Positions 1 through 39,064 of a DNA stretch of 39,064 nucleotides are shown here, one piece after another. Made by a program: the position numbers and the translations under genes. This DNA is from Zetaproteobacteria bacterium (GTDB lineage: Bacteria > Pseudomonadota > Zetaproteobacteria > Mariprofundales > Mariprofundaceae): the NCBI GenBank assembly GCA_002746295.2, contig NVWS02000115.1, positions 1 to 39,064 on the forward strand. Direction: 5' to 3'. Each line of letters begins with the position of its first letter. Position 1 is the first letter of the stretch. Below the pieces are notes generated by a model. That model saw only the letters and a list, made by a program, of their open reading frames with translations, had not been told where the DNA came from and ran no database searches.

Positions 1-17
1 CAAGTATTAAATCACCA

Positions 18-85
18 CGTCATTCCCGAAATCTTTTATCGGGAATCTGATGATAGATCCTCGATACAAGCATTCGAGGATGACG
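18..85. repeat. 68-bp two-hairpin intergenic repeat, copy A
   Basis: The element has outer ends CGTCA and TGACG and two internal hairpins. The first is ATTCCCGA (22-29) with TCGGGAAT (39-46); the second is ATCCTCGA (57-64) with TCGAGGAT (74-81). Each loop is 9 nt. Its reverse complement matches copy B (24943-25010) at about 61 of 68 positions, with related copies at 28066-28138 and 38003-38084. It lies 72 bp past the fumC stop, so it may act as a 3' hairpin for that transcript (inference). The remaining leader of the window (86-157) shows only a weak AT-rich hairpin at about 95-115. Confidence 0.85.
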
Positions 86-157
86 ATTGGGGGATATAGA
101 AATGATAGTTCTATACTTGAATTACTATAACCCTACGCTTTGTGTGCTTTCAATAAA

Positions 158-1537
158 CTATGCTGGATGCAACATACTTGTTGGATCAAGTAATGTGTTC
201 AATTGCTCTTCATCCATAAGTTTGAGTTCCAAACAAAGTTGCCGCACCGTTTTTCCTTCTTGTACGGCTTGTTTGGCAAGTTGTGAAGCTTTGTCATAGC
301 CTATGACAGGCGCGAGTGAGGTGACCATGCTCATACTCCAAGCAATTTGTTTCTCACAAGTTTCGGCATTGCCTTGTAAACCCGCGATACATTTATCGGA
401 AAACATCATGCACGCACTGCTAAGAATCGTTTCTGATTCCAATAAATTATGTGCCATGATAGGTAGCATGACATTCAAATCCAATAAACCAGAAGCACCA
501 CCAAAAGCAATGGTGGCATCATTTCCCATCACTTGCGCGCACACTTGCGCCATGGATTCAGCAATCACGGGGTTGACCTTACCAGGCATGATGGAAGACC
601 CAGGTTGTACAGCAGGCACGGAAATTTCACCCAAACCACAACGAGGTCCCATATTTAAGATACGTACATCATTGGCAATTTTCACCAAGGAAACCGCCAA
701 TGTTTTCAAAGCCCCCGAGAGTTCAACGGCTGCATCTTGTGCCGCTTGCGCTTCAAAGTGATTTTGGGCTTCAGTGAAAGAAATACCATAGGCTGCACTC
801 AGTGTATCAGCCATGCGTGAACCAAATTCAGGATGGGTGTTCAAACCAGTGCCGACGGCTGTTCCACCTTGCGCCAATTCACATAAACGAGGCAAACAGG
901 CGGTCAGGCGTTCCATCCCCAATTCAATTTGACGCGCCCAAGATGATATTTCCTGCCCCAAGGTGATGGGTGTGGCATCCATCAGGTGGGTACGTCCAAT
1001 CTTCACCATATCCATATGTTCTTGGGCTTTATCATTAAGCTGTTGATGAAGGTGTTTTAAAGCAGGTAACAGTTGATGAACAAGCATATCTGCGGCGGCA
1101 AGATGAATTGCTGTTGGTATCACATCATTGGACGATTGCCCCATATTGATATGGTCGTTGGGGTGGATAGAAATGTTATCAGACAGTTGGGCGCAACGAT
1201 GGGCAATGACTTCATTGGCATTCATATTGGTGGATGTGCCTGAACCTGTTTGAAAAATATCTAGGACAAAATGCTCATCCCACTTGCCTTCAATGACTTC
1301 TTGGCTGGCTTGTAATATCAATGTTTCACGCGCTGGATCCAGCTTACCCAATTGCGTATTGACTTGTGCCGCTGCATATTTGATATGCCCCAATGCTTTT
1401 AGAAAAACACGAGGGAAACGTAAGCTTGAAACAGGAAAGTTGGCGACTGCCCGCGCTGTTGATGCACCATACATAGCAAGGCTAGGCACTTCCATTTCGC
1501 CCATAGAGTCGCGTTCGATACGTGTGTTTGTGGTCAT
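158..1537 (-). CDS. fumC: Fumarate hydratase, class II
   Basis: This enzyme interconverts fumarate and L-malate in the TCA cycle in the cytoplasm, without an iron-sulfur cluster. The 459 residues match the usual class II length of about 460-467. Visible motifs are TGSGTSTNMN near 97-106, GRTHLMDATP at 181-190 with the catalytic-region histidine H184, and the family signature GSSIMPGKVNP at 313-323, whose serine lies in the mobile active-site loop. The start ATG overlaps the stop of the upstream phosphatase gene in an ATGA arrangement, so the two are probably translated together. The family also includes aspartase and argininosuccinate lyase, but length and motif set favour fumarase. No clear terminator follows; repeat copy A lies downstream. 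Confidence 0.95.
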   Translation of the reverse strand: MTTNTRIERDSMGEMEVPSLAMYGASTARAVANFPVSSLRFPRVFLKALGHIKYAAAQVNTQLGKLDPARETLILQASQEVIEGKWDEHFVLDIFQTGSGTSTNMNANEVIAHRCAQLSDNISIHPNDHINMGQSSNDVIPTAIHLAAADMLVHQLLPALKHLHQQLNDKAQEHMDMVKIGRTHLMDATPITLGQEISSWARQIELGMERLTACLPRLCELAQGGTAVGTGLNTHPEFGSRMADTLSAAYGISFTEAQNHFEAQAAQDAAVELSGALKTLAVSLVKIANDVRILNMGPRCGLGEISVPAVQPGSSIMPGKVNPVIAESMAQVCAQVMGNDATIAFGGASGLLDLNVMLPIMAHNLLESETILSSACMMFSDKCIAGLQGNAETCEKQIAWSMSMVTSLAPVIGYDKASQLAKQAVQEGKTVRQLCLELKLMDEEQLNTLLDPTSMLHPA

Positions 1538-3174
1538 GGATGTGTTTCCTCTAAGTTTTGATTTCGCTGTAAGAATAAAATGGTGACATCATCATCGGCG
1601 GCAAGTTCACCAAAGGTGTTGAGTTCATGTTGTAAGTCAGAAGTCCAAGCATCACTATGTTCATGCTGAATCAACCATTCCCGTAAACGGGCTTCCCCAT
1701 ATAAGGCTTGCGTTTGATGTTGGCGAGCTTCACTCACACCATCACTATACATGAATAGCAGTTCTTTTTCTTGAATCTGATAGTGTTGACTGGGAAAGGA
1801 TAAGCCATCTTGTAAACCCATGGGCGGAGCAACGGCAGGTAGCTTTTCAATATGTCCATCCAAACAACACAAGACAGGCACATGCCCAGCATTGATCCAT
1901 GTTAAATCATGGGTGTTGGTGTTTAAATCTGCCATAAATAGTGTGATGAAACGCCCGCCTGTCAGTGTTTCACAAAGGCTGTGGTTGATGTAATCCGCAG
2001 CTTTTTCAAGTGAAAGGTTCAAATATGCCAAGGCATGAAATGTAGCGCGTAAATTGGCAACGCTTAAGGCAGCGGGGTAGCCCTTGCCTGAAACGTCCGC
2101 AACGATAAGCCAGATATGTCCATTGGGCAGTAAAATATGATCGTAATAATCGCCACCTACAACTTGGCAACTTTGTTGAAATGCTTGGAGTTGATAATGG
2201 GGAATAACGGGTGTTTTTTGAGGTAACATGGCTTGATGTATATCCGTGGCGACTTCAAGGTTTTGTTTGAGATCTTCACGTTCTTTTAGCCCTGTGAATG
2301 CCATATTGATGCCTTGTGATAACACACCAAACTCATCATCAAGTAAAATAGGGGTGGGTTGGTCAAATTGCCCTTGATGTAAGCGTTGGAGCGCAGCTGA
2401 TAGGGTGTTCATGATGCGTTGAATGATTTGCCCAATGACGAAGGTGAGCCATGTACCTGCAAGTAAGAGGGATAAACAAAGAATTCCCGCTTGTAAAAGG
2501 ATAAAATGGCGTTCAACCACTGTATCTGTGCCAAGAATAAGATAAACAAAAAGTGCCAAAATACTCACGGGCATGGCACTGGTGATGAGGAAAATAATCC
2601 AAGGACGTTTGGAAACCTTGCTCCATGAAATAAGATGATCATCTGCATGCAAGCTGTGCATAAACAAGCCTTTTGCCGAGAGTAACTGACGGATACGTGC
2701 GGCGTAAGCAAGGGTCATTGCGAGTGCGACCGAAGGTGCTAAAAAACCAACGCCATAAATGAGACTTAGTGCCAATGATAACAGCATGCGCGGTGTCATA
2801 TCGCTATGGCTCATCATATTGCCGATACTGAGTACCGTGATGAGGTAAAAAGCACACATTAAACCCGCCGTCAGAAACCCATTCAATGCGCGACGCGGTA
2901 ATAAAGTGATGGCATGTTCAAGGTAGTGTTTGGAACGTGTGGAGGAGGCTTTGAAATAAGGTAAAGCACGGCGTATGGGGCGGTGTACCCAAATTGCAGC
3001 GGTGATAAAAACAGTGGCAAATACAACAGAGTCAATGACCGATAGCCACCAAGGGATGGCAATGGATGCAACATTTCCAGAGGAACGCATCAGCCACTGT
3101 GCCATGATAAACATGGCAAACAATGGCCAAAATTGAAGCATAAAACGCCAGCATGATAGTTTTGATTTCAACAT
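1534..3174 (-). CDS. Membrane-anchored HAMP-SpoIIE/PP2C serine phosphatase
   Basis: This is a predicted inner-membrane protein phosphatase of the RsbU/SpoIIE type (546 aa). About six hydrophobic segments lie near residues 12-29, 48-64, 98-117, 130-155, 191-213 and 224-247. A HAMP linker (about 248-300) and a PP2C-like domain (about 336-540) follow. Metal-binding motifs are present: GGDYYD at 340-345, ADVSGKG at 359-365, MYSDGVSEA at 475-483 and a C-terminal DDVTILFL. In the family such enzymes dephosphorylate anti-sigma-factor antagonists, but no antagonist or anti-sigma gene is nearby, so the target is unknown. It follows dapB by 33 bp and overlaps fumC by 4 bp. No good Shine-Dalgarno precedes the chosen ATG, so a slightly internal start is possible. 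Confidence 0.85.
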   Translation of the reverse strand: MLKSKLSCWRFMLQFWPLFAMFIMAQWLMRSSGNVASIAIPWWLSVIDSVVFATVFITAAIWVHRPIRRALPYFKASSTRSKHYLEHAITLLPRRALNGFLTAGLMCAFYLITVLSIGNMMSHSDMTPRMLLSLALSLIYGVGFLAPSVALAMTLAYAARIRQLLSAKGLFMHSLHADDHLISWSKVSKRPWIIFLITSAMPVSILALFVYLILGTDTVVERHFILLQAGILCLSLLLAGTWLTFVIGQIIQRIMNTLSAALQRLHQGQFDQPTPILLDDEFGVLSQGINMAFTGLKEREDLKQNLEVATDIHQAMLPQKTPVIPHYQLQAFQQSCQVVGGDYYDHILLPNGHIWLIVADVSGKGYPAALSVANLRATFHALAYLNLSLEKAADYINHSLCETLTGGRFITLFMADLNTNTHDLTWINAGHVPVLCCLDGHIEKLPAVAPPMGLQDGLSFPSQHYQIQEKELLFMYSDGVSEARQHQTQALYGEARLREWLIQHEHSDAWTSDLQHELNTFGELAADDDVTILFLQRNQNLEETHP

Positions 3175-3207
3175 GCTGGCAAGTGTAGCTTAGTTGGGTT
3201 GTTCTGT

Positions 3208-4014
3208 TTAACGGCTTTTGAGTTGCAAGACATCTTGCATATCATACCAGCCCTTGTTCTGATCCATTGTCCAGCTTGCTGCGCGTACTGCACCCTTGGC
3301 AAACACAATGCGATCTTGTGCAAAATGACTGATTTCAATGCGTTCTTCATCTGCAATAAACATGGCTTTGTGATCGCCAACGATATTACCGCCACGTGCA
3401 ACGGAAAAACCGATCGTTCCAGCTTTACGTGCGCCAGTGATGCCTTCACGACCATATACAGCCATATCATCCAACGCTACATCACGACCTTCTGCCAAAG
3501 CACGACCCATTGCCAAGGCTGTACCCGATGGAGCATCCACCTTATGTTTGTGATGGGCTTCATAAATTTCAGCATCATAATCAGCACCCAATACTTGGGC
3601 AGCCTGTTGAATAAGACTTAAAGCTAAATTGACACCCACCGAATAGTTGGCAGCCATCACAACCGATGTGTTGCTGAGTGTTTGATGAAGTTTCTCTATT
3701 TGACGATCTTCAAAGCCCGTTGTACCAATGACCATCTTCATGGCATGATCAGCCACAAAATTTGCATGTTCTAAACAAGCTTCTGGCGCAGTAAAATCAA
3801 TCAGTACATCAGCTTTTTCACATTGGGATAAACAATTGACCAAATTCACCCCCAATGCGCCAATACCTGCCAAATTGCCCGCATCAGTCCCCAGTAATGG
3901 TGAGTTTGGACGTTCTGTTGCTCCAACCAATTCGGTATCTTCACACGCATCCACAGCTTTAACCAACATGCGTCCCATACGTCCTGAAGCACCTGTTATA
4001 ATGATTCGAATCAT
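3208..4014 (-). CDS. dapB: 4-hydroxy-tetrahydrodipicolinate reductase
   Basis: DapB reduces 4-hydroxy-tetrahydrodipicolinate with NAD(P)H in the diaminopimelate/lysine pathway, feeding peptidoglycan synthesis. The 268 residues are typical. The dinucleotide-binding GASGRMG is at 8-14, GTTG at 97-100, and the substrate and catalytic signature HHKHKVDAPSGTA at 154-166 is intact. The start codon overlaps the dnaJ stop as ATGA. Linkage to dnaJ is seen in other proteobacteria and suggests cotranscription from the grpE promoter or readthrough from dnaJ. The next gene, a phosphatase, begins 33 bp after the dapB stop. Confidence 0.96.
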   Translation of the reverse strand: MIRIIITGASGRMGRMLVKAVDACEDTELVGATERPNSPLLGTDAGNLAGIGALGVNLVNCLSQCEKADVLIDFTAPEACLEHANFVADHAMKMVIGTTGFEDRQIEKLHQTLSNTSVVMAANYSVGVNLALSLIQQAAQVLGADYDAEIYEAHHKHKVDAPSGTALAMGRALAEGRDVALDDMAVYGREGITGARKAGTIGFSVARGGNIVGDHKAMFIADEERIEISHFAQDRIVFAKGAVRAASWTMDQNKGWYDMQDVLQLKSR

Positions 4015-5153
4015 TTTATATCTCCTGCCAAATCATCCCAAAAGTTTTTCACTTTACCCAAAAAAGAATGGCGTTCAGGGTAGACTTCATCACCTGTCTC
4101 AATGGCAAATTTTTGTAAGGCTTCTTTTTGTGCGTCCGATAATTTTTTGGGTACAGCAATGTTCACGCGCACATATAAATCACCCGTTTGATGGGTACGA
4201 ACATCGGGAACACCTTCACCACGCAAACGGAAAGTTCGACCTCCCTCAGTGCCAGCAGGAATGCGAATTTTTATTTTTCCTGTCAGTGTTGGTGCATCAA
4301 TTTCAGCCCCCAAGACTGCTTGCGGGAAAGTAATGGGCATATTGCAGTGTAAATCAGCACCATCACGTTCAAAAATAGCATGTTCTTTGAGGGTGACGAC
4401 AACATATAAATCACCAGAAGACCCGCCATGTTCACCCACTTCACCTTCACCAGAAACACGCACTTGCGCGCCATCATACACACCTTTTGGTATTTTAATT
4501 TTTAAATCTTTGGTGACACGTTTGCGTCCAGTACCACCGCAGGTGACACAGGGAGATTCGATTTTTTTACCTTGACCATGACAAGCGGGACAAGTCCGAC
4601 GTACGGCAAAAAAACCTTGCTGCATTTGAACTTGACCATGACCACCACAGGTGTTACATGGTACAGGATGTGTGCCTGCGCGAGCACCAGAACCCCCACA
4701 TGTATCACAATGTTCATGTTTGGGAATATCCAGTGATACTTCTTTGCCCGTGGCGGCCTCTTCCAAACTTAATTCAAGGTCATAACGCAAATCTGCGCCG
4801 CGATTGCCTTGTTGACCACCACCCGCGCCACCAAACATATTGCCAAAGACATCACCAAAAAGGTCCCCAAAATCACGGTAGGCATGGGAATCTTGGAAAC
4901 CACCTGCACCAAATCCACCCATTTGAGCATCCACACCCGCATGACCATACTGATTATAACGGGAGCGTTTATCATCATCCGATAACACTTCATAAGCCTC
5001 GGTGACTTCACGAAAATTTGCCGCAGCACTTTCATTATCAGGATTGCGATCGGGATGGTATTTCATGGCAAGTTTGCGGTAAGCTTTCTTGACCATATTG
5101 GTATCGGCATCTTTATTGATGCCTAAAACTTCATAATAATCTCGTTGTGACAC
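4011..5153 (-). CDS. dnaJ: Chaperone DnaJ (Hsp40)
   Basis: DnaJ delivers unfolded clients to DnaK and stimulates its ATPase. The 380 residues show the full type I layout: J domain at 1-70 with HPD at 33-35, a Gly/Phe-rich linker at about 78-118, and four zinc-binding CxxCxGxG repeats at 149-209. Two C-terminal beta domains and the dimerisation tail follow. It lies 115 bp after dnaK with a terminator-like hairpin between them, so it may be expressed at a lower level than dnaK. Its stop overlaps the dapB start by four bases. Confidence 0.97.
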   Translation of the reverse strand: MSQRDYYEVLGINKDADTNMVKKAYRKLAMKYHPDRNPDNESAAANFREVTEAYEVLSDDDKRSRYNQYGHAGVDAQMGGFGAGGFQDSHAYRDFGDLFGDVFGNMFGGAGGGQQGNRGADLRYDLELSLEEAATGKEVSLDIPKHEHCDTCGGSGARAGTHPVPCNTCGGHGQVQMQQGFFAVRRTCPACHGQGKKIESPCVTCGGTGRKRVTKDLKIKIPKGVYDGAQVRVSGEGEVGEHGGSSGDLYVVVTLKEHAIFERDGADLHCNMPITFPQAVLGAEIDAPTLTGKIKIRIPAGTEGGRTFRLRGEGVPDVRTHQTGDLYVRVNIAVPKKLSDAQKEALQKFAIETGDEVYPERHSFLGKVKNFWDDLAGDIK

Positions 5154-5198
5154 TGGCTAACTCCACACTTATTAAACTTTTTCTATGTCTTGAACGAC

Positions 5199-5232
5199 AA
5201 AAAGGGAGCAAAACACAAGTGCCTGCCCCCTT
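5199..5232 (-). terminator. Terminator-like hairpin between dnaK and dnaJ
   Basis: Read on the minus strand, AAGGGGGC pairs with GCTCCCTT over 8 bp with one G-U pair. The loop is 15 nt and a run of five T follows. It starts 36 nt after the dnaK stop and ends about 45 nt before dnaJ. It could be a partial terminator that sets the dnaK:dnaJ ratio, since dnaJ shows no obvious promoter of its own. The long loop weakens the call. Confidence 0.5.
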
Positions 5233-5268
5233 CTTTATCAATATAACTTTTAAGTCATATAAAAATAC

Positions 5269-7218
5269 TTACTTCTTATCATCCACCACTTCTGCATCAA
5301 GAATGTCCGCATCCACAATATCAGATTTCTTTGATGCTGTATTGGATGCTGCCGCTTCAGGCGCTGCGCTTGCTGCACCACCACCTGCTTCAGAAGTCGC
5401 TTGTTGTTCAGCTTGCATCTTTTGATAGACGGCTTCACCCAACTTCTGTGATTTCTCACCCAAGTTTTCTTCTGCCTTTTTAATCGCTTCGATATCAGAA
5501 CCTGCCAACGCTGTTTTCAACGCTGCCATCGCTGTTTCAATCGAAGTTTTGATATCAGCATCCACAGCATCACCATTTTCTTTCAATGATTTTTCAGTGG
5601 CATAATACATTTGATCCGCACGATTACGTGTTTCAATATTTTCTTTGGCTTGTGCATCTTCATCAGCATGCGCTTCTGCATCTTGTTTCATGCGTTCAAT
5701 TTCTTCTTCGGACAAACCAGATCCAGATTCGATACGAATGGACGTTTCTTTGCCAGTACCTTTATCTTTGGCATGCACATGAATGATACCATTGGCATCA
5801 ATATCAAAGGTGACTTCAATTTGCGGCGTACCCCGTGCTGCTGGCGCAATACCTTCGAGGTTGAACAGGCCCATTTCTTTGTTGGCAGAAAAAATTTCAC
5901 GTTCACCTTGAGCGATTTTAATGGTGACCGCAGACTGGTTATCGGCTGCCGTCGTATAGGTTTGGCTCTTCTTGGTTGGGATGGTGGTGTTTTTATCAAT
6001 AATTTTATTGAACAAACCACCTTCCACTTCAATGCCCAATGACAGTGGTGTGACATCCAATAACAATACGTCCGTCACATCGCCCGTAAGAATTGCGCCT
6101 TGAATGCCTGCACCAATGGCCACGACTTCATCAGGATTCACACCTTTATGGGGTTCTTTACCAAAAAACGCTTCTACTTTTTGTTGCACCAATGGCATCC
6201 GTGTTTGACCACCCACCAACACCACGTCATGAATTTCAGAGGCTTTCACACCCGCATCTTTCAATGCCTGTTTGCAGGGTTCCATCGAACGCTCAACCAA
6301 ATCACCCACCAAAGATTCAAACTTGGCACGGGTAATTTTCACCAATAAATGTTTAGGACCTGAAGCATCGGCGGTGATGAATGGTAAATTCACTTCGGTT
6401 TGCTGCGCTGAAGAAAGCTCAATCTTGGCTTTTTCAGCCGCTTCACGCAGACGTTGCAATGCCAATTTATCTTTTAATAAATCCACACCATGTTCTTTTT
6501 TGAATTCTTCAGCCAAATATTTAATCAATACTTGATCAAAATCTTCACCGCCCAAGAATGTATCGCCATTGGTGGCTTTCACTTCAAACACGCCATCACC
6601 GATTTCAAGAATGGATACATCAAAGGTACCACCACCCAAATCATACACAGCAATCAAATGATTTTCTTCGGTTTTATCCAAACCATACGCCAATGCCGCC
6701 GCCGTTGGTTCATTGACAATACGCAACACATTCAAACCCGCAATAGCACCTGCATCTTTGGTCGCTTGACGTTGTGAATCATTGAAATACGCAGGCACAG
6801 TAATCACTGCATCGGTGACTTTTTCACCCAAGTAATCTTCAGCCGTTGATTTCATTTTTTGCAAGGTAATGGCAGAAATTTCCTGTGGACTCATTTTCTT
6901 GCCATTCGCTTCAACCCAAGCATCACCGTTATCAGCAGCAACAATCGGATAAGATACCAATTCATGATGATGCTTGGTTTCTTTTGAATCAAATTTGCGA
7001 CCAATCAAACGTTTTACCGCATAAAAAGTGTTATCAGGGTTGGTGACCATTTGACGTTTTGCTGCCGCACCCACCAAACGTTCGTCGCCAGTAAACGCGA
7101 CTACCGATGGGGTTGTATTATCACCTTCACTGTTGGGAATCACTTTATGCGTATCACCTTCCATGACCGATACACATGAGTTTGTTGTTCCTAAATCAAT
7201 ACCAATGACTTTTGCCAT
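5269..7218 (-). CDS. dnaK: Chaperone DnaK (Hsp70)
   Basis: DnaK is the ATP-dependent cytoplasmic Hsp70 that works with DnaJ and GrpE. The 649 residues carry all expected signatures: the N-terminal phosphate loop [13 protein letters not shown] at about 6-18, [12 protein letters not shown] near 193-204, and [14 protein letters not shown] near 331-344. A substrate-binding domain, a helical lid and a low-complexity Ala/Ser-rich tail ending in EVVDDKK follow, similar to the EEVKDKK-type ends of proteobacterial DnaK. A GGAGA Shine-Dalgarno lies 6 nt before the ATG. grpE ends 99 bp upstream on the same strand, and no strong promoter is evident in that gap. Confidence 0.98.
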
Positions 7219-7317
7219 GTTTACTCTCCTACTACTTTAGCTTGTTTAAATATTTTTTTCTTACGCTTTATATGGGGAAGCTTGGGATTGCTTTCAACCC
7301 CTTTGAAAATCTACTGT

Positions 7318-7866
7318 TTATTTCCCGCTTGACACCAAGACTTGAGCTGGGCGAATTAAACGACCATTCAATGTATAACCTGCACAATGCTGGTTAATCA
7401 CGATGCCTTCGGGTTCATCGGATGGCATTTTTGACAAGGCTTCATGTTTATGTGGATCAAAATTTTCACCAACAGCATCAATGCGTTCAACATTAAACTT
7501 GCCCATCATACCATGCCATGAATCCAAGGTGCGTTGAATACCATCACGCAAGGCTTCTTCCTGACCTTCTTCCACGGTTAAAGCACGTTCAAGGTTGTCC
7601 ACCACATTCAATAGAGAAACGGCAAATTTCTCAACGGCAAATTTTCGTGCATCGACCACTTCACGGGCTGTACGTTTACGTAAATTATCCATTTCAGCAT
7701 GTTGGCGAAGTAATTTGTCATTGAGTTCATTGACTTCGCTTTGCAAAGCTTCTAAAGGGTCAACGGGATCGCCTTCTTCATCCAAGGTTAGGGTTTCTTC
7801 TTCCACGGCTTCTGTGTTGTCTAGCTCTTGTTCTTCAATATCTTGTTGTTGATCTTTTTCACTCAC
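7318..7866 (-). CDS. grpE: Nucleotide exchange factor GrpE
   Basis: GrpE releases ADP from DnaK. The protein has an acidic low-complexity N-terminus, a long coiled coil with the segment LLRQHAEMDNLRKRTARE, and a C-terminal beta domain ending in the conserved GYTLNGRLIRPAQVLVS. A longer frame opens with TTG at 7872, but that codon directly abuts the GGAGG. The GTG at 7866 has GGAGG with an ideal 6-nt spacer and is chosen, giving 182 aa. It is the first gene after a good promoter at 7897-7925 and heads the chaperone run. Confidence 0.95.
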   Translation of the reverse strand: MSEKDQQQDIEEQELDNTEAVEEETLTLDEEGDPVDPLEALQSEVNELNDKLLRQHAEMDNLRKRTAREVVDARKFAVEKFAVSLLNVVDNLERALTVEEGQEEALRDGIQRTLDSWHGMMGKFNVERIDAVGENFDPHKHEALSKMPSDEPEGIVINQHCAGYTLNGRLIRPAQVLVSSGK

Positions 7867-7896
7867 CAGCAACCTCCAATTCTTTCAATGCTTGTT

Positions 7897-7925
7897 TGTA
7901 TAAGGTTGCTTATGGGGCGTTTCAA
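7897..7925 (-). promoter_or_regulatory. Promoter of the grpE-dnaK run
   Basis: On the minus strand there is TTGAAA (7920-7925), a 17-nt spacer and TATACA (7897-7902), placing a start site about 25 nt before grpE. The same -35 reads CTTGAAA, the sigma-32 heat-shock consensus. A CCCCAT box also occurs, but only 2 nt after it, which is too close for a sigma-32 -10. A vegetative promoter is the better reading. Confidence 0.55.
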
Positions 7926-7944
7926 GCCCTCTTACTGACAAAAA

Positions 7945-9303
7945 TTAAAGTAGGAATATAGTAGCTAGACCTAAGAATGTAAGAAAACCAACAATATCAG
8001 TGACGGTTGTAAGAATGGTGCCAGAAGCCAAGGCTGGATCAATTTTTAGGCGTTGCAGGGTGAGTGGAATCAAGGATCCAGCCAAGCCTGCGGCACATAA
8101 ATTGGTGAACATGGCAGCAGCGATGACCAAGCCCAATGATAAACCATAATGCGGAAACCAAAATGAAACAATAAGACCAATCAAGCAGGCAAAACTCATG
8201 CCTGTGAGTAAACCCACGGTGGTTTCCTTCCATAAAACACGCTTTGCATTGCTATAAGTCACACGTCCAAGGGCGATACCACGTACAATCACTGTCAATG
8301 TTTGCGTGCCTGCAATACCACCCATGCTTGCTACAATGGGCATCAATACAGCCAAGGCAACAATTTGAGAAATGGTCGCTTCAAATTGTGCAATGACAAC
8401 AGAGGCAAGAATGGCAGTGCATAAATTGACCATCAGCCAAACCCCACGCCGCCAAGCCGTGATACCAATAGGTTCAGAAAGATCATCTTCATCAGACAGC
8501 CCCACCAAACGATACATATCTTCGGTCGCTTCTTCTTGAATCACATCAATCACATCATCGGCAGTGATGCGTCCAATCAAAACACCATGCTCATCAATGA
8601 CAGGAACAGCCAATATATCATATTTATCAAATAATTTAGCCACCTCTTCTTGATCTTGGCTCGCCATGACGCGGGGAAAAGAAGCATCGGCAACTTCAGT
8701 AATGATTTGCTTGGGCTTTACAAATAATAAACGGTGTAAAGAAAGCGCACTGACAAAGCGATCATCATCATCCACTATATACACATAGTTGAGGTTTTCG
8801 ATGTCTTGAGACCAACGGCGCAACACCTTCATGACGCGTGCTACCGTCCAATCATGGCGAACTTTAAACAGTTCAACTTGCATCAAACCACCCGCAGTTT
8901 CCTCATTATACGCCATCAAAGGTTCAATTTCACGTCGCTCATCAGGCTCTAAGGATTCAATGACGGCATGGGCAACTTTGGCTTCAATATTTTGAAGTAA
9001 ATCGGTGGCATCATCCGAGTCTAAATGTTCAACAACATCACCAATTTCATCTGCTTTGAAATCTGCCAGCAAGTCTTCTTGCATGCCTTCGGGAAGCTCT
9101 AACAAAGTATCACCCAAAACTTTATCGGGTACATGTTTAATCAGTGCTTGCCGTTGTTCATCATTTTTACAAGATAATAATAGTTCTGCGATTTCAGCAC
9201 TGTGCATTTGAGAAAAACGCTCAACCAAGGCTTGGGGTTGAACCTTGGCAACAGATAAAGCATCGTCAGCAGAAAAAAGTGTATATTGTGTGTGGGTTGT
9301 CAT
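7945..9303 (-). CDS. mgtE: Magnesium transporter MgtE
   Basis: MgtE is a dimeric Mg2+-gated channel/transporter of the inner membrane. From the ATG at 9303 it has 452 residues, the family's usual size. Layout: MgtE N domain of acidic helical repeats (about 35-135), paired CBS domains (about 140-265), a connecting helix, then five membrane helices (about 285-450). The signature PIVASMGGIAGTQT lies in the membrane part. A TTG further upstream (9318) would add five residues, but GAGG 9 nt before the ATG supports the shorter start. The gap to birA (9304-9516) holds short repeats but no recognised Mg2+ riboswitch. Confidence 0.93.
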   Translation of the reverse strand: MTTHTQYTLFSADDALSVAKVQPQALVERFSQMHSAEIAELLLSCKNDEQRQALIKHVPDKVLGDTLLELPEGMQEDLLADFKADEIGDVVEHLDSDDATDLLQNIEAKVAHAVIESLEPDERREIEPLMAYNEETAGGLMQVELFKVRHDWTVARVMKVLRRWSQDIENLNYVYIVDDDDRFVSALSLHRLLFVKPKQIITEVADASFPRVMASQDQEEVAKLFDKYDILAVPVIDEHGVLIGRITADDVIDVIQEEATEDMYRLVGLSDEDDLSEPIGITAWRRGVWLMVNLCTAILASVVIAQFEATISQIVALAVLMPIVASMGGIAGTQTLTVIVRGIALGRVTYSNAKRVLWKETTVGLLTGMSFACLIGLIVSFWFPHYGLSLGLVIAAAMFTNLCAAGLAGSLIPLTLQRLKIDPALASGTILTTVTDIVGFLTFLGLATIFLL

Positions 9304-9349
9304 TATAAGAAACCTCAAGAAGGGTAGATATTGCGCACCTTAATACTTG

Positions 9350-9407
9350 AGAAAATACTTGCTATGTATGGCAAGAAAATACTTAAAAAATTACCCACAA
9401 GATCTTG
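9350..9407. repeat. Short direct repeats and palindrome upstream of mgtE
   Basis: AGAAAATACTT occurs at 9350-9360 and again at 9374-9384, 24 bp apart, with a third partial ATACTT at 9343-9348. A perfect 10-bp palindrome CAAGATCTTG sits at 9398-9407. The arrangement is upstream of mgtE and could bind a regulator, but no known site is recognised. Confidence 0.35.
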
Positions 9408-9516
9408 CGGATAAGTGTGTATAAATGAAAATAGATAGGTATCTTGCTAGTTTTTGATGAAGGTATGTGTGGTGCCTATTATTTGGGCAAGTGACGCGTG
9501 TTGAATGTTTATCCAC

Positions 9517-10329
9517 TCATTTTTCAAAAGAGCCAGAAATATCTTGCAGAAAAACCTCACCCGCCATGATGCGCTGGATATCACCTTGAACATCCAATAA
9601 AAGTGCGCCATCATCATCCAATGCAATGGCAACACCTTCGATGTATCTGTTGCCATTGAAAACACGAACTTTTTGTTGGGATGCAATATGATATTGCCAC
9701 CATCTGTGACGAATCGCTGCAAAACCTTGTTGAAGATATATATCATACCAACGATCAAGAGATGCCAAAATTTGCATGGCACATGTCGTACGAGAAATGG
9801 GCTGCATACAATGGGATTGAAGATCCGTGACGTGTTGTTGAATATCACTTGGCCACCCATTTTTTGGTTGTTTCAAGTTCACACCCAAACCAATGACCAC
9901 ACCATCAACATGTTTCTGCTGTGTGCGCATTTCAGTTAAAATACCTGACACTTTGGCACCATGTATCAACAAATCATTGGGCCATTTGATACGAATATCA
10001 GCACAATAGTTCGCCAAGGTTTGTTGTAATGCCACGGCTGTGACCAAGGAAAGTTGGGGGGGTTTTTCAGGCGGCAAATCGGGGCGGAAGATGATGCTTA
10101 TGGTCAGCGCATCTTCCACAGTATGCCAAACCCTTCCCAAACGCCCCCGACCTGCGGATTGTTGGTCTGCGATGATGACGGTACCACTTTGAACCTCTCC
10201 CTCAAGCTGACGCATCGCCTCTCGATTGGTGGAGTCTATATGTTTGAAATATTGTAACGTATGAAGGTGTTTGAGAGCCTGAAGAGATGCTTCAAGTTGG
10301 GCATGATATGATGTTTTAAGAATCATCAT
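9517..10329 (-). CDS. birA: Biotin--[acetyl-CoA-carboxylase] ligase, monofunctional
   Basis: This enzyme activates biotin as biotinyl-AMP and transfers it to the carboxyl carrier protein of acetyl-CoA carboxylase. The catalytic domain shows the biotin-binding QSAGRGRLGR loop and KWPNDLL with the conserved lysine, then GVGVNLK-like GLGVNLKQP and a small C-terminal beta domain. There is no N-terminal helix-turn-helix, unlike E. coli BirA, so it is not expected to repress biotin genes. The frame opens with GTG at 10338; ATGs at 10329 and 10326 are likelier starts, though none has a clear Shine-Dalgarno. It overlaps the 3' end of nadC. Confidence 0.92.
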   Translation of the reverse strand: MMILKTSYHAQLEASLQALKHLHTLQYFKHIDSTNREAMRQLEGEVQSGTVIIADQQSAGRGRLGRVWHTVEDALTISIIFRPDLPPEKPPQLSLVTAVALQQTLANYCADIRIKWPNDLLIHGAKVSGILTEMRTQQKHVDGVVIGLGVNLKQPKNGWPSDIQQHVTDLQSHCMQPISRTTCAMQILASLDRWYDIYLQQGFAAIRHRWWQYHIASQQKVRVFNGNRYIEGVAIALDDDGALLLDVQGDIQRIMAGEVFLQDISGSFEK

Positions 10330-11173
10330 TGGCGGCACTGTTCATGGGGATAGCTTGCACAAGCATGGACAAATCCAATGCGGTTGCGGAATGGGTGATG
10401 GCACCAATGGCAATACGATTGACACCTGTTTCAGCATACAAACGTGCATTATCTAAGGTAATATTTCCTGATGCCTCCAATAAAATGGAATCAGGGACAA
10501 GTTGACGGCATAGGCGGACTTGTTCGGGCGTCATATTATCCAAAAGAATGATGTCAGGACAGACCTGAACCGCTTCTTTGACTTCATCCTGAGTTTCACA
10601 CTCTACTTCAACCCACACATCACGATTGTATTGAAAACAAGCATGGATGGCATCGCTAATCGAACCACTACCCTCAATATGGTTTTCTTTGATGAGCATG
10701 CCGCTGGCTAAATCCATGCGGTGGTTGATACCACCACCATGAATAACAGCTTTTTTTTCAAGCAAGCGAAGGCCAGGTGTGGTTTTACGTGTATCGGCAA
10801 CCAAGCAGTTCGTTCCTATCAGACAATTAACAAAGTTATGCGTGGCAGTGGCAATGCCTGAAAGGTGTTGCATGAAATTTAAAGCTGTACGTTCGGCTGC
10901 TAGTAAGGAACGCATATTTCCTGTTAGTTCAACAAGCACATCACCGACTTGAATCGCATCCCCGTCTTTTTTTAACCATTGTTGTTGGATACTGCTATCA
11001 AGGGTGTGAAAGACTTGCTGTGCAAGCTCGCAACCTGAAAGCGTACCCTTGGCTTTGGCTGTAATGCGGGCAATACCACGTTGTAAAGGTAAAATAGTGG
11101 CTTGCGCGGTTAAATCTTCGTAGGCGGCATCTTCGAGCAATGCCAATGCAATAAGCTTATCAATATAGGACAT
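10316..11173 (-). CDS. nadC: Nicotinate-nucleotide pyrophosphorylase (quinolinate phosphoribosyltransferase)
   Basis: NadC converts quinolinate and PRPP to nicotinate mononucleotide, CO2 and PPi in de novo NAD synthesis. The ATG at 11173 gives 285 residues, the family's typical size. The frame is open further upstream into the preceding gene, but the extra segment lacks family similarity. Key motifs are DTRKTTPGLR at 127-136, HGGGINHRMDL at 145-155, KENH at 162-165, the acidic VEVE at 188-191, and LDNM at 211-214. The C-terminal phosphate-binding part runs from EASGNI to GAITHSA. The upstream membrane-protein gene stops 10 bp before, so the two are probably cotranscribed; nadA and nadB are not in the window. 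Confidence 0.95.
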   Translation of the reverse strand: MSYIDKLIALALLEDAAYEDLTAQATILPLQRGIARITAKAKGTLSGCELAQQVFHTLDSSIQQQWLKKDGDAIQVGDVLVELTGNMRSLLAAERTALNFMQHLSGIATATHNFVNCLIGTNCLVADTRKTTPGLRLLEKKAVIHGGGINHRMDLASGMLIKENHIEGSGSISDAIHACFQYNRDVWVEVECETQDEVKEAVQVCPDIILLDNMTPEQVRLCRQLVPDSILLEASGNITLDNARLYAETGVNRIAIGAITHSATALDLSMLVQAIPMNSAANDDS

Positions 11174-11183
11174 GCGGCGAAGC

Positions 11184-11852
11184 TTACAGTAGCCAAAGAA
11201 TCCAGCCCATAGCCAGTGTGGAAAGCGGAAGGTTCCAATACTTGGGGCATAGGGCGCGTAGTAAAGAAGCGGCCATGGCAGCAATAAGGGTTGCCATGAT
11301 CAATAGCTGCCAGTTCATGGGGTGGTAAAGGTGGATGCTCCAACTGCATAAAAATGTGGTGGAAACCAATAAACCAAGGTGCCCCAATAATGTTTGTTGG
11401 GGGTGAAACGGAAAACCCAAGGCTTTATTGGGAATACGGTCAAGCAAATCAGCCAAGGGAAAAGCAAGACAAATGGTGAGGGCCAGTGCAAAACCAAATT
11501 CAGGGATGGTTTGAAAAATAGCCAGTGCAATACTGATGCTGGCGATGAGAGATAGCATGGGCAGCGGGTAAGGCTTGCCCCAAATATATTGAATGCTTAG
11601 GCAAAAAGGCTTATTTTTGGCATAGATCCATATCACGACCCCGCATAAAGTCATGATGGGCAGCCAAATTGACCATGTAAGGGTATAAACTGGCCAGAGC
11701 AATACCCAAATACAAAGTAAGGAGGGAGTGGCTTGCCAAAGGATGTTCGGGGCAATGCCTCGGCGTAGCAACATGGATGAGATCCAAGTGACTTGTCCCA
11801 AACCGATGATAAAAAGAATATTGATGAATGTGTTGGCTGTAATATCAGGCAT
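11184..11852 (-). CDS. Unassigned multi-pass membrane protein
   Basis: The 222-residue protein is almost entirely hydrophobic, with about seven predicted membrane helices. The only strikingly polar stretch is near residues 130-155, containing PLADLLDRIPNKALG followed by HPQQTLLGHLG. That polar loop between helices loosely recalls CTP-transferase/polyprenol-kinase membrane enzymes, which carry an Asp-rich loop and a Lys-Ser or His-rich segment, but the similarity is too weak to assign. It sits between a DUF457 membrane hydrolase gene (28 bp upstream) and nadC (10 bp downstream) on the same strand. The start ATG has no strong Shine-Dalgarno. It is well supported as a gene by tight packing, but its function is unknown. 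Confidence 0.7.
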   Translation of the reverse strand: MPDITANTFINILFIIGLGQVTWISSMLLRRGIAPNILWQATPSLLCIWVLLWPVYTLTWSIWLPIMTLCGVVIWIYAKNKPFCLSIQYIWGKPYPLPMLSLIASISIALAIFQTIPEFGFALALTICLAFPLADLLDRIPNKALGFPFHPQQTLLGHLGLLVSTTFLCSWSIHLYHPMNWQLLIMATLIAAMAASLLRALCPKYWNLPLSTLAMGWILWLL

Positions 11853-11880
11853 GTGGCGACCATATCATGGATAAGTTGGG

Positions 11881-12522
11881 TTAAAAGCTGAATGAGCTTG
11901 GTTGCCAAGCATAGACTACCGCCGTGCTTAGGATGACATACAAGATGACATAGCCACGCCATTGTTTGGTCTTGAACAAGGTAAGGGCGCTGCCAAAGGA
12001 TTGTTTGAGCTTTCCGCCCAGCAAATCCACACTATAAAACTCATCCAATGCCAAGTGGAGAAGGTATCCACCACAGATAAAGGCTGCGGAGAGCCAAGAG
12101 AAATGCTCTGACCAGCTGAATCCATGCAGCCCGATAAAATACATTGCCATAGCAAACAAACCTGCTGCAGGCACAGAATGAAACAGACCACGATGTGAAG
12201 TGATGGATTTAATGATGTAAGACAGCATGAAATGGACAATGATAAAGGTAACCAACAGGCAGATTAATACGTTCAATGTAGAAAACTTAGGCATGCTATA
12301 AAAAGCGACGGCCAGCATGGCCGTGGTCGTCAGGCTTCGATAAAACCATTTGGCAGGTATGGAGTGATCCAAATCAATATCGGGCAACATGCCTGCCACA
12401 CTTCCCAAAATAAAAAGAATCACAGCTTGCTCATCACTCAAACCAATTTTTTGAATGCAAGCTGCTGTTGCAGCCATCGATCCCAGTGCTGCGACGGTCA
12501 TGTGGGTCTGAAAATTTGCCAT
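11881..12522 (-). CDS. DUF457 (YdjM-type) membrane-bound metal-dependent hydrolase
   Basis: This is a predicted inner-membrane protein of the YdjM/YfhO family (213 aa from the ATG at 12522, which has AGGA 8 nt upstream). Family metal-site motifs are visible: N-terminal THMTVAA, PDIDLDHS after the second helix, TSHRGLFHS mid-protein and LLHLALDEF near residue 150, giving the usual scattered His/Asp ligands between hydrophobic helices. In E. coli ydjM belongs to the SOS regulon, but no LexA box was recognised here. It is the first gene of the minus-strand run ending in birA and is divergent from the symporter gene. The substrate is unknown. Confidence 0.85.
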   Translation of the reverse strand: MANFQTHMTVAALGSMAATAACIQKIGLSDEQAVILFILGSVAGMLPDIDLDHSIPAKWFYRSLTTTAMLAVAFYSMPKFSTLNVLICLLVTFIIVHFMLSYIIKSITSHRGLFHSVPAAGLFAMAMYFIGLHGFSWSEHFSWLSAAFICGGYLLHLALDEFYSVDLLGGKLKQSFGSALTLFKTKQWRGYVILYVILSTAVVYAWQPSSFSF

Positions 12523-12616
12523 ATGGTATCCTAGAATAAGATGAGACGTAGAAAATGTGCGCATCTACGCCATGATGGGCAACTTGCACCTTCAAGCTGC
12601 GCATGATGTGATAAAC

Positions 12617-12646
12617 TTCACAACATTCAACTGTTTGAAATATAAA
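12617..12646 (+). promoter_or_regulatory. Possible promoter of the symporter gene
   Basis: TTCACA (12617-12622) and TATAAA (12641-12646) are separated by 18 nt and lie 25 bp before the chosen ATG. The match is moderate and nothing else in the 148-bp divergent gap scores better by eye. Confidence 0.35.
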
Positions 12647-12670
12647 AGATAGATGTCAAAGAGAGTTTTT

Positions 12671-13996
12671 ATGCCGAGTACAGAACAAATCAAGCCGCAG
12701 AAAAAGAAAATGCACATGACCACTAAAATCCTAATTTGGATGGTGGCTGGTTTGGTGGTGGGAAGTGTCATCAATACCTTTGCATCTGATATTGTATGGG
12801 TACAAGATTATTTGGTCAATGGCTTGTTTTTGGTGGTTGGCTCGATGTTTATTCATTTGTTAAAGATGTTGGTCGTACCACTGGTGACATTCTCACTGAT
12901 TTGTGGTGTATGTGGCATTGGCGATATTAACAAATTGGGGCGTGTCGGTGGTAAAGCCTTTGCTTTGTTTATGTTGACCACAGCTTTGGCAATCACGCTG
13001 GCGATTGCAGTGGCTTCATTGTTTGGACCTGGTGAAGGCTTTGAACTTGCTAGTGCCACCAGCAATAGTTTTAGTGCGCCAGTGAGTCCGCCACTCACGC
13101 AAGTCTTGATTGATTTGATTCCAAGTAATCCGATTGAAGCCTATGCCACGGGCAATATGTTACAAATCATCTTTTTTACCATTTTATTTGCGGTGTGTGT
13201 GTTGATGGTGGGTGATGTGGGCAAACCCATTGCTGATGCAGCGGAGCGTTTGAATGCAGTCATGATGGAAGTGGTCAATGTGGTCATGCACTTAGCCCCG
13301 ATTGGCGTGTTTGCCTTGATGGCCAAAACTTTTTCATTGCAAGGCATTGGCATGATTATTCCGATGTTGAGTTATTTTGGTGTGTTGGTGTTTGTTTTGC
13401 TTTTGCATGTGACAGGCACCTTGATGATTCTCTTGAAAGTATTGGGGCGGGTGAACCCTCTGACTTTCTTGAAAAAAATGCGCACCACGCAGATTTTTGC
13501 ATTCAGTACATCCAGCTCCAATGCGACCATCCCCGTCACCTTACAAACAGCGGAAAAACGCTTGGGTGTCGATAACTCGACTGCCTCATTCATTGTGCCT
13601 TTTGGTGCGACCATCAATATGGATGGCACAGCCATGATGCAAGGCGTGGCCACGGTGTTTATTGCCAATGTGTATGGCATTGATTTGGGTTTAAGTGGTT
13701 ATTTAACCGTCATTGGCATGTCCGTCTTGGCATCCATTGGTACAGCGGGCGTACCTGGTGTGGGCTTGATTATGTTGGCGATGGTATTCAATCAAGTGGG
13801 TTTACCTGTGGAGGGTATTGCTTTGATTATGGGTGTGGATCGTTTGTTGGATATGATTCGTACAGCCGTGAATGTGACGGGTGATGCAGCGATCACCACC
13901 ATTGTCGCACGCAGTGAAGATAGTATTGATATGGATGTGTTTGAAGATCCTGATGCGGGTCGTGTTCAAGATGTGCATATACCAAAGAAAACATGA
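12671..13996 (+). CDS. Dicarboxylate/amino acid:cation symporter (DAACS family)
   Basis: This is a predicted inner-membrane Na+- or H+-coupled carrier for C4-dicarboxylates or acidic amino acids (441 aa from the ATG at 12671, with GAGAG 5 nt upstream; an in-frame ATG at 12653 lacks a ribosome site). About eight membrane helices and two re-entrant loops are expected. The diagnostic serine-rich loop STSSSNATIPVT lies near residues 275-290, with GATINMDGTA near 310 (NMDGT is the cation-site motif), and a C-terminal DRLLDMIRTAVNVTGD binds substrate in the family. Glutamate, aspartate, succinate and malate are all possible. It is monocistronic, followed by tRNA-Ala. Confidence 0.9.
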   Translation: MPSTEQIKPQKKKMHMTTKILIWMVAGLVVGSVINTFASDIVWVQDYLVNGLFLVVGSMFIHLLKMLVVPLVTFSLICGVCGIGDINKLGRVGGKAFALFMLTTALAITLAIAVASLFGPGEGFELASATSNSFSAPVSPPLTQVLIDLIPSNPIEAYATGNMLQIIFFTILFAVCVLMVGDVGKPIADAAERLNAVMMEVVNVVMHLAPIGVFALMAKTFSLQGIGMIIPMLSYFGVLVFVLLLHVTGTLMILLKVLGRVNPLTFLKKMRTTQIFAFSTSSSNATIPVTLQTAEKRLGVDNSTASFIVPFGATINMDGTAMMQGVATVFIANVYGIDLGLSGYLTVIGMSVLASIGTAGVPGVGLIMLAMVFNQVGLPVEGIALIMGVDRLLDMIRTAVNVTGDAAITTIVARSEDSIDMDVFEDPDAGRVQDVHIPKKT

Positions 13997-14046
13997 TTTT
14001 TTTCAATGAAAAAGATGTGTAATTTTTATTGGTAGATTTAAAACTG

Positions 14047-14075
14047 TTGACTATTGATGAGGTGTTTTCAATAGT
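14047..14075 (+). promoter_or_regulatory. Promoter of tRNA-Ala
   Basis: TTGACT (14047-14052), a 17-nt spacer and AATAGT (14070-14075) are followed directly by the GC-rich discriminator TCGCGC, a hallmark of stringently controlled stable-RNA promoters. The start site would lie about 40 nt before the mature tRNA. Confidence 0.55.
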
Positions 14076-14122
14076 TCGCGCACTTTGAAATGAAATCTGT
14101 TTGAAAAGACTTTATATCAAAG

Positions 14123-14198
14123 GGGGCCTTAGCTCAGCTGGGAGAGCGCAACGCTGGCAGCGTTGAGGTCAACGGTTCGATCCCGTTAGGCTCCACCA
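14123..14198 (+). tRNA. tRNA-Ala (anticodon GGC)
   Basis: The 76-nt cloverleaf is complete. The acceptor stem GGGGCCT pairs with AGGCTCC and includes the G3-U70 pair that marks tRNA-Ala. A D arm and an anticodon stem CAACG/CGTTG follow, with loop CTGGCAG giving anticodon GGC. The T arm contains GGTTCGATCC, and the 3' CCA is encoded. It is a single gene, not part of an rRNA operon, with its own promoter and terminator. Confidence 0.98.
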
Positions 14199-14225
14199 AA
14201 CTCTATATCATGAAGTAGAAATAAG

Positions 14226-14261
14226 ACCCGTAAGCCCAGTGTTTGCGGGTTTTTTGTTTTT
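14226..14261 (+). terminator. Rho-independent terminator of tRNA-Ala
   Basis: ACCCGTAA (14226-14233) pairs with TTGCGGGT (14243-14250) over 8 bp with one G-U pair. The loop is 9 nt, and TTTTTGTTTTT follows. It begins 28 nt after the tRNA end. Confidence 0.9.
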
Positions 14262-14334
14262 ATAGCTCGCTTCAACCTTGCAAGTCAGCCAGTCTTTTGG
14301 GTTTTATGGCTGTTGTCAAAGGAGTTTCCTCCCC

Positions 14335-17300
14335 ATGTTGTTAAAATATAAAAATCACTTTGTTTTATTGATTTTATTGATTGCAAGTCTGGATATACTG
14401 GCTTGGTGGGGCAGTCATGATGTGCTCTTAGCATGGCTGCCTTGGTTCAAAGGTATGACATTCAATACGGCTTTGGGCTTTGTTTGTTTATCTCTGGCTA
14501 TTTTATTGTTTCAATGCGATACAAGATTTTCTAAGTATATGGCACGGGCACTGTTCCTTGTATTGGGCATGTTTGCTTGTTTGTCTTTGGTACAAGATGT
14601 GTTCCAAGTGAATCTTGGTTTGGATCAATGGTGGCTGCCTTTGCCTCACGAAAACAATCAAATTTATGCAGGTCGTATGTCACCGCTGACGGCGATGGCA
14701 TTTATGGTTTCTTGTATGATGTTGGTGATTCTCATTCAATGTCAACATTTCAAATATGCGAGCATTATCAGTCACACATTGATTTTATCGTTGATTTTAC
14801 TGGTGTTACAGGGGATAACCCTGCATTTTTTTCATGTGCATGCGGATCATACTTGGTCGCATTTAGCCTCGATGTCACCCATGACATCTTTTTCCTTTTT
14901 CCTCGTGATGTTGGTGGGATTGGCTCTTTTTCAACAATGTAACCCTAAAACTTCAGTGCTGTTATATTCTGGACTTCATTTGATGTATCGTCTTTCATAC
15001 CCTCAAAAATTCACCTTGATTAGTTTGGTGATGCTGATTCCATTGTTTGTATTTATGGGCATGAAATGGCAAGCCTTGAATGCTTCCATTGAGCATGGCG
15101 AAATGGAGCTTAGAGGCATTCAGCATATTCAACAAACCAGTGAATTGGTGCTGGCGATTGCTGAGCATCGTGGCATGAGTCATGCGCACTTTTCAAATGC
15201 TACCTTATTTCAGCAGCAACTCATTGAAAAAAACATACAAATTGATGAGATTCTGGCTCGCAACAATATCATGGATAAGCTCAATCAAGGTTATATTTCC
15301 ATCCCAAAAGATTGGCATCTTGTTTTGGAAATGTGGCATGCCATCAAAGGGAAGAACCTTTATGCAGAGCAATCTTGGCTGTTACACACGAAGATGACGG
15401 AGATTCTTAACGATCACCTTCGTTCCATTGGGAGAGAATCCCTATTGAGTTATGATCGTGTGCCTTTACTTCATGACTTGGTGTCATTCCAATTGATGAT
15501 ATTACCAGAGTTGGTGGAAGATTTAGGGCAAATACGCGGGCAAGGTGCGCGCATGCTTGCGCACCCTCTGATACAACAAGAGGATCTGTTGAAGGTTGAA
15601 AACTTAAAGCATCAAGGACGTTTTCTCTTACATGAAAGTGAAGAGATTTTATCGTATGTTTGGCATCATGAACAGGTTCCACAACTCAATGTTGCCTACC
15701 AAATATTTCGTCAAAAGACAGAAGCATTTCTTACTCAGCATATCCAAAATCCTTTACCTGCAATAAAAGGAAGTGCCGAAACTTACTTTCAACAAGGTAC
15801 GGCTGCGATTCGGGCTGTGACGGATTTTAATCAAGTCAGCATGGCATATGTACAACAGCAGTTATCACAACGAACAGCCGATAGTCTTACGGTAAAATAT
15901 TTGGTTGGGCTAACAGCGCTATGGGTTATGTTGGTGATTTTGTATTTGTTTTTTTCTTTTTATCAATCGGTCATGTTGACCATTCAATTGCTGCATGATG
16001 CAGCCATACGCATGCGTAACGGCGAATCCAATATTTTGAGTAAATCTCCTACGCACGATGAATTGGGGCAGGTGGTCGAATCCTTTAACAGTATTGGTTA
16101 TGAGTTGTTACAAATGAGTACGCGCATGCATGCTGTGGTTGAGTGTGCGGTGGATGGCATTGTCACGATTCGATCATCGGGTGAAATCTATCATATCAAC
16201 CCAGCAGCTGAGAAAATTTTTGCGTACCAACATGGGGAAGTTTTAGGGCGAAATATTACCATGTTGATGCCTGAATCTTTTCGTAAAAGGCATCAAGATG
16301 GTTTGAAACGTTATTTGGAAACGGGAGAACAACATCTTCTTGGGTGTAGCTTTGAAGTAGAAGGTTTACGGAAAAATAAAGAAAATTTTCCATTGACCAT
16401 CAGTATCAATGAGATGCATGTGGGTGCTGAGCGCATGTTTGTTGCCATGATGCGGGACATCAGTGATTTTAAAAAAATGGAACAGCAATTTATCCAAGCT
16501 GAAAAAATGGAAGCGATGGGTGAACTTGTGGGGGGCGTGGCGCACCACTTTAACAATATGCTAGCAGCGATTACAGGAAAGGCATATCTCGCCAAACACC
16601 GTATTGCCAATAAACCCAAGTGGGCATATCAACAGCTTGAATCCATTGAAATGATTGTTGAACAAGCGGCAAGCATGATTCAACAGTTGTTGGTATTCTC
16701 CAAAAAGGACTTTTTAAAAAAGAAAGTCAATGTGTCACTCAATAAAGTGATTCATGAAGCTTATAGCACCAGTCGGGTGGGGTTGCCTGAAGATATTCAT
16801 ATGTTTTTGGATTTACCCAATGATGATGTGGTGGTGTATGCTGATCGCGAACAACTTGGTCAAGTGGTTTTGCACCTGCTCAACAATGCTTCGGATGCGG
16901 TGGCTGAACGTGTTGAAAAAAATATCCACCTATCATTAAGCTTGGCAGATTTGGATGTAGATTTTTATCAACGGCATGATGCCTTGTTGAAGCAAGCTAA
17001 ATATGTTTGTTTGACCGTGGAAGATACAGGACATGGCATGGATGAATCGGTACAAGCACGTATCTTTGATCCCTTTTATAGCACCAAAGAAGTGGGTAAA
17101 GGTACTGGGTTGGGGCTTTCATCGGTGCTTGGTAGTGTGCAATCGCATGGTGGTGTGATTGAAGTGGTGAGTACGCCCAATGTTGGCACATATTTTTATA
17201 TATATTTACCTATGGTTCAGTTGGCCACATCCCGTTTGAAGCCTGCTCCCATGAGTCAAAGCACCTCAATGACCCAGCAAGGTATGTTGTTGGTTGTGGA

Positions 17301-17643
17301 TGATGAACCTTTGGTGGTGGAGTCACGACAAGAGGTGCTTGAGGCTTTCGGTTATCAAGTGGTCACGGCAGAAGATGGTCAACAAGGCTTAAAGGTGTTT
17401 GAACAGTATCGTGATGAGATTGTGGCGGTGGTGACTGATGTGGTGATGCCCAATATGGATGGTGTTCAAATGATGCATGCTATACGGCAGTGTGCGCCAA
17501 CTTTACCTGCTGTTTTTATTACAGGTTATGATCTGAGCTGTGTAAAACTTTCAAATGAAACACGTGAATATAGTCGGGTTTTATCCAAACCTGTAAAAAT
17601 TGCAGTATTATCTGAAATCATTCAGACATTATTGGAGGCATAA
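14335..17643 (+). CDS. Hybrid sensor histidine kinase with PAS and receiver domains
   Basis: This is a large membrane sensor (1102 aa from the ATG at 14335, which has AAAGGAG 10 nt upstream; a TTG at 14278 opens the frame earlier). Residues about 1-250 hold some seven membrane helices. A long helical sensory segment with EHRG and IRGQG motifs, resembling NIT-type nitrate/nitrite sensing domains (inference), runs to about 520. A membrane helix (about 522-543), HAMP (545-590) and PAS (593-715) follow. The H-box GGVAHHFNNM has the phospho-histidine at 737 or 738. The ATPase domain has NNASD, DTGHG at 897-901 and GKGTGLGLSS. A C-terminal receiver (about 983-1098) has the acceptor D1035 and a late KP lysine. 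No cognate DNA-binding regulator is adjacent. yajD follows after 4 bp. Confidence 0.93.
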   Translation: MLLKYKNHFVLLILLIASLDILAWWGSHDVLLAWLPWFKGMTFNTALGFVCLSLAILLFQCDTRFSKYMARALFLVLGMFACLSLVQDVFQVNLGLDQWWLPLPHENNQIYAGRMSPLTAMAFMVSCMMLVILIQCQHFKYASIISHTLILSLILLVLQGITLHFFHVHADHTWSHLASMSPMTSFSFFLVMLVGLALFQQCNPKTSVLLYSGLHLMYRLSYPQKFTLISLVMLIPLFVFMGMKWQALNASIEHGEMELRGIQHIQQTSELVLAIAEHRGMSHAHFSNATLFQQQLIEKNIQIDEILARNNIMDKLNQGYISIPKDWHLVLEMWHAIKGKNLYAEQSWLLHTKMTEILNDHLRSIGRESLLSYDRVPLLHDLVSFQLMILPELVEDLGQIRGQGARMLAHPLIQQEDLLKVENLKHQGRFLLHESEEILSYVWHHEQVPQLNVAYQIFRQKTEAFLTQHIQNPLPAIKGSAETYFQQGTAAIRAVTDFNQVSMAYVQQQLSQRTADSLTVKYLVGLTALWVMLVILYLFFSFYQSVMLTIQLLHDAAIRMRNGESNILSKSPTHDELGQVVESFNSIGYELLQMSTRMHAVVECAVDGIVTIRSSGEIYHINPAAEKIFAYQHGEVLGRNITMLMPESFRKRHQDGLKRYLETGEQHLLGCSFEVEGLRKNKENFPLTISINEMHVGAERMFVAMMRDISDFKKMEQQFIQAEKMEAMGELVGGVAHHFNNMLAAITGKAYLAKHRIANKPKWAYQQLESIEMIVEQAASMIQQLLVFSKKDFLKKKVNVSLNKVIHEAYSTSRVGLPEDIHMFLDLPNDDVVVYADREQLGQVVLHLLNNASDAVAERVEKNIHLSLSLADLDVDFYQRHDALLKQAKYVCLTVEDTGHGMDESVQARIFDPFYSTKEVGKGTGLGLSSVLGSVQSHGGVIEVVSTPNVGTYFYIYLPMVQLATSRLKPAPMSQSTSMTQQGMLLVVDDEPLVVESRQEVLEAFGYQVVTAEDGQQGLKVFEQYRDEIVAVVTDVVMPNMDGVQMMHAIRQCAPTLPAVFITGYDLSCVKLSNETREYSRVLSKPVKIAVLSEIIQTLLEA

Positions 17644-17647
17644 TATT

Positions 17648-17983
17648 ATGGCAGTCAATCATTCCAATGCGAACAATGGCACATATCGAGAAAAAGCATT
17701 AAAAATGTACCCTTGGGTGTGTGGGCGTTGCGCCCGTGATTTTCAGGGTAAAGATTTGAAAATGCTGACCGTACATCATCGCGATCACAATCATAGCAAC
17801 AACCCTGCGGATGGTAGTAACTGGGAGTTATTGTGCGTCTATTGCCATGATAATGAGCATCAAAAATATCTTGAAGCGGATGCCCAAGGTGATATTGAGC
17901 ATGAAGAACCCCAAGCAGGCACCTACAATGCCTTTGCTGGTTTGGCAGCACTACTTGAAAAGAAAGATGACAATGATGGGTGA
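17648..17983 (+). CDS. yajD: YajD-family HNH nuclease
   Basis: This small HNH-fold protein (111 aa) closely resembles E. coli YajD along its length, sharing YREKALK-YPWVCGRC, LTVHH-DH-H-NNP, DGSNWELLC-YCHD and EH-KY segments. Two CxxC pairs (CGRC and CVYC) likely bind structural zinc, and the HH plus N and H residues form the HNH site. The biological role of YajD is not established. The ATG at 17648 has GGAGG with a 9-nt spacer; it starts 4 bp after the kinase stop and is followed immediately by an ABC ATPase gene, so it is part of the same transcript. Confidence 0.92.
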   Translation: MAVNHSNANNGTYREKALKMYPWVCGRCARDFQGKDLKMLTVHHRDHNHSNNPADGSNWELLCVYCHDNEHQKYLEADAQGDIEHEEPQAGTYNAFAGLAALLEKKDDNDG

Positions 17984-17988
17984 AATCA

Positions 17989-18957
17989 ATGCTTGAAATT
18001 AAAGGGTTAAGCTTAGCCATTCAAAGCAAGGAAGCGGCAACCCTTGCCGTGCAAGATGTCTCCTTGACCATTGCTGCGGGGCGCGTGGTAGGTTTGGTCG
18101 GTGAATCGGGATGTGGTAAAACACTAACTGCACAAGCCGTCTTGCGATTGGGTGAATACCAATGCATTGAACGTGTGAAAGGTGATGTGTTGTGGAAAGG
18201 TGAATCGGTGTTTGACATGTCTGATACACGTTTACGTAAGATGCGTGGCGGACAAGTCGCCATGATTTTTCAAGAACCCATGACAGCCTTGAACCCTGTT
18301 TTTTCGATTGGTAGCCAAATGGTGGAAGTGATTCGTCTGCATTTGGGCTTGTCTAAAGCCAAGGCAAGAGAACATGCGGTTCAATATTTAGAAGATGTGG
18401 GCTTGGATGAAGCGCAACACCTGCTAAATCAATATCCTGATTCACTATCAGGGGGGATGCGGCAGCGTGTATTGATTGCCATGGCGATGTCATTGCACCC
18501 TGAATGTATTATTGCCGATGAACCGACCACAGCACTCGATGTATCGGTACAAAAACGCATCATAGCCTTGCTTCGTAAACTTCAACAAGAGAAAAATTTA
18601 GGCATGTTGTTGGTCACCCATGATTTCGGCTTGGTGGCTGAAATGTGTGATGATGTGGTGGTCATGTATGCTGGAGAAATGGTGGAATTGGGCAGTGTAT
18701 TGGATATTTTTGACCATCCCGCCCACCCATACACGCAAGCATTGATGGGTTGTCGCCCTGAAATGGTCAAAGAAGGCGAAGCTTTGACGGTAATTGAAGG
18801 GCAAGTTCCAGCACCAGGGCAATGGCCCAAGGGTTGTCATTTTGCGCCACGTTGTGCGCGTGCTTCAGATGCTTGCCGAGAAAAAACTATCGCCATGGAT
18901 GCTTGGCAACATGGCGAACACCAAGCGCGTTGCATCCATGTTCAGGAGCAAGCATGA
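17989..18957 (+). CDS. Oligopeptide/nickel-type ABC transporter ATPase (DppD/OppD-like)
   Basis: This cytoplasmic ATPase would energise a peptide or nickel importer. Walker A GESGCGKT is near residue 40, the ABC signature LSGGM near 150 and Walker B IIADEPTTALD near 170. The C-terminal oligopeptide/dipeptide domain has CHFAPRCARASDAC and a last cysteine in ARCIH, as in OppD-type subunits. The ATG at 17989 (322 aa) is preferred over the GTG at 17980, which overlaps the yajD stop. The partner ATPase follows with a 4-bp overlap. No permease or solute-binding gene is next to the pair, which is unusual because such genes usually form five-gene operons. Confidence 0.92.
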   Translation: MLEIKGLSLAIQSKEAATLAVQDVSLTIAAGRVVGLVGESGCGKTLTAQAVLRLGEYQCIERVKGDVLWKGESVFDMSDTRLRKMRGGQVAMIFQEPMTALNPVFSIGSQMVEVIRLHLGLSKAKAREHAVQYLEDVGLDEAQHLLNQYPDSLSGGMRQRVLIAMAMSLHPECIIADEPTTALDVSVQKRIIALLRKLQQEKNLGMLLVTHDFGLVAEMCDDVVVMYAGEMVELGSVLDIFDHPAHPYTQALMGCRPEMVKEGEALTVIEGQVPAPGQWPKGCHFAPRCARASDACREKTIAMDAWQHGEHQARCIHVQEQA

Positions 18958-19763
18958 TGTTACTGGAAGCCAAACATATCAGTAAAACCTTCCAAAGCGG
19001 TGGTTTGTTGCAACAAGGGCAAGAAAAATTAGCTGTCAATGATGTTTCCTTTCAATTGCAAGCTGGGGAGACTTTGGCGATTGTCGGTGAATCAGGCAGT
19101 GGAAAATCTACCGTTGCGCGCCTTGTCATGCGTTTGATTGAAGCCTCACAGGGTGATATATTTTGGCAAGGGATGAATGTCACGAGCATGTCACCCCGAC
19201 AACTTCGTCAATACCGCCATCATATTCAAATGGTGTTTCAAGATCCCTTTGCATCGCTCAACCCACGCATGAAAGTTTGGGAAAGTGTGGCGGAAGGTTT
19301 GCGTGTGCATGCGCCTGAACTCAATAAGGTGCAACGGCAAGAAAAAGTCGCCGAAATGCTGGAGCGATGTGGTTTAAGTGCCAGCACCATGCAGCGTTAT
19401 CCGCATCAATTTTCAGGGGGGCAACGGCAACGGATTGGCATTGCCCGTGCATTGATGGTTGAACCCAAAGTATTGGTCTTGGATGAGCCTGTATCGGCAT
19501 TGGATGTATCCGTTCAAGCACAAATTTTGAATTTATTGGCAGATATTCAAGCGCATACGGGTGTCGCTTATCTTTTTATCTCCCATGATTTATCGGTGGT
19601 GCGGCATATTGCAGATCGTGTTTTGGTTATGTTTCAAGGTAAGGTGGTGGAAGAAGGCTTGGCGAAAGATGTCTTCGCTAATCCTCAACATGCGTATACG
19701 CAGGAGCTTTTGGCAGCACGTCCGATTGCCCACCCTTTAGAGCGAAAGGATGTTGTTTCATGA
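18954..19763 (+). CDS. Oligopeptide-type ABC transporter ATPase (DppF/OppF-like)
   Basis: This is the second ATPase of the pair (269 aa). Walker A GESGSGKS is near residue 46, then QMVFQDPFASLNPR, the signature FSGGQRQRIGIARAL, Walker B VLVLDEPVSALDVS and the switch histidine in FISHDLS. The frame is open well upstream, but AGGAG 6 nt before the ATG at 18954 and the ATGA overlap with the preceding stop fix the start. Unlike many OppF proteins it has a short C-terminus with no cysteine motif. With its neighbour it would make a heterodimeric motor. It overlaps the lipoprotein gene by 4 bp. Confidence 0.93.
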   Translation: MMLLEAKHISKTFQSGGLLQQGQEKLAVNDVSFQLQAGETLAIVGESGSGKSTVARLVMRLIEASQGDIFWQGMNVTSMSPRQLRQYRHHIQMVFQDPFASLNPRMKVWESVAEGLRVHAPELNKVQRQEKVAEMLERCGLSASTMQRYPHQFSGGQRQRIGIARALMVEPKVLVLDEPVSALDVSVQAQILNLLADIQAHTGVAYLFISHDLSVVRHIADRVLVMFQGKVVEEGLAKDVFANPQHAYTQELLAARPIAHPLERKDVVS

Positions 19764-20425
19764 GCAAACTATTGATGCTTGTGATGATGTTATGGATGAC
19801 ATCCTGTAAAATAGTCGATGTGTTGGTTCCTGCAAAATATCCACTCGTGCATAGTGAAGAAATTGTGGTGCATGATTTTAAAGGTGCAGAAGGTTCAAGT
19901 ATGAGTCATTATATCTTAGCGGACTTACAACAACACTTACCTCAACTGGTATTTTACACCACAACAGTGGACGGTTTGCATGGTTCGGTGATGCACTTAA
20001 CAGGTAGTGTTGATGTGTTTCATATTGGCAAAGCAAGCATTGCGTGGGGAAAATTTAATCCAGAGAAACATGAGCAACTGGGAATAATAGAGCGACATAT
20101 TGATATTCAAGTCATGGTTCAACTGAAAAATCAAAACCAGCAAGTGTTGTGGTCACATGTATTTTCAAAGCAAGAAAAACAATCAGCAAGCTTTTCTTTT
20201 TATAGTGAAGAAGCCTATCAATCCTTGGATGGTGAAAGTGATCTTTGGAAAGGGAAAATTTTAAGTGGGATTTCGGATTTAGTGAAGCAAGATAATATGG
20301 AAGATCAAGCACAATCCTATTTACCCAGTATTTCTAGGGTGCGCCAAAAGATGTTGTCTGAAATGAGTCAAAAAATTTCCCAAAGCTTCTATGATCGTAT
20401 GGAAAGTCACCTTGAATTTAAATAA
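19760..20425 (+). CDS. Small lipoprotein of unknown function
   Basis: The 221-residue protein starts with a short signal sequence ending in the lipobox-like MTSC with C16 as the likely lipidated residue. The first 15 residues are hydrophobic with one Lys. The mature part is soluble, mixed beta/alpha in appearance, and not recognised. It overlaps the ATPase gene by four bases (ATGA), so it is translationally coupled to the transporter pair. A role as an envelope partner of that transporter is only suggested by position. It is not a typical solute-binding protein: it is too short and lacks that fold's length. A 38-bp gap separates it from the DUF262 gene. Confidence 0.75.
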   Translation: MSKLLMLVMMLWMTSCKIVDVLVPAKYPLVHSEEIVVHDFKGAEGSSMSHYILADLQQHLPQLVFYTTTVDGLHGSVMHLTGSVDVFHIGKASIAWGKFNPEKHEQLGIIERHIDIQVMVQLKNQNQQVLWSHVFSKQEKQSASFSFYSEEAYQSLDGESDLWKGKILSGISDLVKQDNMEDQAQSYLPSISRVRQKMLSEMSQKISQSFYDRMESHLEFK

Positions 20426-20440
20426 TACATGAATGATAAA
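20412..20440 (+). promoter_or_regulatory. Possible internal promoter before the DUF262 gene
   Basis: TTGAAT (20412-20417), a 17-nt spacer and GATAAA (20435-20440) overlap the end of the lipoprotein gene and lie about 24 bp before the DUF262 start. Both boxes are partial matches. It would allow the nuclease gene to be expressed apart from the upstream operon. Confidence 0.35.
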
Positions 20441-20463
20441 AATGCGTGTAGAGGAGGGAAATG

Positions 20464-22143
20464 ATGAATGAATTTATGTTAATGGAGCCTAGCAACCAAT
20501 CTTTTCAAGAACTTTTTAGTCATGGTGTTCAATATATTGTGCCAAAATTTCAAAGAGATTACGCATGGAGTCAAGAGCAATGGGAAGATTTATGGTCTGA
20601 TATAGAGATTATGGATCAAGAATGTTTTCATTACATGGGGTATATTGTATTACAAAGAAAAGGCTCCCATCATTTTGAAGTGATTGATGGACAGCAACGC
20701 CTGGTCACGGCATCAATCATTATTTTATCGGCGATGAAAAAACTTGAAATACTTATAGAAAAACATGAAGAAGCTAAGGATAACCAAGAGCGTTTGGATG
20801 AATTAACGCGTCGTTTTATTGGCACAAAAAACTTAGTTTCACTAAAAATTAGCAGTAAATTATCCTTAAATAGAAATAATGATAAATTTTATCAAAGTAT
20901 ATGCTCAAATTTGTGTCCACCGAATCAACGTGGTTTGACGGTTACCAATCGTTACTTAAAAAACGCATTTGAATTTTTTAATAAAAAAGACATGGGCAAT
21001 ACAGGGGTAGAAATTGCTTCATTCGTTGAAAAGATAACCACCGCCATGATGTTTACGAAAATTGTCGTTCAGGATAATCTCAATGCATATAAACTTTTTG
21101 AAACGCTGAATGCACGCGGTGTTCAACTATCAACCCCTGATTTATTAAAAAATTATATTTTCTCAACGATTAGTAGCCCCAATAATGTGAGTGATGAAGA
21201 ATTGAATGATTTGGATTCAGATTGGTCTATGATTGTTTCTCAACTGGGTGAAAATAATTTTACCGATTTTACGAGATACCACCATAATTTTCAAAAAAAA
21301 CTTGTCACCAAAAAGGGATTATTTAAATCAATACGAGTATTAGCAAAAGAACCTAAATCTGCCTATGAATATATGCGTTCGCTGACTGAATATGCACCTG
21401 TTTATGGGGCATTATTAAATCCTAATGATGAGTGGTGGCGGGATCAAGGTGCAGAATATCAAGGTGCATCTCATTATTTAATAGGCTTAAATTTATTTAA
21501 CATTAAACAGCCGTTTACTATTTTAATGGTGGCTTTTGAAAAATTTATCGCTAAAGAATTTATTCAACTTTTGAAATACTTGTATGTGTTGTCCATACGT
21601 TACAATGTGATTTGCCATCATTCACCCAATGAACAAGAACTTCGTTATAATCAAATGGCAATGAACGTTTTTAACGGTAAATATACGCGGGCAAGCCATG
21701 TTAAGAATAGTGAGGAATTTCAATACCTCTACCCAGATGATGCTAAATTTCAAAGTGCTTTTGAATATCATCGTATGCCAAGTCGTCAATCTGCGAAAAA
21801 AATTAGATTCTTGCTTACAGAAATAGAAAAATATTTAGATTTTTCATCAGATTCTAATACAGTGGTGTTGGAGCATGTGTGTCCATATCATCCAGAGCAG
21901 GGATGGAGTGAGGAGTTTGGAAAAGGTGCGTCTGATGTGTATGACCGTTTGGGTAATATGATTTTATTGGGTAAGGATAACTTGAAACGTCAAACATTTG
22001 ATGAAAAAAAAGCATATTATAAAACGACTGCCCACCCTTTGGCGAATCAAGTGGCAACATACGAAACATGGGATGTAAACTCGGTAAACAACTACCAATT
22101 ATGGTTGGCTAAGCAAGCAGTAGAAACTTGGAAAGTTTCATAA
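20464..22143 (+). CDS. DUF262/DUF1524 predicted nuclease (GmrSD-like)
   Basis: The protein (559 aa) has the N-terminal ParB/sulfiredoxin-like DUF262 fold with FQRDYAW at 29-35 and DGQQR at 75-79, the predicted nucleotide-binding motif. The C-terminal DUF1524 region has a His-Me/HNH-like site: EHVCP with H471, LGNMILL with N498, then a conserved N, F, K and Y pattern. In studied relatives (GmrSD, SspE, BrxU) this pairing recognises modified DNA and cuts it, restricting phages with modified bases or acting with phosphorothioation. No partner system is nearby, so it may be a stand-alone type IV enzyme (inference). Two ATGs (20461, 20464) are possible; AGGAGG gives the second a 6-nt spacer. The gene is visibly more AT-rich than its neighbours, which suggests transfer. 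Confidence 0.85.
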   Translation: MNEFMLMEPSNQSFQELFSHGVQYIVPKFQRDYAWSQEQWEDLWSDIEIMDQECFHYMGYIVLQRKGSHHFEVIDGQQRLVTASIIILSAMKKLEILIEKHEEAKDNQERLDELTRRFIGTKNLVSLKISSKLSLNRNNDKFYQSICSNLCPPNQRGLTVTNRYLKNAFEFFNKKDMGNTGVEIASFVEKITTAMMFTKIVVQDNLNAYKLFETLNARGVQLSTPDLLKNYIFSTISSPNNVSDEELNDLDSDWSMIVSQLGENNFTDFTRYHHNFQKKLVTKKGLFKSIRVLAKEPKSAYEYMRSLTEYAPVYGALLNPNDEWWRDQGAEYQGASHYLIGLNLFNIKQPFTILMVAFEKFIAKEFIQLLKYLYVLSIRYNVICHHSPNEQELRYNQMAMNVFNGKYTRASHVKNSEEFQYLYPDDAKFQSAFEYHRMPSRQSAKKIRFLLTEIEKYLDFSSDSNTVVLEHVCPYHPEQGWSEEFGKGASDVYDRLGNMILLGKDNLKRQTFDEKKAYYKTTAHPLANQVATYETWDVNSVNNYQLWLAKQAVETWKVS

Positions 22144-22872
22144 TTGGATGATTTGGCATTATGGCAATATATTGCCATAGCACTATTGTTTTTTTGGACA
22201 GGTTTTGTTCGCTCGGGTTTAGGTTTTGGTGGCGCAGCCTTGGGTTTGCCGCCCATGTTACTGATTATAGATGACCCATTGATTTGGTTGCCTTTGATTG
22301 GTGTTCACTTGCTTTTCTTTAGTTCATGGACGGTATCTAAACGCTTACATCAAGTGGACTGGCATTTTATTCGTCATGCGTGTTGGGTGATGGCGATACC
22401 GATGGGCTTGGGTGTATTTGGTTTGTTGACCTTTCCTTCACAATGGTTGGTGTGGTTTGTATATGGCATGACCTTGTTTTATGGTATTTGTTTTTTACTG
22501 AAATATGATATGAAAAGTCCCAATATTTGGGTCGATCGTTTGCTTTTGGTGTTGGGTGGTTATGTGGCGGGGGTTTCTCTCATGGGCGCACCCTTGATTG
22601 CGGCAGTGGCGATGCAGCGCGTGGATAAAATCGTGGTACGCAATACCTTGTTTGTACTTTGGTTTGTTCTGGTTGCTATTAAACTATCGGTGTTGACCAT
22701 GGCTGGTGTAAATTTTTGGTGGATGATTCACCTTTGGATTTTACCTTGTGCGATTGTCGGTCATCTTTTGGGTTTGCGTTTGCATGAATATTTGATGGCT
22801 GGTGACGGGGTGTTATTTAAACAAGCATTGGGAGCTGCTTTGGTGATGATTAGTATGCTTGGTCTCATCTAA
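22144..22872 (+). CDS. TauE/SafE-family membrane exporter
   Basis: This 242-residue protein has seven to eight hydrophobic segments and begins with FVRSGLGFGGAALGLP, the glycine-rich first repeat of the TauE/SafE (DUF81) family. The second repeat has a matching GGYVAGVSLMGAPLI near residues 138-152. Family members export sulfite, sulfoacetate or other organosulfur anions, or take up related compounds; the substrate here is unknown. The start is TTG directly after the DUF262 stop, and the next in-frame ATG is well inside the first repeat, so TTG with coupled translation is likely. A weak hairpin follows at 22904. Confidence 0.8.
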   Translation: MDDLALWQYIAIALLFFWTGFVRSGLGFGGAALGLPPMLLIIDDPLIWLPLIGVHLLFFSSWTVSKRLHQVDWHFIRHACWVMAIPMGLGVFGLLTFPSQWLVWFVYGMTLFYGICFLLKYDMKSPNIWVDRLLLVLGGYVAGVSLMGAPLIAAVAMQRVDKIVVRNTLFVLWFVLVAIKLSVLTMAGVNFWWMIHLWILPCAIVGHLLGLRLHEYLMAGDGVLFKQALGAALVMISMLGLI

Positions 22873-22903
22873 CCTAGATTATTCATGAAATGATCACTGC
22901 ATG

Positions 22904-22921
22904 AAGGCTTGCGCCTTGTTT
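22904..22921 (+). terminator. Weak hairpin after the TauE/SafE gene
   Basis: AAGGC (22904-22908) and GCCTT (22913-22917) form a 5-bp stem with loop TTGC, followed by GTTTT. It is 32 nt past the stop. The stem is short, so termination would be partial. Confidence 0.3.
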
Positions 22922-22966
22922 TCCGATAGCTGTAGATTGAATGTAAATATGGTGCTATTGCGTTGA

Positions 22967-22996
22967 TTCACTATAGTCATCAATATTTGCTATAAT
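22967..22996 (+). promoter_or_regulatory. Extended -10 promoter of the YoaA-type helicase gene
   Basis: TGCTATAAT (22988-22996) is a consensus extended -10. TTCACT (22967-22972) lies 18 nt upstream of the hexamer as a moderate -35. The -10 overlaps the first in-frame ATG (22995) of the helicase frame. Confidence 0.6.
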
Positions 22997-24884
22997 GGTG
23001 GGTAAGATATTGATTCAACAAGTAAAACAAGATTTTGCATCGGATGCTTCATTGGCAATGAATTTGAAAGGCTATACGCATCGAGAAGAGCAAGTGAAAC
23101 TGGCGACCGAAATTGCTGAAAATTTTGAGCAAGGCACCATATTGTTGGCGGAAGCTGAAACTGGGACAGGTAAAACCTTAGCTTATCTTGTGCCTGCGTT
23201 GCGTTTGGATGGCAAAGTTTTGATTTCCACGCATACACGCTCCCTACAAAATCAATTGATGCACCGTGATATTCCTGCTGTGATGAAGGCGATGGGCGTG
23301 TATCGGAAGGTCGCGTTGCTGAAAGGGCGCAGCAATTATGTATGTCCTTCTCGCTTGAAGATCAACCTTGCCAGTGCTGTGTTGGAACGTTGGCAGCAGA
23401 AACCCATGTTACGGGTGATGAAATGGTCAGAGAAAAGTACAGATGGGGATTTATCAGGCTTACCTTTTGATGTGTTTGAAAAAGGCATTGGGGCTTTGGT
23501 GACAGCCACAGCTGATCAATGTACTGGCTCAAAATGTGCAGAGTTTAAAAAATGTCCATTGATGAAAGCACGCGAAAAAGCCATGCAAGCAGATATTGTG
23601 GTGTCCAATCATGCCTTATTGTTGGCGGATGCAGCCTTAAAATCGGGTGATTTTGGTGAAATTTTACCGCAATTCGATGCTTATATTTTGGATGAAGCGC
23701 ATAGCTTGCCTGATGTGGCATGCCAGCATTTTGGTGTGCAATTGGGGCGTATGCGTTTGATTCATTGGCTGAACGATTTCCAAACTCTCTTGGATGAGCT
23801 GGGCGATGAAGAAGCCTTGGGCAAAGAGGCCTTGGCAGCAGGACGTACACTGTTGGCATCATGGGCTGTATCTAAAATGACAAAAATCCGTGAAAATTGG
23901 CAAGTGTTGCTGGATTTGGCAGGCAGTCGGGCTGAACGTTCCGAAGATGTCGCCAAATTATCCGAACGTGCAGAAGTATTGCGCGCGGATATGGATACCA
24001 TTATTGAACCACCCAAAGGCTTTGTGATGTGGCATGATGGGGAAGGGGAATACTTGCGATATTGGGTTGCTCCTGTTGAAACAGGACCTGTTTTGAAAGA
24101 ACATGTATGGGATTTGCCAGCGGCTTTTGTCTTGTTATCAGCAACGTTACGGGTATCTGGGAAGTTTGATTATGCGCGTGAACGTTTGGGCTTAAAAGAT
24201 GCACAAGAAGTCTTTCATCCATCGCCGTTTCATTATGAAGAACAAGCTCTGACCTATTTACCCCGTCATTTGCCTGATCCACGCAGTGATGCAGGTAAAC
24301 AAGCACAATTGGATGATATGGTAAGACTTCTTAAAGCCTCACAAGGGCGTGCTTTTGTGTTGTTTACCGCATGGTCAGCACTCAATTATATGGGGCAAGA
24401 ACTGAGTGATCAACTGGATTACCCTGTGCTGATTCAAGGTAAAAGTGGTAGTCGTGATGCTATTTTAGAAAAATTTCGAAAAGATACCCATTCAATACTT
24501 TGTGGGACACGTAGTTTCTGGGAAGGGGTGGATGTGCCTGGTGAGACCTTATCGTTGGTGATTGTCGATAAAGTTCCCTTTGCATCGCCCAATGATCCTT
24601 TGTTAAAAGCACGTATTATACGTTGTGAAGAACAAGGCGGCAATGGCTTCATGGACATTCAATTAGCGGAAGCTATTGCTGTGTTACGACAAGGGGTGGG
24701 GCGTTTGATTCGTTCCAATGATGATCGGGGTGTGATGGCAATTTTGGATTCTCGCCTTTATCATAAAGCTTATGGACGAGAGGTCGCATACAATCTTCCG
24801 CCTGCGCGCATTGTTGATGATATAGCGGAAGTGAAGAAATTCTTTGATAGGGAAAAATATATAAAAAATATGTGCGATTTTTAA
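22995..24884 (+). CDS. yoaA: YoaA/DinG-family ATP-dependent DNA helicase
   Basis: This is a predicted superfamily 2, XPD-like iron-sulfur helicase acting in DNA repair. Walker A ETGTGKT is near residue 55, then LLKGRSNYVCPSRL, and cysteines in CTGSKC and KCPLM complete a four-cysteine Fe-S site. ILDEAHSLPD is the DEAH box, and GVGRLIRSNDDRG is motif VI. The pattern around LLKGRSNY, ADIVVSNHALLLAD and FGEILP matches E. coli YoaA better than DinG. The annotated ATG lies inside the promoter -10, so a TTG at 23010, or another downstream codon, may be the real start. The homologous part begins near residue 12. It converges with uvrC. Confidence 0.9.
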   Translation: MVGKILIQQVKQDFASDASLAMNLKGYTHREEQVKLATEIAENFEQGTILLAEAETGTGKTLAYLVPALRLDGKVLISTHTRSLQNQLMHRDIPAVMKAMGVYRKVALLKGRSNYVCPSRLKINLASAVLERWQQKPMLRVMKWSEKSTDGDLSGLPFDVFEKGIGALVTATADQCTGSKCAEFKKCPLMKAREKAMQADIVVSNHALLLADAALKSGDFGEILPQFDAYILDEAHSLPDVACQHFGVQLGRMRLIHWLNDFQTLLDELGDEEALGKEALAAGRTLLASWAVSKMTKIRENWQVLLDLAGSRAERSEDVAKLSERAEVLRADMDTIIEPPKGFVMWHDGEGEYLRYWVAPVETGPVLKEHVWDLPAAFVLLSATLRVSGKFDYARERLGLKDAQEVFHPSPFHYEEQALTYLPRHLPDPRSDAGKQAQLDDMVRLLKASQGRAFVLFTAWSALNYMGQELSDQLDYPVLIQGKSGSRDAILEKFRKDTHSILCGTRSFWEGVDVPGETLSLVIVDKVPFASPNDPLLKARIIRCEEQGGNGFMDIQLAEAIAVLRQGVGRLIRSNDDRGVMAILDSRLYHKAYGREVAYNLPPARIVDDIAEVKKFFDREKYIKNMCDF

Positions 24885-24942
24885 TATTTTTTACCAGTAT
24901 ATAGTCTTTCAAGTCTAGAACTACTTTTCTATATCACCCAAT

Positions 24943-25010
24943 CGTCACCCCCGAATGCTTGTATCGAGGGTCTATCATTAAATTCCCGATACAAGATTTC
25001 GGGAATAACG
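24943..25010. repeat. 68-bp two-hairpin intergenic repeat, copy B
   Basis: This copy is inverted relative to copy A. It begins CGTCACCCCCGAATG and ends TTTCGGGAATAACG, and differs from the reverse complement of copy A at about 7 of 68 positions. It lies between the convergent helicase and uvrC genes, where its two hairpins could serve as a shared 3' end. The rest of the 155-bp gap shows nothing recognisable. Confidence 0.85.
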
Positions 25011-25039
25011 AGGCAATTTATCACTTGAATTCAGGATCT

Positions 25040-26860
25040 TTATTGATGCAGTGCCGTAAAAACACGTGCGGCTAGAATTTCAGAAATACCAGAGACTTGT
25101 GCCAGTTGTGTACGGCTGGCGCGTTTGATGCCATCAATGCCACCGAAATGTTTGAGCAAGGTGGCGCGTTTGGCAGTGCCAATCCCCTCAATTCTGTCCA
25201 AGGATGAATGAAACATACTGTTTTTCTTGCGCTTGCGCATGTATTCGCCTGCAAAACGGTGTGATTCATCCCGAACACGGGCAATCAACATCAGAGCTGG
25301 GGAGTGAATACCAGGTTTGAGAGGACCATCACACCATGAGGACCACAATACTTCTGCACCAAGTTTTCGACTGACACCTTTGGCAACACCCACCTGTTTA
25401 AAATCCTTTAAACCTGCCAGTTGTGCAGCTTGAATGGCAATGTCCAACTGTCCTTTTCCACCATCAATCAGCATGACATCGGGTTTCGGCATTTTTCCTG
25501 CAACAATGGCGCGATAAAAGCGAGATAAGACAGCTTCCATCGCAGCATAATCATCGCTATCGGGTACATATTGGTTTTTTGTGGTCTCATCCAATTGGTA
25601 ACGACGGTAATATTTCTTTTCAGGACCTTGCCAACCACCATAAACCACAGCGGCCACAGTATGTTGCCCACTCAAGTGGGCGTTATCCACCGCTGCAATC
25701 AAATGGGGAGTTTCAGGCAAATCTAACAACTCTGCCAATGCTTCAAAGGCAGGCTTTTGATCGTGTTTATTGCCACCAGCTTGCTGCTGTTCACCTGTAC
25801 GTTGAATCTCTTTGATCCATTGTAAACGTTTGCCACGTTTTGGAATTTTAAGTTGGCTTGAACATGAAGCTTGAATTAATTTTAATAGTTTTTGTAATTC
25901 AGCAAGCAATGATGGATCACATTGCAATAGAATTTCTTTGGGCACTTGTTCATGTTGGTAATGCTCCATCATGAATGCTTGTAAAATTTCTTCATCTTCG
26001 GCATCACTGGCTTGTTTGAGGCGGATATTGTGTGTACCTAAATTGCAATGGGCGCGACGTATACCCATGCTGATACTTACCGACTCGGCGCGACGAATCA
26101 TGACAATCGCATCGGCTTCTTCGGGCAAATCGCTTTGTTCATTGCCCGCCAAAATACTTTGTAAAGCTTGAATTTTATCACGCCATTGTGCAGCAGCTTC
26201 AAACTTCATATTTTTAGAGGCTTGCTGCATATTTGTTTGCCATTGTTGTAAAATTGTTTGATTTTTCCCTTGTAAAAACAGTCGTGTTTCCTCAACTTGT
26301 TGTTGGTAGTCACGGTGTGAAACAATATCACAGCAAGGTGCAGAACAGCGTCCAATTTGGTGTTGCATACAGGGGCGGGTTCGATGGTGAAACGTGGCAT
26401 CATCACAATCACGAAGTTGAAATATGGCTTCCATGCTGTGTAAGGTTTGATGCACGGCATTGGCATGTGGAAAAGGTCCAAAATATTCACCTGAAAGCTC
26501 CCGTTTTCCACGATAAAGACGAAGTTTGGGGTAATGTTCATCGGTGAGCAGCAAATAGGGATAAGTTTTGGAATCCTTGAGTAAAACATTGTATCGCGGT
26601 TTAAGTTGTTTGATGAGGTTGTGCTCAAGAATCAAGGCCTCGGCTTCGGATGCGGCAAGACTAAATTCAATGTCACGAATTTGTTTGACCATGGCAAAAG
26701 TGCGTGGCACTTCGGGCTGACGTTGAAAATAACTGGAAACACGTTTGCGTAAATTTCGCGCCTTGCCGATATAAATAACTTTTCGCTGTGCATTGAGCAT
26801 GCGATAAACTCCAGGCTCTTGGGGGAGTTCATTGAGTTGAATAGGGGGGGCAATCCACAT
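25040..26860 (-). CDS. uvrC: Excinuclease ABC subunit C
   Basis: UvrC makes both incisions in nucleotide excision repair with UvrAB. The protein has 606 aa from the ATG at 26860, preceded by AGGTGA with an 8-nt spacer; a GTG at 26872 is an alternative. The GIY-YIG domain is N-terminal with GVYRM and VIYIGKARNLRKR; the UVR motif with FEAAAQWRDKI is near 200-215. The central RNase H-like domain has VDNAHLSG, MLIDGGKGQLD and DESHRFA residues for the 5' cut. Two helix-hairpin-helix motifs end the protein (IEGIGTAKRATLLKHFG and VSGISEILAARV). Full length for the family. uvrY is not adjacent. Confidence 0.97.
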   Translation of the reverse strand: MWIAPPIQLNELPQEPGVYRMLNAQRKVIYIGKARNLRKRVSSYFQRQPEVPRTFAMVKQIRDIEFSLAASEAEALILEHNLIKQLKPRYNVLLKDSKTYPYLLLTDEHYPKLRLYRGKRELSGEYFGPFPHANAVHQTLHSMEAIFQLRDCDDATFHHRTRPCMQHQIGRCSAPCCDIVSHRDYQQQVEETRLFLQGKNQTILQQWQTNMQQASKNMKFEAAAQWRDKIQALQSILAGNEQSDLPEEADAIVMIRRAESVSISMGIRRAHCNLGTHNIRLKQASDAEDEEILQAFMMEHYQHEQVPKEILLQCDPSLLAELQKLLKLIQASCSSQLKIPKRGKRLQWIKEIQRTGEQQQAGGNKHDQKPAFEALAELLDLPETPHLIAAVDNAHLSGQHTVAAVVYGGWQGPEKKYYRRYQLDETTKNQYVPDSDDYAAMEAVLSRFYRAIVAGKMPKPDVMLIDGGKGQLDIAIQAAQLAGLKDFKQVGVAKGVSRKLGAEVLWSSWCDGPLKPGIHSPALMLIARVRDESHRFAGEYMRKRKKNSMFHSSLDRIEGIGTAKRATLLKHFGGIDGIKRASRTQLAQVSGISEILAARVFTALHQ

Positions 26861-26932
26861 GAATAATATCACCTTTGCTGTGCAATCAAACGCGGCAAGT
26901 ATAGATGATAAATAATCACAATGGAAAAGGGG

Positions 26933-26983
26933 GTGGCACAGCTTTAGACAATTGATTATGATGCTCCCCGACGGTCGGGCATC
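26933..26983 (+). promoter_or_regulatory. Possible promoter and palindrome before roadblock gene 1
   Basis: GTGGCA (26933-26938) and TATGAT (26957-26962) are 18 nt apart, mirroring the spacing of the better promoter before gene 2. Just after it, CCCGAC-G-GTCGGG with flanking GATG/CATC forms a near-perfect palindrome at 26960-26983, overlapping the expected start site. It could be an operator or a 5' hairpin. It lacks a T run, so it is not a terminator. Confidence 0.35.
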
Positions 26984-27034
26984 GCTGTTGGATTCTGATC
27001 TAGATTTGATGGATGAAAATTAGGAAAGTTTGTT

Positions 27035-27439
27035 ATGAGCTTAAATGATACGTTAAAAAATGTTGTCGACAATGTAAGCGGAGCCTTGGGCTGTGGTGTG
27101 GTTGATTTACAAAGTGGTATGCTCTTGGGAGCGTACCACTCTGTTCCATATTTCACGCAATCATTCTTGGACGCTGTGGGTGCAGCCGCAGTGGATATGA
27201 TCCGTGGTCGTAATGTTGTTGCAGTACAAAAAATGATAGCAACACAACGTGGTGCTGATAAAGCACCTGGATTCACAGAGATTCAAATGACCTCTGAAAA
27301 TACCTATCACTTTGTATCTGTAGTTCCTGGTAAACCCAATGCTTTGGTTATTTTGATTACCAGCAAGCAAACCAATTTGGGTATGGGTTGGGCAGGTTTA
27401 CGTCAAGCATTGCCAGAAATTGCTCCGAAATGCCCTTGA
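27035..27439 (+). CDS. Roadblock/LC7-like protein, copy 1
   Basis: This is a 134-residue cytoplasmic protein resembling the roadblock/LC7 (MglB-like) fold. GCGVVDLQSGMLLG near residues 19-32 corresponds to the first strands, a long central helix with FLDAVGAAAVDM follows, and a C-terminal strand-helix ALVILITSKQTNLGMGWAGL matches the family's NLG segment. Such proteins dimerise and regulate small Ras-like GTPases or scaffold them, but no MglA-type GTPase is in the window. TAGGAAAG precedes the ATG. It is a tandem duplicate of the gene at 27636, with the upstream GGATGAAA-TTAGGAAAGTTTGTT segment also repeated. A strong terminator follows 23 nt after the stop. Confidence 0.75.
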   Translation: MSLNDTLKNVVDNVSGALGCGVVDLQSGMLLGAYHSVPYFTQSFLDAVGAAAVDMIRGRNVVAVQKMIATQRGADKAPGFTEIQMTSENTYHFVSVVPGKPNALVILITSKQTNLGMGWAGLRQALPEIAPKCP

Positions 27440-27462
27440 AAACGTATGTTGGATGACTATGG

Positions 27463-27488
27463 AAAAGCCTGCTTTTGCAGGCTTTTTT
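27463..27488 (+). terminator. Rho-independent terminator after roadblock gene 1
   Basis: AAAAGCCTGC (27463-27472), loop TTTT, then GCAGGCTTTT (27477-27486) and two further T form a perfect 10-bp stem. A near-identical hairpin ends the second copy's region at 28214. Confidence 0.95.
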
Positions 27489-27530
27489 ATGTTTAAGGTA
27501 AACCTTGGAAGCGATCAGCATGAAGCCTGA

Positions 27531-27560
27531 TTGACATGAATTTGTTATGGGTACTATCAT
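27531..27560 (+). promoter_or_regulatory. Promoter of roadblock gene 2
   Basis: TTGACA (27531-27536, full consensus), an 18-nt spacer and TATCAT (27555-27560, 5 of 6) lie about 75 bp before the ATG. With the preceding terminator this gives copy 2 its own transcript. Confidence 0.6.
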
Positions 27561-27635
27561 CCGCTGCGATGGTGAGAGGTATCTTGTGGTATTTCTTGAC
27601 TTAGAATTTAATGGATGAAATTAGGAAAGTTTGTT

Positions 27636-28040
27636 ATGAGTTTAAATGATACATTAAAAAATGTTGTGAATAATGTAAGCGGTGCCTTGGGTTGTGGTGT
27701 TGTGGATTTGCAAAGTGGCATGTTGTTGGGCGCACATCACTCCGTACCTTACTTCACACAATCATTCTTGGATGCTGTGGGTGCTGCGGCAGTGGATATG
27801 ATGCGTGGGCGTAATGTGAATGCTGTTCAAAAAATGATGGCAGCACAACGTGGTGTAGAGCAGGTATCTGGATTTACTGAAATTCAAATGACCTCTGAAA
27901 ATACCTACCACTTTGTCGCTGAAGTCCCTGGTAAGCCCAATGCTTTGGTCATTTTAATCACCAGTAAACAAACCAATTTGGGCATGGGTTGGGCAGGTTT
28001 ACGTCAAGCATTGCCTGAAATCGCCCCCAAGTGTCCTTGA
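27636..28040 (+). CDS. Roadblock/LC7-like protein, copy 2
   Basis: This protein has 134 residues, the same length as copy 1, with about 15 substitutions clustered in the middle (around residues 65-105). The N-terminal 30 residues and the C-terminal NLGMGWAGLRQALPEIAP block are almost unchanged. Synonymous differences outnumber amino-acid changes by eye, so both copies look maintained by selection. An in-frame ATG at 27615 exists, but the ribosome site TTAGGAAAG and identity with copy 1 support 27636. Its terminator is displaced 173 nt downstream by repeat sequence. Function is unknown beyond the fold; the two could form a heterodimer. Confidence 0.75.
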   Translation: MSLNDTLKNVVNNVSGALGCGVVDLQSGMLLGAHHSVPYFTQSFLDAVGAAAVDMMRGRNVNAVQKMMAAQRGVEQVSGFTEIQMTSENTYHFVAEVPGKPNALVILITSKQTNLGMGWAGLRQALPEIAPKCP

Positions 28041-28065
28041 TGTAGGCCTTCGACCATTGATTGAC

Positions 28066-28138
28066 TGTTATTCCCGAAATTTTGTGTCGAGAACCTTTCA
28101 TCTCAGTAAATCCTCGACAAAAGCATTTGAGGATGATG
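28066..28138. repeat. Two-hairpin intergenic repeat, copy C (diverged)
   Basis: This copy has the same orientation as copy A. It shares TTATTCCCGAAAT, a middle segment, then AATCCTCGA and AAGCATTTGAGGATGATG. It is 73 bp long because of a few extra bases in the spacer. The second hairpin, ATCCTCGA (28110-28117) with TTGAGGAT (28127-28134), is intact with one G-U pair; the first has one mismatch. It lies between roadblock gene 2 and its terminator. Confidence 0.7.
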
Positions 28139-28213
28139 TTTGGAGTGTAGGGACAGGTCTTGTGCCTGCCTTCGGGGATAAGGTTATTTTTAGTTAAACG
28201 CGTAACATTCGTT

Positions 28214-28244
28214 AAAAAGCCTGCTTATTGCAGGCTTTTTTTTT
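28214..28244 (+). terminator. Rho-independent terminator upstream of tmk
   Basis: AAAAAGCCTG (28214-28223) pairs with CAGGCTTTTT (28231-28240), with a 7-nt loop and four more T. The stem repeats that of the roadblock gene 1 terminator, so it is probably the original terminator of copy 2. Confidence 0.93.
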
Positions 28245-28282
28245 GAATGAATCATTAACTATATTACACAAGGAGTTGGCAC

Positions 28283-28903
28283 ATGCATCATTTTATAAGT
28301 TTTGAAGGTGGTGATGGCTGTGGTAAAAGCACACAACTTCAACAAACCGCAGCTTGGTTACGTCAACAAGGTCAGCAAGTATTGGAAACAAAACAACCCG
28401 GTGGCACTGGTTTGGGTTTGGAGATTCGACGCTTGTTGTTATCAGGTGAATTTCCCCCCGTTTCTGAATGTGAATTGTTCATGTTTTTGGCAGATCGAGC
28501 CCAACATGTGAAAGAAGTGATTCAACCTGCTTTAAAGCAAGGTCAATGGGTGTTGTGTGATCGTTATTCTGATTCAACCTTAGCCTATCAACTGGCAGCA
28601 CGTGGTTTGGATTGCGGTGTTAATTTACGCCCCATGTTGGCATTTGCTGAAATGGGTTGTGTTCCAAAACAAACCTTTTGGTTGGATGTGAGCATAGAAA
28701 CGGCCTTATTACGTATAAAAAAACGACAACAAAAAGGTGAAAAAAACAACCATTTTGATGATGAAACCATGACCTTTCACCAACGCGTTCATCAAGCTTT
28801 CGAGAGTATTTATATAGAAAATACGACACGGGTTGTACGCTTGGATGCTTCTCAACCCATTGAAGTGATTCAACAACAGATTCGTCAAAGCATTATATGC
28901 TAG
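28283..28903 (+). CDS. tmk: Thymidylate kinase
   Basis: Tmk phosphorylates dTMP to dTDP for DNA synthesis. The 206 residues fit the family. The P-loop FEGGDGCGKST is at 8-18, the conserved DRYSDSTLAYQ near 93-103 includes the DRY/DRH motif, and a lid region with KKRQQKGEKNNHF lies near 150-162. AAGGAG precedes the ATG. It overlaps holB by 7 bp, the usual tmk-holB pairing. Confidence 0.96.
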   Translation: MHHFISFEGGDGCGKSTQLQQTAAWLRQQGQQVLETKQPGGTGLGLEIRRLLLSGEFPPVSECELFMFLADRAQHVKEVIQPALKQGQWVLCDRYSDSTLAYQLAARGLDCGVNLRPMLAFAEMGCVPKQTFWLDVSIETALLRIKKRQQKGEKNNHFDDETMTFHQRVHQAFESIYIENTTRVVRLDASQPIEVIQQQIRQSIIC

Positions 28904-29859
28904 CCCAAGGTATTTTGGGACATGCTGACACACAACAGCGATTTTCAGATTTATATCGACAGAAAAAACTCCCCCATGCTTGGATGATTTATGGTATGCA
29001 AGGTATGGGTAAAGCCATGCTGGCACATACAATGGCACAAATTTATGTCTGTGAATCCCTCAGACCCGATGGGCAGGCATGTGGTCAGTGTCACGCATGT
29101 GAAATGGTGCTTGGCGGTTCACATCCCGATTTGGCGCAAGTTGGCTTGGACTGGGATGAAAAAAAGAAACGCTTTCGACGGGATATTCGTGTGGAACAAA
29201 TTCGTCATGCATTGGATTTTCTCACCTTAACGGGTATGAGAAGTGAGCGACGTGTGATGATTATAGATGATGCGAACCGTATGAATTTAGCAGCAGCCAA
29301 TGCTTTATTAAAAGGTTTGGAAGAACCTGCTGAAGGCGCACTTTTGTTGATGGTTTGCCATGATTTGAGCGCACTACCTGAAACCATTCGCTCACGCTGT
29401 ATGTTGGAACACTGCTCACCGCTTGCGCTGCATGATGTACGAACTGTTTTAAAAAAGATGGCATTGCCCCAAACATCATTGCTATTGGCTGAAAACTTGG
29501 CCAAAGGATGCCCTGGGCGTGTTCAAGCACTCAATGATGAAACCATCGCCTCGGCATGTTTACAATGGCAAACATTGACACAATCTATTCAATATGCGGA
29601 TTTGGGTGAAATTGAAGCATGGCTTCAAAAGTATGTTCAGAAGGTTCCAAATGAATTAATTGTGTCTATACTGGTGGAGCCTTTACAGCATACTATACAG
29701 GAATGGATGGGTGATTATGAGCTGTCTGAAAAAATATATATTGCGGTTCAAGGCGTTTTGACATGGGAACATGATGTGCGTGCACATGCTTTACGCCCCG
29801 TCCCATCCTTGTTAGCACGCATACTTCAGGTTCGCAAGGTATGGAAACAAGCTGCTTAA
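28897..29859 (+). CDS. holB: DNA polymerase III subunit delta'
   Basis: The delta' subunit is the stator of the clamp loader. The 320 residues include a degenerate Walker A (GMQGMGKAML) as expected for a subunit that does not hydrolyse ATP. A zinc-binding set of four cysteines runs from CESLRPDG to CGQCHAC, followed by a DDANRMNLAAANALLKGLEEP segment and the IRSRC motif of clamp-loader subunits near 170. The C-terminal collar domain is poorly conserved but of normal length. Its ATG lies inside the 3' end of tmk. Confidence 0.94.
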   Translation: MLAQGILGHADTQQRFSDLYRQKKLPHAWMIYGMQGMGKAMLAHTMAQIYVCESLRPDGQACGQCHACEMVLGGSHPDLAQVGLDWDEKKKRFRRDIRVEQIRHALDFLTLTGMRSERRVMIIDDANRMNLAAANALLKGLEEPAEGALLLMVCHDLSALPETIRSRCMLEHCSPLALHDVRTVLKKMALPQTSLLLAENLAKGCPGRVQALNDETIASACLQWQTLTQSIQYADLGEIEAWLQKYVQKVPNELIVSILVEPLQHTIQEWMGDYELSEKIYIAVQGVLTWEHDVRAHALRPVPSLLARILQVRKVWKQAA

Positions 29860-29934
29860 ATGATAAATTTTGTTTGCCAATGGCATCATGAAACCTAAGC
29901 TCGCGGTAAATTGAAAAGCATAGGAGTTTAATTG

Positions 29935-30687
29935 ATGAAAAAAATTCATGGTGTTTTATTGGCAGGATCCATGGTGTTGGCTGGAACACAAGTATCAGCA
30001 GCAGCCTTTACAATTCAAGGTTTGCAGGCTATAGGACAAGCAAATTTTCAAAATATATCGGATGATTTATCCGCAGCGATTTGGATGAACCCAAGTAACT
30101 CTGCTGAGCCGCATTCAGCAGGTATTATCCCTGTAGGTTTTCAAGTCGGTGTGGAAGCCACTTCTTTGCAAGTAAATAGTACAGCTTGGCAAAAACTGGG
30201 TAATGCAGGGCAATCAGGTATGATTATTCCTAAATTACGTATTTCAGCAGGTATTCCTTTTGGTTTGGATTTCAGCTATATGTACACCGCGATTCCACAA
30301 TCAAATATTAAAATTACGGGTTATGAAGGGCGTATTGCCTTTGGTTCGATGATTCCTTTACCGATGGTTGAGTTCAATGTACGTGCGTATCAAAGTAAAT
30401 TGACTGGCGTACCCGAATTAAGTGTGAAAGACACAGGGTATGCAGCCATGTTGGGGGCAGATTTGCCTATCTTTAAACCTTATATTGAAGTGGGACAAGT
30501 TCAATCCACATCGACACCGCAAGGCATTGCTGCAACGGGCGGTTTTTTGAAAGAATACAAAAAAACATCGACCACCATGGCCATCGGTGCGAAAGTATCT
30601 ATTTTCCCATTCTTAAATCTAACGGGTGAGTATGCGACAGTGGGAAGTAAGAAGCTGTATACATTAAAACTAGCGGCTGAATTTTAA
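29935..30687 (+). CDS. Small predicted outer-membrane beta-barrel protein
   Basis: This 250-residue protein has a clear signal peptide: a KK start, a hydrophobic core and cleavage after VSA near residue 23. The mature part alternates polar and hydrophobic residues in short strands and ends in LKLAAEF, the terminal phenylalanine pattern recognised by the BAM complex. An early FTIQGLQAIGQANFQNIS-like stretch recalls FadL/long-chain porin N-termini, but the protein is much shorter than FadL. TAGGAG gives an 8-nt spacer to the ATG at 29935. It is monocistronic with its own strong terminator. The specific function is unknown. Confidence 0.75.
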   Translation: MKKIHGVLLAGSMVLAGTQVSAAAFTIQGLQAIGQANFQNISDDLSAAIWMNPSNSAEPHSAGIIPVGFQVGVEATSLQVNSTAWQKLGNAGQSGMIIPKLRISAGIPFGLDFSYMYTAIPQSNIKITGYEGRIAFGSMIPLPMVEFNVRAYQSKLTGVPELSVKDTGYAAMLGADLPIFKPYIEVGQVQSTSTPQGIAATGGFLKEYKKTSTTMAIGAKVSIFPFLNLTGEYATVGSKKLYTLKLAAEF

Positions 30688-30710
30688 TTTGTAGTATCAA
30701 ACTCGATTGA

Positions 30711-30753
30711 AAAAGCACTTAGGCGTCTGATTGACCCTAGGTGCTTTTGTTTG
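30711..30753 (+). terminator. Rho-independent terminator after the barrel gene
   Basis: AAAAGCACTTAGG (30711-30723) pairs with CCTAGGTGCTTTT (30736-30748) over 13 bp with one wobble, and GTTTG follows. It is the longest stem in the window. Confidence 0.93.
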
Positions 30754-30774
30754 TTCACGTGGGTAAAACGTGAA
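30754..30774. promoter_or_regulatory. Perfect inverted repeat upstream of glgP
   Basis: TTCACGT (30754-30760) and ACGTGAA (30768-30774) are perfect 7-bp inverted repeats around a 7-nt centre, 34 bp before the glgP start. The symmetry fits a dimeric regulator site or a 5' hairpin. No known consensus is matched. Confidence 0.4.
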
Positions 30775-30807
30775 GCCTATCCAATTATACCCCAAGGTGT
30801 TTTTATT

Positions 30808-33330
30808 ATGACCGAGCAAGAAGCAAGAATGCGTAGAATTACAGATGTTCCATGTGTGGGTAAAACGAGCGCGGACTTAGTCCAAGGTATTCAGCGTCAT
30901 TACCTGCGTACATTGGGGCAACACACATCAAGCCATGTAAAAAATTATAAATATCAAGCCTTAGCTTTTGCTATTCGAGATCGTTTGATGGAATGCTGGA
31001 AAAACACCAAAGATGCGCATGAAGAACAAAATGGTAAACGTGCTTACTATTTATCTTTAGAATTTTTGATGGGTCGTGCTTTGGGCAATGCGGTATTAAA
31101 TTTAGGCTTGGATGAGGAAGTGGTTAAAGCCTTACATGATTTGGGGCTTGATTTTGAAGAAATAGTTGAAGAAGAACGTGATGCTGGCTTGGGTAATGGT
31201 GGTTTAGGACGTTTGGCAGCTTGTTTTGTTGATAGTTGTGCCACCTTACAATTGCCTGTGACAGGTTACGGTATTCGTTATGAATATGGCATGTTTCGTC
31301 AACATATTGAAAATGGTTATCAAATGGAAGATCCTGATCATTGGTTGCGTGGTGGTAATGTTTGGGAAGTTGAACGTTCTGAATATACCCAACGCATTCA
31401 CTTTGGTGGACGCTCTGAGTATTACCATGACGATCAAGGCAATCTTCGTGTGCGTTGGGTCGATAGCAATGACGTGTTAGCAGTGCCTTTTGATACACCG
31501 ATTCCAGGCTATAAAAATGGTACGGTGAATACCTTGCGTTTATGGAAGTCCGCAGCCACCGATGAGTTTGATTTGGGTGAGTTTAACGCGGGTGATTATG
31601 CAGGCTCTGTCGCTTCTAAAAATGAAGCCGAACATATCTCCATGGTACTATACCCCAATGATTCCAGTGAAAATGGTAAAGAATTACGTTTGCGTCAACA
31701 ATATTTCTTAGCCCCTGCCAGTATCAAAGACGTCTTGCGTCAATGGGTGAATGTCCACGGTGAAGATTTCAGTGAATTTTCGGCAAAAAATGTATTTCAA
31801 CTCAACGATACCCACCCAACCGTATCGGTGGCTGAATTGATGCGTATTTTGATGGATGATTATCGCTTAACATGGGATGAAGCTTGGGATATTACCCAAC
31901 ATACCATGGCTTATACCAATCATACCTTGTTACCTGAAGCCTTGGAACGTTGGTCTGTTTCATTGTTTCGCAGTTTGTTGCCGCGTGTATTGGATATTAT
32001 TTATGAAATCAACGGACGCTTCTTGGCAGCATTGGCGCAAAAATATCCAGGCGATGTTGAACGTCAACGTCGTATGTCCATCATTGAAGAAGGTGATGTA
32101 CAACAGGTGCGCATGGCATATTTAGCTATTGTCGGAAGTTTCTCCATCAATGGTGTGGCGCAATTGCATTCTGATTTGTTGGTTGAAGGTTTGTTTGCTG
32201 ATTTTTATGCACTTTGGCCTGAAAAATTCAACAATAAAACCAATGGTGTGACCCAACGTCGTTGGATGGCATGGTGCAATAAACCATTAAGTGCGTTGAT
32301 TAGCAGCGAAATTGGTGATGACTGGATTACCCAGTTAAGCGAATTACAACAGCTTGAGTTACGGGTAGATGATGCGAATTTTCGTGAACAATGGTCAGCA
32401 TGTAAACGTCAAAATAAAGAACGTTTATCGAAAGTCGTAGAAGAAGTTTGTGGTGTCACATTCAACCCAGATGCGATGTTTGATATTCAGGTGAAACGTA
32501 TCCATGAATACAAACGTCAACAATTGAATATTTTGCATGTGATTCACCTGTATGACCGCATCAAACGTGGCGATACAGCCAATTGGACGAATCGTTGCGT
32601 GTTGATTGGTGGTAAAGCTGCCCCCGGTTATTATATGGCAAAACAAATCATCAAGTTGATTAACAATGTTGCCGAAGTGATTAACAATGACCCTGATGTT
32701 GGGAATAAATTAAAGCTTGTTTTCTTTCCCAATTACCGTGTATCGGCGATGGAAATCATTGCGCCCGCAGCCGATTTATCTGAGCAAATTTCAACAGCAG
32801 GTAAAGAAGCATCGGGAACTGGTAATATGAAGTTCATGATGAATGGTGCGATGACCATTGGTACGTTGGATGGTGCCAACATTGAAATTCGTGAAGAAGT
32901 GGGCAATGATAATTTCTTCTTATTTGGTCTCACAACGGATGAAGTTGAAGCGATTCGTCCAACTTATACGCCAAACAACATCATTGCTGCGGATGAGGAT
33001 TTCAAACGCGTCATGGACTTGATTGAATGTGGTCACTTTAGCCAGTTTGAACCAGGTTTATTTGCACCGATTACAGGCTCGATTCGTTGCCATGATGATC
33101 CTTGGTTGGTGGCTGCTGATTTCCGTTCATATATTGATGCACAACAGAAAGCCGCAGAAGCCTACCAAGATAAAGAGCGTTGGCAGCGTATGAGTATTTT
33201 GAATACAGCATACAGTGGTAAGTTCTCCACTGATCGTACGATGGAAGATTACAACCGTGAAATTTGGCATTTAACACCCACACCGCCAAAAGATGAGACT
33301 TGTGTTCCTCCGCGACACTTATGTGACTGA
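30808..33330 (+). CDS. glgP: Glycogen/alpha-glucan phosphorylase
   Basis: GlgP releases glucose-1-phosphate from alpha-1,4-glucans using pyridoxal phosphate. The ATG at 30808 (AAGG 10 nt upstream) gives 840 residues, typical for the family; a TTG at 30751 opens the frame earlier, inside the preceding terminator, and is rejected. The PLP signature EASGTGNMKFMMNGAMT with Lys 675 and the following GTLDGANIEI are intact. Active-site segments such as LGNGGLGRLAACF and NGVTQRRW are also present. No other glycogen genes are in the window. The final Asp codon and stop lie in the left end of a transposed element (33326-33608). Confidence 0.96.
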   Translation: MTEQEARMRRITDVPCVGKTSADLVQGIQRHYLRTLGQHTSSHVKNYKYQALAFAIRDRLMECWKNTKDAHEEQNGKRAYYLSLEFLMGRALGNAVLNLGLDEEVVKALHDLGLDFEEIVEEERDAGLGNGGLGRLAACFVDSCATLQLPVTGYGIRYEYGMFRQHIENGYQMEDPDHWLRGGNVWEVERSEYTQRIHFGGRSEYYHDDQGNLRVRWVDSNDVLAVPFDTPIPGYKNGTVNTLRLWKSAATDEFDLGEFNAGDYAGSVASKNEAEHISMVLYPNDSSENGKELRLRQQYFLAPASIKDVLRQWVNVHGEDFSEFSAKNVFQLNDTHPTVSVAELMRILMDDYRLTWDEAWDITQHTMAYTNHTLLPEALERWSVSLFRSLLPRVLDIIYEINGRFLAALAQKYPGDVERQRRMSIIEEGDVQQVRMAYLAIVGSFSINGVAQLHSDLLVEGLFADFYALWPEKFNNKTNGVTQRRWMAWCNKPLSALISSEIGDDWITQLSELQQLELRVDDANFREQWSACKRQNKERLSKVVEEVCGVTFNPDAMFDIQVKRIHEYKRQQLNILHVIHLYDRIKRGDTANWTNRCVLIGGKAAPGYYMAKQIIKLINNVAEVINNDPDVGNKLKLVFFPNYRVSAMEIIAPAADLSEQISTAGKEASGTGNMKFMMNGAMTIGTLDGANIEIREEVGNDNFFLFGLTTDEVEAIRPTYTPNNIIAADEDFKRVMDLIECGHFSQFEPGLFAPITGSIRCHDDPWLVAADFRSYIDAQQKAAEAYQDKERWQRMSILNTAYSGKFSTDRTMEDYNREIWHLTPTPPKDETCVPPRHLCD

Positions 33331-33608
33331 TGTTACGCACACCGCCTCATCATCATCGTGGCGCGACTAAAGTCGCACTTCCGATATATTTAACTTTAAT
33401 TTCCTCAGCGCCTCCGCAGTAAAAAAGCTTTCGCAACCCCACGCAATACACTGAAATATCCGCTTTCAAGATTCACCGCGAAGGCGCGGAGAACAGCCAA
33501 GTTGGAAATGAGGCTTTAGCCTCGCATTCACATAGCTCTCCGACAAAAGCACTCGGGGGGGTGACGATGAGACTGACGCTAATTTTCAATCAAGTGCGTA
33601 ACATCAGT
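33326..33608. mobile_element. MITE-like element with 15-bp terminal inverted repeats
   Basis: ACTGATGTTACGCAC (33326-33340) is exactly inverted at 33594-33608, and TATGTG is duplicated just outside (33320-33325 and 33609-33614). The 283-bp interior has no coding frame. It holds hairpins GCGACTAAAGTCGC (33363-33376) and GAGGCTTTAGCCTC (33510-33523), imperfect inverted arms at 33401-33424 and 33472-33493, and half of the 68-bp repeat (33532-33566). This accounts for most of the 437-bp gap between glgP and the DUF3467 gene; the remainder holds a terminator and about 100 bp with no recognised signal. Confidence 0.85.
33532..33566. repeat. Half-copy E of the two-hairpin repeat
   Basis: ATAGCTCTCCGACAAAAGC and ACTCGGGGGGGTGACG correspond to the right half of copy A with several changes. 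It lies wholly inside the MITE-like element. Confidence 0.6.
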
Positions 33609-33632
33609 TATGTGATTAAGATGGGAATGTAG

Positions 33633-33664
33633 AAAAGGCGAGTCTTGATGACTCGCCTTTTTTA
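33633..33664. terminator. Bidirectional terminator after glgP
   Basis: AAAAGGCGAGTC (33633-33644), loop TTGAT, GACTCGCCTTTT (33650-33661) and further T form a perfect 12-bp stem. It probably once lay about 15-20 nt after the glgP stop and now lies 302 nt away because of the inserted element. The A-rich left side may also stop transcripts of the convergent DUF3467 run. Confidence 0.92.
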
Positions 33665-33767
33665 TTGTTCGTGATATTGAAGTGTTCATAAAGTCAGCTT
33701 ACACATACAGTATGTTGATGATGTGCTACAACCATGCCTGCGTAAATTCTTGATGGATTATCGACCT

Positions 33768-34070
33768 TTAATGCCGAACCACATGATCGGGAAGCTGTGG
33801 CATGACAGGAGCGATCTCACCAAAACGAGTTTCATACTTTTGAATATTTTCCTGTAAGGCTGCCACCATACGCTTGGCATGACTCGGGGAAATCACCACA
33901 CGAGCATTCACCACTGCCGAAGGTGCAGTGGTTAAAATAAAATCCAAAATAAATTCTTCTTGGGTATGGGATGCAAGCATTTGATTGGCATACACACCAC
34001 GTTGAACTTCGGGTGGTAGTTGAACCTGCATTTCTTGTGGGTTGGGCTTGTTTTCATTCCCTTCACTCAT
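33768..34070 (-). CDS. DUF3467 protein
   Basis: This small soluble protein (100 aa) has the DUF3467 pattern: an N-terminal GVYANQ segment, EEFILDFI, then APSAVVNARVVISPSHAKRMVAALQENI. The family's function is unknown. The frame is open further upstream, but the ATG at 34070 has GGAG with a 6-nt spacer and overlaps the mazG stop as ATGA. It is the last gene of a tightly coupled four-gene run. Confidence 0.88.
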   Translation of the reverse strand: MSEGNENKPNPQEMQVQLPPEVQRGVYANQMLASHTQEEFILDFILTTAPSAVVNARVVISPSHAKRMVAALQENIQKYETRFGEIAPVMPQLPDHVVRH

Positions 34071-34867
34071 ATTGACTCCATAATCTCTTGTTTGGCTTGT
34101 TGATATAAAGCTTCCAAGGCATCCAATTTTAATTGTTTCAAATCCAAAGATTCTTTCGATGCTATATTTTCCATGCGACGAAAACGTGCATCGAATTTCC
34201 GATTGCTTTGCATCAAGCATAATTCAGCATCAATATTCAATTGTCTTGCAAGGTTGGTCAGGGTAAACAAGACATCACCAAATTCATCTTCTATACGCGA
34301 TTGTGGGTGTTGATGGCGAATTTCGTATGCCAATTCATCCAATTCTTCTTGCATTTTTTCAATCACATCATCGGGACGATCCCAATCAAAACCTACCCGC
34401 GCCGCGCGTTCTTGCTGTTTTTGTGCATAGGCAAGAGCGGGCAGGGGTGGGATACCATCCATCAAGCTTGTTCGCTCTTGATGTTCATCATCTTTTAAGG
34501 ATTCCCACTGTTCCAATAAATCTTGAGGCTTGGCATCAGCAAAGACATGCGGGTGGCGGTAAATCATTTTTACCACCAAGGTATCAATGACATCATCAAA
34601 ATTAAACTGTTTTTTTTCCTCAGCAATACAACAGTGAAACGAAATTTGCAGCAATAAATCACCCAGTTCACTTCTCAAATCTTGCCATTGGTTTGTTTGA
34701 TGAGCGGTTTCCATCGCTTCCAGCACTTCATGTGATTCTTCCAACAAGCATCGGCGTAAACTTTCAATCGTTTGCTTTTGATCCCAAGGACATTCTTCAC
34801 GCAATAACACCATCAAGGTGTGCAGTTGTTTGAACTTATTTTCAATGCTTAAAATACGCTCAGGCAT
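34067..34867 (-). CDS. mazG: Nucleoside triphosphate pyrophosphohydrolase MazG
   Basis: MazG hydrolyses NTPs and dNTPs to monophosphates and PPi, a house-cleaning and stringent-response role in E. coli. The 266 residues contain both tandem all-alpha MazG domains. The first has CPWDQKQT, EESHEVLEA and ELGDLLLQ (metal-binding Glu/Asp); the second has EELDELAYEI and EDEFGDVLFTL. It overlaps the ybiB stop by 8 bp and the DUF3467 start by 4 bp. Confidence 0.95.
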   Translation of the reverse strand: MPERILSIENKFKQLHTLMVLLREECPWDQKQTIESLRRCLLEESHEVLEAMETAHQTNQWQDLRSELGDLLLQISFHCCIAEEKKQFNFDDVIDTLVVKMIYRHPHVFADAKPQDLLEQWESLKDDEHQERTSLMDGIPPLPALAYAQKQQERAARVGFDWDRPDDVIEKMQEELDELAYEIRHQHPQSRIEDEFGDVLFTLTNLARQLNIDAELCLMQSNRKFDARFRRMENIASKESLDLKQLKLDALEALYQQAKQEIMESI

Positions 34868-35804
34868 AAGGTGATTCCTGCATACTTTGACCTGAAGCCC
34901 AAGAAAAAGCCTGCTCTATCCGCCCAATACGGGCTTCTTCACTGGCGCTTGGTGTATGGTTCATCTGCTTAAACTGTGTAAAAATTTCATTCAAATCCTC
35001 CATGCCTTGGCGAGGATAGGGATCATAACCTGCATCCTCAAAATGAATATCACGGATATGCTCTGCCACTTGCATTTTGACCACTTTTTGGCGGTCAGCA
35101 TAAAGTTCAGGTTCGCCTTCCGCACCCATAAACACCAATGAACGTGGTTGTTTTAAGGCGATATTGGCTTCTGCCATATAATTGGCATACGGCGTATGAA
35201 AAAAACCATTCAACTGACCTTCACATTGCATGGGGTTGAGTAAACGAGCGACCGTATTGGCAAATGAGCGCACGCCCAAACGTGGTCGCAATTGATAGAT
35301 GCGATATAAATCAGGAGATATATCGCTTAAATCCATATACACCATACCATCTTGCTGCATGATATTTTGTGCATCTTGCAAGCTATGAACGCGAGCAACG
35401 CCTTCTTTTTCCAAAATATCCCATGCACTGATGCGTCCTTCAATGGATGCCACGCCGTGAATAAAGATGGGAACACCAGCATCACGCATACGCAACGCAG
35501 CCACAAGATAGGCATGCGCAGCACGGCGTTTGCCTGCATAACAGGGTAAATCAACCGAACCTTGGGGTGCGTGATAGGCATCAAAATCTTGAATATGTTG
35601 CCGAGATGCTTCAATAAACCCTGTGAGTTCTTGTGATGTTTCACCCTTCATACGTTGGGCAATCAAAAATGCGCCCAGTTGCAATAAATCAGCTTCGGGG
35701 TTTAAAAGTGCTGAAAAAACAGTGCGTGCATCATCTTGGCTTAAATGTTCCGAACCATGCTTGCCGCGTGCCACTTGCTTAATCCACGGTGCTAAATCAG
35801 GCAT
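34860..35804 (-). CDS. ybiB: YbiB/TrpD2-type anthranilate phosphoribosyltransferase-like protein
   Basis: This 314-residue protein has the glycosyltransferase family 3 fold of TrpD: an N-terminal helical domain with LLQLGAFLIAQRMKGET and a central part with FIHGV and RPRLGVRSFANTVARLLNP. It lacks the PRPP-binding GTGGD motif of true TrpD, having VDLPCYAGKRR in that region, so tryptophan synthesis is unlikely. E. coli YbiB binds single-stranded nucleic acid and is SOS-linked. The ATG at 35804 with AAGGAA 5 nt upstream overlaps the cvfB stop as TAATG. Confidence 0.88.
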   Translation of the reverse strand: MPDLAPWIKQVARGKHGSEHLSQDDARTVFSALLNPEADLLQLGAFLIAQRMKGETSQELTGFIEASRQHIQDFDAYHAPQGSVDLPCYAGKRRAAHAYLVAALRMRDAGVPIFIHGVASIEGRISAWDILEKEGVARVHSLQDAQNIMQQDGMVYMDLSDISPDLYRIYQLRPRLGVRSFANTVARLLNPMQCEGQLNGFFHTPYANYMAEANIALKQPRSLVFMGAEGEPELYADRQKVVKMQVAEHIRDIHFEDAGYDPYPRQGMEDLNEIFTQFKQMNHTPSASEEARIGRIEQAFSWASGQSMQESPYA

Positions 35805-36649
35805 TATTTTCCTTCCCAAATATTATGAAGGTGAATGCCATCCGATGCAATACGAATCATTTTGGCTTTATATAAACTACCGATGCCTTTTTTGAATAAG
35901 CCTTTGCTCATGGAGAAGACACGTAAAATATCCTCTGGCGAACTTTTATCATGGTAAGGCATGAATCCATCATGTTTACGCAATGATTTTAGAATGGCTT
36001 GTGCTGTAGTATCAAGTTTTTCACGGGTATCGACATGCAAACAAACATCAATTTTTCCATCATCACGGATGTTTTTGATATAACCCTTGAAATGCTCACC
36101 GCGTTTAAGCGAGCGGCTGGCATCGTGTTCATGCAATAAACCCCAATGGGTGTGATTGATAATCACTTTATAGCCCAAGTCTGTTTTGTTGGCGTTGAGT
36201 AAGTTCACTGCGTCACCCGCTTTAAAATCCTCATCACTATCTTGGAATAAAAAACGATCCAGTTTGGCCGAAGCAGCGATGCGCCCACTTTGGTCATCCA
36301 TATAAAGATAAACAACGTAAGACTTTCCTTCTTCCATGGGTGGTTTTTGTTGATTAAAGGGAACGAGTAAATCTTTCATCAAACCCCAATTCAGAAAAGC
36401 GCCTGCACTGTTGGTGGCAATACATTTCAAATAGGCACATTCACCCACTTTGGCATAGGGTGTTTCTGTGGTGGCAATGACGCGATCTTCCGAATCATGG
36501 TATAAAAACACATCCAGTTTTTCGCCAACTTTACAGTCTTCTGGAACATAACGTATCGGTAACAGCACTTCACCCAAAGTGCCTCCATCCAAATAGATAC
36601 CAAAATCGACTTCTTTTAATACGGTCAATGTATTCATTTTTCCAATCAT
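35804..36649 (-). CDS. cvfB: CvfB-like S1 RNA-binding protein
   Basis: This 281-residue protein resembles CvfB/YitL: N-terminal S1-like beta barrels with VDFGIYLDGGTLGEVLLP and GAFLNWGLMKDLLVPF, a third S1 unit with GYIKNIRDDGKIDVCL, then a C-terminal winged helix (FSMSKGLFKKGIGSLYKAKMI). Such proteins bind RNA and affect virulence regulators in Gram-positives; the proteobacterial role is unclear. GAGG with a 5-nt spacer supports the ATG at 36649. It heads the ybiB-mazG-DUF3467 run. Confidence 0.88.
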   Translation of the reverse strand: MIGKMNTLTVLKEVDFGIYLDGGTLGEVLLPIRYVPEDCKVGEKLDVFLYHDSEDRVIATTETPYAKVGECAYLKCIATNSAGAFLNWGLMKDLLVPFNQQKPPMEEGKSYVVYLYMDDQSGRIAASAKLDRFLFQDSDEDFKAGDAVNLLNANKTDLGYKVIINHTHWGLLHEHDASRSLKRGEHFKGYIKNIRDDGKIDVCLHVDTREKLDTTAQAILKSLRKHDGFMPYHDKSSPEDILRVFSMSKGLFKKGIGSLYKAKMIRIASDGIHLHNIWEGK

Positions 36650-36669
36650 ATTCACCTCTAGCCCTAAGC

Positions 36670-36697
36670 AAAAAAGGCGTAGCCGAAGCTGCGCCTT
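36670..36697 (-). terminator. Rho-independent terminator of amtB
   Basis: On the minus strand AAGGCGCAGC, tetraloop TTCG and GCTACGCCTT form a 10-bp stem with one mismatch, followed by TTTT. It starts 24 nt after the amtB stop and just before the cvfB start. Confidence 0.9.
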
Positions 36698-36720
36698 GTT
36701 TAAATGTATCGAAATAACCT

Positions 36721-37914
36721 TTATGAGCCCATATCTTCTTCAGGGTTTGCACTGATATGGTGAACCGCCAAGTCAGCGCCCATAAACTCATCTTCTTCTG
36801 AAAGCCGAATGCCTATGGTGGTTTTGATGATACCATAAACGATAAAACCGCCGACAATAGCAATACTCACACCGACCAAGGTTCCAATCAGTTGTGACAT
36901 AAATGTCACACCACCTGCACCACCCAAAGCAGTCGAGCCAAAAATACCCGCAGCAATACCGCCCCAAGCACCACACACCCCGTGCAATGGAATCACACCC
37001 AATACATCATCCAATTTCAGTCTACTTTGGATAAATTCAAAACCCCAAACAAAGACAGTACCCGCTACCATGCCAATCACCATCGCGCCCATAGGGTGAA
37101 CAAGATCAGAGCCTGCACAAATCGCCACCAAACCTGCCAATGCACCATTGTGAACAAAACCAGGGTCATTTTTACCCACCACCAAGGCTGCAAGTAAACC
37201 GCCAACCATGGCAAGCAATGAATTGATGGCAACCAAACCCGATGCGCCGTCAACAGTACCTGCACTCATCACATTAAAGCCAAACCATCCCACGCACAAA
37301 ACCCAAGATCCTAAGGCTAAGAATGGAATATTGGAGGGTAAAATCGCTTTCATTTTACCTTCTTTACTGTAACGCCCCAAACGTGCGCCGAGTAATGTCA
37401 CAGCTCCCAAAGCTAAAAAACCACCCATGGCATGAACCACGACTGAGCCTGCAAAATCATGAAATTCTGCACCAAAATTCTCATGTAACCATGCTTGAAA
37501 ACCAAAATGACCATTCCAAATCATGCCTTCATAGAAGGGGTAAATGAAAGCGACCAATAGAACAGTCGCCAAGGCATTGGGCCAAAAGCGAACACGTTCG
37601 GTAATACCACCTGAAATAATCGCAGGAATCGCTGCGGCAAAGGTTAATAAGAAAAAGAAATGTACCATTTCATAACCATTGGGCTTGCCGCCCATCATAT
37701 TTAACTCTGAAACAGGTGCGAAAAAGTTAATCCCATAAGCCACAGCAAAACCGATGAAGAAATAAGCCAAAGTTGAAAACCCAAAATCAGTAATGACGCG
37801 GGTTAACGCATTGACCTGATTCTTTTTACGTACTGTACCCACTTCTAAAAATGCAAAACCAGCATGCATTGCTAGCACCATGGCTGCACCCATGGTAAGA
37901 AAAAAAACGTCCAT
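36721..37914 (-). CDS. amtB: Ammonium transporter
   Basis: AmtB is a trimeric inner-membrane ammonium channel. The 397 residues span about eleven helices. The conserved aspartate D153 in DFAGS and the twin pore histidines H161 (VVVH) and H311 (HGVCGAWGG) are present. The N-terminal signal peptide of E. coli AmtB is absent, so the mature chain starts at the first helix. GGGAG lies 6 nt before the ATG. It follows glnK on the same strand but 262 bp away, with repeat copy D between. The C-terminal tail that binds GlnK is present. Confidence 0.96.
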   Translation of the reverse strand: MDVFFLTMGAAMVLAMHAGFAFLEVGTVRKKNQVNALTRVITDFGFSTLAYFFIGFAVAYGINFFAPVSELNMMGGKPNGYEMVHFFFLLTFAAAIPAIISGGITERVRFWPNALATVLLVAFIYPFYEGMIWNGHFGFQAWLHENFGAEFHDFAGSVVVHAMGGFLALGAVTLLGARLGRYSKEGKMKAILPSNIPFLALGSWVLCVGWFGFNVMSAGTVDGASGLVAINSLLAMVGGLLAALVVGKNDPGFVHNGALAGLVAICAGSDLVHPMGAMVIGMVAGTVFVWGFEFIQSRLKLDDVLGVIPLHGVCGAWGGIAAGIFGSTALGGAGGVTFMSQLIGTLVGVSIAIVGGFIVYGIIKTTIGIRLSEEDEFMGADLAVHHISANPEEDMGS

Positions 37915-38002
37915 CTAAAACTCCCTTAAATTTTTGATGATAGCATCCAATGTTGTTATAGTGCTTTAAGTATGAAACGACCCTTTCGTTCATCAACCGA
38001 AT

Positions 38003-38084
38003 CGTCACCCCCCGAATGTTTGTGTCGGGGGTTTTGTTGGAGGATCTATAGATAGATTTCCGATAAAAAATTTCGGGAATGACG
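38003..38084. repeat. Two-hairpin intergenic repeat, copy D
   Basis: This copy has the same orientation as copy B, beginning CGTCACCCCCCGAATG and ending TTTCGGGAATGACG. It is 82 bp, longer by a duplicated spacer near 38030-38055. CCCCCGA (38009-38015) pairs with TCGGGGG (38025-38031). It sits in the 262-bp gap between glnK and amtB, where no promoter could be recognised. Confidence 0.8.
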
Positions 38085-38176
38085 AACTAAGAGGTAGCTT
38101 TATACGAGTAATGACTATATTGAAAAACCTTTGAAAAAGAAAAAAAATACCATTTTAATAACTTAAACAACTATAA

Positions 38177-38575
<399 letters not shown>

Positions 38576-38581
38576 CTAAAA

Positions 38582-39064
38582 TTACCCCGTGCTTAAATGG
38601 TCTAGAAGGGATGGGTGAAGTCGGGCAGGCGCGGCAACAATGGCACTACTCAAGCCTTGTTTTGAGAAAGGTGGCATGCCTGCAAAGTCAGTGACCACAC
38701 AGCCTGCTTCTTCTGCCAGTAAAATGCCTGCTGCATAATCCCATAATTTTTCACGACCATGCACAATAAATTGCCCTCTACCTGCGGCAAGCCATGCCCA
38801 TTCAAGGGCGCAAGTACCAAGATTGCGTTGACTGCGGTAAATTTTTTGTGTTGCAAAAGTGCTCGCAAGATGAGGCGGTAGGCGTTTGAAATCTAAGAAA
38901 CCAACAGATTCAGCCAGCCCTTTGTCCATCACGGATGATATTCTTTGATCGTTGCATGAAAGACCTTGACCACGTATGGCTGTAAATATTTCTTTGCGAA
39001 TCGGATCGTAAATACATGCCAATATTGGTTTTCCTGCTTGAATCAACGCCACTGAAATCGAAAA
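38582..39064 (-). CDS. Inositol monophosphatase-family protein, 3' part only
   Basis: The frame runs off the right edge of the window and remains open, so only the C-terminal 160 residues are seen. The family motif WDYAAGILLAEEAG with its metal-binding Asp is present, as are the preceding IxxQGLSCN-like loop and the GTCALEWAWLAAGR segment (helix before the motif). SuhB, CysQ or another member is possible: the GMPPF and TDFAGM segments fit the general family. The N-terminal metal motif lies outside. It ends 64 bp before the glnK start. Confidence 0.8.
   Translation of the reverse strand, partial: FSISVALIQAGKPILACIYDPIRKEIFTAIRGQGLSCNDQRISSVMDKGLAESVGFLDFKRLPPHLASTFATQKIYRSQRNLGTCALEWAWLAAGRGQFIVHGREKLWDYAAGILLAEEAGCVVTDFAGMPPFSKQGLSSAIVAAPARLHPSLLDHLSTG

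Follow-up and report, generated by a model that had tools for sequence, protein, structure and literature searches.

Introduction

Group 3 MglA systems of beta- and gamma-Proteobacteria, as described by Wuichet and Sogaard-Andersen (PMC4316618), comprise an MglA-type GTPase to which either one or two roadblock proteins are coupled, and in addition a functionally uncharacterised protein with a receiver-like N-terminus and a winged-helix C-terminus. According to the same paper, these GTPases have an unusual G5 motif, DxR (DAR), and many MglB homologs are orphans. MglC of M. xanthus, a homodimer that binds MglB, is described in PMC7949163 as lacking the extra N-terminal strand and the C-terminal helix of MglB, and roles are given there for its dimer strand S70-N75 and for F102. 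An orphan roadblock gene, mglB-3 of Snodgrassella, is presented in PMC11112851: it belongs to a Group 3 system, lies far from the operon and was modelled on MglC, and its mutation is reported to alter type IV pilus-dependent motility. Our literature searches found nothing on roadblock proteins in combination with Marinobacter, or with GTPases and Zetaproteobacteria, and no paper that we recognised as describing the roadblock pair between uvrC and tmk which is the subject of this study.

A tandem gene pair between uvrC and tmk

The window, by which we mean the whole stretch of DNA that was analysed (39,064 nucleotides), is an entire contig (C92, 39 kb) from a draft genome (G000, 2.1 Mb) whose nearest named relatives are MAGs of the Mariprofundaceae; the host of the roadblock pair is probably an iron-oxidising marine bacterium. 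The two tandem genes of 134 residues that an initial annotation of this DNA had proposed are real and lie between uvrC and tmk (Table 1). The list of open reading frames also contains an in-frame ATG for copy 2 at 27615, but the start given in Table 1 was preferred in view of the leader and of a comparison with copy 1. Elsewhere in the window, at 20461-22143, a GmrSD-type (modification-dependent) restriction protein is encoded.

Table 1 Positions of the roadblock pair, its flanking genes and its putative expression signals in the window.
Feature	Position	Strand	Basis or remark
uvrC	25040-26872	minus	upstream flank of the pair
Promoter-like site of copy 1, GTGGCA-18-TATGAT, 9/12	26933..26962	+	102 nt before ATG
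Leader/ribosome-binding segment common to both copies, before copy 1	27011..27034	+	sequence comparison
Copy 1, 134-aa MglC-like roadblock protein	27035..27439	+	ORF list, predicted structure, codon comparison
Terminator-like hairpin GCCTGC-TTTT-GCAGGC after copy 1	27464..27485	+	pattern search, not terminator scan
Promoter-like site of copy 2, TTGACA-18-TATCAT, 11/12	27531..27560	+	105 nt before ATG
Leader common to both copies, before copy 2	27613..27635	+	sequence comparison
Copy 2, 134-aa MglC-like roadblock protein	27636..28040	+	ORF list, predicted structure, codon comparison
Terminator-like hairpin after copy 2, just before tmk	28214..28240	+	terminator scan
tmk-holB	28283 onward		downstream flank of the pair

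The two copies are 90% identical in protein and 84.6% identical in DNA sequence and differ by 13 amino acids. The description of near-identical ends and a diverged middle holds for the proteins, with 1, 3, 9 and 0 nonsynonymous codons in the successive gene quarters, but not for the synonymous changes (12, 12, 7 and 12). Because these are distributed over the whole gene, gene conversion was rejected as the source of the identical ends.

Each copy has, as had been proposed, its own promoter-like site, a common leader and a hairpin. Both hairpins consist of GCCTGC/GCAGGC with a T-run and are located about 24 nt past the first and about 173 nt past the second stop codon; the first was found by a pattern search (1 match versus 0.04 expected), the terminator scan itself having reported the second one only. 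Promoter-like sites were also found 100 and 104 nt before the ATG of the two copies in a related genome, G005, and 102 nt before the single copy of the sister genome G010. The promoter score at the respective distance was matched by 67, 1, 75, 0 and 15 of 5000 base shuffles for copies 1 and 2 of the window, the G005 pair and the G010 gene, respectively. Since the G010 gene has its site at the same distance and is followed by nearly the same hairpin as copy 1, a tandem duplication of the gene with its promoter is supported. The stronger claim that the whole unit was duplicated stands for site position and motif but not for the DNA as such: because the two units resemble each other only from about 34 nt ahead of the ATG to the stop codon, the claim rests on position and motif, and the two promoter regions differ in sequence.

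The common leader contains two GGA motifs close to the ribosome-binding site, which we take to be reminiscent of CsrA sites. The idea that the leaders contain an RNA element was rejected on the basis of folding z-scores (0.06, -0.73, 0.35, -1.44 and -1.46) and of Rfam, which detected a single tRNA and nothing else in the whole window.

Fold of the encoded proteins

Searches of the pair against Pfam, NCBIfam and PHROGs gave no useful match, weak matches to LEP503 and avidin being judged to be due to chance, and none of 24 family members matched the Pfam Robl_LC7 or other roadblock models at E <= 1. The miss by Pfam is a matter of detection threshold and no structural criterion. A profile of 24 relatives compared with PDB sequences ranked M. 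xanthus MglC first (E 0.001). The predicted structure of the pair protein (pLDDT 89.5) has the order alpha-beta-beta-alpha-alpha-beta-beta-beta-alpha, which contains the roadblock/LC7 arrangement alpha-beta-beta-alpha-beta-beta-beta-alpha, and Foldseek retrieved MglB and other roadblock proteins with it at E values of about 1e-8. Superposition of the model on MglB gave Z 15.4 (119 residues, rmsd 2.1) and that on MglC gave Z 13.1 (110 residues, rmsd 3.3). The proposed fold was borne out in this way despite the silence of Pfam, and the pair proteins are, as modelled, clearly of the roadblock/LC7 fold.

Age and constraint of the duplication

G005 carries both copies in the same place as the window, and G010 carries one copy flanked by the same genes. 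At the tmk loci of G002, G004, G008 and G009, neither uvrC nor the roadblock gene is found within 1.5 kb, and the location between uvrC and tmk is therefore peculiar to the subclade of the window; the apparent absence of the roadblock gene from G007 is unsafe, as the contig breaks off there only about 174 bases upstream of tmk. The two window copies differ by a dN of 0.05 and a dS of 0.88, giving a dN/dS of about 0.06, and both are under strong purifying selection. Since dS is lower between copies (0.72-0.88, with dN about 0.05) than towards G010 (1.13-1.33, one pair not being computable), the duplication is probably younger than the split from G010 and older than that of G000 and G005. The protein tree, contrary to this order, joins G010 with copy 2, albeit weakly (90/24).

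This tree has 62 rows, i.e. 60 gene copies from 52 of 80 loci of a named-genome scan plus the two window copies. It separates tandem duplications in the clade of the window (100/99), in a Ghiorsea pair (99/99) and in a paralogue group of Thiotrichaceae (98/94), less firmly also in G004 (91/71) and in G011, which has a long branch, and indicates from these sequences that tandem duplication arose repeatedly in several lineages. We took 50 of the 80 named loci for counts of gene copies and GTPases; a survey of this kind had been suggested together with the initial annotation, and it gave one copy in 37 genomes and more in 13.

The recurrence of tandem duplication, together with the 90% identity, the common leader and the like promoter spacing, would fit a second copy that merely boosts expression and has no distinct role. 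We regard such a pure dosage effect as rather unlikely, as the promoter regions differ in sequence and as most of the 13 differences are older than the split of G000 and G005, the copy 2 protein being identical in both genomes, so that the copies appear to have been kept distinct.

The initial annotation had further read the differences as specialisation for pairing, and this part was not upheld. The 13 differences fall mostly in columns that are variable in the family (mean column entropy 2.42 bits versus 1.01 elsewhere, p = 2e-6, in 57 relatives outside the lineage), three of them (positions 56, 68 and 96) in columns of middling variability, and the residues aligned to the MglC dimer strand S70-N75 (here 81-86) and to F102 (here L115) are the same in both copies. 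Ordinary drift in a variable loop would account for such a pattern, with homo- and heterodimers being equally possible. That the copies now form an obligate heterodimer would agree with the retention and constraint of both, and roadblock proteins often occur in heteromeric complexes (PMC9481161). Given the unchanged dimer-strand residues, the location of the differences and the fact that the sister genome and 37 of the 50 named genomes manage with a single copy, we consider it very improbable.

Association with MglA-type GTPases in relatives

The 80 loci of the named-genome scan belong mostly to Zeta- and Gammaproteobacteria, among them Mariprofundus, Ghiorsea, Marinobacter, Thiotrichaceae, Competibacteraceae and Solimonas. 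Nitrospira contributes a few more, and one MAG each bears the label Phycisphaerales, Microbacteriaceae or Myxococcales. Among 397 genomes drawn from the phylum and filtered for a completeness of at least 90%, 27 contained the roadblock gene at E <= 1e-5. Clustering of the neighbouring genes showed that, of the 80 loci, 52 have a phosphoesterase (c1), 44 an MglB-like roadblock protein (c2), 41 a small GTPase (c3) and 24 a further protein, c4, our candidate for the Group 3 protein of unknown function; as ORFs were called in a simple way and grouped by single-linkage BLAST, c2 and c3 may include some other roadblock or GTPase proteins. Single members matched Robl_LC7 (c2), Arf/Ras/ATP_bind_1 (c3) and Metallophos (c1) in Pfam. 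The commonest neighbour, c1, has about 517 aa and a C-terminal calcineurin-like phosphoesterase domain (e.g. L032:8264-9880); in the genome of the window it is unlinked, on contig C5. In other Mariprofundaceae, a two-domain globin (L045:6878-7771) and an ODP-family protein of beta-lactamase fold (L048:8547-9293) are encoded beside the MglA cluster, and an oxygen input is possible in view of these genes. At two Nitrospira loci and in one gammaproteobacterial MAG (L041:5624-7644, L044 and L054:6433-8417), a divergent relative precedes a larger GTPase-like protein, of which the L041 one only matched Pfam Arf; this arrangement is perhaps a second GTPase system.

Of the 50 named genomes, all of which carry the roadblock gene, 49 also have an MglA-type GTPase, Marinobacter salinexigens (G097, locus L084) being the sole one without a match at E <= 1e-10. 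The distance between roadblock gene and GTPase was within 2 kb in 27 genomes and 2-10 kb in 10, and in the remaining 13 the GTPase was farther off, on another contig or, in G097, missing. Tandem copies were more frequent in unlinked (5/13) than in linked genomes (4/37; Fisher p 0.04), a comparison which ignores kinship and was excluded as evidence. In 61 relatives, the roadblock gene was present in 19 and the GTPase in 22 (both 16, gene only 3, GTPase only 6, neither 36), weak GTPase matches of G003 (E 2e-6) and G009 (E 1e-7) being scored as absent; the co-occurrence is significant, with kinship ignored (Fisher p 2e-7). The three carriers without GTPase (G017, G022 and G032) have divergent copies of 28-32% identity. 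Together with G097 they could be taken to mean that the roadblock protein acts without an MglA-type GTPase and that the linkage is incidental, an explanation to which we give little credence since 49 of 50 named genomes have both and since the two genes are at most 10 kb apart in 37 of them.

The GTPase operon and its adaptors in the genome of the window

The statement that no GTPase partner is nearby is correct for contig C92, where the GTPase profile gave no match, but contig C16 of the same genome carries the genes of an MglA-type GTPase and of an MglB-like protein. The genome search for such a GTPase, which had been recommended earlier, found this one, unlinked to the pair (E 1.9e-64), and a weak match on C2. 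The C16 cluster encodes, in this order, the MglB-like protein (139 aa; Pfam Robl_LC7 E 3.6e-9), the putative adaptors c6a (219 aa) and c6b (239 aa), the GTPase (190 aa) and a ferredoxin. The GTPase has the motifs GTPGQ and DPR, and GTPGQ as well as the D and R of the G5 motif are invariant in 19/19 aligned relatives. The hhalign comparison of the pair's family with the family of MglB-like neighbours found in relatives was weak (112 columns, E 0.0014, probability 17%). Seven matches to secretion/pilus (T2SSE) ATPases pass the Pfam cut-off in this genome and make type IV pili plausible.

The c6 adaptors beside the GTPase (L165:7672-9236, C16) resemble c4 over 46 C-terminal columns only and are shorter. 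Their predicted structure, modelled from L037:1636-2262, has a pLDDT of 86 and gave no match to PDB structures below E 0.001, and Pfam searches of 11 c6 members returned one stray match and no family; a PATAN-like reading of c6 was dropped on these results.

There are four c6 copies each in G000 and G005, two of them beside the GTPase, as compared to one each in G010 and G007. This parallel expansion of c6 and the roadblock pair is the most suggestive new point, and it concerns one branch. It raises the idea that each roadblock copy is paired with a different adaptor, as the adaptor by the GTPase is tandem-duplicated, with two more copies elsewhere, in just G000 and G005. We hold this to be unlikely: G004 and G011 have tandem roadblocks yet one c6 each, relationships are poorly separated in the adaptor tree, and G010 is 88% complete.

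Proposed role of the pair

We favour, as probable though by no means certain, the reading that the pair represents paralogous MglC-like second roadblocks of a Group-3-like MglA switch which is encoded elsewhere in the genome, and that their gene was relocated and then duplicated. This reading builds on the observed sequences, linkage, co-occurrence, constraint and single copy of the sister genome and on the predicted fold, from which we infer relocation, dimerisation, binding partners, bridging role and output. In this subclade, the roadblock gene would have moved out of the GTPase cluster to a place between uvrC and tmk and would then have been duplicated in tandem, promoter included. By analogy with M. 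xanthus MglC, the protein of each copy probably dimerises via its beta3 strand and probably forms a bridge from the MglB-like protein to an adaptor acting upstream, perhaps c6, and this bridging would set the place or time of GTPase activity. The output would probably be type IV pilus function or surface motility, a guess supported by the effect of the Snodgrassella orphan roadblock on type IV pilus-dependent motility. Most likely, the two copies overlap in function and differ mainly in expression or in small surface preferences. The silence of Pfam on 24 members, the weak hhalign result, the carriers without GTPase and the replacement of MglC K104 and R106 speak against the MglA-switch reading.

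A bolder version, in which one GTPase and its MglB-like protein read at least two signals via paired sets of duplicated MglC-like bridges and duplicated adaptors in a two-channel polarity switch, with oxygen as a conceivable signal in Mariprofundaceae, where globin and ODP genes adjoin related clusters, is speculative and in our estimation quite unlikely. If true, oxygen could guide the surface movement of iron oxidisers. Apart from this, a widespread roadblock family missed by Pfam and NCBIfam models emerges that regularly accompanies MglA-type GTPases in Gamma- and Zetaproteobacteria, and this MglC-like subunit has repeatedly been duplicated and unlinked. The role of second ('orphan') roadblocks thereby becomes open to experiment in hosts that can be cultivated, for instance Marinobacter or Mariprofundus.

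Comparison with known systems

With MglC of M. xanthus, the pair shares the roadblock fold, a similar N-terminal stretch (residues 1-26), the conserved beta3 Glu and alpha3 Gly, and the status of a second roadblock protein beside MglB. The extra N-terminal strand and C-terminal helix of MglB are lacking here as well, helix 3-13 being the first and helix 115-132 the last element of the model. In size the window proteins are like MglC, although with 134 aa they are longer than its 120 aa. The FDI motif in the beta1-beta2 turn, which contacts MglB in MglC, reads DLxSGM here, within a turn that is conserved as D24-L25-x-x-G28-M/L. The RomR contacts K104, R106 and R110 correspond to M117, W119 and R123, and because only one of the three is kept we call the pair MglC-like rather than MglC. 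A GTPase with a DxR-type G5 motif and a coupled MglB homolog on C16 are shared with Group 3 MglA systems, whereas the present system is zetaproteobacterial, its roadblock pair is unlinked, and its putative counterpart of the unknown protein, c6, is shorter and multiplied. The mglB-3 gene of Snodgrassella, which we liken to the pair by its description, is a single copy encoding 121 aa, but it likewise belongs to a Group 3 system with one roadblock gene away from the operon. The pair is a new, tandem-duplicated and unlinked member of an already known kind of GTPase regulator.
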